Shown here piece by piece: positions 1-64,000 of a stretch of 64,000 nucleotides of DNA (position 1 is the stretch's first letter; each line of letters begins with the position of its first letter). The DNA is from an uncultured Clostridia bacterium. Lineage in GTDB: Bacteria; Bacillota; Clostridia; TANB77; CAG-508. The stretch is taken from the NCBI GenBank assembly GCA_948468225.1, contig CAOKHH010000002.1, positions 124,001 to 188,000 on the forward strand, written 5' to 3'. The notes under the pieces were generated by a model. The model ran no database searches and had not been told where the DNA came from. It saw only the letters and a list, made by a program, of their open reading frames with translations. The position numbers were made by a program, and so were the translations under genes.

Positions 1-436
1 AACAATTTCAGGAATTACAGATATATTAGATGGATTTATCGCTAGAAAATTTAATTTTATTACAGATTTTGGAAGGCTTGTAGATCCTCTTGCCGATAAA
101 TGCACACAAATATCTGTTCTAGTAGTTTTAAGTGTTAAAAATATAATTCCTCTTTGGATTATAATTATTGTATTAACAAAAGAATTATTATGTATTATTG
201 GAGCAACATTTGTATTATGTGAAAAAAACTTGTTACTTCTAGTAAATGGTTTCGGAAAACTTGCAACAGTTATCTTTTATTTAGCAATAATATCTTCAAT
301 GATGATAAGGCAATTCAATTTAAATTATAACTTCGACTTATACCTTTATTATCTAGGTGTTGTGCTTACAGTATTTTCTTTTATAATGTATGTAAGATTA
401 TATTTAACACATAAATTTATTCCAAGAAGTAATTAA
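1..436 (+). CDS. pgsA: CDP-alcohol phosphatidyltransferase, C-terminal part (PgsA-like)
   Basis: The gene enters from the left edge in the frame beginning at base 2, and 144 residues are visible. The CDP-alcohol phosphotransferase signature D-x2-D-G-x2-A-R-x8-G-x3-D-x3-D is seen near the start of the fragment (DILDGFIAR, then FGRLVDPLADK). The rest is hydrophobic, with three or four membrane segments ending in a basic tail. Family members transfer a phosphatidyl group from CDP-diacylglycerol to an alcohol at the inner membrane. The TDFG..DPLADK form suggests the glycerol-3-phosphate enzyme PgsA, but another CDP-alcohol enzyme is possible because the N-terminus is missing. It is one of only four plus-strand genes here and converges on the first LRR gene at a shared hairpin. 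Confidence 0.8.
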   Translation, partial: TISGITDILDGFIARKFNFITDFGRLVDPLADKCTQISVLVVLSVKNIIPLWIIIIVLTKELLCIIGATFVLCEKNLLLLVNGFGKLATVIFYLAIISSMMIRQFNLNYNFDLYLYYLGVVLTVFSFIMYVRLYLTHKFIPRSN

Positions 437-440
437 AAAA

Positions 441-463
441 GCCACGGGATTCCCCCGTGGCTT
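441..463 (-). terminator. Intrinsic terminator of the first LRR gene
   Basis: GCCACGGG pairs with CCCGTGGC around a short loop, and on the minus strand this is followed by six T. It sits just after the LRR gene stop and may also end the convergent plus-strand gene. Confidence 0.85.
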
Positions 464-472
464 AATTGCAAA

Positions 473-970
473 TTAAGAATCATAGTAGCGTATCCGGTCG
501 TAGTTGCCGTGAAAAGCCTCATAATCAATAACAGTATCTCTTGAAACTCTTATAAAGTGTTTCATCTTAGGACATCCATTAAATGCTTTTGCAGCTATTC
601 TCTTAACGCTGGTTGGAATTTTTACATTGCTCAGTTTTTCACATCCCTCAAATGCACAAATTCCTATCCGCCAAGTGCCTTCTGGAATTATTGCTTTAAG
701 AAGTTTTTTGCATCCACTAAACGCAAAATCTTCTATTGTATAAATGCCTTTTGGAATTGTTACATTTAAAAGGCATTTAAAACCATAAAATGCCCATCTG
801 TCGATTTTAGTAATCCCCATTGGAACAACTACTGTAACTACATTTACTCGTTCTTCTATATCGAATATGTCGTTCGTAATTGCAGTAGTATCTTTTGGAA
901 GCGTTTTACTCCCTTTTGCTTCCACGCCATTTTCATTGATGTATGTGTACCTGATTTTTAACCCTGCCAT
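473..970 (-). CDS. Small BspA-type leucine-rich repeat protein (LRR_5)
   Basis: The protein has 165 residues and no signal peptide or membrane segment. From about residue 45 it carries four to five repeats of roughly 23 residues of the form I-P-x2-V/I-x2-I-x2-x-A-F-x-G-C-x3-L, the LRR_5 (BspA/Treponema pallidum) type. The ATG at 970 is chosen because AAAGGAGGAG lies 7 bases before it; the open frame extends 20 codons further up without a ribosome site. LRR_5 repeats usually serve protein binding, but the partner here is unknown. It is monocistronic, with its own promoter and terminator. Base composition is richer in GC than its neighbours, and CGG is used twice as a sense codon. It is a paralogue of the gene at 2412-2945. 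Confidence 0.75.
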   Translation of the reverse strand: MAGLKIRYTYINENGVEAKGSKTLPKDTTAITNDIFDIEERVNVVTVVVPMGITKIDRWAFYGFKCLLNVTIPKGIYTIEDFAFSGCKKLLKAIIPEGTWRIGICAFEGCEKLSNVKIPTSVKRIAAKAFNGCPKMKHFIRVSRDTVIDYEAFHGNYDRIRYYDS

Positions 971-1087
971 AATTCTCCTCCTTTCAAAAACGAAACATAG
1001 CAGTTGTCCAAAGTCCTCTTGTGTCAACATTTGCTTTCCTCCACCTTTAAAAGGAAATTTTGCAAATATTAAATTTTGACTTGTATA

Positions 1088-1115
1088 TTATATACTATTT
1101 TTATGATTATGTCAA
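1088..1115 (-). promoter_or_regulatory. Sigma-A promoter of the first LRR gene
   Basis: TTGACA at 1115-1110 and TATAAT at 1093-1088, both perfect consensus, with a 16-base spacer. The leader shares an ATTTGCAAAATTT stretch with the leader of the second LRR gene. Confidence 0.8.
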
Positions 1116-1116
1116 C

Positions 1117-1142
1117 GAACAACGTTGTTCTAATTCCCTACA
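1117..1142 (-). repeat. Interspersed palindrome, TGTAGGG family
   Basis: GAACAACGTTGTTC followed by CCCTACA on plus. Its TAG is the stop codon of nifS in the shifted frame, and the element directly abuts the LRR promoter -35 box. Confidence 0.7.
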
Positions 1143-2281
1143 TTTTTCTTAATTTTCCTACAATTTCTACCAAACTATCTACTAAATAATCTATATCTTC
1201 TTTTGTGTTTTCATCTCCAAATGTAGTTCTAAGTGCTCCTTTTGCAATCTCGTGTGGCAAACCTATTGCCATTAATACATGTGATGGATTAAGTGAGCCT
1301 GTGCTACATGCAGAACCGCTAGATGCACATATTCCCTTTGCATCTAAGTTTAATAATAACGCTTCTCCGGTCTATTCCTTTAAATGAAATATTTGCATTT
1401 CCTGGTAATCTAGTTTTTCTATCTCCATTTAATTTTACTTCTGGTATTCGCTCTTCTACCTGTGAAATATAATAATCTCTTAAACTAGTTAATTTTTCAT
1501 TATACTTATCGAAATTTTTATATGCTAATTCAATTGCCTTACCTAATCCTACAATTCCTGCAACATTTTCAGTTCCTGATCTTTTATCTTTTTCTTGATG
1601 TCCTCCATCTTGTATCTTTTTTAAATCTATTCCATCTCGTACATATAATGCTCCTACACCTTTTGGTCCATAAAATTTATGTGCAGACATAGATAGCAAA
1701 TCTATTCCCATTTCCTGTACGTTTATTCTTGAATTACCAACCGCTTGAACCGCATCCGTATGAAAATATATGTTCTTAAGTTTTGCAATCTCCCCTATCT
1801 CCTTTATAGGCTGTATAGTTCCTATTTCATTATTTGCAAACATTATACTTATTAAAATAGTTTTATCTGTTATTGAACTTTTTAGTTCATTTATGTTTAT
1901 AAATCCATTTTCATCTACATTTAAATATGTTACAACAAATCCTTCTTTTTCTAAACTTTTACAAGTATTTAATATTGCATGATGTTCAATTTTAGTGGTT
2001 ATTATATGATTACCCTTGTGCAAATTTTCAAAAGCCACTCCTTTTAAGGCAAGATTGTCACTTTCGCTTCCACACCCCGTAAAATACACTTCTCTAGGAT
2101 GACAATTTAAAACCTCAGATACTTGCATTCTTGCATTATCTATTGCCCTTTTAGATTGTCTACCTAAACTATATATAGATGATGCATTACCATAATTTAT
2201 AGAAAAATATGGTAACATCTCTTTTAAAACTTCTTCTTTAACTGCTGTTGTTGCAGCATGATCAAAATATCGTACAAACAT
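1138..2281 (-). CDS. nifS: Cysteine desulfurase, NifS/IscS family, interrupted by a +1 shift at CGG
   Basis: A PLP enzyme that removes sulfur from cysteine for Fe-S clusters and thiolated tRNA. The first part shows DHAATT, the PLP histidine region HTDAVQAVG and the PLP lysine in SAHKFYGPKG. The zero frame runs to 1319, but after residue 304 it turns into unrelated residues. Dropping one base at the CGG codon 1369-1367 restores GIDGEALLLNLD, then ASSGSACSTGS with the catalytic cysteine, and a normal C-terminus ending at 1138, giving 380 residues. The zero-frame product would lack the catalytic loop and be inactive. The stop codon comes from a palindromic repeat. Family assignment is firm; nifS rather than iscS is a naming choice, as no iscU partner is seen here. 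Confidence 0.88.
1367..1369 (-). other. +1 frameshift site, CGG A, in nifS
   Basis: Zero frame reads GAC CGG AGA; +1 reads GAC (C) GGA GAA. The shift lies just before the active-site cysteine loop, at a glycine common in the family (IDGE). Confidence 0.85.
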
Positions 2282-2360
2282 TTTTCACATTCCTTTCTTA
2301 TATATTTTATGCATTATATCGAATTTTAGTAATACAAACTTTCTTATTGCACAAGAAAAA

Positions 2361-2380
2361 GTGCGGGAACTTTCCCGCAC
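2361..2380 (-). terminator. Intrinsic terminator of the second LRR gene
   Basis: GTGCGGGAA pairs perfectly with TTCCCGCAC, followed on minus by TTTTTC. Confidence 0.85.
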
Positions 2381-2411
2381 CAAATTTGCAAAATAAAATT
2401 ATTTTCAATCG

Positions 2412-2945
2412 TCATCTAACAATAAGAACACCTATTCTTTGGAGCTGTTCTTTCGTCAAAGGACAATTCTCAAATGAGTCTGTATCAACAGAAGCATAAA
2501 AACCTTTAGGGACTTCAACACTTTTGAGTGAATAGCAATCCTTGAAGGCTTTAGGTCCAATCCTAATAATGGACTGAGGCAAGCATATTTCCTTCAAGCC
2601 TTCACAACCTAAAAAGGCTTCTTGCCCAATGACCTTAAGATTTGGGGACAACTTTACTTTCCTTAAATTTACGCATCCTGAAAACGCATTTCCTTGGATT
2701 TTTTCTGCACTATCTGGGAGCTTTATTTCTGTTAAAGATTCATGTGCAAAAAACAGAGTTTCGCCAATAACTTCGATTCCTTCCGGAATTTCAATTCGCA
2801 AATCTACAAAAGCATCAAGATTTTGCCAATTTTCGTTACGCACAAGTTCGAAGCTAAGCTCTTTTGTGTGATCAGGAATAGGAAGTTCGTACTTTATTCT
2901 TATTCCCTTCCGGTCTGCTCCCCTGCACTGGATACTCATCGCCAT
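2412..2945 (-). CDS. Small BspA-type leucine-rich repeat protein (LRR_5), paralogue
   Basis: 177 residues. The ATG at 2945 is chosen for AGGAGG 9 bases upstream; a TTG two codons earlier is possible. After about 50 residues come four LRR_5 repeats (for example NAFSGCVNLRKVKL, EAFLGCEGLKEICL, KAFKDCYSLKSVEV). There is no export signal. Together with the LRR gene at 473-970 it flanks nifS, and the two share promoter layout and leader sequence, so a duplication is likely. It contains a CGG arginine codon (ADRKG) and is richer in GC than the core genes. A role in protein binding is inferred from the fold only. Confidence 0.75.
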   Translation of the reverse strand: MAMSIQCRGADRKGIRIKYELPIPDHTKELSFELVRNENWQNLDAFVDLRIEIPEGIEVIGETLFFAHESLTEIKLPDSAEKIQGNAFSGCVNLRKVKLSPNLKVIGQEAFLGCEGLKEICLPQSIIRIGPKAFKDCYSLKSVEVPKGFYASVDTDSFENCPLTKEQLQRIGVLIVR

Positions 2946-2992
2946 AATCAAGTTCCTCCTCGTCTAACGACAAAACTTATATTTTCCCCATG

Positions 2993-3015
2993 TAATTAGA
3001 GCCTATCTCTAATTA
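2993..3015 (-). promoter_or_regulatory. 5' leader stem-loop of the second LRR gene
   Basis: TAATTAGAG and CTCTAATTA form a perfect 9-bp stem with a 5-base loop close to the predicted transcript start. It is possibly a 5' stabiliser. Confidence 0.55.
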
Positions 3016-3058
3016 TACAAAAAAGAAAATTTTGCAAATATAATTTTTTTGCATATCG

Positions 3059-3087
3059 ATTATACAATATTTTACAAATTATGTCAA
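3059..3087 (-). promoter_or_regulatory. Sigma-A promoter of the second LRR gene
   Basis: TTGACA at 3087-3082 and TATAAT at 3064-3059 with a 17-base spacer; a perfect consensus. Confidence 0.82.
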
Positions 3088-3097
3088 TTATGCTAAA

Positions 3098-3122
3098 GGA
3101 CGACCAATGGTCGCCCTTACAA
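3098..3122 (-). repeat. Interspersed palindrome, TGTAGGG family
   Basis: GGACGACC/GGTCGCCC stem ending in CTTACA, a one-base variant of the usual end. Located upstream of the second LRR promoter and after uppP. Confidence 0.65.
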
Positions 3123-3165
3123 TATTTATGTAATTAAAAATGCCTCTAAGATTATGTAATAACAA

Positions 3166-3957
3166 TTAGAAAAATACAATTCCTAAAACAACAATTCCTA
3201 CTATTACTCTATATAGTGCAAATAGTTTGAAACTTCCCTTTTTTAAATATTCTAATAAAAACTTTATTACTACTAATCCAACTAAGAAACTTACTAATAC
3301 TCCTAAGAAAAACTCAAATGAAAAAACAAATTCTTTAAATTTTAGTAAAGTTGCTCCTAGAACTATTGGCGCAGATAACATAAAAGAAAATTTTGCTGTA
3401 GATTCTCTGTCCACTCCCATAGCTCTTCCAGTAGTCATTGTTATACCTGAACGAGAAACTCCTGGTATAAATGCTAGCGCTTGAGAAAATCCGATTATAA
3501 ATGTTTGTTTTAATGTAAGTTTTTCATAATTTGTATTTGATTTTGATTTTTTATCTACTAAATATAAAATTATTCCCATTACTATTAAAGCTATCGCTAT
3601 TACTACTGGATTTTCTGAAAAACTTTCTTTATATTGCTCTGAAAAATGATCTAATATAAATCCTATTATTCCACCTGGAATTGTTGCAATTACTATATAC
3701 CAAAACATTGTACCATTTCTATTTTTTTCTTTTTTAACTACTGATTTGTAACCACCCTTTATTAGTTCTATCCAGTCTTTAAAGAAAAATAATCCTATTG
3801 CAAGTAATGTACCAAAATGTAAAGCCACATCAAAAGATTCTGGAATAGTCCAATTAAATATCCAAGGAATTAAAAATAAGTGAGCAGAACTTGAAATTGG
3901 TAATAATTCTGTAAGTCCTTGAATTGCACCTAATGCTATTGCTTGAATTGCTGTCAT
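3166..3957 (-). CDS. uppP: Undecaprenyl-diphosphatase UppP (BacA)
   Basis: 263 residues, the usual length, almost entirely membrane segments. It carries the two family signatures: GLTELLPISSSAH near residue 15 with the catalytic Glu and Ser-rich stretch, and PGVSRSGITMTTGRAMG near residue 165. UppP removes a phosphate from C55-PP at the outer face of the membrane, returning carrier lipid for cell-wall synthesis and giving bacitracin tolerance. The start is supported by AGAGGAG upstream. It stands alone, with palindromic repeats on both sides. The window also holds two DUF368 genes and a VTT/DedA-like gene, families linked to C55-P transport, so several steps of carrier recycling are coded here. 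Confidence 0.95.
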   Translation of the reverse strand: MTAIQAIALGAIQGLTELLPISSSAHLFLIPWIFNWTIPESFDVALHFGTLLAIGLFFFKDWIELIKGGYKSVVKKEKNRNGTMFWYIVIATIPGGIIGFILDHFSEQYKESFSENPVVIAIALIVMGIILYLVDKKSKSNTNYEKLTLKQTFIIGFSQALAFIPGVSRSGITMTTGRAMGVDRESTAKFSFMLSAPIVLGATLLKFKEFVFSFEFFLGVLVSFLVGLVVIKFLLEYLKKGSFKLFALYRVIVGIVVLGIVFF

Positions 3958-3995
3958 TTTTGTTTTCTCCTCTCTGGTATTTCTCTGTAGTTACA

Positions 3996-4023
3996 CGGAC
4001 GAGCTTTTGCTCGCCCCCCTACA
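3996..4023 (-). repeat. Interspersed palindrome, TGTAGGG family
   Basis: GGACGAGC, loop TTTT, GCTCGCC, then CCCCTACA. Lies between dpaA and uppP, 1 base after the dpaA stop codon. Confidence 0.75.
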
Positions 4024-4024
4024 A

Positions 4025-4897
4025 TTATTTAATTTCTTTAAATATGTTATAAATTGTTTCTTTAATAAATTCTGCAGATGTCGTCGGAGCTACTTTACCA
4101 GGCAAAGCCAATGCCCAAATTGTTTTTATTCCTTTTTGTCTTGCAGCATCTCTATCAACTCCACCAGGATTTGATGCTATATCTATTATTAAACAATCTT
4201 GTTTTACTTTGTCTAATCTATCACCATTTAATATTATAGATGGTATTGTATTTATTATAATATCATAATTTCCTATATTTTCGTCTAACACATTTAAATG
4301 AACAGGATTATAACCATATGCCTTAATCCAAGCTATGTCTGCTTCCTTTCTGGCCTCGCAAGATACTCTTGCTCCTATTCCATTTAACATTTTAGATAAT
4401 ATTTTTCCAACTCTTCCAAAACCTAATACTAAAACATTACTTCCATGAATTGTTGAAAGAGTTTCTTGCATTGCAATTTGAATTGCACCTTCTGCTGTTG
4501 AAATTGTATTTAATACAGTTAACTCTTCTCGTGTCATTATATCTATAATATCTATATTTTTTCCGTCTGCCAATGCCATTACTTCTTCAGATATACTTCC
4601 TGCAATAAATTTCTTACCATCAAGTTTAACGAGTAAATCTTCAATAGTTATATTTTCTTTACTAAAAGGTGTGTTTATTTCTACTTTATTACTTGATAAT
4701 GGTATTGGTCCAATAACAATATCGCTTGAAGCTATTGCATCTACTATTGTTTTAGTTTGTATTACACCTTTACATTGGTTTAAACTTTCTGCTTCTTCTA
4801 ACGCATAAGTATATACTGTATAGCCATCATTAACTAATATTTCAACTAACTTTACTATTCTTAAGTCTCCACCTATAATACATAAATTTTTATTCAT
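4025..4897 (-). CDS. dpaA: Dipicolinate synthase subunit A
   Basis: 290 residues with two Rossmann-type parts: an N-terminal GGDLR region and a central NAD(P)-binding loop VLGFGRVGK near residue 155. DpaA/SpoVFA with DpaB makes dipicolinate from dihydrodipicolinate in the mother cell, the compound stored in spores. The C-terminal LALPGKVAPTTSAEF stretch is typical of the family. The ribosome site is GGGAGG. The partner gene dpaB is not next to it, which is unusual because the two are normally an operon; it may lie elsewhere. The gene is the only direct hint of sporulation in the window. Confidence 0.85.
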   Translation of the reverse strand: MNKNLCIIGGDLRIVKLVEILVNDGYTVYTYALEEAESLNQCKGVIQTKTIVDAIASSDIVIGPIPLSSNKVEINTPFSKENITIEDLLVKLDGKKFIAGSISEEVMALADGKNIDIIDIMTREELTVLNTISTAEGAIQIAMQETLSTIHGSNVLVLGFGRVGKILSKMLNGIGARVSCEARKEADIAWIKAYGYNPVHLNVLDENIGNYDIIINTIPSIILNGDRLDKVKQDCLIIDIASNPGGVDRDAARQKGIKTIWALALPGKVAPTTSAEFIKETIYNIFKEIK

Positions 4898-4923
4898 AAA
4901 AACCTCCCTATAAAATTATTCAC

Positions 4924-4950
4924 GGAACGATGAGAGCATCGTTCCCTACA
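4924..4950 (-). repeat. Interspersed palindrome, TGTAGGG family
   Basis: GGAACGATG / CATCGTTCC stem followed by CTACA, between the TPR gene and dpaA. Confidence 0.75.
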
Positions 4951-4980
4951 TAAGTATTTCCACAAAAGGTGCCTATGCAA

Positions 4981-6204
4981 TTAAATGTCCCTTTGTTTTT
5001 CTTGCATTTCAGTTTCTACTTCTAATTCTTGTATTTTATCTTTTTCTAATAAACTACGCTTTACTTCATTTACATTTAAACTTTTAGTTAATTCATAGGT
5101 TTCATCTAAATGTTCTATTACCATCGCTTCTTTTTCTGTAAGTTTAATATCTTTTTTTGTTTCTTCTAATACATTTATTGGTAAATTTATATATTGTCTT
5201 ACTATTAAAAATATCGGTTCATCTTTTATTATATTTACATATTTTCCATCTAATTCTATTGCTTTATTTGCGAACGTGATTGCTTTATCTTTTTCTCCAT
5301 TTATCATATATATTTTTGCTAATTCATAATATGCATCTGCTTCTAAATCTCCCATTAAAGATTTTGCAAAATATTCCTCTGCAGATTCAATATCTCTATA
5401 TAACATAGAAATCTTTCCTAAGCAATAATACCCATTATATATCTCATGATTTATTTCTGCAGCCTTATCATAGTACTCTTTTGCAGATTGAAAATCGTTT
5501 AACATGGTATAAACTAATCCTAAATTATAATATAAATCGTAACTATTTGGATTATATTTTAACGCGGCCGAATATACACTAACAGCCTCTTTATATCTCT
5601 GCTCATTACACAATATATCTCCTAAAAGATTTGTTGCATTTAAATCTTCTGGCTTTTTAGATAATAAATTTTTTAAAACTTCTGTTGCTTCATCTGGTCT
5701 TTTTAAATCATTTAAAAGAAATGCAAGTTTGTATTCTATATCATATTCATCGTTTTTTAGTTCTATTACTTTAATATACTCATCAATGGCTTTCCTAACG
5801 CCACCTTCTTTTTCATAAATTTCTGCTAACATTATATGTGCATCACAATTATTAGGATATTTAGTTACTAAATTTATAAGTCTATCTTTAGCCTTTTTTG
5901 TATTTCCTAAAGATAAAAGCATTTTACTTATCCATAAATTTAAAGAGTTTGAAATATTTATACCTTTTTTCTCCAACACAATTACTAAGATGGGCAAAAT
6001 AATTGCAAATAAATACATTACTATTTTTATAAATGCACCTTCCCAAATGTTAAATAGTATTGATATAAAGTTTATTGCAATTCCTATTGCTTCTATAGCT
6101 AATATTGTAATATATGTTGTATCATTCTTTTTTACTAATTTTAACAAAAAAATATTTATAAATAAAGAAAAAGCTATTACATTAAATAATATTTTTTCTA
6201 TCAT
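4981..6204 (-). CDS. Membrane-anchored tetratricopeptide repeat protein
   Basis: 407 residues. Three hydrophobic segments fill the first 85 residues, followed by about eight TPR units (ALKYNPNSYDLYYNLGLVY and similar helices, 34-residue period) and a charged C-terminal tail. Such proteins act as scaffolds at the membrane; the partner cannot be told from the sequence. It lies 40 bases from ppa and upstream of dpaA on the same strand and may be co-transcribed with them. A ribosome site (GAAAGGA) lies a little far upstream of the ATG. Confidence 0.8.
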   Translation of the reverse strand: MIEKILFNVIAFSLFINIFLLKLVKKNDTTYITILAIEAIGIAINFISILFNIWEGAFIKIVMYLFAIILPILVIVLEKKGINISNSLNLWISKMLLSLGNTKKAKDRLINLVTKYPNNCDAHIMLAEIYEKEGGVRKAIDEYIKVIELKNDEYDIEYKLAFLLNDLKRPDEATEVLKNLLSKKPEDLNATNLLGDILCNEQRYKEAVSVYSAALKYNPNSYDLYYNLGLVYTMLNDFQSAKEYYDKAAEINHEIYNGYYCLGKISMLYRDIESAEEYFAKSLMGDLEADAYYELAKIYMINGEKDKAITFANKAIELDGKYVNIIKDEPIFLIVRQYINLPINVLEETKKDIKLTEKEAMVIEHLDETYELTKSLNVNEVKRSLLEKDKIQELEVETEMQEKQRDI

Positions 6205-6242
6205 TCTAACTTTAATTCCTTTCTAATACAAAAAATAATATA

Positions 6243-6773
6243 TTATTTTCCAAATTTCTCTTTATATTTTTCTATACATTCTTCTATTATTCTTTCTGCA
6301 TCTTCTCTACCTAATATTTTTTCTACCATTGTTTGTTTTCCTTCTAATTGCTTGTACACCTCGAAGAAATGCATTATTTCTGCTGATATATGGTTTGGTA
6401 TTTCTGTAACATCATTATAGCAATTTAAAAATGGATCTTTCTTTGCTACAGCTATAATCTTTTCGTCATGTTCTCCTCCATCTATCATCTTTATAACTCC
6501 AATTGGATAACATTCAACTAATGCTAATGATTCTATATTTTCTTGACATAAAACAAGCACATCCAATGGATCGTGATCATCTGCGTAGGTTCTTGGAATA
6601 AATCCATAATTTGCAGGATAATGAGTTGCTGTATATAGTACTCTATCTAATTTTAACATACCTGTTTCTTTATCTAATTCATATTTATTTTTTCCGCCTT
6701 TTGTTATTTCTATTACAGCCACAAAATCATCCTTTTGTACCCTATCTTCTCTTATATCATGCCAAATATTCAT
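6243..6773 (-). CDS. ppa: Inorganic pyrophosphatase, family I
   Basis: 176 residues, normal for the soluble Mg-dependent family I enzyme that hydrolyses pyrophosphate. The signature D-D-H-D-P-L-D-V-L is present near residue 65, following YPANYGFIPRTYA. AAGGAGG lies upstream of the ATG at 6773. An AT-rich palindrome overlaps its stop codon but has no clear GC stem. Confidence 0.95.
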   Translation of the reverse strand: MNIWHDIREDRVQKDDFVAVIEITKGGKNKYELDKETGMLKLDRVLYTATHYPANYGFIPRTYADDHDPLDVLVLCQENIESLALVECYPIGVIKMIDGGEHDEKIIAVAKKDPFLNCYNDVTEIPNHISAEIMHFFEVYKQLEGKQTMVEKILGREDAERIIEECIEKYKEKFGK

Positions 6774-6849
6774 TGTACATTCCTCCTTAAAATCATTAGA
6801 TATATTTTATTCCAAAATTCATCAAAAGTCTATACTTTATATAAAAAAA

Positions 6850-6867
6850 GTCCACATTTATGTGAAC
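6850..6867 (-). terminator. Intrinsic terminator after the 6897 gene
   Basis: GTTCACAT/ATGTGGAC stem followed on minus by seven T. Confidence 0.75.
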
Positions 6868-6896
6868 CTTTTTGCTATTTTCCTAAAAATTTATCT

Positions 6897-7232
6897 TTAC
6901 CGTCTTTTATTTGGTCTATTACTTAATGTATTATCTATTTTTATACTTCCAACATTATTTCGAATATTGTTTCGAAATTCTTGAGCTCTTAATCGTCTAT
7001 TAAATTCGACATCTCTTTTCTCTTTTAGAGCCTTTTTATATGTAGCCATTGCTTTTTCTCTAGGCTCACTATCTTTTGGTAAATCTATCTTATCTATTGT
7101 CGTTATTTGTATTTGTGGCCTAACAATTCCAAGTATTTGATTTTTTGCTACTTCTAATCTTGTTTCATCTTGTGTATTGCTTGCATTTTCAGAAGTGCTA
7201 TTTATTGCATCTATAACAATATTTATATCCAT
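6897..7232 (-). CDS. Hypothetical protein, 111 residues, possible +1 extension
   Basis: I do not recognise this protein. It is hydrophilic and basic toward the C-terminus, with a likely helical region KKALKEKRDVEFNRRLRAQEF and no membrane segment. The last zero-frame codon before TAA is CGG (6902-6900). A +1 step there, as in the other CGG sites of this window, would read GGT and add eight residues (KDKFLGK region) to a TAG at 6875, still before the terminator. Which end is used cannot be decided from sequence alone. It sits 67 bases after the gene at 7300-8079 but is separated from it by a terminator-like hairpin. Confidence 0.6.
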   Translation of the reverse strand: MDINIVIDAINSTSENASNTQDETRLEVAKNQILGIVRPQIQITTIDKIDLPKDSEPREKAMATYKKALKEKRDVEFNRRLRAQEFRNNIRNNVGSIKIDNTLSNRPNKRR

Positions 7233-7270
7233 TTTATTTTTCCTTTCACTAAAAATTTATAAATATAAAA

Positions 7271-7290
7271 GGTTTACTAAACAGTAAGCC
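7271..7290 (-). terminator. Intrinsic terminator after the 7300 gene
   Basis: GGCTTACT, loop GTTT, AGTAAACC, then TTTTAT on minus. The stem contains one G-T pair. Confidence 0.65.
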
Positions 7291-7299
7291 CTTATATTA

Positions 7300-8079
7300 T
7301 TATCTAGATTTAATTGCCAATTCTCTTATAACTTTGTCCTTTCTTCTATCTACATCTCTTATATCAATTTGTGGTACAGACTTTTGAACACTTTCTCTAT
7401 ATTGTGCAGCTTTATCTACTTTGGGTTGAACACTTACAGCACTTACATTTTCTTGTTTCTTTTCCTCTGTTTTAAAGAAATTCTTTATTTTATTTTTAAA
7501 TTTACTCCAAAAAGATATCTTTTCTGTTGGTTTTATTAAACTTGTATTATTTTCTATTCCATCAAAACCAATATCTTTTTTAGCTTTTTTATTATTACTA
7601 TAATTGCTTTTGTAACCTCTCGAATCTTTACTTGTATCTTCGAAACTTTTATATAATGGATTAACATAGCTTAAATCTCTTCTATATTGTTCATAAGAAG
7701 TTGTATATGAACTAATTGTTCTTTTCTTATTTGTAGTTGTAGATAATTCTTCTATTGGTTTTCTTTCTACTCTTGATCTAGCTGCTAATCCACTATTTGT
7801 CATCATCATAGTCAATTCACGATTATATTCATTATTTTTTAATGGTGCAGCTTCTAATTGACTTGTTAACTTCTCTCCAGCTTTTTCAATTAGCGATTTA
7901 AATTTGTTATCATCTCTATTCTTAGCTACACGTCTAGCTTCTATTGCAGTATCTAAAACTTTTTTATATTCTAAAGAGTCCACACTAGCTTTTCCATATT
8001 TTCTATTATTATAATATGAATTTCCTCTTGAATTATTGTTTGACCTTGAAGTATTAGATATACCAGATATTCTTTCCAT
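7300..8079 (-). CDS. Hypothetical protein, Ser/Asn/Lys-rich
   Basis: 259 residues and not recognised. The N-terminal 25 residues are low-complexity Ser/Asn/Arg/Tyr and probably disordered. A helical Ala/Lys/Arg-rich part follows (DTAIEARRVAKNRD), then a long charged linker, a short amphipathic basic segment near residue 195 (FWSKFKNKIKNFF) that could touch a membrane, and a basic end. AAGGAG lies upstream of the ATG. It resembles its neighbour at 6897 in composition, which suggests a related function, but this is only a guess. Confidence 0.6.
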   Translation of the reverse strand: MERISGISNTSRSNNNSRGNSYYNNRKYGKASVDSLEYKKVLDTAIEARRVAKNRDDNKFKSLIEKAGEKLTSQLEAAPLKNNEYNRELTMMMTNSGLAARSRVERKPIEELSTTTNKKRTISSYTTSYEQYRRDLSYVNPLYKSFEDTSKDSRGYKSNYSNNKKAKKDIGFDGIENNTSLIKPTEKISFWSKFKNKIKNFFKTEEKKQENVSAVSVQPKVDKAAQYRESVQKSVPQIDIRDVDRRKDKVIRELAIKSR

Positions 8080-8152
8080 ATCTCCAACTCCTTTTTACAT
8101 ATACTATTATAGCACTGTTTTCCTAATTATGTCAAGTATTGCAGGGTAAAAA

Positions 8153-8180
8153 AGAACAGACTTAAGAGTCTGCTCTCACA
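8153..8180 (-). repeat. Degenerate palindrome of the TGTAGGG family
   Basis: GAACAGACTT / AAGTCTGCTC stem (read AAGAGTCTGCTC on plus) ending in TCACA instead of CTACA. It follows the uracil permease gene by 18 bases. Confidence 0.45.
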
Positions 8181-8197
8181 ATATTTTATATTACACA

Positions 8198-9538
8198 TTA
8201 AGCCTCTACTTTTTCTTTTTGACTTTCTACTTTATTTTCTTCTATTTTTGTTTCTTTTTTATCTTCTGGCAAACATAAATTTAATATAATTCCAACTATT
8301 GCAGCTAAACTCATTCCAGATATTGAAACTGATAAATCTCCACTTGTAATAGCTATTGTTGCTCCACCTAGTCCTAAAACTAACATTGCAGATGCAACTA
8401 TTACATTTTTTGTTATTCCAAAATCTACTCTATTTTCTATTAAAACTTTTAAACCATTAACTGCAATAAATCCATATAGTAATAATGATACTCCACCTAA
8501 AACTCCATTTGGTATAGTAGCTATTATTGCTGTGAATTTAGAGAAGAATCCTAATATTATTGCCATTATTGCAGCAAGTCCAATTACCCATACAGATGCT
8601 ACTTTTGTCATGCCAACTACTGATGTGTTTTCTCCATATGTTGTATTAGCTGGTCCTCCTATAATTCCTGCTACAAATGTTGCAATACCATCTCCTAATA
8701 ATGTTTTATCTAATCCTGGATTTTTTAATAAATCTTTGTTTATTATAGCGCTTAATGCTGTATGATCTCCTATGTGTTCAGCCATTGTAACTAATGCTAT
8801 TGGTGCAATTGTTAATATTGCTCCAAAATTTGGTGTGTAGTGTACAAATGGTATTTTGAAATTTGGCACTCCAATAATTCCTGCTTCTGAAACAGTTGAA
8901 AAATCTATCATTCCTAATGCTATTGATACTAAATACCCACTAACTATACCAACTAAAAATGGTATTACTTTTAAGAATCCTTTTCCTTTAACTGCTACTA
9001 TTGCAGTTACTAAGAATGAAACTAATGCAACAACTACTGTTTTCCATTCTATTGCAGCTTCTCCTGCACTTAAACCTATTTGTCCTATTGCAGATGGCGC
9101 AAGACCTAAACCTATTATCATAATCATTGGTCCAATTACTATTGGTGGTAATAATTTATTTATCCAGTTTTTTCCTATTAGTCTAACTATTAGAGAAAAG
9201 GCAATGTAAATTAGTCCTACTACCATAATTCCTGTCATTGCTCCAGAAATCCCACCTTTTGCGTATGCCGCTACTAATGGTGCAATAAATGCAAATGAAC
9301 TTCCTAAATATACTGGTGATTTTCCTCTTGTACATAATATATAAATTAAAGTTCCTATACCTGAGCTTACTAGTGCAACTGGTATTGTTAATACCTCTTC
9401 TCCAGCTCCAGCATTTACTAAAATCGGAACTAATATTGTAGCTCCAAACATTGCAAACACATGTTGTAGTGCAAGTATTAGCCATTTTCCAATACTTGGT
9501 TTTTCGTTTACATCTAATAGCATTTTACTTTCTCCCAT
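8198..9538 (-). CDS. uraA: Uracil permease, NCS2 family
   Basis: 446 residues with about 14 membrane segments. The N-terminal LQHVFAMFGATILVP motif and the later GGPANTTYGENTSV segment are typical of nucleobase:cation symporters of the UraA/PyrP branch. It imports uracil with protons for pyrimidine salvage. The acidic/lysine-rich C-terminal tail is cytoplasmic. GGAGG precedes the ATG at 9538; an ATG five codons later is less well spaced. No pyr genes adjoin it and I saw no PyrR-type attenuator in the short leader. Xanthine specificity cannot be fully ruled out. Confidence 0.9.
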   Translation of the reverse strand: MGESKMLLDVNEKPSIGKWLILALQHVFAMFGATILVPILVNAGAGEEVLTIPVALVSSGIGTLIYILCTRGKSPVYLGSSFAFIAPLVAAYAKGGISGAMTGIMVVGLIYIAFSLIVRLIGKNWINKLLPPIVIGPMIMIIGLGLAPSAIGQIGLSAGEAAIEWKTVVVALVSFLVTAIVAVKGKGFLKVIPFLVGIVSGYLVSIALGMIDFSTVSEAGIIGVPNFKIPFVHYTPNFGAILTIAPIALVTMAEHIGDHTALSAIINKDLLKNPGLDKTLLGDGIATFVAGIIGGPANTTYGENTSVVGMTKVASVWVIGLAAIMAIILGFFSKFTAIIATIPNGVLGGVSLLLYGFIAVNGLKVLIENRVDFGITKNVIVASAMLVLGLGGATIAITSGDLSVSISGMSLAAIVGIILNLCLPEDKKETKIEENKVESQKEKVEA

Positions 9539-9625
9539 AAAAACCTCCTAAATTATTAAATATTATTGAGATTTTAACACCCTAGAAAATTCTACTACAT
9601 GTTTTTACAAATTGCAACAAAAATA

Positions 9626-12217
9626 TTATATATTATCTCTCCTTATTGTTTCTATTATGTTTTGCTTGTTTATTTTATTTAATGAAAATCTCATTATTGA
9701 CCAAACAAGTAAGAATACTGCTATTATTGATACTAAAATACCGTTTACTGGTATCTGATATGCAAATTCTACTCCTTGGCTCACTCCTTTAAATATTAAA
9801 TATGATAATCCTATTCCAATAGGTATTCCTATTAGCAAAGATTTTAATCCATAAAATACACTTTCTAATCTTATCATTTTATTAAATTCTTTTTTAGTCA
9901 TTCCAACAGACTTTAACATCGCAAATTCCTTTGATCTTAATTCCATAGATGTAGTTATTGTGTTAAATATATTAGTTATTCCAATTAGTGCTATTACAGC
10001 TATGAATCCATAAAGGAATATGGCAATTAGTAGATATAATGATTGAATAGTTCTCATAGCTTCATTAACATTTTCTATATTATATCCATTTTCATTGGCT
10101 AAATATGCGTCAATATCATCTTGTAATTTATCTGCATTGCTTGAATCTATGTACATAGTTATATAATCTCTTACACTTTCTTCATATTTATCCATAACTT
10201 CGTCACTTATAATTATCATTCCACCAGTACTATATAAGTTTTTCATACCCATTGGTCTATTAAATGTTATTGCACAAATTTCTATTTCTATATTAGCTTC
10301 CTTGCCATTACTTGAAAATATTTCTCCTTTAATAATATCTCCTTTTTTATTATCATATATATTCGTTTCAGATTTTTTTGCATTTCCTTTTCCATCATAT
10401 TTATATGTTACATAAGAATTTATTAATATTGCTTTATCTTTACACTCTTCATAATTTAATCCTAATTCTTTTATATACCTATTATATTCGTCTTTTCCTA
10501 CAGAAAAAACTGTAATATAGTTTTCTTCTGAATCACCTTGTATTAATTCCTCATGATCATTAGAATATTTCAAACTACTGGTTCTAATATCTAAATCTCT
10601 TTGTATTGTATATTTGTTAATATTCTCAAACCCTGATATTGTTTCTAGTTTTCCTAAAAGTCCTTCTATTTCTTTACTATTTCCCCTAACTGCAATATTA
10701 AAGTCCATTTCATTTGTGCTTATTTTTACTGTTTTAAATGCAAAATCTACAAAGCTAGAAGTTGCAATAAATACTGCTACGCAAACTACTATTGAAATAA
10801 CAGTAGTTCTATATTTCTTGTTATTTCTTTTTAAATTTTTATATGCTATATCTCCACCAATTCCAAAACAGTTTTTTACAAATTTTGGTGATTTTACTTT
10901 TTTAGTTTTAATTTTTATATCCGCACTTTCTCTTATAGCATCTATTGGAGTTATTTTGGATGCTCTTCTTGCACTGCTTCTTGCAGATAAAACACAAGTA
11001 ATTGCGCTTAACACTAAAGAAACTAATATTGCTATAAATGATATCTCATATATTAGTCCAAACTCTAATGAATCTTTTAATAGCATATTACATATATTTA
11101 TTAAAATAAATGACGCGATCATCCCTAAAGCTATTCCTAGTGGAATGCCTATTATTGCTAAGACAATGCTTTCGAAATAAACATTTTTCTTTATTTGTTT
11201 TGACGTAGCACCAACTGACGATAACATTCCATATTGTTTTACTTTTTCTGTAATTGATATTGCAAAACTATTTCTAATACAGAATACTGATGTTCCAATT
11301 ATTATAATTGTAACAATAATTGCAACACTATACATCATACTCATTAACGAATCTGAAAAATCAAGTGTTTCGTATCTTACTAAATATTCATTTCTTGAAC
11401 AATTATATTTAAGTATATCTGTGTCTTCAAGTTCTCCTCTTTCATAACTTTTTAGAGTTTGCTCACTTATTCCTAATATATTTGCTGTTGTTTCATAATG
11501 ATTTTTTAGCCCATCTTTATTATATCTTACATATATATTTGTATTTTCTGTAATATTGTTTTCATCTAAACAAGTAATTATTGTATATCCTGGTGCAGTA
11601 TATGGCTCTATTGATGGTCTTTCTATTATTCCAACTACTGTATAAGTATTGGTAAACTTTTCTTCTATGTGCTCTTTATACTCTTCATGTTCTCCATTAT
11701 AAGGATTATTTTGGTCCAATTTATATCCATTACTTATTCTATCTCCAATATTCAAAGTTAATGTATCTCCTAAGTTGTATTTAACCCTTGCATTTGTTTT
11801 TATATGACTTGAAATTACAATTTCATTTTCATTTTCTGGAAGTCTTCCATCTATTAAATTTATTCCCAAATTATCTAATGCATCTTTTGAAAATGCTTGC
11901 AAATATAAATATGGTTTATCTTCATTTTTGCTATTTTCTAAATAAGCATACCCTACACTTTGAGTCATATATGATTTTTCTACATTTCTATTGTTGGTAA
12001 TATATTTTATTTCATCTTTCGGTACATCATAAAATTCATAATGAAAATCTCCACTTGCTGTTTTTTCATATTCAATAAAACTTGCTCTAAAGCTAAATAC
12101 TAAACTAGATAGTGCAACAATTAATGCTGTTGCTAGTATTATTCCTATAATTGTAACAATAGTTCTTTTTTTATTTAATTTTAAATTTTTTATCGTTAAG
12201 GTTTGTAATATACTCAT
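9626..12217 (-). CDS. ABC transporter permease with two FtsX domains
   Basis: 863 residues. There is one membrane segment near residue 20, a large extracellular domain, three segments around 285-420, a second signal-like segment near 470, another outer domain, and three closing segments. The repeated layout (FtsX core twice, with SSVGATSKQIKK and KSVGMTKKEFNK loops) is that of large exporters or sensors of the Bce/macrolide-exporter type. With the ATPase upstream and the two-component genes it resembles peptide-antibiotic sensing and detoxification modules, although the 10-segment BceB layout is not exact. It starts 220 bases after the ATPase, across a palindromic element. Confidence 0.85.
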   Translation of the reverse strand: MSILQTLTIKNLKLNKKRTIVTIIGIILATALIVALSSLVFSFRASFIEYEKTASGDFHYEFYDVPKDEIKYITNNRNVEKSYMTQSVGYAYLENSKNEDKPYLYLQAFSKDALDNLGINLIDGRLPENENEIVISSHIKTNARVKYNLGDTLTLNIGDRISNGYKLDQNNPYNGEHEEYKEHIEEKFTNTYTVVGIIERPSIEPYTAPGYTIITCLDENNITENTNIYVRYNKDGLKNHYETTANILGISEQTLKSYERGELEDTDILKYNCSRNEYLVRYETLDFSDSLMSMMYSVAIIVTIIIIGTSVFCIRNSFAISITEKVKQYGMLSSVGATSKQIKKNVYFESIVLAIIGIPLGIALGMIASFILINICNMLLKDSLEFGLIYEISFIAILVSLVLSAITCVLSARSSARRASKITPIDAIRESADIKIKTKKVKSPKFVKNCFGIGGDIAYKNLKRNNKKYRTTVISIVVCVAVFIATSSFVDFAFKTVKISTNEMDFNIAVRGNSKEIEGLLGKLETISGFENINKYTIQRDLDIRTSSLKYSNDHEELIQGDSEENYITVFSVGKDEYNRYIKELGLNYEECKDKAILINSYVTYKYDGKGNAKKSETNIYDNKKGDIIKGEIFSSNGKEANIEIEICAITFNRPMGMKNLYSTGGMIIISDEVMDKYEESVRDYITMYIDSSNADKLQDDIDAYLANENGYNIENVNEAMRTIQSLYLLIAIFLYGFIAVIALIGITNIFNTITTSMELRSKEFAMLKSVGMTKKEFNKMIRLESVFYGLKSLLIGIPIGIGLSYLIFKGVSQGVEFAYQIPVNGILVSIIAVFLLVWSIMRFSLNKINKQNIIETIRRDNI

Positions 12218-12265
12218 TTTTCACACTCCCATATAATTGTGTTATATTAAATAGAAAATATAATT

Positions 12266-12417
12266 AAAAAATAAAATTATGAATGCAAATGGAAAAATTT
12301 TAGAAATTTTTATGCAGATTTTATGGAAAGAGTTCAAGCTTGCCTTGGAAGGGTGCCATAAAATCAAATTAGAATTTCTCAAATTTTGTAATGTAGCCGA
12401 AGAATTTTATTTTTTAC
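12266..12417. repeat. Inverted-repeat element between the ATPase and permease genes
   Basis: TAAAAAATAAAATT at the left is repeated as its exact complement at the right. Inside, GATTTTATGG and CCATAAAATC form a second perfect stem. A plus-strand open frame of 53 codons (ATG at 12279, stop at 12440) runs through it without a ribosome site. It could be a small mobile repeat or a structured RNA; I see no second copy in the window. Confidence 0.5.
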
Positions 12418-12436
12418 TATATTTTCGTATTTTAGG

Positions 12437-13105
12437 TTAATTTATAATACGTCCGTCTTCGATTCTAACAATTCTATCTGCCAATTTTGCTATTTCTAAA
12501 TCGTGTGTAATCATTATTATAGTTTGATTAAATTTTTTGTTAGACATTTTTAATAACTCAACAATTTCATCACTTGCTTTAGAATCCAAGTTTCCAGTTG
12601 GCTCATCTGCTAAAACTATTGCTGGATTATTCATTAAAGCTCTTCCTATTGAAACTCTTTGTTGTTGCCCACCAGATAATTGGTTTGGCAAATGTGTTTT
12701 TCTATTTTCTAAACCTAATGTTGTTAATAATTCCTTTAGTCTATCTTCATTTACTTTTCTTCCATCTAAATCACAAGGCAAAGTTATATTTTCTTCTACA
12801 TTAAGTATTGGTAATAGATTATAAAACTGATATATTAAACCTATTTGTCTTCTTCTAAATATTGCAAGTTTATCATTATTTAATGAATATATATCTTTTC
12901 CTTCTATAAACACTTTTCCTGAAGTTGGTCTATCTACTCCACCTAATAAATGCAATAAGGTAGATTTACCGCTTCCAGAGCTTCCTACAATGCTAACAAA
13001 CTCTCCTTTGTTAACTGAAAAAGACATGTTGTTTACAGCAATAACTTCGTTTTCTCCTTTTCCATATTTTTTAGTTAAATTTTCTACTCTTAGAATTTCT
13101 TCCAT
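12437..13105 (-). CDS. ABC transporter ATP-binding protein (LolD/MacB type)
   Basis: 222 residues. Walker A is GSSGSGKST near residue 38, the Q-loop region is YQFYNLLP, the signature LSGGQQQR lies near 143, and Walker B IVLADEPTGNLD near 160. This ATPase family powers FtsX-type permeases such as the one that follows. AAGGAGG precedes the ATG. A weak terminator and two palindromes separate it from the histidine kinase gene upstream, so it may have its own promoter while still being controlled by the two-component pair. Confidence 0.92.
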   Translation of the reverse strand: MEEILRVENLTKKYGKGENEVIAVNNMSFSVNKGEFVSIVGSSGSGKSTLLHLLGGVDRPTSGKVFIEGKDIYSLNNDKLAIFRRRQIGLIYQFYNLLPILNVEENITLPCDLDGRKVNEDRLKELLTTLGLENRKTHLPNQLSGGQQQRVSIGRALMNNPAIVLADEPTGNLDSKASDEIVELLKMSNKKFNQTIIMITHDLEIAKLADRIVRIEDGRIIN

Positions 13106-13124
13106 TGTTTTTTCCTCCTTTTTA

Positions 13125-13152
13125 GGTATTCCCTTAGAACTGTGCCCCTACG
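13125..13152 (-). repeat. Interspersed palindrome remnant, TGTAGGG family
   Basis: GGTATTCC..., ending GCCCCTAC; resembles the long copy near 30880-30933. Tandem with the next copy. Confidence 0.5.
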
Positions 13153-13160
13153 ATTACAAC

Positions 13161-13188
13161 GGAACGACGAGGGCGTCGTTCCCTACAA
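13161..13188 (-). repeat. Interspersed palindrome, TGTAGGG family
   Basis: GGAACGACG/CGTCGTTCC stem followed by CTACA. Same stem sequence as the copies near 27296 and 30834. Confidence 0.8.
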
Positions 13189-13228
13189 TATTATTATAAA
13201 AATTAAAAGTGACAGTTTTGTGACTATT

Positions 13229-13260
13229 AAAAAAAACAGCAAAAAAATTTGCTATTTTTT
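13229..13260 (-). terminator. Probable terminator after the histidine kinase gene
   Basis: AGCAAA/TTTGCT stem flanked by A and T runs. On minus it ends in eight T. Confidence 0.5.
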
Positions 13261-13262
13261 TA

Positions 13263-14489
13263 TTACATATTTATTTTCATATATTTTACAATAAATTTTG
13301 TTCCAATTCCAACTTCACTCTCTACTGTTATATATCCATTTTGCTTTTCTATAATATCTTTTGCAAGTGATAAACCTATTCCGATGCTAGATTCTGAAGA
13401 ATTGCTAGCTTTATAGAATCTTTCAAATATATGCTTTATATCCTTTTTATTTATACCTTGTCCATCATCTATTATTTCTATTTTACAATAAATATCATTT
13501 TCACTGATGTCTACTATTACCTTTGAGTTTGCATGTTCTATTGCATTTTTTATAATATTTTGTATAGCTTCTTTATTCCAATTATAATCTCCATTAATAT
13601 AAACATCTTTTTTTCCTTGTATACTTAACTCTACATTTTTTACTTCTGCCATTATTTCCAAATTATTTTTTATTTCATAAAGCATATTATAAAGATTTAC
13701 TTTCTCTTGTAAAAATTCCACAACACCTGCATCTAACCTAGATAATTGTAAAAGTGCAATTACTAAAAAATTCATATCTTTTATTTGTTTTGATATTTCT
13801 TTTAGGAAATCTTTTCTTGTGTCATTATCCATGTTTTCGCTTTCGTTTAAATTGTCTAATAGAATTGATATTGATGTTAATGGTGTTTTTAGTTGGTGTG
13901 ATATATCTGACACAGACGCAGATAGTGCTTCTCTTGAAGCAACTGAATTATCGGCAGTTTCCTTTAACATTACTGTTATTTTATATAACTCATTTTTTAA
14001 ACTGTTTAATTCATCTTCTGAATTTTCTTCTATATCTAATGAATATTCTTTATTTGATAATTTTTGAATATACCTAGTTAATTTTTCTATTCTTGCTTGT
14101 CTATGTTTTAAATAACATATGAATACTAGAATAATCAATAAATCTGCTACAACTAATATAATGCAGTTTGTTATTATTATATTTCTTTCTTGGTTTCTCG
14201 TAGAAAGTACGCTTATAGAATCTTCTTGTATTCCATATCTCTTAAGTACTTCTCTTCCTTGTTCTGAAACTTGTGTATTATTTAGAATATGTATTATTTT
14301 CTCATCGTCTATGTTAGGATATTCATTTTGTATTACACCTATTATACTTGCTATCGTATTATTAACATTGTTTCTATATTGCTCTACTTGCTTTTTAGTT
14401 GATATTAGAAGTATTGTGGTAAACGTTATTGTTATAACAATAAAAGAAAAAAATAATTTTTTTATCTCTTTATTTTTTAATAGATTCAT
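13263..14489 (-). CDS. Sensor histidine kinase
   Basis: 408 residues. Membrane segments near 12-30 and 105-125 enclose a small outer domain. These are followed by a HAMP-like linker, the H-box SHQLKTPLTS near residue 195, N-box NIIKNAIEHA, G1 DDGQGI and G2 SSIGIGLSLAK. It autophosphorylates on the H-box His and passes phosphate to the regulator encoded just upstream; their stop and start overlap as TAATG. Together with the ABC genes downstream it probably senses a cell-envelope-active compound, which is an inference from gene order. Confidence 0.92.
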   Translation of the reverse strand: MNLLKNKEIKKLFFSFIVITITFTTILLISTKKQVEQYRNNVNNTIASIIGVIQNEYPNIDDEKIIHILNNTQVSEQGREVLKRYGIQEDSISVLSTRNQERNIIITNCIILVVADLLIILVFICYLKHRQARIEKLTRYIQKLSNKEYSLDIEENSEDELNSLKNELYKITVMLKETADNSVASREALSASVSDISHQLKTPLTSISILLDNLNESENMDNDTRKDFLKEISKQIKDMNFLVIALLQLSRLDAGVVEFLQEKVNLYNMLYEIKNNLEIMAEVKNVELSIQGKKDVYINGDYNWNKEAIQNIIKNAIEHANSKVIVDISENDIYCKIEIIDDGQGINKKDIKHIFERFYKASNSSESSIGIGLSLAKDIIEKQNGYITVESEVGIGTKFIVKYMKINM

Positions 14490-15154
14490 TATTCCTCCGC
14501 CCTATACCCTAGTCCTCTTACTGTTTTTATTATGTTCCCATCTTTGTCTCCTATTTTTTCTCTTATTCTTTTTATATATACAGTTAAGGTATTATCTTCT
14601 ACAAAATTTCCAGCTATATCCCAAATGTCGTTTAGTATTTTTTCTCTTGTTACTAGCTTTCCTATGTTAGAAAATAAATTTACTAGTATTTTGTATTCTA
14701 ATTTTGTTAATTCTATTTTCTGATTTCCATTAAATACTTTTCCGCTATTTGTGTCTATTTTTATATCTCCACATATCAAGCAATTATTTTGTTTGTTATT
14801 TCTTCTTAGTACGTTATTTATTCTAGATATTAGTTCTCTGTTTCTAAATGGTTTTATAATGTAATCGTCTGCACCTATATCAAAACCTTGCACTACGTCT
14901 TTTTCATCATCTTTTGCTGTTAGAAAGATTACTGGTGTTTCTGTTTTATTTTTAATATATTTGCATAATTCAAATCCACTTCCATCAGGCAAAGCAATAT
15001 CTAATAAGATTAAATCAAATTTTTCTGTATCTAGTAGTCTTAATGCTTCTATTTTTGTCTTTGCTATACTACATTCAAATTGTTCTTCTTTTAAAAGATA
15101 TGATAATCCTAATAATATCGATTGGTTATCCTCTACTAATAGAATTTTATTCAT
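14489..15154 (-). CDS. OmpR-family response regulator
   Basis: 221 residues. The receiver domain has the acidic pair near EDN at the start, the phosphoacceptor Asp in LILLDIALPDGSG, Thr in FLTAKDDE and Lys in IIKPF. The C-terminal winged helix ends in VRGLGYRAEE. The ATG at 15154 is preferred because AAGGAG is 8 bases upstream; the ATG two codons earlier is too close. It is first in the operon with the kinase. Confidence 0.92.
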   Translation of the reverse strand: MNKILLVEDNQSILLGLSYLLKEEQFECSIAKTKIEALRLLDTEKFDLILLDIALPDGSGFELCKYIKNKTETPVIFLTAKDDEKDVVQGFDIGADDYIIKPFRNRELISRINNVLRRNNKQNNCLICGDIKIDTNSGKVFNGNQKIELTKLEYKILVNLFSNIGKLVTREKILNDIWDIAGNFVEDNTLTVYIKRIREKIGDKDGNIIKTVRGLGYRAEE

Positions 15155-15190
15155 TGACATTGCTCCTTTTTTAGGGTATTCCTTTAGGGA

Positions 15191-15218
15191 CGGGCAGACA
15201 CAAGGCCTGCCCCTACAA
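15191..15218 (-). repeat. Interspersed palindrome, TGTAGGG family
   Basis: GGGCAGAC...GGCCTGCCC then CTACA, between the MATE fusion and the regulator gene. Confidence 0.7.
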
Positions 15219-15233
15219 ATAATTATTCATTAC

Positions 15234-15260
15234 CAGAATGACGTTGGTCTGTTCCCTACA
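15234..15260 (-). repeat. Interspersed palindrome, TGTAGGG family
   Basis: CAGAATGACGTTGGTCTG core ending CCCTACA; imperfect stem. Follows the previous copy by 15 bases. Confidence 0.55.
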
Positions 15261-15264
15261 GTTA

Positions 15265-17250
15265 TTATTGTTCTTTTACAATCTCACAAATTAGATCTGC
15301 TGCCTTTTCTACTCCTAGGTAATCGCTGTTTATGCATATATCATAATTTTCGCTATTATTCCAGTCTCTTTCCGTGTAATGTTTATAATGGTTTGCTCTT
15401 AATTTATTTATTTTTTTGATTTCCTTTTCTGCATTTGTTTTATTTATTCCATAAATTTCAGTAACTCTCTTTATTTTATTTTCCATATTGCTATAAATAA
15501 ATACTTTTAATACATCTTTTCTTGTGCTTAATGTAAAGTCTGCACATCTTCCTATAATTACACAAGATTCTTTATTAGCAATTTCTTTTACTAATTCTGC
15601 TTCTTTTATAAACAATTCATCTGCATTACTTAAACTTGAATAATAGCCACTGTTTAAGCTATCTAAGGTATCTCTCTTTTGCTCGTTACTTTCTATGTAC
15701 TCTTCTGATAATCCAGTTTGTTCTGATAATTTTCCTATAAATTCTTTATCGTAAAATTTAATTCCTAATTTATTTGCAACAAGTCTACCTATATATCTTC
15801 CTCCTGAACCATACTCTCTTGATATCGTAATAACTATGTGTTTATCTATTTTTTGGTCTGTACTAGTATCATCTGGTAAAGCTTCACTTTTATATGTTAC
15901 TTTTCCTAAATGTTTTACTTCAAGTGCAAGTAAAATAACTGCTAATACAAATGCTATTCCATCTGCAACTGGTCCTGCATAAAGCACACCCATAAGTCCA
16001 AAAATACTACTTAAAATTATCATTGCTGGAATTAAAAATGCAATTTGTCTTGATAATGATAATATTGCACTTTTAATACTCTTTCCAATTGCTTGGAAGA
16101 AAATCCCCGCTGGAATTTGTATTCCATTACAAATACATAACAATAAATATGTTCTAAAAGTTAAACATGCATATTCCATATATAGCGCATCACCATCACC
16201 AAATATAGAAATTAATTTATCTGGTATTGTTTGGAATAATATAAATGCAATTGTACTAATTAACACGCTTGTTCTTAAAACTATTTTTAAAGTTTCTTTA
16301 ACTCTATCAAATTTTCTTGCCCCATAATTATAACCAAATATAGGTTGTGATCCAACTGTAATTCCTATAATTATACTATTTAAAATTTGGCTAACTTTCA
16401 TAACAATACCTAATACTGTAATTGGTATTTCTGGTCCAAATTTTGATTCTGCTCCATATTTTCCTAACAAATTATTTTCAACAGCCATTACAAATACGAA
16501 ACTCATTTGTGTAATAAAACTGCTAACTCCTAATGTTACTACCTTTCTTGCTACATTAAATTTTATTTTAAACATTTCTTTATTTATGTCTATTGATTTG
16601 AATTTTCTAATGTAAGATATATTTAATACAAATGTAACAAACTGACTAAATATAGTTGCAATCGCTGCACCTTCTACTCCCATTTTAAATACAAAAATCA
16701 ATATTGGATCTAATATAATATTTAAAACTGCACCTGTAACCATTGATGTCATTGAAAACTTAGGACTACCATCTGCTCTTATAATAGAATTTAAAGTAGT
16801 TCCTATTATCATAAAAGGCAACCCTATTGCTATAATTTTCCCATAATTTGTTGCATAATCTCTTAATGCATCTGTACATCCAAATACATTTAAAAGTTGT
16901 GGTAAAAATATTAGTGTAATTGCAGTAAAAACAATTGCAATTATACAAGATAATGCAATACCATTACCCACACCTTTTGTTGCTTCATCTTTCTTCTTTT
17001 CTCCTAACTTTAAACTTAAATATGCAGATGCTCCATCTCCTAACATTAAAGCAAATGCTAATGCCACCATAGTTAATGGAAATACTATATTTGTAGCTCC
17101 ATTTCCTAAATAACCAACTCCTTGCCCAATAAATATTTGATCTACAATATTGTATAATGAGTTTACAAGCATTGATATTATGCAAGGGATTGAAAATCTT
17201 CTAATCAATTTACCTATTTTTTCTGTTTCTAATATATTTTCCTTTTCCAT
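15265..17250 (-). CDS. MATE-family transporter fused to a cytidylate-kinase-like domain
   Basis: 661 residues. About 1-450 is a complete MATE transporter with 12 membrane segments and the usual N-terminal helix IPCIISMLVNSLYNIVDQIF. About 475-661 is a soluble domain of the cytidylate-kinase-like family (ISREYGSGGRYIG phosphate loop, then FYDKEF, and IGRCADF). MATE proteins export drugs or metabolites using ion gradients; the kinase-like domain binds nucleotide, substrate unknown. No stop or frameshift separates the two, so it is a genuine single open frame. AAGGAG precedes the ATG. The fusion suggests that transport is coupled to or controlled by a nucleotide, which is inference. Confidence 0.88.
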   Translation of the reverse strand: MEKENILETEKIGKLIRRFSIPCIISMLVNSLYNIVDQIFIGQGVGYLGNGATNIVFPLTMVALAFALMLGDGASAYLSLKLGEKKKDEATKGVGNGIALSCIIAIVFTAITLIFLPQLLNVFGCTDALRDYATNYGKIIAIGLPFMIIGTTLNSIIRADGSPKFSMTSMVTGAVLNIILDPILIFVFKMGVEGAAIATIFSQFVTFVLNISYIRKFKSIDINKEMFKIKFNVARKVVTLGVSSFITQMSFVFVMAVENNLLGKYGAESKFGPEIPITVLGIVMKVSQILNSIIIGITVGSQPIFGYNYGARKFDRVKETLKIVLRTSVLISTIAFILFQTIPDKLISIFGDGDALYMEYACLTFRTYLLLCICNGIQIPAGIFFQAIGKSIKSAILSLSRQIAFLIPAMIILSSIFGLMGVLYAGPVADGIAFVLAVILLALEVKHLGKVTYKSEALPDDTSTDQKIDKHIVITISREYGSGGRYIGRLVANKLGIKFYDKEFIGKLSEQTGLSEEYIESNEQKRDTLDSLNSGYYSSLSNADELFIKEAELVKEIANKESCVIIGRCADFTLSTRKDVLKVFIYSNMENKIKRVTEIYGINKTNAEKEIKKINKLRANHYKHYTERDWNNSENYDICINSDYLGVEKAADLICEIVKEQ

Positions 17251-17263
17251 TTCTTTCTCCTTA

Positions 17264-17286
17264 TAAAAAGGCGCAAAATTGCGCCC
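17264..17286 (-). terminator. Intrinsic terminator after the ABC-2 permease
   Basis: GGCGCAA/TTGCGCC stem with a 2-base centre, then TTTTTAT on minus. Confidence 0.85.
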
Positions 17287-17314
17287 ATTCGTTCTAATAT
17301 TTTTGTAAAATTTA

Positions 17315-18559
17315 TTATTTTTGTTTATATAATTTAAATAAATCCTTCAATTTTAATCTATTTCCATAATGTAATATTGCTGCTGAATATACTTTAATTG
17401 AAACCATTGCTAAAATTACAGCAGTTACTATCAATACTATAATTGAAATTACTATTTCTCCTCCTGTTACAGCTCCTGCAAGTATTCTTCCTGGCATTGA
17501 AAATGCTGATGAAAATGGGAATATTGATGCAAATTTACTAGCAGAACTGTTTGGCATTGTTGATGTAAAATATGCTAAATAGAAAGATATAAGTGCTATC
17601 ATTGATATTGGTGTACTAGCACTTTGAACATCTTCTACTTTGCTAATTGTAGCACCTGTTACAGCACTTAAAAAAGCATATACTGTATAACCCAAAATGA
17701 AGTATATTAAGCATATCAATATATCTGATACATTTATATTTAATCCAATTAACATTTTTGATATTAAATCAAAATTACTTGGAATAAATACTTTGTATGA
17801 TATTACTGCAACTAATATTAGTCCAACCAATTGGCCTAAACCAACTAATCCCATTGCTATTGTTTTTCCTATAACTATTTTTGTTGGAGTTGTTGATGTA
17901 ACTAATGTTTCCATTACTCTTGAAGTTTTTTCGCTAGAAACAGATGTTGAAACACTATATCCATAGAAATAAACTGCAAAGAATAATATAAATGAACTTG
18001 CCATTGCAATCACAAAATTTTGGTTACCATTATCATCTTCTAATCCTTGAATTTCGTAGGTAATAGGAAGATTAACTGCTTGAATTAGGTCTGGAGATGC
18101 ATTTTCTTGTAATAATAATCTGTTTGTATTTACACTTTTTATTATATTTGAAAATATATCAGCTGTCATTTCGTTATCTGAAAAGGCATCATCTTTTTTT
18201 ACTATATAATCAAAAGCAACAGTATTATCAACTTTTTTAAGTGAAATTGCTATATCAATTTCTCCATCCATTATTGCTTTTTTTACATCATTTAATGATT
18301 TATCATTAAAATATTCTATATCATAATCTAATCCAATTTGATTAAATAATTCAGAAGAAGCATTTAAAACATTTTCACTATCAACTATTTGTACTTTTAA
18401 CTTTTCATTTTCTTCGCCTCCGCCAAACGCATTTATTATATTTGGAACATTGCAAAGAAGAACTATTATAAGTATCATAATTGCATTTGTTACTATAAAA
18501 GATTTTTTCTTTATATATTCTTTTACTGTAAATTTTACTATTGTAAATAAGTTTTTCAT
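17315..18559 (-). CDS. ABC-2 type transporter permease (NatB-like)
   Basis: 414 residues from the ATG at 18559. There is one membrane segment at about 20-45, a soluble outer domain of some 130 residues, then five to six segments from residue 185, with the ABC-2 core pattern SSEKTSRVMETLVTSTTPTKIV before the second group. It forms an exporter with the ATPase gene that ends 1 base upstream of this start. NatAB proteins export sodium or drugs; the substrate here is unknown. Confidence 0.9.
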   Translation of the reverse strand: MKNLFTIVKFTVKEYIKKKSFIVTNAIMILIIVLLCNVPNIINAFGGGEENEKLKVQIVDSENVLNASSELFNQIGLDYDIEYFNDKSLNDVKKAIMDGEIDIAISLKKVDNTVAFDYIVKKDDAFSDNEMTADIFSNIIKSVNTNRLLLQENASPDLIQAVNLPITYEIQGLEDDNGNQNFVIAMASSFILFFAVYFYGYSVSTSVSSEKTSRVMETLVTSTTPTKIVIGKTIAMGLVGLGQLVGLILVAVISYKVFIPSNFDLISKMLIGLNINVSDILICLIYFILGYTVYAFLSAVTGATISKVEDVQSASTPISMIALISFYLAYFTSTMPNSSASKFASIFPFSSAFSMPGRILAGAVTGGEIVISIIVLIVTAVILAMVSIKVYSAAILHYGNRLKLKDLFKLYKQK

Positions 18560-18560
18560 G

Positions 18561-19448
18561 CTACTCACCTACCTTATCTATAAATATTTGATGTAATGAT
18601 GGCTCTTTTATTTCAAACTTATCTAATTTAATACCTTTTTCTACAATTTGTTTTAAAATATCTTGTGCCATTTCTTCACTTTTAATTTTTATTTCATAGC
18701 TATTTACTTTTTTTTCTATAATTTCTGCATCATCTGGTATTATAGAACTTAAATCATCATAAGATTCCAGTAACAGATTGCTTTTTCCATAAGATTTCTT
18801 TATTTCAGATAAATTTCCTTTAACTATAGTTTTTCCTTTTTTTAAAATTACAATATCACGGCAATATTCCTCTACTACCGCCATTTGGTGGCTAGAAAGT
18901 ATTATATATGTTCCTTTTTCAATTAGTTCTTCTATAACACCCTTTATAATTTGTGTATTAACAGGATCTAATCCGCTAAAAGGTTCATCTAAAATTAACA
19001 ATTCTGGATTATGTATAATTGAAATTATCAATTGAACTTTCTGTTGATTACCCTTAGATAATTGTTCTGCTGGTTTATCCATATAATCATATATTTCTAA
19101 TTTTTTACACCAATATTCTATTGCATTCTTTGCTTCGTCTTGTTTCATTCCTTTTAATGTAGCAAAATACATCAATTGATCAAATAATTTTGTTTTAGGA
19201 TAAATTCCTCTTTCTTCTGGTAAATAACCAAAATTTACATTCTCTCTTTTTACTTCTTTTCCATTCCAAGTAATAATACCTGAATCTTTATTTAATATTC
19301 CAAGAATCATTCTTATTGTAGTAGTTTTTCCTGCTCCATTAGAACCAAGCAATCCAAACACACCTGGTTTATCTAACTCAAAAGAAATTCCATCTACTAC
19401 TTTTTTTCCAGAATAACTTTTATGTACATTTTCAACTTTAAGTCCCAT
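18561..19448 (-). CDS. ABC transporter ATP-binding protein (NatA-like)
   Basis: 295 residues. Walker A GSNGAGKTT near 37, a degenerate signature LSKGNQQKVQ near 135, Walker B LLILDEPFSGLDP near 155, and the H-loop SSHQM. The C-terminal accessory region of about 80 residues is usual for the ABC-2 exporter class. Tight spacing with the permease shows that the two work as one exporter. Confidence 0.92.
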   Translation of the reverse strand: MGLKVENVHKSYSGKKVVDGISFELDKPGVFGLLGSNGAGKTTTIRMILGILNKDSGIITWNGKEVKRENVNFGYLPEERGIYPKTKLFDQLMYFATLKGMKQDEAKNAIEYWCKKLEIYDYMDKPAEQLSKGNQQKVQLIISIIHNPELLILDEPFSGLDPVNTQIIKGVIEELIEKGTYIILSSHQMAVVEEYCRDIVILKKGKTIVKGNLSEIKKSYGKSNLLLESYDDLSSIIPDDAEIIEKKVNSYEIKIKSEEMAQDILKQIVEKGIKLDKFEIKEPSLHQIFIDKVGE

Positions 19449-19470
19449 AATATACCTTCCTTCTATAATA

Positions 19471-19500
19471 CGGGTCGCCTAAGGACGCCGACCCCTACAA
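19471..19500 (-). repeat. Interspersed palindrome, TGTAGGG family
   Basis: GGGTCG..., CGACCCC, then CTACAA. Upstream of the ABC ATPase gene. Confidence 0.7.
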
Positions 19501-19522
19501 ATAATTATTCACTATTCATTAT

Positions 19523-20725
19523 TCACTCAGCAACCGCTCCGTAGCTAATCTTCCGTGTATCTCTTGCAATAACTAGTTCCTCATTTGTTGGAATTATATA
19601 TGCTTTTATTTTTGAAGTAGATTTTGTTATTTCTATTTCTTCGCCTTTTACATTATTTGCTGTTTCATCTATATCTACTCCCATAAATCCTAAATAGTTG
19701 CATATTCCCTTTCTCACATTTATTTGATTTTCTCCAATTCCACCAGTAAATACTATTGCATCTATTCCACCCATTGTTACGGCATATTTTGCAATAAACT
19801 GTGCTACTGTTTTATTAAATATTTCTATTGCAAGTTTTGCTTTTTCATTACTATAACTTGCACTTTCTATTTCTCTAAAATCTGGTACCATATTTGCTAT
19901 AGCAGATATTCCAGACTTTTTGTTTAATATAGAATTAGCTTCATTTGGAGTCAAGTTTTCTTTTTCCATTATATATGTTACAACTGATGGATCTAAGTCT
20001 CCACTTCTTGTGACCATTGCAATTCCACCAAGTGGGCTAAGTCCCATAGATGTATCTATACATTTTCCGTTCTGTATTGCACATAAGCTTGCTCCTTGTC
20101 CTAAATGACAAGTTACTATTTTAAGATTTGTTATATCTTTATTCATTAACTTAGCACAAATTTCTGAAACATATTTATGGCTTGTTCCATGTGCTCCATA
20201 TTTTCTTACTCCATATTTTTCATAATATTCATAAGGTATTGGGTATAAATAACTACTTTTAGGCATTGTTTGATGAAATGCTGTATCAAATGCTGCTACC
20301 ATTTTTACATTTGGCATTGCACTTTGGCAAGCCTTTATGCCTAAAATTGCTGCTGGATTGTGTAGAGGAGCAAGTACAGCACATTCTTGTATTTGTTCAA
20401 TTACTCTAGGAGTTATTAAAGCAGATTTATCAAATATTTCTCCACCATGAACAATTCTATGTCCTACTGCGTTTATTTCTTGCAAAGAAGCAATTACACC
20501 GTGACTTGCATCGGTTAATTCATTTAATATTGTTTGTAGAGCCTCTTCATGATTTAATGCAGTTTTTTGTACTACATATTTATTTGAATCTACTTTATGT
20601 GTAAGAAATGCTTCGTCTTCTCCTATACGCTCATAATTTCCCTTTGCCATTACAGTTTCAGTTTCCATATCTATTAACTGATATTTTAAAGAAGAACTTC
20701 CACAATTTATAACTAATATTTTCAT
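19523..20725 (-). CDS. ackA: Acetate kinase, copy 1
   Basis: 400 residues, the family length. The N-terminal NCGSSSLKY phosphate-binding motif, GHRIVHGG, the catalytic region AFDTAFHQTMP, and GAHGTSHKYV are all present. It makes ATP and acetate from acetyl phosphate. It follows the second acetate kinase and pta on the same strand. The tenth-last codon region holds an in-frame CGG (19555-19553, DTRKI). A +1 step there would give DTGRLA and a tail of the same length, which also fits the family pattern, so the true C-terminus is uncertain. GGAG lies before the ATG. Confidence 0.94.
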   Translation of the reverse strand: MKILVINCGSSSLKYQLIDMETETVMAKGNYERIGEDEAFLTHKVDSNKYVVQKTALNHEEALQTILNELTDASHGVIASLQEINAVGHRIVHGGEIFDKSALITPRVIEQIQECAVLAPLHNPAAILGIKACQSAMPNVKMVAAFDTAFHQTMPKSSYLYPIPYEYYEKYGVRKYGAHGTSHKYVSEICAKLMNKDITNLKIVTCHLGQGASLCAIQNGKCIDTSMGLSPLGGIAMVTRSGDLDPSVVTYIMEKENLTPNEANSILNKKSGISAIANMVPDFREIESASYSNEKAKLAIEIFNKTVAQFIAKYAVTMGGIDAIVFTGGIGENQINVRKGICNYLGFMGVDIDETANNVKGEEIEITKSTSKIKAYIIPTNEELVIARDTRKISYGAVAE

Positions 20726-20763
20726 ATTATCGGCTCCTTTCGATTTTGCGTTTGCTTTCGAAG

Positions 20764-20795
20764 ACGGGTCGCCTAAGGACGCTGACCCCCTACAA
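20764..20795 (-). repeat. Interspersed palindrome, TGTAGGG family
   Basis: ACGGGTCG ... GACCCCC then TACAA, between the two acetate kinase genes. Nearly the same stem as the copy at 19471. Confidence 0.7.
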
Positions 20796-20833
20796 GTATT
20801 AGATTTAAAAAAAGAATTAGTATAGTGCTAGGC

Positions 20834-20894
20834 ATTTTAAATGAGAAATACCGGAAGCGTACTGGTGTACGCTGAGGATTTTCTCACTTAAAAT
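20834..20894. repeat. 61-bp two-tier inverted repeat between the ackA genes
   Basis: The outer arms ATTTTAAATGAGAAA and TTTCTCACTTAAAAT pair with one mismatch. The centre holds AGCGTAC, loop TGGT, GTACGCT. It would fold as one long hairpin in the ackA transcript and may act in processing or termination. It is a different sequence family from the TGTAGGG palindromes. Confidence 0.6.
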
Positions 20895-20920
20895 AACGAC
20901 GCAATATGCTGATTATTTTT

Positions 20921-22108
20921 TTAAAGTAGACTCATTGTTTCTCTTGCAATCATTAACTCCTCATTAGTTGGAACAATCCATACTTTTACTTTAGAATTTT
21001 TATTAGAAATTTCTCTTTCTTCGCCTTTTACTTTGTTTGCTTCTTTATCTAATTCTACTCCCATAAATCCTAAATAATTGCATATTTCTTCTCTTGTTTC
21101 TGGTCCTCTTTCTCCAACTCCAGCTGTAAATGTTATTACATCTACACCATTCATTGTAACAGCATATTTTCCAATATATTGAGCTATTATATATGCATAT
21201 TCTTTTAATGTTAATATTGCTTGTTCGTCACCTTTAGCTGCAGCTTCTTCAATATCTCTATTATCTGGCGAAATTTTAGAAATTCCGTATATTCCAGATT
21301 TTTTATTTAATATTGTTTCCATTTCATCTGGAGATAAATTCTCTTTTTTCATAATATATGTTACAACAGATGGATCTAAATCTCCACTTCTACTTCCCAT
21401 AGCAATTCCACCTAATGGTGTTAATCCCATAGATGTATCTACACATTTACCATTTTGTATAGCACATAAACTTGCTCCTTGTCCTAAATGGCAGTTTATA
21501 ATTTTTAAATTTTCCACTGGTTTTCCTAAAAGTTCTGCAATTCTTAATGAAACATATTTATGGCTTGTTCCATGTGCTCCGTATTTTCTAATACCATATT
21601 TCTCATAATACTCATAAGGTATAGCATATAAAAAATGTTCCTTTGGCATTGTTTGATGAAATGCTGTATCAAATACTACAACATTTGGCTTTCCTGGTAA
21701 TTCTTTTTTGCATGCTTCAATTCCTTGTATGTGTGCTGGATTGTGTAATGGTGCAAATGTAATCGCATCTTCTATTCCTTTTTCAACTTCATCTGTTACT
21801 ATTGCAGATTTTGTAAATTTCTCTCCACCGTGTACAACTCTATGTCCTATTGCATTTATTTCATCTAATGAAGCTATTACTCCATGAACTTTGTCTGTTA
21901 ATTGCTCCATAACAAATTTTATTGCTTCTGAATGATTTTCTACTGGATGTGTAAATTTAAATTTATCTTCTCCAACTTTATGAGTTAAAAAAGATTCTCC
22001 TATACCAATTCTTTCATAATTTCCTTTTGCCATAACGCTTTCATCTTCCATGTTAATCAATTGATATTTAAAAGATGAACTTCCACAATTTAATACTAAT
22101 ATTTTCAT
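20921..22108 (-). CDS. ackA: Acetate kinase, copy 2
   Basis: 395 residues, closely similar to the next gene along (NCGSSSFKY, GHRVVHGG, FDTAFHQTMP, GAHGTSHKY). It ends in ARETMSLL, the ordinary family C-terminus, without any CGG codon. It lies 84 bases downstream of pta and is the more normally placed partner for phosphotransacetylase. Two adjacent copies suggest tandem duplication followed by divergence, perhaps for different acyl phosphates such as butyryl or propionyl phosphate; substrate choice cannot be read from sequence. Confidence 0.95.
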   Translation of the reverse strand: MKILVLNCGSSSFKYQLINMEDESVMAKGNYERIGIGESFLTHKVGEDKFKFTHPVENHSEAIKFVMEQLTDKVHGVIASLDEINAIGHRVVHGGEKFTKSAIVTDEVEKGIEDAITFAPLHNPAHIQGIEACKKELPGKPNVVVFDTAFHQTMPKEHFLYAIPYEYYEKYGIRKYGAHGTSHKYVSLRIAELLGKPVENLKIINCHLGQGASLCAIQNGKCVDTSMGLTPLGGIAMGSRSGDLDPSVVTYIMKKENLSPDEMETILNKKSGIYGISKISPDNRDIEEAAAKGDEQAILTLKEYAYIIAQYIGKYAVTMNGVDVITFTAGVGERGPETREEICNYLGFMGVELDKEANKVKGEEREISNKNSKVKVWIVPTNEELMIARETMSLL

Positions 22109-22147
22109 AAAATTCTCCTTTCAATTTTTAGGGTTTGGTCTTTAAAG

Positions 22148-22174
22148 CACGGGCGATTAAAATCGCCCCTACAA
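22148..22174 (-). repeat. Interspersed palindrome, TGTAGGG family
   Basis: GGGCGATT/AATCGCCC stem, then CTACAAT, between pta and ackA copy 2. Confidence 0.8.
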
Positions 22175-22192
22175 TATGTTAAAATATAATAA

Positions 22193-23188
22193 TTACATTT
22201 GTGCTTGTACGGCTGTTATTGCAACTACGCCAACTATATCATCCGCACTACATCCTCTTGATAAGTCATTTACAGGCTTTGCTATTCCTTGGCAAAGTGG
22301 TCCATAAGCTTCAGCCTTTCCTAATCTTTGTACTAATTTATATCCTATATTTCCTGCGTCTAAGTTAGGGAATATCAATGTATTTGCGTGTCCTGCAACA
22401 GCACTTCCTTTTGCTTTCATTTCTCCAACTTCTTTTACTAATGCTGCATCTAATTGTAATTCTCCATCTACAATCAAATCTGGTGCTTTTTCTTCAACTA
22501 ACTTTGTTGCATTAACAACTTTATCAACTAACTCAGATTTTGCACTTCCATAAGTTGAGAAAGATAACATTGCAACTTTAGATTGTTTTCCTGTTAATTG
22601 CTCAAAGCTCTTTGCTGAAGATATTGCTATTTCAGAAAGTTCTTCACTATTTGGATTTATGTTTAATCCGCAATCAGAGAATACAAACACTCCATTTTCT
22701 CCATATTCACAGTTTGGAACACTCATTAAAAAGAATGCTGATACAAGTTTTGTTCCTGGAGCTGTTTTTAATATTTGTAATGCTGGTCTTAATGTATCTG
22801 CTGTAGAATGTGCAGCACCTGATACTAATCCATCAGCTTCATTTTGTTTCACCATCATCATTCCAAAAAATACTGGATCTAACATTAAAGTTTTTGCTTG
22901 GTCTAAAGTTATTCCTTTTGCTTTTCTTAATTCATAGAAAGCATTTACATATTCAGCATATTTTTCTGATTTAGCTGGATTTACTATTACTGCCTTAGAA
23001 ATATCTAAATTGTTCTCTTTTGCTAAACTTAATATTTTTTCTTCTTCACCTACTAATATTACCTTTGCAAAATCTTCCTTACCAATTGTTTCTGTTGCTT
23101 TTAAAACTCTTATATCTGTTGCTTCTGGTAGTACAATAGTTTTTATATTTGATTTTGCTTTTTCTTTCATTTCTTCTATAAAAGACAT
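22193..23188 (-). CDS. pta: Phosphate acetyltransferase
   Basis: 331 residues, the short single-domain type. It shows IVLPEATDIRVLKA at the start, DGLVSGAAHSTADTLRPALQ in the middle and GPLCQGIAKPVNDLSRGC near the end, all family hallmarks. It converts acetyl-CoA and phosphate to acetyl phosphate, which the downstream acetate kinases use for ATP. GGAGG precedes the ATG. The three genes form the fermentative acetate branch. Confidence 0.96.
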   Translation of the reverse strand: MSFIEEMKEKAKSNIKTIVLPEATDIRVLKATETIGKEDFAKVILVGEEEKILSLAKENNLDISKAVIVNPAKSEKYAEYVNAFYELRKAKGITLDQAKTLMLDPVFFGMMMVKQNEADGLVSGAAHSTADTLRPALQILKTAPGTKLVSAFFLMSVPNCEYGENGVFVFSDCGLNINPNSEELSEIAISSAKSFEQLTGKQSKVAMLSFSTYGSAKSELVDKVVNATKLVEEKAPDLIVDGELQLDAALVKEVGEMKAKGSAVAGHANTLIFPNLDAGNIGYKLVQRLGKAEAYGPLCQGIAKPVNDLSRGCSADDIVGVVAITAVQAQM

Positions 23189-23296
23189 TTTTATTCCTCC
23201 TATTTATATAATTTTAAACTAACGGAAATATTATATACAAAAATTTGCCAAAACACAATATTTTTGAGAAATTTTATAAAAGATAACAAGAAAAAA

Positions 23297-23320
23297 GGGT
23301 TCATCATTACGATGATACCC
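23297..23320 (-). terminator. Intrinsic terminator of the C39-like gene
   Basis: GGGT-TCATC / GATGA-ACCC stem with one bulge, followed by seven T on minus. Confidence 0.75.
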
Positions 23321-23356
23321 TTCTTTCAAAACGCTAATGTAGGTAACCCTTAAAAA

Positions 23357-24046
23357 TCAGTCCGCTATTCCCCAAAGCACCTTGGTGTTCAGCATAAAGT
23401 GCGCTATTCCACACCTCAAAAGACGATTGCCAAACCTAGGGTGGTAGAAAATAACCTTTCCATTGCTGATACCTTCAATCAAAACCAGGCTATTGCCGTG
23501 TCCATCAGGAAACATCTTGTGGTCAAGCAGCGCAAGGACAATGTTTCCATCATTAATTGCATTGAACACATACCACCAGCTTCCAAATCTTACGACATCA
23601 AGCCCATAAGTTTGGCAAATTACATCAACAAAGTGATGCCAAGTGCCATTCTTATCGTGCTGCCAATCGCCGAAATTAGCGATTCGTGTAAGATCTTCGA
23701 TGGTTGCACATCTTCCAAAATAGTCCAATACAATGTGAACTATTATTTGAAAAGCGCCGTGACTTGCGACTGTTCTTGTAGGCTCGCTCGGAACTGGGTA
23801 TGGAATTTTTTTAAACTCCTCCGATTTCTGGTAAACCAGATTCAAGTAGCTAAGAGGGACATACGCATAAGCACCCATTCTATCAAGCTCATTTATAACC
23901 GCAATACGGTCTTTTTTTAGCCCGTTAGCCATTTCTTCCAAATGTTTTTTGTACTCCGCATACTCCTCAGGTGTCATCCGTGCCTGAATCTTCGGGGTTC
24001 CATCTGAGTTTACGCCATAAGGGAACCGATACATATTCTTTGCCAT
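23357..24046 (-). CDS. C39-type papain-fold protein lacking the catalytic cysteine
   Basis: 229 residues from the ATG at 24046 (AGGAGG upstream; 15 earlier codons lack a site). There is no signal peptide. Residues 90-215 follow the Peptidase_C39_2 plan: a helix at the usual cysteine position (SHGAFQIIVHIVLDYFG), a central helix pair, then HGNSLVLIEGI with the usual histidine, and a final strand YHPRFG. The cysteine normally at C-G-P is His, and the last acidic residue is not evident, so peptidase activity is unlikely. It could be a binding or decoy protein. It is GC-richer than its neighbours and uses CGG twice. Monocistronic. Confidence 0.6.
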   Translation of the reverse strand: MAKNMYRFPYGVNSDGTPKIQARMTPEEYAEYKKHLEEMANGLKKDRIAVINELDRMGAYAYVPLSYLNLVYQKSEEFKKIPYPVPSEPTRTVASHGAFQIIVHIVLDYFGRCATIEDLTRIANFGDWQHDKNGTWHHFVDVICQTYGLDVVRFGSWWYVFNAINDGNIVLALLDHKMFPDGHGNSLVLIEGISNGKVIFYHPRFGNRLLRCGIAHFMLNTKVLWGIAD

Positions 24047-24102
24047 ATTTTCCTCCTGTCTTTCATTAGCCTTTCTCGTACAAAAGCACAAGAATTACGA
24101 AC

Positions 24103-24122
24103 ATGTAACTAAATTGTTACAT
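24103..24122 (-). promoter_or_regulatory. 5' stem-loop in the C39-like gene leader
   Basis: ATGTAAC/GTTACAT, a perfect 7-bp stem a few bases after the -10 box, probably at the very 5' end of the transcript. Confidence 0.55.
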
Positions 24123-24126
24123 TACT

Positions 24127-24155
24127 ATTATAGCATTTTAATGTATGTATGTCTA
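24127..24155 (-). promoter_or_regulatory. Sigma-A promoter of the C39-like gene
   Basis: TAGACA at 24155-24150, 17-base spacer ending in TGC, TATAAT at 24132-24127. Confidence 0.8.
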
Positions 24156-24182
24156 TATGCATTTTTCGACATTGTTCTTAAA

Positions 24183-24902
24183 CTATTTCAAACTATCTAA
24201 TGCATCTTTTGTAAGTTTATTCTTGTCCAATTTGTTTGCTAAAAATATTATTAGTCCAGCTAACACAAAAGTTGTTGCATAAATAGGCACAATTGAAGTC
24301 CATTTTCCCTTTGCTATATCATTTCCTATTATTGTTGAAGATATAACCGATGGAAATCTTGCAAAAGTTGCTATAATTACAAATCTCTTATATGTTATTG
24401 GAAGTAATCCCCCTATATATGTTAATAAGTCTTTTGGTGTTGCTGGTATTAAAAACAATATAGCTAATACTGTTTCAACTGTTTTAGGATTTTTTAAAGC
24501 TTTACTGTTCTCTATTTTATCAATCTTTTCTTTCTTAAAAGATTGATATATATACTTTTTTCCATATTTTTTAACTAAAAGAAATATCAATGTCGTTGTA
24601 ATGAAAACTGATACAAATATGAAAATTGCACCTCCAATTGCTCCATAACACATTCCTGCTAATATCTCTAATGGCTCTCCTGGTAATACTACCAATACAA
24701 TTTGAGCTAGTTGTAGCAAAAATAGCACTAGTATTCCTAAGACTCCCCAGTCATTTATTTTTTGTCTAAAAGCTAATTGTCCTTCCTTTGTTGAAATCTC
24801 CTTCATTAGTGGTATTAAATATATAATTAGTCCTACAAATATTGCAATTACTAATGTTATTAGTAATATTTTTATTATTCTTTGCAACTTTTTTTGCTCC
24901 AT
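24183..24902 (-). CDS. TVP38/TMEM64 (VTT/DedA-like) membrane protein
   Basis: 239 residues with a first segment at 10-32, a second at 52-72 and several later. The VTT core shows LPGEPLEILAGMCYGAIGGAIF, then a basic loop and the re-entrant FLIPATPKDLLTYIGGLLPI, where the helix-breaking prolines are typical. VTT/DedA proteins move lipids across membranes, and some DedA members carry undecaprenyl phosphate. With the DUF368 genes and uppP nearby this is a candidate in lipid carrier recycling, but the TMEM64 branch has no settled substrate. Confidence 0.82.
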   Translation of the reverse strand: MEQKKLQRIIKILLITLVIAIFVGLIIYLIPLMKEISTKEGQLAFRQKINDWGVLGILVLFLLQLAQIVLVVLPGEPLEILAGMCYGAIGGAIFIFVSVFITTTLIFLLVKKYGKKYIYQSFKKEKIDKIENSKALKNPKTVETVLAILFLIPATPKDLLTYIGGLLPITYKRFVIIATFARFPSVISSTIIGNDIAKGKWTSIVPIYATTFVLAGLIIFLANKLDKNKLTKDALDSLK

Positions 24903-24971
24903 TTTCTATCACCTTCTACTATATTTATACATAATAGCATAAATTGATATATATTTCAATATTCGAAAATA

Positions 24972-24993
24972 ACGGGCGATTAAAATCGCCCGT
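24972..24993. repeat. Palindrome ACGGGCGATT/AATCGCCCGT
   Basis: A perfect 10-bp stem with a 2-base centre. The stem matches the TGTAGGG copy at 22148 but the CCCTACA end is missing, so this is either a truncated copy or a plain terminator. Confidence 0.55.
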
Positions 24994-25040
24994 ATTATGC
25001 AATATATCAACAAAAAAATCCGATTTTTCCAATGCAATAA

Positions 25041-25076
25041 AGCAAAACGTTCTCATTGAAATGAGAACGTTTTGCT
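25041..25076 (-). terminator. Strong 17-bp hairpin after the small membrane protein gene
   Basis: AGCAAAACGTTCTCATT and its exact complement around GA. On minus it ends in TTTTGCTTTA. Perfect pairing this long is unusual for a simple terminator. Confidence 0.7.
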
Positions 25077-25159
25077 ACAATTACATCATACAGCATAACT
25101 GCAGATATTATAGTAATTGCTAGAGTGCATAAAGTAAAGTTGCACCCTTAAGGAATTCG

Positions 25160-25489
25160 CTATTTGGTGCCGAAACTAGATTTAAAAGTCCATTTGCCTA
25201 CCGTGAATATTCCAACCATTATTGCAAAAACAAATCTGATTACAATAGTTGCTACGAAGCCGATAGCGTATAAGCCAAGTGACATAATAGCTACACCAAG
25301 GCATATAGTTCCTACAAGTCCGAATGCATTTTTCACCGGTTCGTAAAAGCTTGTCAGCATTCCAACAAGACTCATTAAACACGCAGTGATAAAAAAGCCT
25401 TGTACCATTTTTTCAAGAGCGCCACCGCACTTATCGAAAAAACGTTCTATGTCCTTGTAAATCCGTTTCCAGTTAATTCGCTTTAACAT
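25160..25489 (-). CDS. Small membrane protein, unknown function
   Basis: 109 residues. A basic N-terminus (KRINWKRIYKDI) is followed by two or three hydrophobic segments at about 30-50, 57-77 and 80-98. I do not recognise the family. AAAGGAGG precedes the ATG. It has its own promoter and a very strong terminator, and its GC content and one CGG codon (KRIY) set it with the other small orphan genes here rather than with the core genes. The segment spacing would suit a phage-type holin or an immunity protein, but nothing specific supports either. Confidence 0.6.
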   Translation of the reverse strand: MLKRINWKRIYKDIERFFDKCGGALEKMVQGFFITACLMSLVGMLTSFYEPVKNAFGLVGTICLGVAIMSLGLYAIGFVATIVIRFVFAIMVGIFTVGKWTFKSSFGTK

Positions 25490-25523
25490 AAAGCAAACCT
25501 CCTTTATAAATTTAATATATTTA

Positions 25524-25552
25524 TTATATCATAATTTAAATAATCCTTCAAG
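25524..25552 (-). promoter_or_regulatory. Sigma-A promoter of the small membrane protein gene
   Basis: TTGAAG at 25552-25547, 17-base spacer, TATAAT at 25529-25524. Confidence 0.75.
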
Positions 25553-25581
25553 CTATATAAGGCTCTTTTCAAATCAAAACA

Positions 25582-25613
25582 AAGAGACTACGGTTATTAA
25601 ACCGAAGCCTCTT
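25582..25613 (-). terminator. Terminator after the DUF4097 gene
   Basis: AGAG / CTCT outer pairs and a CGGTT / AACCG inner stem around TAAT, followed by TTTGTTTTG on minus. Confidence 0.6.
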
Positions 25614-25650
25614 CTTTGGCAAGTTGCCAGTTTCGCGCCCTGAACATTCA

Positions 25651-26583
25651 TTAGTCTATTCTAATGTCTCCTGATGTTGTTTTTAATTCTAATTCTGCAT
25701 ATGGTTCATTTCCAATTACATTTATTCCATTTGGTAATTTTATATCTCCAGAAGTTGTATTTGTGTTTATTTTGCAGTTTGAATCTTTATCTAAACTTAT
25801 TTTTATATCACCAGATACGCTCTTTGCATTGCTTTTTTCTTTAATATTAAAATTATATCCAGATATATCTCCTGAGGTTGTTTGTATAGATATTTTACCG
25901 TTTGCACCACCAATACTAACGTCACCAGACACGCTCTTGGCTTCAAAATAATTTGTTGTTCTACCAGTATTTATATCTCCTGATGTTGATTCTAATATTA
26001 AGCTATTTGAATTTACATCATTTAATTTAATATCTCCAGATACTGTTTTTATTTTTACTTCATTTGCACTAATTGTTCTATTAAACACAATGTCTCCACT
26101 TGTATTTTTAATTTCCACATTGTTTAATTTAAGCTCTTCATCTATAAATACGTCTCCAGATACAGATTCTACAAATATATTTCCTTCATAGTTCTTAGGA
26201 ACATATATATCATATGCTATATTAGTTGTATTAAATAAATAAACTCTAAAGCCATTACTTTTCGTTTCTTTTACCACTAATTCATTATTGCTAACAGATG
26301 CATAAAACAAATCTTTTTCTTCTAATTCCTTATTAGAATATTGAATAATCTTTAACTCAGGTTCATCTGTAATCATAACATTTACATCAGATGCTTTAAA
26401 ATTTAATTTAATTGCATTTATTTCATTTAACTCTATTTTTTCTTGTTTTCTTATATTTTCAGGTATTCTTTCTACTTTTCCAAAACGAAAACCATTTTGT
26501 GTAGCCATTATTAAAATATTTACTAATGCTATTATCAAAAATGTTGATAAAACTATTCCTACAATTATCCAAAAATTTCTCAT
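25651..26583 (-). CDS. DUF4097 beta-strand repeat membrane protein (putative adhesin)
   Basis: 310 residues. One membrane segment at 5-27 is followed by a linker, then about ten turns with the motif (V/T)-S-G-D-I/V, characteristic of the DUF4097 right-handed beta-helix. These proteins are anchored at the membrane with the helix outside or inside; function is not established. It overlaps the upstream gene by one base (TAATG) and belongs to the PadR-DUF1700-DUF4097 set that recurs in Bacillota, where the PadR regulator controls the other two. Confidence 0.88.
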   Translation of the reverse strand: MRNFWIIVGIVLSTFLIIALVNILIMATQNGFRFGKVERIPENIRKQEKIELNEINAIKLNFKASDVNVMITDEPELKIIQYSNKELEEKDLFYASVSNNELVVKETKSNGFRVYLFNTTNIAYDIYVPKNYEGNIFVESVSGDVFIDEELKLNNVEIKNTSGDIVFNRTISANEVKIKTVSGDIKLNDVNSNSLILESTSGDINTGRTTNYFEAKSVSGDVSIGGANGKISIQTTSGDISGYNFNIKEKSNAKSVSGDIKISLDKDSNCKINTNTTSGDIKLPNGINVIGNEPYAELELKTTSGDIRID

Positions 26584-27245
26584 TATTTTACCCCTTTTCT
26601 TAATTTTAATATTAAATTGATTATATTTTCAACCAAAGCTGCAATTATAAATATAATCCAAGATATGTACCATATTCCAAATATAAAGCTAATTGCTAAA
26701 TATATTATTACAGTAAGAGTCCATAAGATAGAGCTTATTGCTTGTTTTATCTCTTTATCGTTATCTTTCTGTCCTTTCCACTCTTTAAACTCTTCTACCA
26801 TTGTACTTTCATATTTTGTATACTTAGGTTTAGACATAAAATAATATGTTATAACACAGGTTGGAATACCTGCCAATACTAGAAACGCTGAGACCGCTAT
26901 AAAATCTGGTAATTTTAATTCTGCTAATACTATCAACGCTATAACACTCAAAATGTAAAATCCAACTGAAACGGATACAACTAGCGCTGTTTTTTTCCTA
27001 TCTTCTTCATTTTGTTCTTTGTTTATTGGATTTTCTTTTATTAGTTCATCAACTAATTCATCTACACTTCCAATATCTTTTATTGCTTTTTCGTAAGCGT
27101 CTTTTTCCGTTTCCCCATTTTTTGTTAAATCATTATATTTGTCTGTTGTGTTTGAAATAATTTCATCTTTCAAATCATTTACTTTTTTTGTATTTGGTGC
27201 ATTTTTAAATAAATTATTTACATATTTTCTAATTTCTTCTTTCAT
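26583..27245 (-). CDS. DUF1700 / permease-prefix-domain membrane protein
   Basis: 220 residues. The first 75 form the charged helical prefix domain (YEKAIKDIGSVDELVDEL), followed by four membrane segments in two pairs (about 88-140 and 170-212). It is usually found next to PadR regulators and DUF4097 proteins and may work as their membrane partner or anti-regulator. It is coupled to the DUF4097 gene by TAATG. GGAG precedes the ATG. Confidence 0.85.
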   Translation of the reverse strand: MKEEIRKYVNNLFKNAPNTKKVNDLKDEIISNTTDKYNDLTKNGETEKDAYEKAIKDIGSVDELVDELIKENPINKEQNEEDRKKTALVVSVSVGFYILSVIALIVLAELKLPDFIAVSAFLVLAGIPTCVITYYFMSKPKYTKYESTMVEEFKEWKGQKDNDKEIKQAISSILWTLTVIIYLAISFIFGIWYISWIIFIIAALVENIINLILKLRKGVK

Positions 27246-27263
27246 TGTTTTCTCCTTTTCTTT

Positions 27264-27281
27264 GGACGAGCCATGCTCGCC
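27264..27281 (-). repeat. Short palindrome without the CCCTACA end
   Basis: GGACGAGC..GCTCGCC, the stem of the TGTAGGG family, truncated, 14 bases before the next complete copy. Confidence 0.5.
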
Positions 27282-27295
27282 AATACGTTTATACT

Positions 27296-27322
27296 GGAAC
27301 GACGAGGGCGTCGTTCCCTACA
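27296..27322 (-). repeat. Interspersed palindrome, TGTAGGG family
   Basis: GGAACGACG/CGTCGTTCC then CTACAA, between the PadR and DUF1700 genes. Confidence 0.8.
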
Positions 27323-27347
27323 AATTATTTTTTTCAAATTGAACAAT

Positions 27348-27668
27348 CTATATTAGCTTATCTATTAGTTCCTTCGTGAGTTTCCATTCCTCTATATTCT
27401 TTTTGTAAAATTCTATGCCATCGTTTGTAATTGAATAATATCTTCTTCTGGCGCCAGCATTTCCTTCACCCCAGAAGGAAGTAATATACCCTGCTTCTTC
27501 TAGCCTTCTAAATGCACAATACATTGTTGCATCATTTAGTTCATATCTATTATCAGTTTTTTCTTTAATTGATTTATTTATTTCATAACCATAACTATTT
27601 CCTTTCATTAAATGCGCTAATATTATGGTTTCTGTATGGCCTCTAATTATATCTGATCGTATGGACAT
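27348..27668 (-). CDS. PadR-family transcriptional regulator
   Basis: 106 residues. A winged helix of the PadR type: GHTETIILAHLMKGNSYGYEI at the start, LNDATMYCAFRRLEEAGYI as the recognition helix and wing, and a short dimer helix. GGAGG precedes the ATG. Small PadR proteins repress envelope-stress or transporter genes and are released by a ligand. It is first in the operon with the DUF1700 and DUF4097 genes and probably controls them and itself. Confidence 0.92.
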   Translation of the reverse strand: MSIRSDIIRGHTETIILAHLMKGNSYGYEINKSIKEKTDNRYELNDATMYCAFRRLEEAGYITSFWGEGNAGARRRYYSITNDGIEFYKKNIEEWKLTKELIDKLI

Positions 27669-27743
27669 ATTTATTCACCTCCATTTGAATTCTATATATA
27701 TTATATATTATTATACCTTGCCTGTCAATATATATTGAATAAA

Positions 27744-27771
27744 AAAATATGGGTATGTTTTCCCATATTTT
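27744..27771 (-). terminator. Terminator after the minus-strand DUF368 gene
   Basis: AAAATATGGG/CCCATATTTT stem followed by T on minus; lies 7 bases beyond the stop. Confidence 0.75.
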
Positions 27772-27777
27772 TCAAAT

Positions 27778-28668
27778 TTATTTTTCATGCTTTGTTATAA
27801 ACTTTTGCAATAATTGTAATCCTAATATTACACCTGCACCTATTACGAAAAATACAATATAAAATGTATTAAAACTCATCGGAGCTTGTGGAACTTCCAA
27901 TGTTGTTGGTCCCATTACTATTGCGTATAAAGATCCTAGCATTAAGCCTATTATTGTATATATTGTTTGACTTCTGTATTTTTCTAATGCTTTTTTTATT
28001 AGCTTTATAACTAATAATGCTCCTGCAATTATTCCTAATCCAAACACAAATATTACTGGAAAATAACTTAAATTAAAGTGTAAAAGTTCTTTTACTGCAG
28101 ATATTATTGGAATGTACAATCCAAATATCAACAATAGAGTTGAACCCGAAATACCTGGCAAAATCATAGCTGATATTGCTATCATTCCAGCAACGAATAC
28201 ATATATAGCTAAACCGAAACTTAAACTTGTTATATCAACAGCTCCTTCTGCTCCAGCTGCAGGATTAAAATATGTAATTAAAACTACAATAGCTATTCCT
28301 ATTAGTGTAAATATTAGATTTTTATATTTCCCTTTTAATTGTTCTTTTTCTTCTTTAATAATTAGTGGTATTGCAAAAATTATAAACCCTAAAAATAATG
28401 AACTTACTCTATATATTTGTTTTTCAAATAAACTTGCAAGTATAAGAGATGCTAGTGCCATACCTATAATCCATCCACAACCCCATTTTATTAGAAATTT
28501 AATAGCATCTTTTTTTTCTTCTTTTTTACCATATATTAGATTATTAAGTGAATTTACAAATTTATCATAGAAACCTAAAATAAAAGCAACTGTTCCTCCT
28601 GATACTCCAGGAACACTATCTGCTAGAGCCATGCAAAATCCTCTAAATGCGTTTATTATAAAATTCAT
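27778..28668 (-). CDS. DUF368 polyprenyl-phosphate transporter, minus copy
   Basis: 296 residues, nine or so membrane segments. It shows both inverted motifs: GFCMALADSVPGVSGGTVAFILGFYD at the N-terminus and a second ILPGISGSTLLLIFGLY near residue 170. DUF368 proteins (PopT) return undecaprenyl phosphate to the inner face of the membrane. This copy is intact. It diverges from a second DUF368 gene with only 60 bases between them, so the two probably share a control region. AAGGAGG precedes the ATG. Confidence 0.92.
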   Translation of the reverse strand: MNFIINAFRGFCMALADSVPGVSGGTVAFILGFYDKFVNSLNNLIYGKKEEKKDAIKFLIKWGCGWIIGMALASLILASLFEKQIYRVSSLFLGFIIFAIPLIIKEEKEQLKGKYKNLIFTLIGIAIVVLITYFNPAAGAEGAVDITSLSFGLAIYVFVAGMIAISAMILPGISGSTLLLIFGLYIPIISAVKELLHFNLSYFPVIFVFGLGIIAGALLVIKLIKKALEKYRSQTIYTIIGLMLGSLYAIVMGPTTLEVPQAPMSFNTFYIVFFVIGAGVILGLQLLQKFITKHEK

Positions 28669-28728
28669 TTTTACCTCCTTAGTAGAATAATATGTAATAG
28701 CATATCATATTATTTTATTGGAGGCAAT

Positions 28729-29533
28729 ATGAAATATAATTTATTTCAATTTATAAAAGGAATTTTTATAGGTTCTGGTGCAATTTTACCACGGAATTAG
28801 TAGTGGTGTTTTTTGCGTCATTTTTGACATATATGAAAAACTTGTAAATGCAGTTTTAAATTTCTTTAATGATTATAAAAAGAATTTAAAGTTCTTATTA
28901 CCAATTATTTTTGGTGCATTTGTTGGTATAGTCTTATTTGGAAATATACTAAAACTTCTTTTTAACTCATTTTATATACAAACCTGTTTTTGTATTATTG
29001 GGTTTCTTATTGGTGGAATTCCTTGTTTATTAAAGAAACATACAAAAAGAATAAATTTAACAAGTATAATTATTTTACTATTTACTCTATTTTTAAGTCT
29101 ATTTTTAGTAGCTCTTGAATCTACATCAAATAATATAGAAAACATAAATATTACATTATCATATCAGCATTTATTTTTTGCAGGCTTTCTTATGTCTGCT
29201 GGCATTGTCATACCTGGGCTTAGTAGTACCGCAATTCTTATGTTGCTTGGCATATACGATATATATCTTAATGCTGTTTCTACATTAATCATAGTTATAT
29301 TACTTCCTATTGCCATTGGTGTTATTATTGGTAGCATTGTTTTCTTGAAAGCTATTCAGATTTCATTAAAATACTTTAAGCAGTATACATATTATGCAAT
29401 AGCAGGATTTGTATTAGGTTCAGTTTTTATTTTATTTCCAGGATTTAATTTTGGATTAGAAGGATTTATCTCAATAATATTACTTACTATTTCAGCTTTT
29501 TTATCTTATAAAATGTCTTTAATAGAAAAATGA
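28729..29533 (+). CDS. DUF368 polyprenyl-phosphate transporter, plus copy, with a +1 shift at CGG
   Basis: 267 residues if the frame moves +1 at 28792. The ATG at 28729 has GGAGG upstream and starts MKYNLFQFIKGIFIG. After 21 codons the zero frame meets CGG AAT TAG and stops. Skipping one C gives LPGISSGVF, the DUF368 motif, and runs without a break to 29533, including the second motif VIPGLSSTAILMLLGIYD. It diverges from its intact paralogue. This is the only plus-strand gene with the CGG break, and its coding strand shows the same C-before-GGA pattern, so the pattern follows the coding strand rather than the sequenced strand. Confidence 0.85.
28792..28794 (+). other. +1 frameshift site, CGG A, in the plus-strand DUF368 gene
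   Basis: Zero frame CCA CGG AAT TAG; +1 CCA (C) GGA ATT AGT. The stop codon follows two codons after the shift point in the zero frame. The glycine is that of the family motif PG(V/I)S. Confidence 0.88.
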
Positions 29534-29564
29534 GAATTAAATAAATTGAATTTAAATTAACAAA

Positions 29565-29591
29565 GGGCAGAACATGTGTCTGCCCCTACAA
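29565..29591 (-). repeat. Interspersed palindrome, TGTAGGG family
   Basis: GGGCAGA / TCTGCCC stem around ACATGTG, then CTACAA. Lies between the convergent DUF368 and dnaJ genes, still in the common orientation. Confidence 0.75.
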
Positions 29592-29629
29592 TTTTAATAC
29601 ATTTTCTTATGTAATAAAATCATTATATT

Positions 29630-30781
29630 TTATCCGAAAATTCCTCTTTTCTTTATTGGTGGTTGTTCATTCATTGTATTTGCTAATTTTACTAATAGCT
29701 CTCTTTGCTCTGATGTTAATTTTTTTGGTGTTTGCACTACTACTGTAAAAACATAATCTCCATCCCAGCTTCTGTTTCTACTCTTGAATCCCTTTCCTCT
29801 TAATGTAAATTTCGTTCCTGTTTGAGTTCCCTCTGGAATTCTGTATTTTTCTGTTTTACCGTCTACCATTGGAATTTCTATTTCTGCTCCTAAAGTGGCT
29901 TGCGTAAATGTAATAGGAATATCACATACTACATGATCACCATTTCTTGAAAATATGTTATGTCTTTTTACATGTACTACAACATATAAATCTCCCTTAG
30001 GTCCTCCATTAGTTCCAGGTTCTCCAACCCCTCTTAAAACAACCATTTGATTATCATCTATACCTGCTGGTATTGTAACTTTTATCTTAACTTGTTTTTT
30101 TACTTTTCCTTTTCCCTTACATTCTGGGCAAGGTTCTTTCACAATTTTTCCTTCCCCATTACAATGTGGACATGTTTTTGCTGTTTGCATTTGCATTCCC
30201 ATAATTGATATATTTTGCGTAATTTTACCTGTTCCTCCACATGTACTACATGTTTCAGGTTTTGTTCCTGGTTTTGCTTTACTTCCATGGCAAGTAGAAC
30301 AATCATCATATTTATTTATTATAATTTCTTTTTCCACTCCTAAATATGATTCTTCGAAACTGATGTCCATATTATATCTTAAGTCTGCTCCCTTAGCTGC
30401 TGCATTAGGATTTGTTCTTGATGAGCTTCTACCACCAAATCCCCCTCCAAAGAAAGAAGAGAATATGTCTCCTAAATCATCAAATCCGTCAAATCCAGAT
30501 GTTGTATATGAATAATATCCTCCTCCTGGATTTCCTCCTCCAAACCCTTGTGGTCCATTGTGTCCAAATTGATCATACATCGTTCTCTTTTGCTTATCTG
30601 ATAGTACTTCATATGCTTCAGAAACTTCTTTAAACTTAGCTTCAGCTTCTTTTGGATTGTCTGGGTTTGCATCTGGATGATATTTTTTTGCAAGTTGTCT
30701 ATATGCCTTTTTTAGTTCATCATCTGTTGCACTTTTATTTACACCTAAAACTTCATAATAATCTCTTTTTTGATCTGCCAT
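29630..30781 (-). CDS. dnaJ: Chaperone DnaJ
   Basis: 383 residues from the ATG at 30781. J domain with [11 protein letters not shown] and the HPD motif (KKYHPDANP), a Gly/Phe-rich linker, four CxxCxGxG zinc modules ([32 protein letters not shown]) and the substrate-binding C-terminus. It delivers unfolded proteins to DnaK and stimulates its ATPase. Last of the heat-shock cluster, separated from dnaK by two palindromes. Confidence 0.97.
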
Positions 30782-30833
30782 TATCTTAACCTCCAAAAAT
30801 CTCCGATTTTTGTGCTCTTTTATAATAATTAAA

Positions 30834-30860
30834 GGAACGACGAGGGCGTCGTTCCCTACA
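30834..30860 (-). repeat. Interspersed palindrome, TGTAGGG family
   Basis: GGAACGACG/CGTCGTTCC then CTACA, between dnaK and dnaJ. Confidence 0.8.
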
Positions 30861-30879
30861 TATAATTATTCACTATATT

Positions 30880-30933
30880 GGGCACAGTGGTGTCATAACC
30901 TAGCGGGTATTCCCGCAAACGGTGCCCCTACAA
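30880..30933 (-). repeat. Long palindrome copy with an inner hairpin, TGTAGGG family
   Basis: GGGCACAG...CGGTGCCC outer pairs enclose a second stem CGGGT..CCCG, and the element ends CCTACAAT. At 54 bases it is the longest copy and ends just outside the dnaK stop codon. Confidence 0.65.
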
Positions 30934-32823
<1,890 letters not shown>

Positions 32824-32825
32824 TT

Positions 32826-32974
32826 ATCAATTGTACTATAATAAAAAATCGAACACCCGCTTTTACTTATTTAAGCAATATAAAAAAGTTATTATCGTAA
32901 CAATACATTTATCTATTATACTGATTACACCGCGTTTAAGGGTGTGGCAGATTTTTTATTATAATACAATTGAT
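32826..32974. repeat. 149-bp terminal-inverted-repeat element, copy 1 (grpE-dnaK gap)
   Basis: The outer 25 bases of each end pair with one mismatch (ATCAATTGTA and AATAAAAAATC parts). Inside lie GAACACCC at the left and GGGTGTGGCA at the right, and ATTATCGTA in the middle. It is related to the element at 38331-38498. No coding frame. It resembles a miniature inverted-repeat element or a structured RNA. Confidence 0.65.
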
Positions 32975-32984
32975 ATATTTAAAT

Positions 32985-33456
32985 TTAATTTGCTACAACT
33001 ACCATTGCATGTCTTATAACTTTTGAACCTATTTTGTAGCCTTTTCTAAAAACTTCTTTTATTTCTTTTTCTCCTAATGTATCATCTTGAACACTTGAAA
33101 CCGCCTCGTGTACCTCTGGGTCAAAATTTTGTCCTATTGTTTCTATTTCTGTTACTCCGAAGAGAGTTTAATACATCTTTAAATTGTTTTAAAACTAAAT
33201 CTATTCCTGTTTTATATGCTTCATCTTCAGTTTTAGCATCTACTGCTTTTTCTAGATTATCTAAAACTGGTAGCATTGGTGATACTATATCTGCTAGTAA
33301 CGAATTATATAAGCCTTCTCTTTCTTTTGCACTTCTTTTTTTGAAGTTTTCAAATTCTGCTAAAATTCTTTTATATCTATCTGTTAATTCATCTAACTCT
33401 TTTTGTTTTTCATCAACTTCTGGAGTTTGAATTTCTTGTTTTTTTTCTTCATCCAT
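32985..33456 (-). CDS. grpE: Nucleotide exchange factor GrpE, with a +1 shift at CGG
   Basis: 156 residues if the frame moves +1 at 33159. The ATG at 33456 has GAGGAGG upstream and overlaps the hrcA stop (ATGGATGA). A charged coiled coil comes first (EKQKELDELTDRYKRILAEFE), then the dimer helices. The zero frame ends soon after LNSL. Dropping the C of CGG gives LNSLGVTEIETIG, NFDPEVHEAV and the beta domain ending at 32985, the complete GrpE fold. GrpE drives ADP release from DnaK and is essential in many bacteria, so a pseudogene is hard to accept. Confidence 0.9.
33157..33159 (-). other. +1 frameshift site, CGG A, in grpE
   Basis: Zero frame CTT CGG AGT; +1 CTT (C) GGA GTA. The restored glycine belongs to the conserved L-G-V motif that opens the beta domain. 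Confidence 0.88.
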
Positions 33457-34489
33457 CTTTATTTTCCTCCTCATTATATTCTTTTAATTGATTGTTTAAA
33501 TTCTTACTAATATACTTCATTACTGATATAACCTTTGAATAATCCATCCTCTTCGGTCCTATAATTCCAATAGTTCCTAAATCTTTATTTCCTACAGTAT
33601 GCTTAAATGTTACAATGCTAAAATCTTTTAGTTCATCGTTGCTATTTTCATCTCCAATGTATACATTTATATCTTTTGCAAACCCTGTACTTAATAAATC
33701 TATCATCATTTCTTTAGTATCTAGTATATTTAAGAAATTTCTTGCTGTATCTATTTTATTAAACTCTGGGAAATCAAATACTCTACTTGCACCTTCTAAA
33801 TATAAGCTCTCGGTTTCACCAATCGCCTTATTCATTTGATCTATTATTGGTTTTATCACATTTATTTGATTATTCATCTCAGAAGAAATGTATTCTTCCA
33901 TCGGTTTATCTATTTTACCCAATGGCTTGCCTCTTAATTTATTGTTAAATATAAAATTAAGATTTTCTACTTGACTAACTGTAATATCTTCTTCAAATTT
34001 TATTATTGATTCTTTTATCGAACCTGAATCTGTTAATATAACAGCCATTAGCACTCTGCTACCTAGCAACACAAATTTAATATCTTCTATTGTTTGTTCT
34101 ATTGTTTTAGGTCCTATTGCAACTGTCGCATAATGAGTTAACTCAGATATTGTATTTGTAGTTATTTTAGTTAAATCCTCAATTTCATTTACTTTTGTTT
34201 CTAATCTAGATTTTATAAATTGGATTTCATCTAAACTAATATTTTCATCATTAAGCAATTCATCTACATAAAACCTATAACCTTTTGCTGATGGTACTCT
34301 TCCTGCAGATGTATGAGGTTTGTCTAAATAACCTTCTTTTTCAAGTTCCGCCATATCGTTTCTAATTGTTGCACTACTGCAATTTAATCCATGGTTAATT
34401 GTTATTGCAGCAGAGCTTACTGGTTCAGCTGTGTTAATATATTCTTCGATTATAGCTTGTAATACTCTTTTCTTCCTCGAATCAAGCAT
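33449..34489 (-). CDS. hrcA: Heat-inducible transcription repressor HrcA
   Basis: 346 residues. The N-terminal winged helix is followed by the SSATIRNDMAELEKEGYLDKPHTSAGRVPS signature region near residues 38-68 and the GAF-like HrcA core ending before residue 335. It represses the groE/dnaK operons at CIRCE and needs GroE for activity. Two CIRCE-like sites precede it, so it represses its own cluster. AGAGGTG precedes the ATG. Its end overlaps grpE by 8 bases. Confidence 0.97.
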   Translation of the reverse strand: MLDSRKKRVLQAIIEEYINTAEPVSSAAITINHGLNCSSATIRNDMAELEKEGYLDKPHTSAGRVPSAKGYRFYVDELLNDENISLDEIQFIKSRLETKVNEIEDLTKITTNTISELTHYATVAIGPKTIEQTIEDIKFVLLGSRVLMAVILTDSGSIKESIIKFEEDITVSQVENLNFIFNNKLRGKPLGKIDKPMEEYISSEMNNQINVIKPIIDQMNKAIGETESLYLEGASRVFDFPEFNKIDTARNFLNILDTKEMMIDLLSTGFAKDINVYIGDENSNDELKDFSIVTFKHTVGNKDLGTIGIIGPKRMDYSKVISVMKYISKNLNNQLKEYNEEENKDG

Positions 34490-34503
34490 TTTCTCACCTC
34501 TTG

Positions 34504-34530
34504 TTAGCAGTTGTTTGTTTTGATTGCTAA
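34504..34530. promoter_or_regulatory. CIRCE-like operator 1, upstream of hrcA
   Basis: TTAGCAGTT, 9-base spacer, GATTGCTAA. Consensus is TTAGCACTC-N9-GAGTGCTAA; the outer six bases of each arm match exactly and the inner three are degenerate. Sits just inside the leader, downstream of the -10. Confidence 0.85.
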
Positions 34531-34539
34531 CGCATATAT

Positions 34540-34566
34540 ATTATAACCATTTTTAGCAATTGTCAA
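34540..34566 (-). promoter_or_regulatory. Promoter of the hrcA-grpE-dnaK-dnaJ cluster
   Basis: TTGACA at 34566-34561 and TATAAT at 34545-34540 (15 bases apart; TAATAT gives 17). The -35 lies inside the spacer of CIRCE 2. Confidence 0.7.
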
Positions 34567-34579
34567 TACCTTTTGCTAA
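34553..34579. promoter_or_regulatory. CIRCE-like operator 2, upstream of hrcA
   Basis: TTAGCAATT, 9-base spacer, TTTTGCTAA. The same outer TTAGCA/TGCTAA with the exact 9-base spacing as operator 1; together they flank the -10 box and cover the -35. Confidence 0.8.
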
Positions 34580-34602
34580 AATATTTTTGTACATATTAAA
34601 AA

Positions 34603-34627
34603 GGACGAGCTTTTGCTCGTCCCCTAC
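34603..34627 (-). repeat. Interspersed palindrome, TGTAGGG family, doubling as terminator
   Basis: GGACGAGC, loop AAAA, GCTCGTCC; on minus it is followed by TTTTTA, so here it should terminate the transpeptidase transcript. Confidence 0.8.
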
Positions 34628-34630
34628 ATT

Positions 34631-35584
34631 TTAATTTATTGGTTCTTCTGGTGTTTGGCTTTCAGCTGGGTTTTCTGTTGGTATCTCAGTTGGTTCTTCC
34701 GTTGGTTCTGGATTTTCTGGTTCAGCTGTCGGTGTTTCAATTGGTGTAGTTGTTGCTGGTACTTCAGGAATTGGTATCTCTGGAGTTACTGTTGGTGTTG
34801 GTGTTGGTGTAGAATTACGCCAAGGATTTGCTGGGTCTGGATCTGTTGGATCCCATCCTCTTCTTGAATCATTTTCTGAAATATATTGGAATGATGGTTT
34901 TCCTAAAGGTCCAGGATCTGCGCTATCATAAAATTCAACTGGTGTTCCAACAGGGCAGTTATCAAAAAGCCATTTTGCATCAGCACAAGTAAGTCTAACA
35001 CATCCTTGAGAACAAGTTGTTCCTAGTTTATTGTATTCATACCATTCTAATGAACTTTTGTCTCCATTAGTAATATATGGAACTGAATGGAATAAAATAT
35101 CTCCTGTTATCCATTGTGAATATTGTCCATAAACATATTTATATGGTCCATGTCCAAATAGCTGTCTCCAGCCAGCACTTGTGTTTGTATATTTTCTTCG
35201 AATTGTATATGTTGAATTTCTTGGAGTAACTTGTCCAGTAGAACAAACCATTGCTTTTATTGGTTTATATTCTCCATTATCTTCTTTTTTGTATACAGTT
35301 ACTGTGTTCATTTGGTTATTTACTTTTATATAATATTTACTTTGAGATGCAATTTTTATTGTAGTTTTAGAATCATCATTGTTTTTATTAGCATCATCAC
35401 TTGGCTCATCTGTTGGTTCTTCTGTTGGTATTTCTAGTTCAATATTATTATCACTTATATTATTTTCTGCAACAGCTACTTTAGTTGCTTTTTTATTATT
35501 ATGTAAAATCAATACTGTTGTTATAGTAGCAACAATTATTGCTGTTACTACTGAGATTATTATAATCAGTGTTTTCTTACTCAT
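34631..35584 (-). CDS. L,D-transpeptidase (YkuD domain), membrane-anchored
   Basis: 317 residues. A signal anchor lies at about 7-27, then an acidic linker, the YkuD domain at 80-225 with HSVPY and the catalytic SQGCVRLTCADA motif, and a Pro/Thr/Glu-rich tail of 75 residues probably lying in the wall. The enzyme links peptidoglycan through 3-3 bonds or anchors proteins. It has no neighbour of the same pathway apart from a phosphoesterase. AAGGAG lies before the ATG. The repetitive PTEEP tail may vary in length between strains. Confidence 0.92.
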   Translation of the reverse strand: MSKKTLIIIISVVTAIIVATITTVLILHNNKKATKVAVAENNISDNNIELEIPTEEPTDEPSDDANKNNDDSKTTIKIASQSKYYIKVNNQMNTVTVYKKEDNGEYKPIKAMVCSTGQVTPRNSTYTIRRKYTNTSAGWRQLFGHGPYKYVYGQYSQWITGDILFHSVPYITNGDKSSLEWYEYNKLGTTCSQGCVRLTCADAKWLFDNCPVGTPVEFYDSADPGPLGKPSFQYISENDSRRGWDPTDPDPANPWRNSTPTPTPTVTPEIPIPEVPATTTPIETPTAEPENPEPTEEPTEIPTENPAESQTPEEPIN

Positions 35585-35649
35585 TTACATTTTCTCCTTA
35601 TTATTTACAATATACATTATAGCATATGTAATTATTTTTTGTCATTAGT

Positions 35650-36348
35650 TTATATCAATTTTTCTAATCCAAATTTTGTATAATCTGAGCTTACTAACTT
35701 AAAGTCTATTCCTTCTAAATTTCCTTGTATTGCATCTTTATGTGAAGCTCCATGTAAATGACCATATATACACACTCTAACATTATATTTTTTCATTAAA
35801 TCTATATAATTTATCTCTTGATTTTTTGTTGTGTTAAACGGTGGATAATGTGTACATACTATTATTTTTTTATCTGCACCAAAGTTCTTTATACCATCTT
35901 GAATTGATAACTCTAATCTTAGCTTTTCTCTTTTTAATAATTTATAATCCTCTTCCGAATCAGTCCATTGCCAGCCTCTAGTTCCAGCTATTATATAATT
36001 TTCGTATAAATAACTATTATTATATAAAAAATCTATATTGGAAAATTCATTTTCTTTCAGATAGACTCTCATTGATTTTAAAGTTGTCCACCAATAATCA
36101 TGATTTCCCTTTAATAATATTTTTTTACCTGGTAGTTCATTTAAATATTTAAAATCTTCATAAGTATCCTTTAAATATGTCGCCCAAGAAAAATCTCCTG
36201 GAAGTAGTACTAAATCTTCTTCTTTTACTTTTTGCAACCAATCCAATTTTACTTTTTCCCAATGATTTCCCCAATTCTCTCCAAAAACATCCATTGGTTT
36301 ATTAGTGCCAAATGACAAGTGCAAATCAGCAATCGCATAAATTGACAT
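35650..36348 (-). CDS. Calcineurin-like metallophosphoesterase
   Basis: 232 residues. Metal-binding motifs in order: ADLHLS, LPGDFSWA, LKGNHDYWW, CTHYPPF, YGHLHGA. Soluble cytoplasmic phosphoesterase; the substrate is unknown. It lies 9 bases downstream of tsaD and is probably co-transcribed with it. TAGGAG precedes the ATG. Confidence 0.92.
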   Translation of the reverse strand: MSIYAIADLHLSFGTNKPMDVFGENWGNHWEKVKLDWLQKVKEEDLVLLPGDFSWATYLKDTYEDFKYLNELPGKKILLKGNHDYWWTTLKSMRVYLKENEFSNIDFLYNNSYLYENYIIAGTRGWQWTDSEEDYKLLKREKLRLELSIQDGIKNFGADKKIIVCTHYPPFNTTKNQEINYIDLMKKYNVRVCIYGHLHGASHKDAIQGNLEGIDFKLVSSDYTKFGLEKLI

Positions 36349-36357
36349 TTATTTCTC

Positions 36358-37344
36358 CTATTCTCCTAGTTTTAAATTAGGTATTGCATTCAATCTCAAA
36401 TCTGATATCTTTCCGTTAATATAATTATAATAAGTAGCTGATGCAATCATAGCTGCATTATCCGTACATAAGTTTATTTCAGGATAATATACTTCAGCAT
36501 TCTTTATATTTTTAAAATTTTCTCTTATATAGCTATTGGCAGATACTCCTCCTGCTAAAGCTATTTTATTTATATTTAATTGCTTCATAGCCTTCATAGA
36601 ATTTGTGACAATAACTTCTGTTACTGCTTTTTCGAAACTTGCACATAAATCTGCTTTATTTATATTAGGATCTTTGTGGTTTAAATTCAAAACTGCTGTT
36701 TTTATTCCACTAAAACTAAAATCCAAATTATCAAAATATGTTCTAGGTAAATCTATATTAGGTATTCCTGTCTTTGCTAATTTATCCACTTTTGGTCCTC
36801 CAGGATAACCTAGTCCAACAACTCTTGCTACTTTATCGAAAGCCTCTCCTATTGCATCATCTCTAGTTTTTCCTAATATTTCAAATTCTGTAAAGTCTTT
36901 TATATAAACCAAATGTGTATGCCCACCAGAAATTATTAAGCACAAGAATGGTGGTTTCAAATCTTTAAAAGTAATATAATTCGCTGCAATATGCCCCTCT
37001 ATGTGATTTACTCCAACTAATGGTTTGTTTAATGCAAAACTTAATGCCTTTGCATAAGATACTCCAACAAGTAATGCTCCAACTAATCCTGGTCCATAAG
37101 TGCAACCTATAACATCTATATCATTAAAACTCATATTTGCTTGTTTTAATGCTTCTTTAGTAACTTGATTTATAACTTCTATATGGCATCTTGATGCAAT
37201 TTCTGGCACAACTCCACCATAATTTTCATGAATTTTTATTTGTGAATTTATGACATTAGAAATAACCTCTCTACCATTTTTAACAATAGCTACAGAGGTT
37301 TCATCACAACTTGATTCAATTCCTAATACAATTACATCTTTCAT
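36358..37344 (-). CDS. tsaD: tRNA N6-adenosine threonylcarbamoyltransferase TsaD
   Basis: 328 residues. Starts [13 protein letters not shown]; the metal-binding HIEGH is near residue 112, and the sugar-kinase-like motifs SGGHTHL and ALAGGVSAN are present. With TsaB and TsaE it attaches threonylcarbamoyl to A37 of tRNAs that read ANN codons. It is essential in most bacteria. Partners are not in the window. AAAGGA lies before the ATG. Confidence 0.97.
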
Positions 37345-37377
37345 ATATTTTTTCCTTTTATTGATATTTTATATTTC

Positions 37378-37405
37378 GGGCGGACATGATAGGTCCGCCC
37401 CTATA
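37378..37405 (-). repeat. Interspersed palindrome, TGTAGGG family
   Basis: GGGCGGAC/GTCCGCCC stem around ATGATAG, ending CTATAA (variant of CTACAA). Upstream of tsaD. Confidence 0.75.
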
Positions 37406-37448
37406 ATTATTTGCGTGTGATTAAAATTGCACCAACAAAATAATAAAT

Positions 37449-38201
37449 TTATACGAATAAATTTATTATTGATGTTACAACCCAGCTCATTCCATTAAAT
37501 ATTCCGCTAACTAGTGGTGTTAGTATTTGTGATATTATTGATGCACCATTTATTCTTATAAAGACTAAAAATAACATTACTATATAAAATGTATATTGAT
37601 TATTTTCAAACCATTGCTTTGCATTATATGGTAAAAAATGCATTAAAACTTTTGAGCCATCTAATGGTGGAACTGGTATTAAATTAAATATTCCTAAACT
37701 TATATTGATAATTATTGTATTTAAAATTATTGCATATGCTGTTCCTTTTAGTGCAAATAAAAAACCTGGTGCAAATTTAACTAAAACAAAAAATATTATT
37801 GTAAATACAAATGCCACTATAAAATTCATTATAGGTCCTGCAATAGCAACTATTGCTTCTGCAGCAGAAGATGAAATCTTTTGATTCGAAAAATTTCTTC
37901 TATTTATTTCAACTGGCTTTCCCCAGCCAAATCCTGCAACAACTAGCATTATCAAGCCGAACCAATCTATATGACTTATTGGATTTAAGTTTAATCTTCC
38001 TTGTGCTCTTGGAGTATTATCTCCCAATTTATCTGCTGCATAAGCATGTGCAAATTCATGAAATGTAAGTGCAATTAAAACTGCTGGAATTTCAAACAAT
38101 AATCCAAGAATCCCATTAGTACCCAAATTTACAATAGTAAATAAAGCCAATATTGCAAGTAATATATATAACGTTCTTTTATCTATCCCAAAACCAAACA
38201 T
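37449..38201 (-). CDS. Site-2 protease family (M50) membrane metalloprotease
   Basis: 250 residues with about six membrane segments. The zinc motif HEFAH is near residue 45 and the second motif NLIPVPPLDGS near residue 175. This compact form (no PDZ domain) is close to the Bacillus SpoIVFB/YwhC type. It cleaves membrane-bound substrates, often regulatory; the target is unknown. GAGG lies before the ATG. Confidence 0.9.
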   Translation of the reverse strand: MFGFGIDKRTLYILLAILALFTIVNLGTNGILGLLFEIPAVLIALTFHEFAHAYAADKLGDNTPRAQGRLNLNPISHIDWFGLIMLVVAGFGWGKPVEINRRNFSNQKISSSAAEAIVAIAGPIMNFIVAFVFTIIFFVLVKFAPGFLFALKGTAYAIILNTIIINISLGIFNLIPVPPLDGSKVLMHFLPYNAKQWFENNQYTFYIVMLFLVFIRINGASIISQILTPLVSGIFNGMSWVVTSIINLFV

Positions 38202-38330
38202 TTAACTTCAAATCCTCTCTAAAACGTAATCTTTTGTTTATTGCTAGATAATATATCACACATTAGCAAAAATTTCAATTATTTATAATTTTTTTATAAA
38301 AAACAAGATGAACATAAAATACAATGCCAA

Positions 38331-38498
38331 AATAAAAAATATATAATAAAAAATCGAACAGCGACATTAAGTAGTTATAACAGTAAATAACCCTATTATC
38401 GTAGCGATACAGTTTAACGGGCGGCGTGATTCGTCCGCCCCTACATATTATACCGCGTTTGAAGCTGTGGCAGATTTTTTATTATATATTTTTTTATT
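38331..38498. repeat. Terminal-inverted-repeat element, copy 2, with a nested palindrome
   Basis: The arms AATAAAAAATATATAA... and the matching right end pair over about 25 bases. Shared with copy 1: AATAAAAAATCGAACA, ATTATCGTA, CCGCGTTT and TGTGGCAGATTTTTTATT. Inner pairs differ but still pair (CAGC/GCTG here, CACCC/GGGTG in copy 1). A TGTAGGG palindrome has landed inside at 38418-38445. Confidence 0.65.
38418..38445 (-). repeat. Interspersed palindrome nested in the larger element
   Basis: GGGCGGCG ... CGTCCGCCC then CTACA. Same stem as the first copy inside accB. It replaces a stretch present in copy 1 of the host element, so it came later. Confidence 0.75.
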
Positions 38499-38527
38499 AC
38501 TTAATATTATTTATATTGATTTTCATC

Positions 38528-39301
38528 TTACACGCCCATTATATTATATCCACTATCTGCATATATAACTTGGCCAGTAATTGCTTCAGACATTGAACTT
38601 AATAAAAATGTTGCTACATTTCCAACTTGTGTAGTTGTTACATTTCTATGCAATGGTGCTTTCTTCTCTACTTCAGTTAATATTGAGCTAAAATCCTTTA
38701 TTCCTTTTGCTGATAAGGTTTTTATTGGTCCTGCAGACACGGCATTTACTCTTATTCCTTCTCTTCCTAAATTTTCTGCCAAATATCTAACACTTGATTC
38801 TAATGCAGCTTTTGCAATTCCCATTACATTATAACCCTCTAATACTTTAGTTGAGCCATAATATGTTAATGTAACTAAACTTGCGTTTTCATTTAACATA
38901 TTTAATTCTTTTGCTACTCTTCCTGCTAGCACAAATGAATATGCACTTACATCATTTGCATGACTAAATCCTTCTTTACTTGTGTAAATAAAATCATTTT
39001 GCAAATCTTCTGTGTTTGCATGTGCTATTGCATGAACTATACCATCAAGATTTCCATTTTCTTCTTTTATTTTTGTAAATACTTCTTTTACTAATTCATC
39101 TTCTGATGCATCATCTAATAAATATGTTTTTCTTCCTTCAAATTCACTCGTTAACTCATCAATTTTTTCTTTATTGTCTTCACCCACATATGTAAAAATT
39201 AACTTTGCTCCATTTTCATAAGCTGATTTTGCTATTCCATAAGCAATACTCCATTTATTTCTTATTCCCATTATTAAAATTGTTTTGTTCTCTAATATCA
39301 T
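38528..39301 (-). CDS. fabI: Enoyl-[acyl-carrier-protein] reductase FabI
   Basis: 257 residues. NADH-binding start TILIMGIRNKWSIAYGIAK, active-site Tyr-x6-Lys in YNVMGIAKAALE near 155-165, and the C-terminal DSGYNIMGV. It reduces the trans-2 double bond in each elongation round. Last gene of the fatty acid operon, after accA. GGAGG precedes the ATG. Being of the FabI type, it would be expected to bind triclosan-like inhibitors. Confidence 0.95.
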   Translation of the reverse strand: MILENKTILIMGIRNKWSIAYGIAKSAYENGAKLIFTYVGEDNKEKIDELTSEFEGRKTYLLDDASEDELVKEVFTKIKEENGNLDGIVHAIAHANTEDLQNDFIYTSKEGFSHANDVSAYSFVLAGRVAKELNMLNENASLVTLTYYGSTKVLEGYNVMGIAKAALESSVRYLAENLGREGIRVNAVSAGPIKTLSAKGIKDFSSILTEVEKKAPLHRNVTTTQVGNVATFLLSSMSEAITGQVIYADSGYNIMGV

Positions 39302-39322
39302 TTTATTTACCTCCTATTTTTC

Positions 39323-39351
39323 CGGGCGGACGTGATGGGTCCGTCCCTACA
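39323..39351 (-). repeat. Interspersed palindrome, TGTAGGG family
   Basis: CGGGCGGAC ... GTCCGTCC then CTACAA. Its TAG is the accA stop codon and the last two accA residues (N, L) come from its edge. Confidence 0.8.
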
Positions 39352-40169
39352 AATTTATATATTCACCCATATTTCTAAATTTATTATATCTTTCTTCAAC
39401 AATTTGTTCTTTACTTTTCTTAAGCATTTTAGAAGTACTTAGTTTAATTTCCTTTGTTAAAGATTTTACAATCTCATTAAAAGATTCTGTTTCATCACCT
39501 AATGGCTCTTTTATTATTTTGTCTATAACTTTCAATTCATACAAATCTTTAGCTGTTAATTTCATTTTTTCAGCTGCTTCTTTAAACCTAGAAGCATCCT
39601 TCCATAAAATACTACTATAACCTTCTGGTGAAAGAATAGAATATATAGAATTTTCTAGCATTATAACTTCATTTGCAACACCTAATGCTAATGCTCCTCC
39701 AGATGATCCTTCTCCTATTACTATTGCTATTATTGGCACTTCTAGTTTTGCCATCTCAAACATTGATTTTGCAATTGCTTCACCGTTGTCCTCTTTCTTC
39801 TGCACCTATTCCTGGATATGCTCCTTTAGTATCTATAAATGTTATTACAGGTCTATTAAACTTCTCTGCTTGTTTCATAAATCTTATTGCTTTTCTATAA
39901 CTTTCTGGGTTTGGCATTCCGAAATTTCTTTCTATATTTTCTTTTGTTGTTCTTCCTTTTTGTTCAGCAACTATTGTAAAGTTTTGTTTCCCTATTTTTC
40001 CTAAACCACACACTATTGATTTATCATCTTTAAAAGACCTATCTCCGTGTAATTCTATAAATTCATCAAATATTTTTTCAATATAATCTAGTGCCGTTTT
40101 TCTTTTTGGATTTCTTGCAATTTCAACTCTTTCCCATGCTGTTAATTCATTAGTCTTAGTACTTCCCAC
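39347..40169 (-). CDS. accA: Acetyl-CoA carboxylase carboxyltransferase alpha subunit, with a +1 shift at CGG
   Basis: 273 residues if read +1 at 39785. Starts at GTG 40169, 3 bases after the accD stop, with AAGGAG upstream. The first part holds [20 protein letters not shown] and [15 protein letters not shown]. There the zero frame reads CGG TGA and stops at residue 129. Skipping the C gives [13 protein letters not shown] and the second half with the crotonase-type SSGGALALG and the oxyanion region. AccA and AccD form the carboxyltransferase that makes malonyl-CoA; both parts are needed. The zero-frame UGA makes this similar to known frameshift genes where a stop follows the slip codon. Confidence 0.9.
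39783..39785 (-). other. +1 frameshift site, CGG T(GA), in accA
   Basis: Zero frame CAA CGG TGA; +1 CAA (C) GGT GAA. The only site where the next zero-frame codon is a stop, and one of two with GGT. The glycine lies in the conserved GQGEAIA motif. Confidence 0.9.
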
Positions 40170-40172
40170 CTA

Positions 40173-41019
40173 CTATTCATCTCCTTCATGAAAACTAATT
40201 AGTTTAGACAATGTATCTTTTAAATCTTTTCTTTCAATTATTTTATCTATAAATCCATGTTCTAATAAAAATTCTGATGTTTGGAAGCCCTTAGGTAAAG
40301 TTTCACCTATTGTCTGTTCTATAACTCTTTGTCCAGCAAATCCTATCATTGCTCCTGGTTCTGCTAATACTATGTCTCCTAAACTTGCAAATGATGCTGT
40401 TACTCCACCATAAGTTGGATCTGTTAAAACAGATATATATAATAGTCCGAGCTTTATCTAATTTTGTTAAAGCTGCTGTAGTTTTTGCCATTTGCATTAG
40501 TGATATAATTCCTTCTTGCATTCTTGCACCACCAGATGCTGCAAATATTACTAATGGTAATTTTCTCTTTATCGCTTCTTCTATTGCATAAGTAATTTTT
40601 TCTCCAACAACAACTCCCATACTTCCCATTAAAAATCCGCTGTCCATTACGCATATAACAACTTCTTTACCATTTATTTTACCAGTCCCGGCAGACACTG
40701 CTTCTTCAATTCCTGTTTTTTCTCTCAATGTCTTTAATTTTTGTGGGTAATCTTCTAATTCTAATGGATTGCTTGTTTCTATATTTAAATCAAATCTTTC
40801 ATATGTACCCTTATCTATTACTAATTCTATTCTTTTATTTATATGCATTCTAAAATAGTGTCCACAATTTGGGCAAACACTCAAATTGTCTCTTAGTGAC
40901 TCTTTATATATTATTTCCTTACATTCTGTACATTTAGCCCATTTTCCAACTGGTATATCTATTTCAGTTTTTTTATTCTTTTCTGGCAAATTCCTTTTTT
41001 TAATTTTATCAACAATCAT
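40173..41019 (-). CDS. accD: Acetyl-CoA carboxylase carboxyltransferase beta subunit, with a +1 shift at CGG
   Basis: 281 residues if read +1 at 40449. The N-terminal zinc ribbon has CTEC and CPNC, followed by the crotonase-like core with [19 protein letters not shown]. After KLDKA the zero frame becomes low-complexity nonsense. The +1 frame continues [21 protein letters not shown] and [16 protein letters not shown], exactly the family, ending at 40173. It is the carboxyltransferase partner of AccA, made just before it in the operon. Confidence 0.9.
40447..40449 (-). other. +1 frameshift site, CGG A, in accD
   Basis: Zero frame GCT CGG ACT; +1 GCT (C) GGA CTA. The glycine precedes the strand YISVLTDP, a conserved position. 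Confidence 0.88.
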
Positions 41020-41077
41020 TATTTCAACATTCCCTCCTCAAAGCGCCAATTGGTTGGAAAAGAATTGTAATTATTTT

Positions 41078-42419
41078 TCAACCTTTCAAACTCTTTTCAA
41101 TAAATGAAGTATCAACCTTTCCTCTAATAAAATCTGGATCTGTTATGATATCAAATAAAAAATCTCTATTTGTTTCTACGCCTTCTATTACCAATTCTTC
41201 CAAAGCTCTTTTCATCTTAGCAACAGCTTCATTCCTATTTACTCCTAACACAATTATCTTTGCTATCATTGAATCATAGTTAGATGGAATTGTATACCCC
41301 TCATAAATTGCAGTATCAATTCTTATCCCATTTCCACCTGGTAAATTAAGTCCTATTATTTTTCCGAGGACATGGCATAAATTTTTTCTTTGGATTCTCT
41401 GCATTTATTCTGCATTCTATTGAATGACCTTTAAATTCAACATCCTTTTGTTTTATTTTTAGCTCTTCTCCTGCTGCTATTTTTATTTGTTGTTTTACAA
41501 TATCAATACCTGTGCGCATTTCAGTAATTGGATGTTCTACTTGAATTCTTGTATTCATTTCCATAAAATAGAAATTTTTATCACTATCAACTAAGAATTC
41601 TACTGTTCCACAACTTGTATAATTCGCTATTTTAGCAGCCTTAACCGCTGCATCTCCCATTTTCTTTCTAAGTTTATCATCAACTGCTGTTGATGGTGTT
41701 TCCTCTAACATTTTTTGATGATTTCTTTGTATTGAACAATCTCTTTCACCTAAATGAATTACATTTCCATGTTCATCTGCTAATATTTGTATTTCTATGT
41801 GTCTAGGATTTTTTATAAATTTTTCTATATAAATTTCGTCATCATTAAAAGAAATTTTTGCTTCTTGTTTTACTATGTTATAATTTTTTTCTAATTCTTC
41901 CTTGTTATTAGCAATTCTTATTCCCTTTCCTCCACCACCTGCTGCCGCTTTTAACATTACTGGATATCCTATTTCTTCTGCAATTTTTATTGCATTCTTA
42001 ATGTTTGTTATACTTCCATCTGAACCTGGTATAACTGGTACTCCTGCACTTTTCATTAACTCTTTAGCATTAGACTTATTTCCTAACAAATCTATTACCT
42101 CTGCTTTTGGACCAATAAACTTAATATTTGATTCTTCGCAGATTTTGCAAAATTGTGAATTTTCTGATAAAAATCCAAAACCTGGATGTATGCTATCAGC
42201 TTTTGTAATATATGCGGCTTCAATTATGTTTTTTATATTTAAATAACTTTTTGTAGGTAATGCTGGACCTATACAAATTGCTTCATCTGCAAGTCTTGTA
42301 TGTAGTGCATCTTTATCTGCTTCTGAATAAACTGCAACTGTTTTTATATTCATTTCTTTACATGCTCTAATTATTCTTACAGCAATCTCTCCACGATTTG
42401 CAATAAGTATTTTATTCAT
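41078..42419 (-). CDS. accC: Biotin carboxylase, with a +1 shift at CGG
   Basis: 446 residues if read +1 at 41366, from the ATG at 42419 (AGAGGTG upstream). ATP-grasp motifs: [15 protein letters not shown] at the start, [28 protein letters not shown], and the active-site [13 protein letters not shown]. After [10 protein letters not shown] the zero frame ends in 5 codons. The +1 frame gives [23 protein letters not shown] and the C-terminal domain to 41078. It carboxylates the biotin on AccB using bicarbonate and ATP. It is the third of the four subunits carrying this type of break. Confidence 0.92.
41364..41366 (-). other. +1 frameshift site, CGG A, in accC
   Basis: Zero frame CCT CGG AAA; +1 CCT (C) GGA AAA. 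The restored P-G-K-I is a family landmark. Confidence 0.88.
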
Positions 42420-42465
42420 TCTTTTCACCTCTTAATTATATAATTATATATTTTTGTAACTCAAC

Positions 42466-42888
42466 TTATACTAATGCAAATGTAAGCTCTCCTTTTGCTG
42501 CAATTTTTCCATCAACTGTCGCAATTGCTTCTCCAACTCCAATTGGTCCTTTTCTTTTAATAATACTTACCTCTAGCTTTAAAACATCTCCTGGTACAAT
42601 CATTTTCTTAAATTTCATTTTATCTATTCCGCCAAACAATGCATTTTTTCCTTTATTTTCTTCTAATGAAAGTATTGCAACAGCCCCAGTTTGTGCTAAA
42701 GATTCTGCTATTAAAACTCCTGGCATTATTGGATTTCCTGGAAAATGTCCTTTAAAATACCACTCATCTTCTCTAACTTCCTTATAAGCTATGGCACTTT
42801 CTCCTGGCACATAATTTTCTACTTTATCTATCATTAAAAAAGGATCTCTTTGAGGTATTATCTTTTCAATTTCTTCTCTTCCTAACAT
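42466..42888 (-). CDS. fabZ: 3-hydroxyacyl-[acyl-carrier-protein] dehydratase FabZ
   Basis: 140 residues from the ATG at 42888 (AAAGGA upstream; the longer frame runs back into accB). Hot-dog fold with the catalytic His in GHFPGNPIMPGVLIAESLAQ and the earlier QRDPFLMID. Dehydrates hydroxyacyl-ACP. It lies between accB and accC, an order common in Clostridia. Confidence 0.95.
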   Translation of the reverse strand: MLGREEIEKIIPQRDPFLMIDKVENYVPGESAIAYKEVREDEWYFKGHFPGNPIMPGVLIAESLAQTGAVAILSLEENKGKNALFGGIDKMKFKKMIVPGDVLKLEVSIIKRKGPIGVGEAIATVDGKIAAKGELTFALV

Positions 42889-42904
42889 TCTTAAAAATTC
42901 CTTT

Positions 42905-43393
42905 CTATACTTCAATTTCAAATAAAGGTGTTCCATACTCTACTGCTTTTCCATCTTCTACAAGTATTTTTACAATTTTACCTGTATACTCAGATTCTAT
43001 TTCGTTCATTAGTTTCATTGCTTCTATTATGCAAAGTGTATCACCAACAGTTACTTGTTTTCCAACTTCAACATAAGTTTTATCCTTTGGAGATGGCTTT
43101 GAATAAAATGTTCCTACCATTGGTGATGTAACCACTTTTATGTTTTCGTTTTGTGTCTCTATTTCCGGGCGGCGTGATTCGTCCGCCCCTACATCTGATC
43201 GTGAAACGACGGATGTTTCGTTTCCTATATTTCCTTGTGGACGACCAATGGTCGCCCCTACGTTTTTCTCATCTTTTTGTGTAGTCTCTTTTGTCATACT
43301 TATTTTTGTTCCATCTGGAAAATCTATGCTTATAGATGATAATTTTGAATTTCCTATGTCTTCTATTAGTTTTTTAATATTTTCATATTCCAT
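42905..43393 (-). CDS. accB: Biotin carboxyl carrier protein AccB with an in-frame repeat insertion
   Basis: 162 residues. The N-terminal helix (1-25), and the C-terminal biotinyl domain with TSPMVGTFYSKPSP and the biotin lysine in EAMKLMNEI near residue 125, are normal. Between them, at about 44-77, three palindromic repeats lie in tandem and encode GATIGRPQ, ETSVVSR and GADESRRP-like peptides. The flexible linker of AccB is normally Ala/Pro-rich and tolerant of length, which explains why an insertion survived. The frame stays open across all three, so the protein should be functional with an extended linker. GGAGG lies upstream. Confidence 0.93.
   Translation of the reverse strand: MEYENIKKLIEDIGNSKLSSISIDFPDGTKISMTKETTQKDEKNVGATIGRPQGNIGNETSVVSRSDVGADESRRPEIETQNENIKVVTSPMVGTFYSKPSPKDKTYVEVGKQVTVGDTLCIIEAMKLMNEIESEYTGKIVKILVEDGKAVEYGTPLFEIEV
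43165..43193 (-). repeat. Palindrome inside accB, copy a
   Basis: GGGCGGCG ... CGTCCGCCC then CTACA. Reads in frame as V-G-A-D-E-S-R-R-P on the coding strand. Confidence 0.85.
43203..43228 (-). repeat. Palindrome inside accB, copy b (diverged)
   Basis: GAAACGACG ... GTTTCGTTTCCTAT, a diverged form of the GGAACGACG stem; 9 bases from copy a. Confidence 0.65.
43239..43261 (-). repeat. Palindrome inside accB, copy c
   Basis: GGACGACC/GGTCGCC then CCTACG. Same stem as the intergenic copy at 3098. Reads in frame as V-G-A-T-I-G-R-P. Confidence 0.85.
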
Positions 43394-43409
43394 TTTAATA
43401 TACCTCCTC

Positions 43410-44645
43410 CTATATCTTTTTTAGTATTATACTAGCATTATGTCCGCCAAATCCTAAAGAGTTTGACATTACTATATTTAAATCAGCTTTTACAATCTCA
43501 TTTGGTGTTATATCTAAGTCACATTCTTCATCTTTTTCTTTATAATTTATAGTTGGTGGAACTATTTTTTCTTCTATTGCTTTAACGCAGTAAATTGCTT
43601 CAATAGCTCCTGCTGCTCCCAATAAATGACCTGTATTACTTTTGGTTGAACTTATTTTTACTCTTTTGCTTGCTGTATCACCTAAAGCTTTTTTAATTGC
43701 CTTTGTTTCTGTTAAGTCATTTAAATGTGTTGATGTTCCATGGGCATTTATATAATCTATTTCTTCTGGTTTTATTTTTGCATCTTCAATTGCTCTTATC
43801 ATTGCATTTGCTCCACCATTTCCTTCTGGTTCAGGTGAAGTTATATGGTAAGCATCTGTGGTTGCTCCAAAACCAATTACTTCTGCATAAATTTTTGCTC
43901 CTCTATTTTTTGCATGTTCGTATTCTTCTAATACAACCATTCCAGCACCTTCTCCAATTACAAAGCCATCTCTTTCCTTGTCAAATGGAATACTTGCTCT
44001 TGTTCTATCCTCTGCTTTTGATAATGCTTTCATATTTTCAAAACCTGCTACTCCAAGTTCACATATAGCAGCCTCTGTTCCTCCTGCTATTATTGCATCT
44101 TCTGAACCATATTTTATTGTTTTATATGCTTCACCTATTGCGTGTGTTGATGATGCACAAGCTGTAACAAGGGATATTGATTCTCCTTTTAACCCTAAAT
44201 CTATTGCAACATTTCCAGATGGCATATTTGCAATTGCCATTGGTATAAACATTGGTGAAACCCTTTTATTTCCTTTTTCGTATAGTGTTTTCGCCTCTTC
44301 TTGAATTGTAATTAATCCTCCAATTCCAGAACTTACAAAAATTCCAACTCTATCTAGATTTGTATTTTCCTCTGTTATATTACTGTCTTTTAATGCTTCT
44401 CTTGCTGCAATTATTGCAAATTGTGAAGATCTGTCTAATCTTTTGGCTTGTTTTAAATCAAAATATTCTTCTGCATTATAATTTTTAACTTCTGCTGCTA
44501 AACTAGTTTTGTAATTAGTAGCATTAAATAATGATATTTTATCAACTCCGCATTCTTTATTTTTTATTGCTTCCCAATTTGTATCTACATTTTTTCCAAT
44601 AGGGGTTATTGCTCCTAGCCCTGTTATTACAACTCTTCTTTCCAT
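43410..44645 (-). CDS. fabF: 3-oxoacyl-[acyl-carrier-protein] synthase II FabF
   Basis: 411 residues. Thiolase fold with the catalytic Cys in TACASSTHA near 165, His in NAHGTSTHLND near 305, and His in KSNTGHLLGAAG near 340. Condenses malonyl-ACP with acyl-ACP. Starts RRVVITGLGAITPIG. It lies 16 bases upstream of accB. AAGGA lies before the ATG. No fabH or acpP is seen in the window. Confidence 0.97.
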   Translation of the reverse strand: MERRVVITGLGAITPIGKNVDTNWEAIKNKECGVDKISLFNATNYKTSLAAEVKNYNAEEYFDLKQAKRLDRSSQFAIIAAREALKDSNITEENTNLDRVGIFVSSGIGGLITIQEEAKTLYEKGNKRVSPMFIPMAIANMPSGNVAIDLGLKGESISLVTACASSTHAIGEAYKTIKYGSEDAIIAGGTEAAICELGVAGFENMKALSKAEDRTRASIPFDKERDGFVIGEGAGMVVLEEYEHAKNRGAKIYAEVIGFGATTDAYHITSPEPEGNGGANAMIRAIEDAKIKPEEIDYINAHGTSTHLNDLTETKAIKKALGDTASKRVKISSTKSNTGHLLGAAGAIEAIYCVKAIEEKIVPPTINYKEKDEECDLDITPNEIVKADLNIVMSNSLGFGGHNASIILKKI

Positions 44646-44666
44646 TTTAAATTCATCCTTTCTTTT

Positions 44667-45401
44667 TTACATTAACATACCACCATCAACATTTATAACT
44701 TGACCAGTAATATATGAACTATCATCAGAAGCTAAAAATTTAACAACATTAGCTACATCATTACTTGTTCCCATTCTTTTTAAAGGAATGTTTTTTGAGA
44801 TTTCTGTCTTTACATCATCTTTTAAAACTGCTGTCATATCAGTTTCAATAAATCCTGGTGCTATACTGTTTACAAGAATATTTCTTGAAGCAAGTTCTTT
44901 TGCTAAACTTTTTGTAAAACCTATTATTCCAGCTTTTGATGCTGCATAATTACTTTGCCCTGCATTTCCAGAAACTCCTACAACTGAAGAAATATTTATA
45001 ACTCTTCCAGTTCTCTTTTTCATCATATATGGTACTACATTTTTTGTAACATTAAATGTTCCTGTTAAATTAACATTTATAACACTTTCGAAATCTTCCT
45101 TTTCCATTCTTAAAATAAGCATATCTTTAGTAATTCCTGCATTATTTACTAAAACATCAATTTGACCAAATTCCGCTATTACTTCATCTACAAATCTTTT
45201 TGTATCTTCAAAATTTGATACATCACCTTTTACTGCTAAACACTTTACATTTTCATTTTCTATTTCCTTTTGTGTAATACTTAGGTCATCATTTTCATTT
45301 CTATAATTTATTGCAATATCGTATCCCTCTTTTGCAAGTTTAATTGCAATTTGTTTCCCTATTCCTCTTGTTGCACCTGTTATTAAAGCAACTTTACTCA
45401 T
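44667..45401 (-). CDS. fabG: 3-oxoacyl-[acyl-carrier-protein] reductase FabG
   Basis: 244 residues from the ATG at 45401, with GGAGG 8 bases upstream; an ATG two codons before is too close. SDR hallmarks: TGATRGIGKQIA, NNAGITKD, Ser in ISSVVG, and Y-x3-K in YAASKAG, with the closing VNVDGGMLM. Reduces 3-oxoacyl-ACP with NADPH. Confidence 0.96.
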   Translation of the reverse strand: MSKVALITGATRGIGKQIAIKLAKEGYDIAINYRNENDDLSITQKEIENENVKCLAVKGDVSNFEDTKRFVDEVIAEFGQIDVLVNNAGITKDMLILRMEKEDFESVINVNLTGTFNVTKNVVPYMMKKRTGRVINISSVVGVSGNAGQSNYAASKAGIIGFTKSLAKELASRNILVNSIAPGFIETDMTAVLKDDVKTEISKNIPLKRMGTSNDVANVVKFLASDDSSYITGQVINVDGGMLM

Positions 45402-45425
45402 TTGCATCTCCTCCTATTTTATATT

Positions 45426-45451
45426 GGGCGGACTTTAGCCCCGCCCCTACG
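45426..45451 (-). repeat. Interspersed palindrome, TGTAGGG family
   Basis: GGGCGG ... CCGCCC then CTACG, in the fabD-fabG gap. Confidence 0.7.
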
Positions 45452-45470
45452 ATTTTACCACCCTACATAT

Positions 45471-45497
45471 GGGCGAACAAAGGCGTCCGTCCCTACA
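45471..45497 (-). repeat. Interspersed palindrome, TGTAGGG family
   Basis: GGGCG ... CGTCC then CTACAA. Its TAG is the stop of fabD. A seven-base CCCTACA fragment of another copy lies between it and the copy at 45426. Confidence 0.7.
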
Positions 45498-46437
45498 AAA
45501 TTTCTCCGTTTAACTTAATAATTGTATCTTTTAGGGTTTGTAAATCACACACATTTAAAATATTAACTTCTCTATCGCCTTTTTCTCTTTTAACAAATCC
45601 TGATAAAGTAGCTCCTGGTCCTATTTCTATAAATGTATCAATTCCTTCGTTAAACATTGTATCTAGTGTTGTAGAAAATCTAACTGGATTTATTATATGG
45701 TTTGCTAGAATTTCTTTTATATTGTCATCATCTTTATATGGCATTCCATCTAAATTTTTCACAACAATAGATGTAAAAGAATTAAACTCAACTTTTTCTA
45801 ATTCTGTTTTTAGAGCTTTAGAACTTTTTGTTAATTTTTCTGTATGAAATGGACCTGCTGTATTTAATATTCTTACCTTTTTGGCTCCCATTTCTTTTGC
45901 AATATTTTCTGCTTCTATTATTGCTTCTTCTTCGCCAGAAATTACTATTTGCTCTTTTGTGTTAAAATTTGCTGGAACCACAAATTTATCCTCTACCTTA
46001 GCACATACTTCTTTTATTTGTTCTTCACTTAATCCAAATATTGCTGCCATTTTCCAGTTACCATCTGGCAACATGTCTTGCATATATTCTCCTCTTTTTT
46101 GAATAAGTTTTATTGCTGTAGTTTCGCTTAAAGCTCCTCCGCTAACTAATGCTGCATATTCACCTAAACTAAGACCTGCAGACGCATAAGGTTTTATGCT
46201 ATTATTATTTAATATTTGTAGTATTGCTAAACTCATTGTTAATATTGCAAGCTGTGTATATTTTGTTTCATTTAAAGTTTCTTCTGGTCCTTCAAAAGAT
46301 ATTTTTGCAATATCAACTCCTGTTGTTTCTTTTACTAAATCATAAATTCTTTTTGCTTCTGGAAATTCTTCATAAATATCTTTTCCCATTCCAACTTTTT
46401 GTGTTCCTTGACCTGGAAATAAAAATCCTATTTTCAT
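45493..46437 (-). CDS. fabD: Malonyl-CoA:ACP transacylase FabD
   Basis: 314 residues from the ATG at 46437 (GGAGG upstream; a longer frame runs through a repeat). FLFPGQGTQ at the start, the nucleophile in GLSLGEYAAL near 90, and the catalytic His in AGPFHTEKL near 205. Moves malonyl groups from CoA to ACP. The last residues I-L and the stop codon derive from a palindrome. Confidence 0.96.
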   Translation of the reverse strand: MKIGFLFPGQGTQKVGMGKDIYEEFPEAKRIYDLVKETTGVDIAKISFEGPEETLNETKYTQLAILTMSLAILQILNNNSIKPYASAGLSLGEYAALVSGGALSETTAIKLIQKRGEYMQDMLPDGNWKMAAIFGLSEEQIKEVCAKVEDKFVVPANFNTKEQIVISGEEEAIIEAENIAKEMGAKKVRILNTAGPFHTEKLTKSSKALKTELEKVEFNSFTSIVVKNLDGMPYKDDDNIKEILANHIINPVRFSTTLDTMFNEGIDTFIEIGPGATLSGFVKREKGDREVNILNVCDLQTLKDTIIKLNGEIL

Positions 46438-46454
46438 ATTATCCTCCTTATTTG

Positions 46455-46479
46455 CGGACGAGCAATGCTCGCCCCTACA
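46455..46479 (-). repeat. Interspersed palindrome, TGTAGGG family
   Basis: GGACGAGC/GCTCGCC then CCTACA, between birA and fabD, followed directly by another copy. Confidence 0.75.
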
Positions 46480-46485
46480 TTTTAT

Positions 46486-46509
46486 CGGGTTCAATCATGC
46501 GTCCCTACA
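46486..46509 (-). repeat. Palindrome remnant supplying the birA stop codon
   Basis: GGGTTCAATCATGCGTCC ... CTACAA, poor stem. Its TAG is the birA stop and its edge codes the last I-L. Confidence 0.6.
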
Positions 46510-47080
46510 AAATTTTGCGATTTTTCAATTCTTTTTCAAATTCATTACAAAATTCTACTATAAATTCCTTAGAATCTATTTCTACATTAAATTCATTTTT
46601 TATTGATGATGCAATATCTTTTATTTCCTTTGCAAATACTTGTTGCATTGTATTTATGCCAATGCCTATCACTAAACACTTTACAATATTTTTTACTACT
46701 TTGCTTTGTGTTAAAATTCCACCAATCTTTTTACCATTGTAAACTATGTCATTTGGTTCTTTTATATTTAATAAAATATTATGTTTTTCCTTCATAATTT
46801 TAACAATTACTCTTGCAATTCCAATTGTTAATCCTTCTGTTTTAGATACTTCACACTCTTTTTTTATTAAAAATGAAAACGCAATATTATTTGCTTCATC
46901 TGTATGCCAAACTCTTCCGTGAGTACCAATTCCTGCTGTTTGTCTATCTGCAATAATTAGTGTTCCATTTATAGCATCTTCTTCATACAATTTCCAAATT
47001 CTATTTTGAGTTGAATCTACCTCTTCATAATGTATACAATTCTTTCCTAAGTGCTCTGTATTAAGCCCCATTAATTGCAT
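46505..47080 (-). CDS. birA: Biotin-[acetyl-CoA-carboxylase] ligase BirA, short form
   Basis: 191 residues, only the catalytic domain without the DNA-binding or the C-terminal SH3-like part of long BirA. Motifs: EEVDSTQNRIWK, QTAGIGTHGRVWHT (the biotinyl-AMP loop) and KEPNDIVYNGKKIGGIL. The usual Trp in K-W-P-N-D is Glu here. It attaches biotin to AccB, which is coded three genes downstream. It overlaps the acyl-CoA ligase gene by 20 bases, with AGGAG in that overlap. Confidence 0.92.
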   Translation of the reverse strand: MQLMGLNTEHLGKNCIHYEEVDSTQNRIWKLYEEDAINGTLIIADRQTAGIGTHGRVWHTDEANNIAFSFLIKKECEVSKTEGLTIGIARVIVKIMKEKHNILLNIKEPNDIVYNGKKIGGILTQSKVVKNIVKCLVIGIGINTMQQVFAKEIKDIASSIKNEFNVEIDSKEFIVEFCNEFEKELKNRKIL

Positions 47081-48767
47081 CTAAATTCTCCTGTCTTTTT
47101 ATTTTGTTTGTTGTAGTTCTAATTAGTGGTTCTTCTGTTAAAATAATTCCCCTTATGGCTTTGTATTGTGGCATAAATTTATTTATTTCTTTAATTTTAC
47201 TTGTTATTGCTTTGTTGATTTCTTCATCGTTTTCCACTTTATATGCTTCTTTTATTCTTTCTTTGTTTATAACAGCTTTTACATTTATCTTTATATCATT
47301 TTTGTCACTTGACATTTGTTTTCCAAATACAAATGATTCTGTTATTCCTTCAATTCTATTAACTAAATTCTCTATTTCTTCTGGGAATATGTTTTTTCCA
47401 TTTTTTAATACTATTACACTTTTCTTTCTTCCACAAATAAATATGTATCCTTCATCATCTATTTTTGCTAAATCTCCAGTTTTAAACCATCCATCTTGTA
47501 AAACTTCATTTGTTGCTTCAGAATTTTCAAAATAACCCATCATTATACTAGGTCCCTTTACTACAAGTTCTCCCATTCCTTCATCATTTACATCTATCAA
47601 TTTTGCCTGAACACTTGGAACAGTTTTTCCTATTGATCCTATTCTGTTATATTGGTTTGTTCCTACTGCAACAACAGGTGATGTTTCTGTTAATCCATAT
47701 CCTTGTACTAAGTTAAATCCTAATAATCTGTATCCTTCTTCTATTTTACTATCTAGCGCTGCTGCCCCACTTATGAATAATTTAATTCTTCCTCCTAGCA
47801 TAGAGTGAATTTCTTCAAAAGCTTTTTTTCTCTCTTCCATTGTTTTATTTTTACATTCTAACAATTTATCAAGTTTTCCTTCTCTAGCTAACTTAGTTCT
47901 TATATTTTTAAATATTCCTTCATAAATTGCAGGAACACATGCCATAACACTTACATTATATTCTTTTAAATTTTCTGCAATATGTCTTATTCCATCACAA
48001 AATACTGTTGTTGCTCCATTATAAAATGATAATAAAAAGCCTACTGTACATTCAAAAACATGATGTATAGGAAGGACTGATAGTAAAGTGTCTTCTGAAT
48101 TTATATCTAATATACTTCCAATATCCATTAAATTTGAACAGATATTTCTATGTGATAAAGCAACTATTTTAGGTTGTGAAGTAGTTCCTGATGTAAATAA
48201 CATTATACTCATCTCTTCTGGATTTATTTTTGCATTTATAAAACTTGTATCTCCATTTTCAATTAACTTATTTCCTACCTTTATCAATTCCTTTTGCGAA
48301 AATATACCATTTGAATTTTGCTCTAAATCCATTGAAATTAAATGCTTTAATTTCATTTTACCTTCTTCACTATGCTTTATTTTTTCTAGTGTATCAATAT
48401 ATTTATGTGAACAGAATATTGCCTCAACTTCTGATTTTTGTATTAACCTTTTTAACTCATTTTCTGTTAATGATTTATCTAGTGGTACTACTATTCCTGT
48501 TCCACACACAATAGATAAATATGATATTTCCCATTCGTATCTATTTTCTCCAATGACCGCTATTCTTTTTCCTTTTAACCCTAAATTTATAAGTGCCGTT
48601 CCTAAAGCATTTATCATATTTCTTATTTGTCCATGAGTAAAAGTTATATATTTTTCTTTTTCTACCTTAATTTTATATGCTGTTTTTTCTGCATACAAAT
48701 CATTTGTTTTTTGCAACATATCTTTTAAGTCAGTAATTTCTAAGCATTTGTTTATTCTTTCACACAT
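47061..48767 (-). CDS. Long-chain acyl-CoA ligase (AMP-binding), copy 1
   Basis: 568 residues. ANL superfamily: LFTSGTTSQPKIVALSHRN (P-loop), GYGLTETSPVV, and GWFKTGDLAKID with the late FICGRKKSVIVLKNGKN hinge. It activates fatty acids with ATP. First gene of the fatty acid operon; a TetR-type palindrome lies just upstream. Placement at the head of a synthesis operon suggests that recycled or external fatty acids feed the same pathway. A paralogue of 575 residues lies at 59756-61483. Confidence 0.92.
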   Translation of the reverse strand: MCERINKCLEITDLKDMLQKTNDLYAEKTAYKIKVEKEKYITFTHGQIRNMINALGTALINLGLKGKRIAVIGENRYEWEISYLSIVCGTGIVVPLDKSLTENELKRLIQKSEVEAIFCSHKYIDTLEKIKHSEEGKMKLKHLISMDLEQNSNGIFSQKELIKVGNKLIENGDTSFINAKINPEEMSIMLFTSGTTSQPKIVALSHRNICSNLMDIGSILDINSEDTLLSVLPIHHVFECTVGFLLSFYNGATTVFCDGIRHIAENLKEYNVSVMACVPAIYEGIFKNIRTKLAREGKLDKLLECKNKTMEERKKAFEEIHSMLGGRIKLFISGAAALDSKIEEGYRLLGFNLVQGYGLTETSPVVAVGTNQYNRIGSIGKTVPSVQAKLIDVNDEGMGELVVKGPSIMMGYFENSEATNEVLQDGWFKTGDLAKIDDEGYIFICGRKKSVIVLKNGKNIFPEEIENLVNRIEGITESFVFGKQMSSDKNDIKINVKAVINKERIKEAYKVENDEEINKAITSKIKEINKFMPQYKAIRGIILTEEPLIRTTTNKIKRQENLDAINGA

Positions 48768-48823
48768 TTAAATATCACCTACCATTTTAATTTATATCAT
48801 AAATTTCTAAAAAAAGTAATTGT

Positions 48824-48837
48824 ACTGATTGGTCAGT
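48824..48837. promoter_or_regulatory. Putative TetR-type operator upstream of the fatty acid operon
   Basis: ACTGATTGGTCAGT: arms ACTGA/TCAGT around a 4-base centre, 57 bases before the acyl-CoA ligase ATG. The shape matches operators of TetR regulators of fatty acid genes. The likely protein is the TetR gene at 61529-62101 that goes with the second ligase; this link is inferred. Confidence 0.5.
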
Positions 48838-48847
48838 TTAAGAAGAA

Positions 48848-48879
48848 AAAATGATGATTTTCCTATAAATCATCATTTT
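48848..48879 (-). terminator. Terminator of the DNA methylase gene
   Basis: AAAATGATGATTT and its complement around TATAGG, ending in TTTTTTC on minus; overlaps the stop by two bases. Confidence 0.8.
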
Positions 48880-50581
48880 ATTTAATTTTTCCATATAAGC
48901 TTTCCTTTATAGTATTTATTTCATTGCTATTTAATTCAAATATTGTATATATTTCATCATTTATGTCTTCTTTTATTCTATTGTTTCCATTAAGCACTTC
49001 ATCAACCATCCTTGATATTTTATTATCTTTTTCTTTGCTAATCCTTGGAAACGGTAACTGTTCTAGATTCCCTCTTAATATTTTTACATCATTAAATCTT
49101 TTTAAATAAACAAATCTAAATAATTCTGAATTAAGAAATGCCAATATAGTTTTTGTTCCCAATCCTTCAATGTTAGGTATTAGTATATTTGCACTATTTA
49201 AAAATAATTCTTGTTTATCATCATAAGCAAATGTAATATTTTTTGAAACAAACTTATAAACAATTTTCTCTTTTGCCCTATATATTTCTTCTGGTGCTAC
49301 TTGCTGAAAGTCTTCTCTTTTATACTCTATATAGTTTTTGCAAGGCAATAAACTATATTCACTAATTTCTTTTCCAGTATATATCTTATCATATCCACTC
49401 TTATATTCTTTTTTCAATTTGTTTTTGTTATCTCCTGTAACTATTCCCAAAGCCCATTTAGAATCCTTTAATGTAGAGTAATCCCTTTGATATATTATAT
49501 CTATTATTCGTTTTTCTTCTTCTGCAACAAGTGAAATTATTTGACTGTATGAATTTAATATTTCTTCTTTATTGATTAGACTATTTTGGTTTGTATCAGA
49601 AATTAAAATATTATAATTATGCTCATCTCTATTCTCTACTTCTATACTAACAAACTTTGTTACAACTCCAGAAAAATTTTTAGGATAAATAATAATATTA
49701 TTTATTTTGTAATTACCTAATAAATATTTTCGTATATCTGCATGAACTTTTACATTTGTAAAAGAAATGGGTAACAGAAATATCATTTTTCCACATTCTT
49801 TTAATAATTTTGATGCATTATATATAACATATGAAAAAGATTCTCCAGAATCAATTTCGTAAAAAAAACTTTTATCAACTTTGCTTGTATCCGCTCCCCA
49901 AGGAGGATTTGTTATAATATAGTCAAATTGTTCATTTATTGAAGCAGATTCAGTAAAAAAATCTAACTTCTTTATTTTAGGTTCAAATTCATATTCTTTG
50001 TATTTCAATATCAAATTTATTTTACAAATCATAATCGCAATATCATCTATATCAGTACCATATAGATTATTAGGATTATCTGTTTTAATATTTAATAAAA
50101 ACATTCCCGTTCCACAGCATGGGTCTAATATCAATGCATTTGTATTTTTAATATCTTTAATCATATTTTTTACTATACTTTTAGGTGTATAATAAGACCC
50201 TTTTTCATTCTTCTTCCCCTCTGTTTGCAAACATTGATATATTATTCCTAATATATCATCTTCACCTTCTGGTAAAGATATTTCTAATAAATCATCAAAA
50301 TATTCATTGTATTCATTAACAAAATTTCTAACATTACTTTTTTTAGTTTCCAACTTTTTTGTAAGCAATTGTTTTTGTATCAACAAATTTAAACATAAAG
50401 AGGTCATAATTTTATGTATTTTTTCTTCTTTATTATATCTTTTTTTTATGTATTCTAAAATTTCCATTACTTTTGTAATATTTTCTTTTTCATTAAACAA
50501 CTCTTTGGGTATTATAATTTTAGTGGACATAACTTTATTTGCTCTACTGTTTCTTTTATTATCCTTAGAGATTTTTTCCAT
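48878..50581 (-). CDS. N6-adenine DNA methylase, TaqI/Eco57I-like
   Basis: 567 residues from the ATG at 50581 (GGAGG upstream). The first 150 residues are helical. Then comes the methylase core: YYTPKSIVKNMI, AdoMet motif I ILDPCCGTGMFLLN, the NLYGTDIDD acidic loop, and the catalytic motif NPPWGAD. Residues 420-560 look like a TaqI-type target-recognition domain. It methylates adenine N6 in a DNA target. No separate restriction nuclease or specificity gene is beside it and no nuclease motif is evident in the N-terminus, so it may be an orphan methylase. The open frame continues upstream into a repeat, which I do not count. Confidence 0.85.
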   Translation of the reverse strand: MEKISKDNKRNSRANKVMSTKIIIPKELFNEKENITKVMEILEYIKKRYNKEEKIHKIMTSLCLNLLIQKQLLTKKLETKKSNVRNFVNEYNEYFDDLLEISLPEGEDDILGIIYQCLQTEGKKNEKGSYYTPKSIVKNMIKDIKNTNALILDPCCGTGMFLLNIKTDNPNNLYGTDIDDIAIMICKINLILKYKEYEFEPKIKKLDFFTESASINEQFDYIITNPPWGADTSKVDKSFFYEIDSGESFSYVIYNASKLLKECGKMIFLLPISFTNVKVHADIRKYLLGNYKINNIIIYPKNFSGVVTKFVSIEVENRDEHNYNILISDTNQNSLINKEEILNSYSQIISLVAEEEKRIIDIIYQRDYSTLKDSKWALGIVTGDNKNKLKKEYKSGYDKIYTGKEISEYSLLPCKNYIEYKREDFQQVAPEEIYRAKEKIVYKFVSKNITFAYDDKQELFLNSANILIPNIEGLGTKTILAFLNSELFRFVYLKRFNDVKILRGNLEQLPFPRISKEKDNKISRMVDEVLNGNNRIKEDINDEIYTIFELNSNEINTIKESLYGKIK

Positions 50582-50606
50582 ATTTCCTCCAAATATTAGT
50601 TTCATT

Positions 50607-50727
50607 AAACGAAGCAAAAACGGTATATTGCTAGGAAATCTAGCAAAAAATCTTGAGACTATACGATTGTATGTCGAAAGATTTTTTGCGACGATTGACA
50701 CCGCAAGATGCCGCTTTTCATTCGTTT
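50607..50727. repeat. Compound inverted-repeat element between lysS and the methylase gene
   Basis: Outer AAACGAA/TTCGTTT, an inner hairpin TTGCTAG/CTAGCAA and a second perfect stem GCAAAAAATCTT/AAGATTTTTTGC. It is open in the methylase frame but has no ribosome site. The lysS stop codon lies in its right arm. Either a small mobile repeat or a structured 3' RNA end of lysS. Confidence 0.55.
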
Positions 50728-52213
50728 ATACTAAAGGTTTCATTGTTGGAAATAACAATACATCTCTTATTGATGCAGAGTCTGTAAGTAGCATTATTAA
50801 TCTGTCTATTCCTATTCCTAATCCTCCTGTTGGTGGCATTCCATATTCTAGTGCATTTATGAAATCGTCATCCATCATATTTGCTTCTTCGTCTCCGGCG
50901 TCTCTTAATTCAGCTTGTCTTTTAAATCTCTCATATTGGTCTATTGGATCATTTAATTCAGAGTATGCGTTTCCATATTCTCTACCACCAATAAAAACTT
51001 CAAATCTTTCTGTTAATCTTGGATCTGATTTTTTCTTTTTAGTTAATGGTGACACTTCAACTGGGTAATCATATATAAATGTTGGTTGAATTAATGTATC
51101 TTCAACTTTTTCTTCAAACATTAAATTTATTATATTTCCTCTAGCCATTACTCCTTCAACTTCTAGTCCAGCATCTTTTGCAACCTTAGTTGCTTCTTCA
51201 TCAGATTCAATTTTTCCAAAATCTATTCCAGTTGCTTCTTTTATAGCATCTATCATACTAATTCTTTTCCAAGCAGATGTTAAATCAATATCTGTTCCTT
51301 GGTAGTTAATATCTGTTGTTCCTAATACATTTTTTGCTACTGTTCTTACTAAATCTTCTGTTAAATCCATCATATCGTTGTAATCTTCATATGCTGAATA
51401 TAATTCTATGTTTGTGAATTCTGGATTGTGTTTTATATCCATTCCTTCGTTTCTAAACATTCTTCCCATTTCGTATACTTTATCAAATCCACCAACTATT
51501 AATCTTTTTAAATATAATTCGTTAGCAATTCTTAAATACATATCTATGTCTAAAGTATTATGATGTGTAATAAATGGACGTGCTGCAGCTCCTCCTGCTA
51601 TTGTATTTAGTATAGGTGTATCTACCTCTAAATACCCTTTGTTATCTAAATATTTTCTTACTTCTTTTATTATTTTGCTTCTTAATTCAAATGTATTTTT
51701 TACTTCTGGATTTACTATTAAATCTACGTATCTTTGTCTGTATCTTAAATCCATATCTTTTAAACCATGGAATTTTTCTGGTAATGGTCTTAATGATTTT
51801 GTAAGTAAAGTAACTTCTTTAGCATGCACAGATATTTCTTCTGTTCTCGTTTTAAATACAAAACCTGTAATACCTATAATATCTCCTATATCATATGTTT
51901 TAAATAATTTATAACTATCTTCTCCTAAATCGTTTATGCTCACATAGCTTTGCATTTTTCCTGTGCTATCTTGTATTGTGCAAAATGATGCTTTTCCCAT
52001 AATTCTTTTTGCTATAATTCTTCCTGCTATTGTTACATCCTTTTGTTCTAATTCGTCGTAATTATCTCTAATTTCTTGGCTTACATGAGTTCTATTATAT
52101 TTTGTTATTTCGAATGGATCTTGTCCATTTGCTTGTAATTCTTCTAATTTTTCTCTTCTTATTTTCATCAATTGGTTTAAGTCTACTTCTTCTATATTTT
52201 CATTGTTTTCCAT
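50726..52213 (-). CDS. lysS: Lysyl-tRNA synthetase, class II
   Basis: 495 residues. The N-terminal OB-fold domain (about 60-150) binds the anticodon; the class II core shows motif 2 [19 protein letters not shown] and motif 3 [13 protein letters not shown]. Charges tRNA-Lys. AAGGAG lies before the ATG. Only 87 bases separate it from the radical SAM gene, with a palindrome and no room for a T-box leader. Confidence 0.97.
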
Positions 52214-52239
52214 AGTTTCAAATCTCCTTTACAATAAAT

Positions 52240-52261
52240 GGGCGTAAGCATACGCCCTACA
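52240..52261 (-). repeat. Interspersed palindrome, TGTAGGG family, minimal copy
   Basis: GGGCGTA/TACGCCC around AGCA then TACA, 27 bases upstream of lysS. Confidence 0.75.
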
Positions 52262-52300
52262 TTTTTATATTATACATTAAATAAATATATTTGTAAACAC

Positions 52301-53176
52301 CTAAAAATCTGGCACATATTCTTCTTCGTGCTCTCCAAGTTCTTGAATATATCCATTATCTAAATCTAAACTATATAGATAACTTTCTATTTCTTCATAT
52401 TCATCTTTAGTTAGCTTTCTATTTATAGTTTCATCTTCTTTTGCTAAATAAGTTGGAAAATATTGTGCCATTATACTAACATAAACATTATTATCTAAAT
52501 TATCTTTTATCCAATTCAAAACATTTTTTGAATTATCTATATTATTGGGTAACACTAAATGTCTTATCATTAACCCCTTTTTCATGATTCCGGATTCATC
52601 TAAAGTAGGCGCTCCAACTTGGTTATACATTTCTTGTATTGCATTAGTTGCAGTTTCAAAATAATTATGTATTTTCGAATATTTATATGCAATATCATTA
52701 TAATAATATTTTAAATCTGGCAAATATATATCAATATAACCTTTTAAAAGTTTTATTGTTTCTACTGTTTCATAAGAATTTGTATTATATACTATTGGAA
52801 TATGTAATCCGTTTTTTCTTGCAATTTTTATTGCTTCAATTATCTGATAAACATACATTGTTGGTGTTACTAAATTTATGTTTTCTGCCTTCTTTTCTTG
52901 TTGTTCAATAAAAATATCCGCCAATTCTTCTACTGTTATTTCTTTTCCTTTACCTAACTGACTTATTTTATAATTTTGACAAAACTTACAATTCAAATTA
53001 CAATTAGAAAAAAATATAGTTCCAGAGCCATTTTCTCCACTTATACATGGCTCTTCAAACATATGTAAAGATACAAGCGCTATTTTTATTTTGTCTGTAC
53101 ATTTGCATCTTCCTAAATCCCCATTTAGCCTATTTACTTTACACTTATGTGCACAAATCATACACTTTTCTAACAT
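52301..53176 (-). CDS. Radical SAM protein, PflA/PflX-like
   Basis: 291 residues from the ATG at 53176 (AGGAG upstream). The N-terminal Cys cluster CMICAHKCKVNR ... GRCKC precedes the radical SAM motif C-x3-C-x2-C in SNCNLNCKFCQNY near residue 67. The pattern is that of the PflX/YgiQ-like activating-enzyme relatives, an iron-sulfur enzyme that cleaves AdoMet to make a radical. The target protein is unknown; no glycyl radical enzyme lies nearby. Confidence 0.88.
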   Translation of the reverse strand: MLEKCMICAHKCKVNRLNGDLGRCKCTDKIKIALVSLHMFEEPCISGENGSGTIFFSNCNLNCKFCQNYKISQLGKGKEITVEELADIFIEQQEKKAENINLVTPTMYVYQIIEAIKIARKNGLHIPIVYNTNSYETVETIKLLKGYIDIYLPDLKYYYNDIAYKYSKIHNYFETATNAIQEMYNQVGAPTLDESGIMKKGLMIRHLVLPNNIDNSKNVLNWIKDNLDNNVYVSIMAQYFPTYLAKEDETINRKLTKDEYEEIESYLYSLDLDNGYIQELGEHEEEYVPDF

Positions 53177-53198
53177 TTCATTCTCCTGCAAAACAAAT

Positions 53199-54546
53199 TT
53201 ATATATTTAATATCATTACAGCTATATTAAAAAATATTAGCACTGAACAAGTATCTACAATTGTTGTAATTAATGGTGCTGCCATAATAGCTGGATCTAA
53301 TTTTAACTTTTTTGCTAACATTGGTAATATACATCCTAATGATTTTGCAAGTACAACAGTTACAACTAATGCAATTCCTACAACTACACCTAACTTTAAA
53401 TTATTATATTGTATTTGTATTCTTATTGCATTTACTACCGCTAGAAGTAATCCAACTAGTAGTGCAATTCTTACTTCTTTCCATAATGCCTTAAATACAT
53501 CTTTTGTTTTTATTTCATCCATAGCTAGTCCACGAATTATTAAGGTAGAACTTTGTGAACCACAATTTCCTCCTGTACCCATTAACATTGGAATAAATGA
53601 AACTAATATAGGAACTGCAGCAAAAGCATTTTCGTAATTTGTAATTATTCCTCCTGTTATCATAGAAGAAAACATAAGTACAAGTAGCCATATTATTCTA
53701 TGTTTAGCATGTGAAAATACTGATGTTTTAAAATAGCTATCATCTGTTGGTGTAATAGCTGCCATTTTTGTAAAGTCTTCTGTGTTTTCTTCTTGAATTA
53801 CATCTATAGCATCATCTATTGTTATAATTCCTACTAGTCTATTTTCCATATCTACAACTGGCAAAACTATAATGTCATATTTATCAAATGTTTTAGCAAC
53901 AATTTCTTTGTCTTCTAATGTATTTACAGAAATTATATTTGTGTCCATAATATCTTTTATTAGTTTATCTCTATCTGACAATAATAAATCTTTTGCAGTA
54001 ACCACTCCTATTAGCTTTCTGCTCATATTCAAAACATAGCAAGTATAAATAGTTTCCTTATCTATACCTATTTTTTTAATTTTCTGAAAAGCTTCATCTA
54101 CTGTCATATTTTCCTTTAAGTCTACGAATTCATTTGTCATAATACTTCCGTGCACTATCTGACGGATAATTTAAAAATTCATTTACTATTTTTCGCTCTG
54201 AAGGCGTAATAGTTCTAAGTATTCTCTTAACAACATTTGATGGCATTTCTTCAATTAAATCTACTGTATCATCCAAAAACAATTCATTTACTACTTCTTT
54301 TAATTCTTTATCTGTTAAAGAAGATATTAGTTTTTCTTGCAATTCTGGTTCCATATATGAAAAAGTCTCTGCTGCCTGATCTTTACTTAATAATCTAAAA
54401 GTCAATATCATGTTTTCTACTGAAAATTCATTAAATAATAGCGACAAGTCCGTACTATTCATATCTTCTAATAATTTTCTTAAATCTCCAAATCTTTTGT
54501 TATTTAATAGTTCATCAATTTTTTCTTGTACACTATTATCTTCCAT
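53199..54546 (-). CDS. mgtE: Magnesium transporter MgtE, with a +1 shift at CGG
   Basis: 448 residues if read +1 at 54150. Start ATG 54546 with AAGGGG upstream; a GTG three codons earlier is possible. The N-terminal superhelical MgtE_N domain (1-125) ends NYPSDSA. There the zero frame runs into TGA in 6 codons, while the +1 frame continues GSIMTNEFVDLKENMTV, a CBS pair with the regulatory Mg sites, and five membrane segments with PMLMGTGGNCGSQSSTLIIRGLA. The two halves overlap at exactly the family boundary. MgtE is a Mg-gated Mg channel. The break is not in a loop that tolerates loss: without the shift no membrane part is made. Confidence 0.9.
54148..54150 (-). other. +1 frameshift site, CGG A, in mgtE
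   Basis: Zero frame GCA CGG AAG; +1 GCA (C) GGA AGT. The glycine is that of the conserved A-G-x-I-M-T at the N-domain/CBS junction. Confidence 0.9.
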
Positions 54547-54618
54547 TTTCAGCACCCCTTTTAAATTAGCTAATATATATTTTTATTTATCTATTAATAA
54601 TATTATTAAATATAGAAG

Positions 54619-54647
54619 TTGTCAACACTTTGTTTATGTGATATACT
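54619..54647 (+). promoter_or_regulatory. Sigma-A promoter of the 54750 gene
   Basis: TTGTCA at 54619-54624, 17-base spacer, TATACT at 54642-54647. Confidence 0.7.
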
Positions 54648-54681
54648 AAGATTATTAAAAGTTATTATATCTTTCGAATCT

Positions 54682-54708
54682 TTTTTCGGAGGATATGCCT
54701 CCGAAAAA
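54682..54708 (+). promoter_or_regulatory. Conserved leader hairpin, copy 1 (54750 gene)
   Basis: TTTTTCGGAGG/CCTCCGAAAAA, an 11-bp stem, preceded by CTTTCGAAT. The same leader occurs before the gene at 55956-56177. The CCTCC arm could also pair with the downstream AGGGGG ribosome site, offering an alternative fold. Confidence 0.7.
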
Positions 54709-54749
54709 TAGGACAAGAAATTTACTTATTTTTTAGGGGGTTATGCTAT

Positions 54750-55190
54750 ATGACTTTGTTGGAAAAATACTATGTGTACTTCGAAACAATTCGGCTCATC
54801 CACCATCGAAATATTCCCAGATATTACTCGAGTAATGCAGTAACATTTAAACCAAAAAATAAAAACTGCATTTTGGAAGTTACACAGTTTTTGTCAGAAT
54901 TTATAGCACTAGCGGTTGAGAAAAAAATTATCAGCTACTTAAGCTCAGATATACAAACACAATTTGTACATGAGTTTTCTGTTCAGTGCTATATTAAGTC
55001 TAATGGTATTCCAGTAATCATAGACAATTCTGATGACACTTGTGATTTTCGGTTTGTTAAATTCAAAACTGCTAACCTTTTGTATAAATATCTTAAATAT
55101 TATGCAAAGGAAAATCATTTTTTGAATACAGCCTCTCAGTATGACTCGGATCTTGGTACAGATGTATACACTTTTTCAATAAGTTTTTAG
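54750..55190 (+). CDS. Hypothetical protein, 146 residues
   Basis: I do not recognise this protein. It is soluble, with no signal peptide; the first 60 residues are basic, and a likely mixed alpha/beta core covers residues 40-146. The ribosome site is AGGGGG rather than AGGAGG, 9 bases from the ATG. It has a consensus-like promoter, a conserved leader hairpin and an 18-bp perfect terminator stem, so it is monocistronic. CGG is used twice as an ordinary codon (TIRLIHH, DFRFVK). It converges on thiN. Confidence 0.6.
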   Translation: MTLLEKYYVYFETIRLIHHRNIPRYYSSNAVTFKPKNKNCILEVTQFLSEFIALAVEKKIISYLSSDIQTQFVHEFSVQCYIKSNGIPVIIDNSDDTCDFRFVKFKTANLLYKYLKYYAKENHFLNTASQYDSDLGTDVYTFSISF

Positions 55191-55194
55191 TGTT

Positions 55195-55234
55195 AAAGCA
55201 AAGACCTTTAGCTTCAGCTAAAGGTCTTTGCTTT
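55195..55234. terminator. Bidirectional terminator, 18-bp stem
   Basis: AAAGCAAAGACCTTTAGC, loop of 4, exact complement. Ends the 54750 gene and overlaps the thiN stop codon. Confidence 0.85.
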
Positions 55235-55874
55235 AATCTTTTGATTTTATCATTACTAGTATTCCAGTTTTTATAATAATTTCAGCTTCATCTAATATTA
55301 CTTCATTGCTTACACCTATACTATGTCCAATTTCTAATGTTGCATTATCTAATAAGTATTTAAATCCTTTTAGCGTAATTCCTGTTACATTAGTAGTTAA
55401 AGGTATTAGTGATATATAGTTATATTTAAAATCCTTCACCTTAGTTATTCCAGATGTTATTAGTTCTATTTCATTATTTTTATCTATAATTTTGCAACTT
55501 ATATTATTATCTAACGCCTCTTTTAATATATGAATATTTGCAATAGCATGATCCATTCTTTTTCCTAATGCTCCCAATATATATATTTGATTACTTTTTA
55601 ACTCTATTGCTAACTTTAATGCCATATGTGTATCTGTATAATCCTTCTCTGGATTTAACTTCACTATTTCTATATTCTTTTTAGTATATTCATTTAATAT
55701 ATTTTCATTTACAGAATCAAAATCTCCTATTATGTAATTGGGTTTTGTATTTATTTTGTTTAATATCTCTAAACCTTTATCCGCTACTATTACTTTATCT
55801 ATCTTTTGTTTTTGTATAAAAGATTTTAAAAATTCTTCTTCTATATCTCCACCAGAAATAATTAGTGTTATCAT
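55233..55874 (-). CDS. thiN: Thiamine pyrophosphokinase
   Basis: 213 residues. Motifs of the TPK family: SGGDIEEEF at the start, IIGDFDSVNENIL near 52, NPEKDYTDTHMALK near 75 and LGALGKRMDHAIANIH near 100, then a C-terminal beta sandwich. It transfers pyrophosphate from ATP to thiamine, making the cofactor used for example by Dxs at the end of this window. AAGGAG lies before the ATG. Confidence 0.93.
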   Translation of the reverse strand: MITLIISGGDIEEEFLKSFIQKQKIDKVIVADKGLEILNKINTKPNYIIGDFDSVNENILNEYTKKNIEIVKLNPEKDYTDTHMALKLAIELKSNQIYILGALGKRMDHAIANIHILKEALDNNISCKIIDKNNEIELITSGITKVKDFKYNYISLIPLTTNVTGITLKGFKYLLDNATLEIGHSIGVSNEVILDEAEIIIKTGILVMIKSKD

Positions 55875-55914
55875 TTTATTCTCCTTTTTATTTTAATACA
55901 TAATATATTACAAA

Positions 55915-55943
55915 GGGCGCTTATCTTTTACAGACAAGCGCCC
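55915..55943 (-). terminator. Terminator of the zinc-finger gene
   Basis: GGGCGCTT/AAGCGCCC stem with an AT-rich loop, then TTTGT on minus. Confidence 0.75.
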
Positions 55944-55955
55944 TGCTGTGCTCAA

Positions 55956-56177
55956 TTAGTCTTCTTTTGCCGGTACGAAGCCACTTCCGCCGCAAACGAG
56001 ACAAAGATTTTTCACCAGAGGAGAATGACTTCCTCCACTACCTTTGCAGTTATCGCATATCTCCATACCTTCAGGAACATCTACTTTCCCCAGCCGATTG
56101 CAGACAGGATATTTTACTTTAATGTCCATCACCGGAATTTCTCCTTCTCCAAAGCATTTTTTGCATGTCTTGAGCAT
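55956..56177 (-). CDS. DnaJ-type zinc-finger small protein
   Basis: 73 residues built of CxxCxGxG modules like those of DnaJ: CKKCFGEG at 5, a degenerate module at 26 (YPVCNRLG, first Cys replaced by Tyr), CDNCKGSG near 42 and CLVCGGSG near 59. It should bind one or two zinc ions. There is no J domain. A stand-alone zinc module could act as a chaperone helper or adaptor; the function is unknown. The ribosome site is AAGGGGG. It has its own promoter, the same leader hairpin as the 54750 gene, and a CGG codon (NRLG). Confidence 0.75.
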   Translation of the reverse strand: MLKTCKKCFGEGEIPVMDIKVKYPVCNRLGKVDVPEGMEICDNCKGSGGSHSPLVKNLCLVCGGSGFVPAKED

Positions 56178-56209
56178 AATGTTTTTCCCCCTTAAAAATT
56201 GTTAATTTA

Positions 56210-56236
56210 TTTTCGGAGGACATTGCCCTCCGAAAA
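56210..56236 (-). promoter_or_regulatory. Conserved leader hairpin, copy 2 (zinc-finger gene)
   Basis: TTTTCGGAGG/CCTCCGAAAA, a 10-bp stem, with CTTTCGAAT before it on minus. Matches copy 1 in stem and in flank; loops differ. Confidence 0.7.
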
Positions 56237-56269
56237 TATTCGAAAGGCATTCCTAAAAGGAACTTTTTT

Positions 56270-56298
56270 ATTATAGCACATTTTTATTGTTTATTCAA
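56270..56298 (-). promoter_or_regulatory. Sigma-A promoter of the zinc-finger gene
   Basis: TTGAAT at 56298-56293, 17-base spacer, TATAAT at 56275-56270. Confidence 0.8.
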
Positions 56299-56442
56299 TA
56301 ATTTTTATTTTTTACATACGTCAATAAAATATTTGAAAATGTTATTCATATTTATCACATGTTCCACTGGACGGTTTTTGCCTTTGCTACGCTTCGGCAC
56401 GTCCTTTTCGAATCCACTCTACTTTTTAAATTTAGTAAAAAA

Positions 56443-56470
56443 AATAAACTAGTACAAAAACTAGTTTATT
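56443..56470 (-). terminator. Terminator of the tRNA pair
   Basis: AATAAACTAGT and its complement around a 6-base loop, then a run of T on minus. It begins at the CCA end of tRNA-Tyr. Confidence 0.8.
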
Positions 56471-56555
56471 GGTGGGCAGGGATGGATTCGAACCATCGTA
56501 CTCAAATGAGAACAGATTTACAGTCTGCCGCCTTTAGCCACTCGGCCACCTACCC
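56470..56555 (-). tRNA. tRNA-Tyr (anticodon GTA)
   Basis: 86 bases with a long variable arm. The acceptor stem GGGTAGG pairs near the encoded CCA end. The anticodon loop is CTGTAAATC; the T-loop GTTCGAATCC is canonical. The second gene of a two-tRNA transcript. Confidence 0.95.
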
Positions 56556-56579
56556 ATATATTAAATTTTTACATAAAAA

Positions 56580-56656
56580 TGGTGCGCCCTCAAGGATTCG
56601 AACCTTGGACCCACCGGTTATGAGCCGGTTGCTCTGACCAACTGAGCTAAGGGCGC
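56580..56656 (-). tRNA. tRNA with anticodon CAT (Met, or Ile2)
   Basis: 77 bases with CCA encoded, acceptor stem GCGCCCT/AGGGCGC and anticodon loop CTCATAA. It is not an initiator (normal first base pair). CAT anticodons can also be tRNA-Ile2 modified by TilS; the sequence does not settle which. Confidence 0.9.
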
Positions 56657-56675
56657 ATCTCTCAATGCAAGACTT

Positions 56676-56704
56676 AGTATAATATATTTTTAATTGCTTG
56701 TCAA
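56676..56704 (-). promoter_or_regulatory. Promoter of the tRNA pair
   Basis: TTGACA at 56704-56699, 17-base spacer, TATACT at 56681-56676; 19 bases before the first tRNA. Confidence 0.8.
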
Positions 56705-56778
56705 TACATTTTAAAAAAAATATAAGAAAAAAATTTAAGATTTTAGAATTATAGGTATACCAGTACATGTAGCATTAT

Positions 56779-56807
56779 TTGACATAATATATTTAAAATA
56801 GTATAAT
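56779..56807 (+). promoter_or_regulatory. Sigma-A promoter of the 56935 gene
   Basis: TTGACA at 56779-56784 and TATAAT at 56802-56807, 17-base spacer; perfect consensus. Confidence 0.85.
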
Positions 56808-56872
56808 ATATTTGTTTCTTTATGAAACTTTATATATTCCTACCCATGGTTTGGGTATTTTATTCTTTTCCT

Positions 56873-56893
56873 CTCAGACGTCCAATGTCTGAG
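56873..56893 (+). promoter_or_regulatory. Leader hairpin of the 56935 gene
   Basis: CTCAGAC/GTCTGAG, a 7-bp stem in the 5' leader. A second short stem TACCCA/TGGGTA lies about 30 bases before it. Confidence 0.55.
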
Positions 56894-56934
56894 TAGCATA
56901 TATTCCTTTAAGCCCTATGATAAGGAGGAGAACT

Positions 56935-57249
56935 ATGGAAAGAAATATTGTAAAAAAAGATGATATTGAGGCTTTTGTTAAGCGTTATATACACAACTTG
57001 CTTCGAGAACATTTTGGCACTGGCACCCTTGAAGTTTTCGTACGGAGTACCGAAATAGTAGTCACCGTTCCCATAAAGAATTATGAAGAAGCTTTCGCCA
57101 AAATGCTTTCATACAACATGCCGGCCGAAATCTCGGATCTTACTTGTGGCTATATCAGATATGCTTATACTTGTAAGGATAATCCCGCCTGCGGGAAAGA
57201 GATCACTATCGGATTTGCGCACTTCTACGAATTTGCCGAGGAATCATAA
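56935..57249 (+). CDS. Hypothetical protein, 104 residues
   Basis: Not recognised. It starts at ATG 56935 with AAGGAGG upstream. Helix (IEAFVKRYIHNLLREHF), then strands TLEVFVR, EIVVTVPI, a helix and further strands with two Cys (DLTCGYIRYAYTCKDNPACG). This is a small alpha/beta fold without membrane segments. It is monocistronic, with a perfect promoter, a leader hairpin and terminators. CGG is used in frame (FVRSTE). It lies between the tRNAs and folA in the opposite direction, part of the group of small GC-richer genes. Confidence 0.65.
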   Translation: MERNIVKKDDIEAFVKRYIHNLLREHFGTGTLEVFVRSTEIVVTVPIKNYEEAFAKMLSYNMPAEISDLTCGYIRYAYTCKDNPACGKEITIGFAHFYEFAEES

Positions 57250-57271
57250 TAGCACATAAAACGTGCTATTT
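57250..57271 (+). terminator. First hairpin after the 56935 gene
   Basis: TAGCAC/GTGCTA stem directly after the stop codon, followed by TTTA. Confidence 0.5.
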
Positions 57272-57283
57272 ACTACCAACAAC

Positions 57284-57314
57284 AAAGCACAGATGATTGG
57301 ACCATCTGTGCTTT
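57284..57314. terminator. Bidirectional terminator between the 56935 gene and folA
   Basis: AAAGCACAGATG/CATCTGTGCTTT, a perfect 12-bp stem with a 7-base loop, placed between convergent genes. Confidence 0.85.
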
Positions 57315-57323
57315 CTCTATTCA

Positions 57324-57812
57324 TTATTTTCTTTTATATGTTACATAATCATAGTCAAATGGATTTTCTTCATTTTTTAAACCTTTTTCTGTACTTATTA
57401 TTTCCCATTCCTCTTTATTTATTTCGGGAAAAAATGCATCTCCATCAAAATCTTGGTTAATTTTAGTTATATACATTTTATTCGCATATGGCATCAATAA
57501 TTTATATATTGTAGCTCCACCAATTACAAAATTCTCTTCATCTGAATTTATGTACTTATCTAAGCATTTTATATCGTTAACTACTTCTACATTTTCATTA
57601 TCTATATTCATTTTCATATCATTACATAATACAATATGTTTTCTATTTGGTAATACTCTTCCCAATGATTCAAATGTTCTTCTTCCCATTATAATTGTTT
57701 TACCACTAGTAATCGTTTTAAATCGTTTTAAATCTTCTGGCAAGTGCCAAATTAGTGTATTATCTTTTCCTATTACATTTTTATTTGCTATTGCAACTAT
57801 TATACTTAACAT
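57324..57812 (-). CDS. folA: Dihydrofolate reductase
   Basis: 162 residues, the usual length. SIIVAIANKNVIGKDNTLIWHLPEDLKRFK at the N-terminus, GRRTFESLGRVLP near 42, and FVIGGATIYKLLMP near 95. Reduces dihydrofolate to tetrahydrofolate with NADPH, renewing the cofactor used up by thymidylate synthase, coded 17 bases upstream on the same strand. GAAAGGAAAG precedes the ATG. Confidence 0.97.
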   Translation of the reverse strand: MLSIIVAIANKNVIGKDNTLIWHLPEDLKRFKTITSGKTIIMGRRTFESLGRVLPNRKHIVLCNDMKMNIDNENVEVVNDIKCLDKYINSDEENFVIGGATIYKLLMPYANKMYITKINQDFDGDAFFPEINKEEWEIISTEKGLKNEENPFDYDYVTYKRK

Positions 57813-57829
57813 AAGTTTATCTTTCCTTT

Positions 57830-58621
57830 CTATACAGCGACGTCCATCTGTATCTTTCCTAAATGATTATAATCTATTAGTTTTATATCTTCTGGTTTAA
57901 AATCATAAAAATCTTTTATTTCTGGATTTATCCATAATTTTGGTGCAGGCAATGCTTGGTCTCTTCTAGATAATTGTACTTTCATTCCTTCTATTTGATT
58001 TTCATAAATATGTGCATTGCTAATACATACTGTTAATAATCCTGGTTTTAAGTTTGTAACTTGCGCTAATAAATGTACAAAAACAGCATATTGCGTTACA
58101 TTGAACGGATGTCCTAACGGAATATCATTTGATCTAATTGTTAAAAGACAATTTAATCTTCCATCTGTAACATCCCAACAGCTATTAAATACACAGGGAT
58201 ATAATGCACCAGTATCTAAATAAGGTATTTGCCATAAATTTATTATCATTCTTCTATTTTGAGGATTGTTTTTTAATTGATCTATCAATTTATCTACTTG
58301 ATTAAATTCTTTAACAATCCATCCATATGAAGTTCCTATTGTACCATCTTCCATTTCCCATTCATCCCATATATGAACATTTTGTTCGTGTAAATCGCTT
58401 ATTTTGTTTGATTGTTTTTGAAAAATCCATAATAACTCTTTTACTGCTGTATTAAATGCTACAAACTTTGTTGTTAATATAGGAAATTCTTCTTGCAAAT
58501 TAAATTGTAATACTTGGTGTGGAAGTTTATATGTTGCTATTCCTGTTCTATTTTGGTCATAATAACCATTGTTTAATATATTTTCTACCATATCTAAATA
58601 CATATCATCATATTTACTCAT
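57830..58621 (-). CDS. thyA: Thymidylate synthase
   Basis: 263 residues from the ATG at 58621 (AAGGAG upstream; the longer frame lacks a site). It shows [10 protein letters not shown] near the start, the folate/dUMP region [16 protein letters not shown] and the C-terminal K-I-x-M-D-V-A-V. The catalytic Cys is in [12 protein letters not shown]. The His that usually follows the Cys and the later Gln are Val and Cys here, a change I associate with some Bacillus enzymes. It methylates dUMP using methylene-tetrahydrofolate. Confidence 0.95.
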
Positions 58622-58743
58622 AAAATCTTCTCCTTTTATCAATAAAAATGGCATCATTCGGCATTCCTCATGAGTATTCATTACCAATGAAGCCCCTGCA
58701 ATTTACAAAAATAGAAGGGCTATTACTAAAGCCCTTCTTAAAA

Positions 58744-59574
58744 TTAGTTATTATCTCCTCTACCTTCAGGAAGTGCTGGAACATCAATTCTAATTCTAAT
58801 TTTTGTTATATTTCTAATAATTCTAACAACTTTTGTATTTTTAATTCTTTGCCACAATGATGGTTTAACATCAACTCTTGTTTCTGTTAAGTAATTGTCT
58901 TCTTCAACAGCTACTGTTGGTGTTTCTACAATTGCATTTTCTGCAGGTGCTGGAATTTCTTTTAATGCTTCTGCCACTTCTATTCCTATATAGCTTAATG
59001 CTTTTGATCTATCTTCTATTCTTTCCATATCTATTTCAATATGTAAATTGCTTTCTAAATTAGAAACCCTAGCATTTACTAATTTTACAGAATTTATATA
59101 GTTCTCTGATTTATCTGTTTTGCATCTTCCAATAGCATTTAATGAGTTAACAATATCTTCTGATACTTCTCCAGATATTCCTTTAACATTTTCTTTCCAA
59201 TCTTTATCTTTATTTTGTGCAGATTCTAATACACCTTTTAATTTTCCTGCTAAAGATATGTTAGTTTCTCTTTGTCTAATTAACTCTTCAATTTGTTTTG
59301 TATTATCTTCAAATTGATTTGTTGCATATTCAACTAATTCGTAAGCGGCTTTATATACAGAAGATGGAAAATTCTTCTTTTTAGGGTATTCTAATAGGTA
59401 TGTTTTTATTGAACCTATTAAATCCTTAAAGAAAGCATCATCTTCTAATTGAATAATTTGCTTTTTACTGTTTGGATTTATCATTTTTTGAACCTTGTCA
59501 ATATTTGATAAAATTTTTTCTTCTGTGATTACCATTTTCACGTTTACTATGCCTGATTTTGAAAATAATGACAC
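58744..59574 (-). CDS. Hypothetical protein, coiled-coil with a basic C-terminal amphipathic end
   Basis: 276 residues from GTG 59574 (AAAGGAGGGG 7 bases upstream). Not recognised. It starts SLFSKSGIVNVKMVITEEKIL, followed by long helices with coiled-coil character (about 60-180), an Ala/Pro/Val linker near 220, and a basic C-terminus (WQRIKNTKVVRIIRNITKIRIRIDV). Composition is like the core genes and no CGG codon is present. A structural or membrane-associated role is possible. It is isolated from folA/thyA by about 120 bases. Confidence 0.65.
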   Translation of the reverse strand: MSLFSKSGIVNVKMVITEEKILSNIDKVQKMINPNSKKQIIQLEDDAFFKDLIGSIKTYLLEYPKKKNFPSSVYKAAYELVEYATNQFEDNTKQIEELIRQRETNISLAGKLKGVLESAQNKDKDWKENVKGISGEVSEDIVNSLNAIGRCKTDKSENYINSVKLVNARVSNLESNLHIEIDMERIEDRSKALSYIGIEVAEALKEIPAPAENAIVETPTVAVEEDNYLTETRVDVKPSLWQRIKNTKVVRIIRNITKIRIRIDVPALPEGRGDNN

Positions 59575-59755
59575 GTAAACTCCCCTCCTTTGTCCTATGT
59601 TTTTTAGTATTCTTTCGTTATTATTATACATTTTTTTTTAAAATACTACAATAGGATTATTAAAAATTTATTTTTCTTTTTCGTTACAATAATATTACAA
59701 CTTTGTTACAAAAGTCAATAGTTTTTGACATTATTTTTCAAAAAATTTTTTTATA

Positions 59756-61483
59756 TTAACTTTGTAATATTTTCTTTAATTCTTCATGTCTCTTAACCTT
59801 TTGTGTTGTAGTCTTTATAAGTTCTTCTTCTGTAAATATTATTTCTCTGATATATTTATAAGCTGGCATTTTTTTATTTACTTCTTTTACTTTTTCCCAT
59901 AAATAGTCAGAAATTTCTTGTTCAGTTTGAGCTCCGAAAACTTCCTTAATTTCTTCTGCATCGTATACTATTTTTACACATATCTTTAAATCTGCTTCAT
60001 CGTCTTCTTCGGGTTTACCATATACCATACATTCCTTAACTCCATCTATTCTTCCTACTAATGCTTCCAATTCTTCTGGATAAATATTTTTTCCATTTTT
60101 TAATACTATTACATCTTTCTTTCTTCCTGTAATATATAAGTATTCATCTTTATCTAAATATCCTAAATCGCCTGTATAAAACCATCCATCCTTTAATACT
60201 TCGTTTGTTGCTTCTTCATTTTCATAATATCCAAGCATTACATTTGGTCCTTTTACAACAATTTCACCTATTCCTTCTTCATTTGGATTATCTATTTTTA
60301 CTTGAACACTTGGAAAAACCTTTCCAACAGATCCTATTCTTTCATACTTATCATTTCCTGTTGAAAGCACTGGTGAGGTTTCTGTTAATCCATAGCCCTG
60401 AACTATTCTAAACCCTAATTCATTAAATCCCTTTTCTACTTCTCTATCTAGTGCAGCTGCTCCATTAACAAATAGTCTCACTTTTCCTCCAAGAATATCA
60501 TGTATTTCTTTAAATAGTTTTTTTCTCACATCTATTCCAAATCTTAATAATGTATTGCTTATTTTTATACCTTTTTTTACAGTATCTAATTTTCCTTTTT
60601 TCTCTATTCCTTTCATAACTTTTTTATACATATTTTCAAACAAAATAGGAACAGAAACCATAGCTGTTACTTTATATTCTTTTATATTGTCTGCAATATG
60701 CCTTATTCCCTCACAATAAACTACACATGCGCCTTTATACATTGGATATAAAAATCCTGTTGTACATTCAAAAGTATGGTGTAAAGGTAAAAATGATAGC
60801 ATTGTATCTCTTTCATTTATTTCTAATACCGAAGCAATATCCATTAAGTTTGCACATATGTTTTTATGTGATAGTGCAACAGCCTTAGACATAGCAGTTG
60901 TTCCAGAGGTAAACAACATTATCCCCATGCTTCCACTATCAATTTCAGCATTTATAAATTCTGTATTCCCTTTTTCTAATAATTCTTTTCCTTGGTCTGT
61001 TAGTTCTTTTTCAGAATAAATATTTTCATTTTTTTCTTGTAAGTCCATTGATATAAAATATTGTAGTTTTGTTTGTCCTTCATCTTGTATTTTTTTCATT
61101 ATATTATCATATTTAGTTGAATAAAATATAGCCTCCACCTCTGAACGTTTTATTAAACTCTCAATTTCATTTTCTGGTAAAGATTTATCTAATGGGACTA
61201 CAATTCCTGTACCACAAGCTACTGCTAAATATGCAAGTGCCCACTCATATCTATTTTCAGATATAACAGCAATTCTTTTATTTTTTAATCCCATATCTAT
61301 TAACTTTGTTCCTAAGCAATCTACTTCATATCTAAATTCTTTATGTGTTATTACTCTAAATTCATTTTCTACCTCTGTTTTAAACTTATATGCCGGTCTA
61401 TCTCCATATAATTCTCCAGATTTTTTTAGCATATCTTTTAAATCGTTAATTTCTACACAACTATGTAATCTCTTAGTTCCCAT
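59756..61483 (-). CDS. Long-chain acyl-CoA ligase (AMP-binding), copy 2
   Basis: 575 residues, related throughout to the ligase at 47061-48767 (LFTSGTTAMSKAVALSHKN, GYGLTETSPVLS, GWFYTGDLGYLDKD, ITGRKKDVIVLKNGKN). It activates fatty acids to acyl-CoA. A TetR gene lies upstream on the same strand, with a palindrome between them. AAGGAGG precedes the ATG. Having both ligases, one in the synthesis operon and one with a regulator, suggests linked control of uptake and synthesis. Confidence 0.92.
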   Translation of the reverse strand: MGTKRLHSCVEINDLKDMLKKSGELYGDRPAYKFKTEVENEFRVITHKEFRYEVDCLGTKLIDMGLKNKRIAVISENRYEWALAYLAVACGTGIVVPLDKSLPENEIESLIKRSEVEAIFYSTKYDNIMKKIQDEGQTKLQYFISMDLQEKNENIYSEKELTDQGKELLEKGNTEFINAEIDSGSMGIMLFTSGTTAMSKAVALSHKNICANLMDIASVLEINERDTMLSFLPLHHTFECTTGFLYPMYKGACVVYCEGIRHIADNIKEYKVTAMVSVPILFENMYKKVMKGIEKKGKLDTVKKGIKISNTLLRFGIDVRKKLFKEIHDILGGKVRLFVNGAAALDREVEKGFNELGFRIVQGYGLTETSPVLSTGNDKYERIGSVGKVFPSVQVKIDNPNEEGIGEIVVKGPNVMLGYYENEEATNEVLKDGWFYTGDLGYLDKDEYLYITGRKKDVIVLKNGKNIYPEELEALVGRIDGVKECMVYGKPEEDDEADLKICVKIVYDAEEIKEVFGAQTEQEISDYLWEKVKEVNKKMPAYKYIREIIFTEEELIKTTTQKVKRHEELKKILQS

Positions 61484-61506
61484 TTTTATCCTCCTTTTAT
61501 TTTGCT

Positions 61507-61532
61507 GGCAGACGTGATGGGTCTGCCCCTAC
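61507..61532 (-). repeat. Interspersed palindrome, TGTAGGG family
   Basis: GGCAGAC/GTCTGCC around GTGATGG then CCTACAA. Its TAG is the stop codon of the TetR gene and its edge codes the last N-L. Confidence 0.8.
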
Positions 61533-62101
61533 AAATTTATTTGTAATCCTCTTAAAATAGTTTTTTCGTATTCAGAATATGTCTGTTTTATATCTATTGG
61601 TCTTCCAACTTTTAATTTGTATACTAAACTCGAACATGTAATTCCAAATATTTCTGTTGCAATAACTTCTGGATCTACAGTAATAATCTCTTGCTTTTCA
61701 ATTCCGTCTTTTACAATTTTCTCTATTATTTTTATGTATTCAAAAACATATTTTTTACAAATATTATTTCTTGGTTCATTTCCCCAAAGTTGACTAAGTA
61801 GTATTGTCATAAAATCTTCATATTTTAACATAACTTTTATTTCTATTAGTATTACCGCTCTTAATTTATCTACCGATTTATCTAATTTTTGAGTTTTTAT
61901 TTCTATGCTATTTTTTAGCAATTTTACTCCTTCTTCTACAAGAAAATTGAATATTTCTTCTTTACTAGAAAAATGATAATATAAAGTTCCTTTTGCAACA
62001 CCTACTTTTGAAGTTATTTCTTCAACACTGGTTGCATCATAGCCTTTCTCCGCAAATAATTTCATTGATGTTTCAAATATTTTTCTCTTTGTTTTATTCA
62101 T
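61529..62101 (-). CDS. TetR/AcrR-family regulator
   Basis: 190 residues. N-terminal helix-turn-helix TSVEEITSKVGVAKGTLYYHFSSKEEIF at 24-51, then a ligand-binding helical domain. Upstream of the acyl-CoA ligase copy 2 and downstream of dxs, it probably senses acyl-CoA or a fatty acid. A matching palindrome, ACTGATTGGTCAGT, is found upstream of ligase copy 1, not here, so it may control the operon at a distance; this is inferred. AGAGGTG precedes the ATG. Confidence 0.9.
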   Translation of the reverse strand: MNKTKRKIFETSMKLFAEKGYDATSVEEITSKVGVAKGTLYYHFSSKEEIFNFLVEEGVKLLKNSIEIKTQKLDKSVDKLRAVILIEIKVMLKYEDFMTILLSQLWGNEPRNNICKKYVFEYIKIIEKIVKDGIEKQEIITVDPEVIATEIFGITCSSLVYKLKVGRPIDIKQTYSEYEKTILRGLQINL

Positions 62102-62147
62102 TAAACACCTCTTAAATTAAATTTATAGATATTATATAATTACAACA

Positions 62148-64000
62148 TTACTTTTGCAATGTTTTTTTGTTTTTAATAAATTCTTTATTTATTATTTCTT
62201 TAATATTTTCTATATTTAATTTATATTTTTCTTCTATTTCTTCAACACTCCCATGCTTAATAAATTCATCTGGATAACCTATTTTTTTTATATTTACATT
62301 TTTGACCTGTTGGTCGTTTATTAAATTTACAATTGTATCTCCCATTCCATTTAACAAATATCCATCTTCTAATGTTATTACATTCTTTGTTTTAATTACA
62401 GAATTAACTATTGTGTTCTTATCTAGTGGTTTTAAAAATCTTAAATTTATTACTTCTATTGAAAAACCTTCTTTTTCAAAATAATCTGCTAGTTTCATTG
62501 CTTTCACTACTGTTTTTCCTAAAGCTACTATCGTTAAGTCAGTTCCTGTTTTTAATATCTCTGATTTTCCAAGCTCTATCTTTTCATGTCTTTCAAATTT
62601 ATATTTATCTTCGCTTCCTCTAGGATATCTTATTACCATTGGTTTATTACTATTTATGCTAAATTCAAGCATATCTTCTAATTCTTTAAAATCTTTAGGT
62701 GCCATAATATTTATATTTGGTATTGAATTTAAGAAACATAAATCTAATATTCCTTGATGTGTTTCTCCATCACTTCCAACAATTCCAGCTCTATCAATAC
62801 ATATTGTAACAGGCAATTTTTGTATGCACACATCATGAACAATTTGATCATAGGCTCTTTGTAAAAAAGAAGAATACAATGGCAATACTGGTTTTAAATC
62901 ATTTTTTGCCATTCCTGCAGCCATTCCGAACAGCATGTTGTTCTGCAATTCCAACATCAAAAAATCTATCTGGATATTTATTTGCAAATTCTGAAAGTCC
63001 AGTTCCTCCGCACATTGCAGCTGTTATTGCTACTATTTTTTTATCTTTATCAGCAAGATTTACGAGTTTCTCTCCAAATACTTGTGAATAGTCTTTTTGA
63101 GGCTCTTTAATTGGTTTACCTGTTTCTATATTAAATTTTGATATACTATGGAAACTATCTGGATTTTCTTCTGCAATTTTATAGCCTTTCCCTTTTTTGG
63201 TTATTATATGTACTAATACTGGTCCTTCTTCTCTTTTAGCTAATTGCAATATGCTTTCTAACTTTTCTATATCGTTTCCATCTACTGGTCCAAAATAAGA
63301 AAATCCAATATCTTCAAAATACATATTTTGTATAAATAATTGCTTTATTCCTCTTTTTACGCTTTTTGCAATTTTTACTAATCCACTTCCTATATAAGGT
63401 ATTTTTTCTAAAACTTTTTTAGTTTCTCTATTAGTCTTTTTATATAATCTTTTAGTTCTTAATTTGCTTAGTAAATGTGCCATTCCACCAACATTTTTAG
63501 ATATACTCATTTCATTATCATTTAATATTACTATCAAATTATTTTTACTACTTCCAGCATCATTTAATGCTTCTAATGCCATTCCACCAGTTAATGCACC
63601 GATCACCTATTACCGCTATTATTTTATTGTCTTGACCATTTATATCTCTTGCTCTTGCCATTCCTAATGCAACAGAAATAGATGTACTACTATGTCCTGT
63701 ATCAAAAGAATCATAAATTGATTCTGATGTTTTAGGAAATCCAGCAATTCCATCCATTTCTCTTAATGTGTTTATTTTATCTCTTCTTCCAGTTAAAATT
63801 TTATGTACATAAGTTTGGTGTCCTACATCCCATATTATTTTATCTTCTGGTGTATTAAATATAGAATGTATTGCAATTGTAAGTTCTACTACGCCTAAAT
63901 TTGATGCTAAATGTCCTCCAGTATTAGAAACTGTAGTTATCAGTAATTCTCTTATTTCTTTTGCTAATTTTTTTTTATCATCTATATTTAGTTTTTTTAA
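62148..64000 (-). CDS. dxs: 1-deoxy-D-xylulose-5-phosphate synthase, partial, with two +1 shifts at CGG
   Basis: 616 residues visible; the N-terminus lies beyond the right edge. The first segment carries [31 protein letters not shown] and [10 protein letters not shown]. The zero frame breaks at AVIGD, where +1 gives [15 protein letters not shown], the thiamine-diphosphate motif GDGA. A second break at GIAEQHAV is followed in +1 by [19 protein letters not shown] and [15 protein letters not shown], then the C-terminal domain to 62148. It makes the first intermediate of the non-mevalonate isoprenoid pathway. Both breaks are at CGG followed by A or T. At the second, the usual residue in the family is Thr, so glycine there is unusual. 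Without both shifts no active enzyme could be made. Confidence 0.9.
62926..62928 (-). other. +1 frameshift site, CGG A, in dxs (second in reading order)
   Basis: Zero frame GTT CGG AAT; +1 GTT (C) GGA ATG. Follows the catalytic EQHAV; the restored residue replaces a position that is usually Thr. Confidence 0.85.
63599..63601 (-). other. +1 frameshift site, CGG T, in dxs (first in reading order)
   Basis: Zero frame GAT CGG TGC; +1 GAT (C) GGT GCA. The restored glycine is in the GDG motif that holds Mg and thiamine diphosphate. Confidence 0.9.

Follow-up and report, generated by a model that had tools for sequence, protein, structure and literature searches.

Here we report a class of RNA leaders, of which about 100 members were found in one order of uncultured Clostridia, many of animal-gut origin, and which came to light through two unrelated genes in a 64,000-nucleotide stretch of DNA (hereafter the window). 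We propose, with a probability of roughly 0.7, that each of these leaders is a cis-acting bistable RNA switch on the translation initiation of a downstream accessory gene, sealed in its resting form and, by inference, open in the nascent transcript until it refolds. Many genes of otherwise unknown character are thus probably under the control of a single RNA switch that had not been recognised. For a large set of orphan genes from uncultured gut bacteria, this would supply a common regulatory handle by which genes beyond the reach of homology could be grouped and studied. No paper describing the leader was found in the literature collection searched.

Organization of the locus and its leaders

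Gene 1 (54750..55190, + strand) encodes a protein of 146 aa that belongs to no family and has no match in Pfam, PHROG, PADLOC or NCBIfam; it is closed by an intrinsic-terminator-like hairpin (55193..55236, +). Gene 2 (55956..56177, - strand) encodes a cysteine-rich protein of 73 aa that is DnaJ zinc-domain/anti-TRAP-like below the Pfam cut-offs, and is followed by an inverted repeat (AGGGCGCTTATCT/AGACAAGCGCCCT; 55914..55944, -) that may be a terminator. The gene between them (55233-55874) was named thiamine-pyrophosphokinase-like by reading its sequence.

Leader 1 (+) consists of CTTTCGAAT (54671-54679), a hairpin TTCGGAGG-ATATG-CCTCCGAA (54685-54705) and the sequence AGGGGG (54735-54740), followed by the start codon of gene 1 at 54750. 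The same elements stand in the same order in leader 2 (-), with CTTTCGAAT at 56246-56238, the TTCGGAGG/CCTCCGAA hairpin at 56234-56212, AGGGGG at 56192-56187 and the start codon at 56177. Besides the Shine-Dalgarno sequence (SD; arm D), both leaders carry three arms, namely A (CTTTCGAA), B (TTCGGAGG plus loop bases) and C (CCTCCGAA), and the pairings of neighbouring arms (A:B, B:C, C:D) are mutually exclusive and end on the SD of the main gene. The third arm, A, is the CTTTCGAA that lies 5' of both hairpins and is complementary to TTCGGAGG and loop bases. Its complementarity extends into the hairpin loop by bases that differ between the leaders, being AUAUCUUUCGAA/UUCGGAGGAUAU in leader 1 and GCCUUUCGAA/UUCGGAGGGC in leader 2.

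In leader 1, arm A (AUAUCUUUCGAA; 54667..54678, +) can form 12 bp with arm B and the loop, and it is conserved and covaries with these partners in relatives. Arm B (UUCGGAGG plus the loop bases AUAU; 54685..54696, +) can pair with A or C, arm C (CCUCCGAAAAAUA; 54698..54710, +) can pair with B or with the SD and the U-run upstream of it, and arm D comprises UUAUUUUUUA and the SD GGGGG (54726..54740, +). Leader 2 begins with segment Z, a small 5'-terminal hairpin GUUCC UUUU AGGAAU (56249..56263, -), followed by arms A (GCCUUUCGAA; 56239..56248, -), B (UUCGGAGGGC; 56225..56234, -), C (CCUCCGAA; 56212..56219, -) and D (SD AAGGGGG; 56187..56193, -). An earlier note on this DNA had described a common leader before the genes at 54750 (+) and 55956 (-), whose coding sequences it called unrelated, and both statements hold; it was also right that CCTCC can pair with AGGGGG by way of one G-U pair. 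It had seen CTTTCGAA as well, and missed its role as a pairing arm.

Consensus matches to sigma-70-like promoters lie just upstream of leader 1 (TTGTCA - 17 nt - TATACT, extended TG; 54619..54647, +) and of leader 2 (TTGAAT - 17 nt - TATAAT, extended TG; 56270..56298, -). Such matches are equally frequent in shuffled sequences, and the transcription start sites were inferred from the promoter consensus. AAGAU (54648-54652) was considered as a Z arm of leader 1 and dropped because it lies 5' of the likely transcription start. The window contains a third small orphan gene, encoding 110 aa from the ATG at 56917 (56917-57249, +), with another promoter-leader hairpin (CTCAGACGTCCAATGTCTGAG) and an AAGGAGG site (region 56825-57249); its arms depart from the A-B-C-D scheme, and it is not counted in the leader class.

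Distribution of the leader

The genome from which the window derives contains TTCGGAGGN3-12CCTCCGAA in six exact copies and lacks the control pattern written backwards, so the recurrence of the leader is not a matter of chance. A seventh, divergent leader was recovered with a covariance model (E 2e-5 to 2e-4), giving a total of 7 for this genome. A search by architecture alone, which covered 392 kb of the same genome with 329 SD-bearing starts, returned five leaders, all of them already known, where shuffled sequences gave an expectation of 0. Among the 192 genomes searched with the covariance model, 75 (own genome included) had at least one leader, as did 34 of the 72 genera of the family and order, and a wider model applied across the class matched 6 of 291 genomes, all from the same order. 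The organisms are known from MAGs, the E-values of these custom models are rough, and reverse-strand matches at the same place were not counted as leaders because the hairpin is near-palindromic.

The B-C-SD pattern was present in the genomes of 9 of 114 relatives, and its matches among 84,980 species came mostly from AT-rich clostridial MAGs. The exact pattern also matched Lachnospiraceae (L035, L047, L092), Saccharibacteria (L069, L090), Coriobacteriia and GC-rich genomes. Matches in other clades were rejected as members of the class, since they mostly lack a significant A:B. Of 37 pattern matches from outside the order, only 5 had A:B at p<=0.05, a rarity which argues that the search pattern does not itself produce A:B. 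In two of the Lachnospiraceae (L047, L092) and in both Saccharibacteria (L069, L090), similar GGAGG/CCTCC hairpin leaders are followed by a KdpF/holin-like ORF of 30-31 aa and a protein of 632-663 aa, and in L092 B also pairs significantly with an upstream arm. The GGAGG/CCTCC leaders of these two groups are possibly convergent.

A viral or mobile origin of the leader was rejected, given that nothing similar to it was found in a phage collection and that only one (L115) of the five pattern matches on viral contigs was clearly a leader. On this contig, genes identified by eye as tail, holin-like and endolysin-like precede the leader gene, so prophages may carry some leader genes or lie next to them. 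An association with tRNA genes was also rejected (7 of 60 loci, near the estimated chance).

The 93 proteins encoded downstream of the leaders fall into 70 families (BLAST E 1e-3), most of them without Pfam matches. Sixty-three representative proteins gave 9 Pfam families in all, including SPFH, a CoaD-like nucleotidyltransferase, DUF2784 and DnaJ zinc, and matches to PHROG and PADLOC were few. Some of the downstream proteins are small and hydrophobic, and most are not of the short hydrophobic toxin kind. Many leader genes stand alone as single genes and are atypical in composition. The G + C content of leader genes at third codon positions (0.295 vs 0.174 in neighbouring genes, and higher in 79 of 85 comparisons) is raised, as it should be in genes that are atypical or were acquired recently. 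The spacer motif TTAYRTAA is enriched in the leader promoters (23/54 vs 14/261; Fisher 3e-11), and TTTAYRTAAA, in either orientation, usually ends about 7 nt before the -10 element (e.g. in L136, L178 and L170) and seldom occurs in the other promoters at these leader loci. The motif is possibly the site of a shared transcription regulator.

Covariation of the arms

Across 98 distinct leaders, B:C was paired in 97.4% of the cells, with double changes in 7 of its 8 pairs, values that none of 500 shuffles reached. The A:B pairing, analysed in 52 leaders, had 56 double-changed cells where 21 were expected; its covariation score was 0.260 vs 0.163, and none of 500 shuffles reached either value. When A was slid against B by one or two columns, at most 14 double-changed cells were obtained, and 16 at +3. 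The number of A:B pairs with a double change (4) was not above that in shuffles, and the changes cluster where the 5' end of A meets the hairpin loop. Considered type by type, A:B surpassed its shuffles at p<=0.05 in 35 of 40 independent leader types (mean z -3.4), and in 15 of 40 at the same threshold when partners were swapped, a test that is weaker than shuffling because B is nearly constant. The 40 types share ancestry to an unknown degree, and the shuffle counts are therefore not exact probabilities.

Comparison of orthologues added to these data. A locus from the same genus (L214) is syntenic with that of the window, having a 146-aa homologue as well as thiN-like and DnaJ-like genes, and the orthologue of gene 1, a protein only 27% identical, has its own leader with all arms kept. 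The predicted A:B energies of the two leaders were -14.0/-16.4 kcal/mol for cognate arms vs -11.5/-12.6 kcal/mol for crossed arms, and those of a YkgJ-like pair (named by its cysteine motif) were -15.7/-14.8 vs -11.8/-10.0 kcal/mol. By these energies, the A:B changes between orthologues are compensatory. Orthologues of gene 2 in two genomes (G001 and G002) carry the same leader. The recurrence of the leader, the presence of its arms and the covariation of A:B and B:C are in this way established, at the level of sequence comparison.

Predicted folding and proposed mechanism

All folds were predicted with standard energy parameters, without Mg2+, proteins or ribosomes, and no experiment was done; that the SD is sealed, and in what order the arms fold, is supported by computation only. 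The predicted minimum-energy fold of leader 1 combines A:B with C:D and seals the SD. Among 38 leader types, the ground state of the full-length RNA was [A:B][C:D] in 24 and [A:D[B:C]] in 6, and in about 8 it was neither of these sealed forms. If the RNA was exposed only to the end of C, B:C was favoured in 31 of the 38 types, and a heuristic path search put the barrier from the ON to the OFF form at a median of 9.3 kcal/mol. The median cost of opening the SD was 5.1 kcal/mol in the leaders vs 1.9 kcal/mol in 94 other GGRGG genes of the window's genome, which served as controls (p 3e-8), and it exceeded 4 kcal/mol in 68% of the leaders vs 17% of the controls. The best computed fold of leader 1 with an open SD retains A:B, not B:C.

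In about half of the leader types, the 5'-terminal segment Z is able to pair with a portion of A, and in these it starts near the likely transcription start. A 5' hairpin is present in many leaders, but only 12 of 40 types have one that surpasses shuffles at p<=0.05. Z is weak in leader 1, and the Z hairpin of leader 2 abuts A without overlapping the A:B pairs.

The proposed mechanism starts from the alternation of anti-SD-like arms (A, C) with SD-like arms (B, D). The resting, lowest-energy RNA would have A on B and the loop, and C on the SD; in a minority of leaders, A would pair with D around an intact B:C, and the SD would be sealed likewise. Whenever A is unavailable, B:C could form and keep C off the SD, and ribosomes could initiate. 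This state is predicted for nascent RNA, in which A would be unavailable and B:C would form before D is made, and the pairing of Z with part of A in roughly half of the leader types may be another route to it. The most likely use of such a switch would be self-limiting translation, in which new transcripts are open and then refold into the sealed form, presumably by strand displacement starting on the B:C loop.

The earlier note had suggested that CCTCC, by alternating between GGAGG and the SD, could switch translation on and off, and that a lack of further copies and of covariation would refute this. The covariance search that it recommended yielded many copies in the window's genome and in relatives, covariation was found in the hairpin as well as in A:B, and the cost of SD opening lends further support. 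The proposal was nevertheless incomplete, because it omitted CTTTCGAA (A), the arm that sets C free.

Alternative explanations and comparison with known systems

That refolding triggers the switch is inferred, and the main rival is a trans-acting factor holding A or the 5' hairpin, i.e., the same RNA switch set by an order-wide RNA-binding protein or small RNA and forming one regulon. The leader is common to many unrelated genes and TTAYRTAA is also enriched in its promoters, which suggests coordinated control. However, the arm sequences are not conserved between leader types except for the GGAGG/CCTCC core, and because the arms vary in this way they would offer few constant bases to an RNA or protein that recognises sequence; we regard such a factor as possible, though not as the favoured trigger. 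The hairpin might also merely stabilise the 5' end of the mRNA, as 5' hairpins can do, or act at the DNA level without any switching of translation. The isolated, single and compositionally atypical nature of many leader genes would suit such a role, but it would leave the covariation of A with the loop, the complementarity of C to the SD and the high cost of SD opening unexplained, which makes it improbable. An RNA thermometer, to which a stem that sequesters the SD would likewise point, is very unlikely: between 15 and 42 C, none of the 38 types was predicted to have an open SD with a probability above 0.5, and at 50 C this was predicted for 2 of 38, so that the SD is not predicted to open over the physiological range. 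A transcription attenuator was rejected, as a U5 run lies at most 3 nt from arm C in only 1 of 97 leaders and none was reported at the leaders of the window.

Mutually exclusive helices that end on the SD are the usual expression platform of riboswitches, and in translational riboswitches (e.g. SAM-III/SMK and preQ1) anti-SD and anti-anti-SD arms end on the SD as they do here. A leader that binds a metabolite is nonetheless hard to reconcile with the alignments, which have no conserved unpaired core across leader types; unlike riboswitches, the leaders yielded no conserved core for binding a ligand, and their arms change freely so long as the changes are compensated. Moreover, the 5' segment is only short, the downstream genes are unrelated, mostly unknown and without a common pathway, and none of the leaders searched has a match above any Rfam gathering score. 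The leaders of the window had no cis-regulatory match in Rfam down to E 5, and 18 loci of relatives searched at gathering scores contained only tRNAs and one distant T-box (L170:11-231). We therefore give a riboswitch little credence. Leader-peptide translational attenuation, as in the erm and cat genes, has in its favour that the order of the arms and the sequestration of the SD are those of erm-type attenuators, but an SD-like sequence with a start codon occurs inside only 7 of 97 leaders and is not conserved, and there is little space for a reading frame 5' of B. Of the explanations weighed here, it has the least to recommend it.

The proposed refolding switch has partial counterparts in other systems. 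The leader of the MS2 maturation gene, part of a phage RNA with a long-distance clover-leaf fold, folds with a delay and permits translation only before its equilibrium fold is reached. Translation in the proposed switch would have the same limit, but in contrast to MS2 the present leaders have short local arms, are bacterial and serve many genes. In the translational attenuators of erm and cat genes (e.g. ermC and ermB), alternative hairpins decide whether the downstream SD is occluded (PMC5118997). The same would hold for the present leaders; unlike erm and cat, they have no conserved leader peptide and no link to resistance genes, and about 70 unrelated protein families lie behind this one class of leader. 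Toxin mRNAs of the AapA3/IsoA3 type have metastable SD-sequestering hairpins that are inhibitory in the nascent RNA and are activated by 3' trimming (PMC6733600). They resemble the present leaders in that several anti-SD segments compete for the SD, the co-transcriptional folds are metastable and the full-length form is locked, whereas the nascent fold of the present leaders is predicted to be open, everything takes place within a leader of roughly 90 nt, and most of the proteins behind it are not of the toxin kind. As tested, the leaders do not belong to the erm/cat family, and probably not to that of AapA3. The class is a variant of SD-sequestering leaders that stands out by its many unrelated orphan genes across one order.

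A more far-reaching version of the refolding switch, which we offer only tentatively, is an RNA timer free of ligand and peptide, an order-wide design that restricts translation to fresh transcripts and serves, together with the shared promoter-spacer motif, as a common module for dozens of unrelated, fast-evolving orphan genes. If the order of folding is the trigger, nature would here have made a compact translation timer from nothing but SD-like and anti-SD-like arms in alternation, and the leader would be a useful model for co-transcriptional folding and RNA design.

Leader-like elements were also observed outside the set described above. One locus (L172) has two nearby leader-like hairpin units (979-1077 and 1977-2071) without a clear downstream gene. 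Another (L227) has two near-identical tandem promoter-leader regions at about 9551 and about 11158 (- strand coordinates), which were missed by the leader model and are of similar design, with TTTACATAA and CCCTTTT...AAAGGAGG; they precede two genes that share the N-terminus MKKVL.
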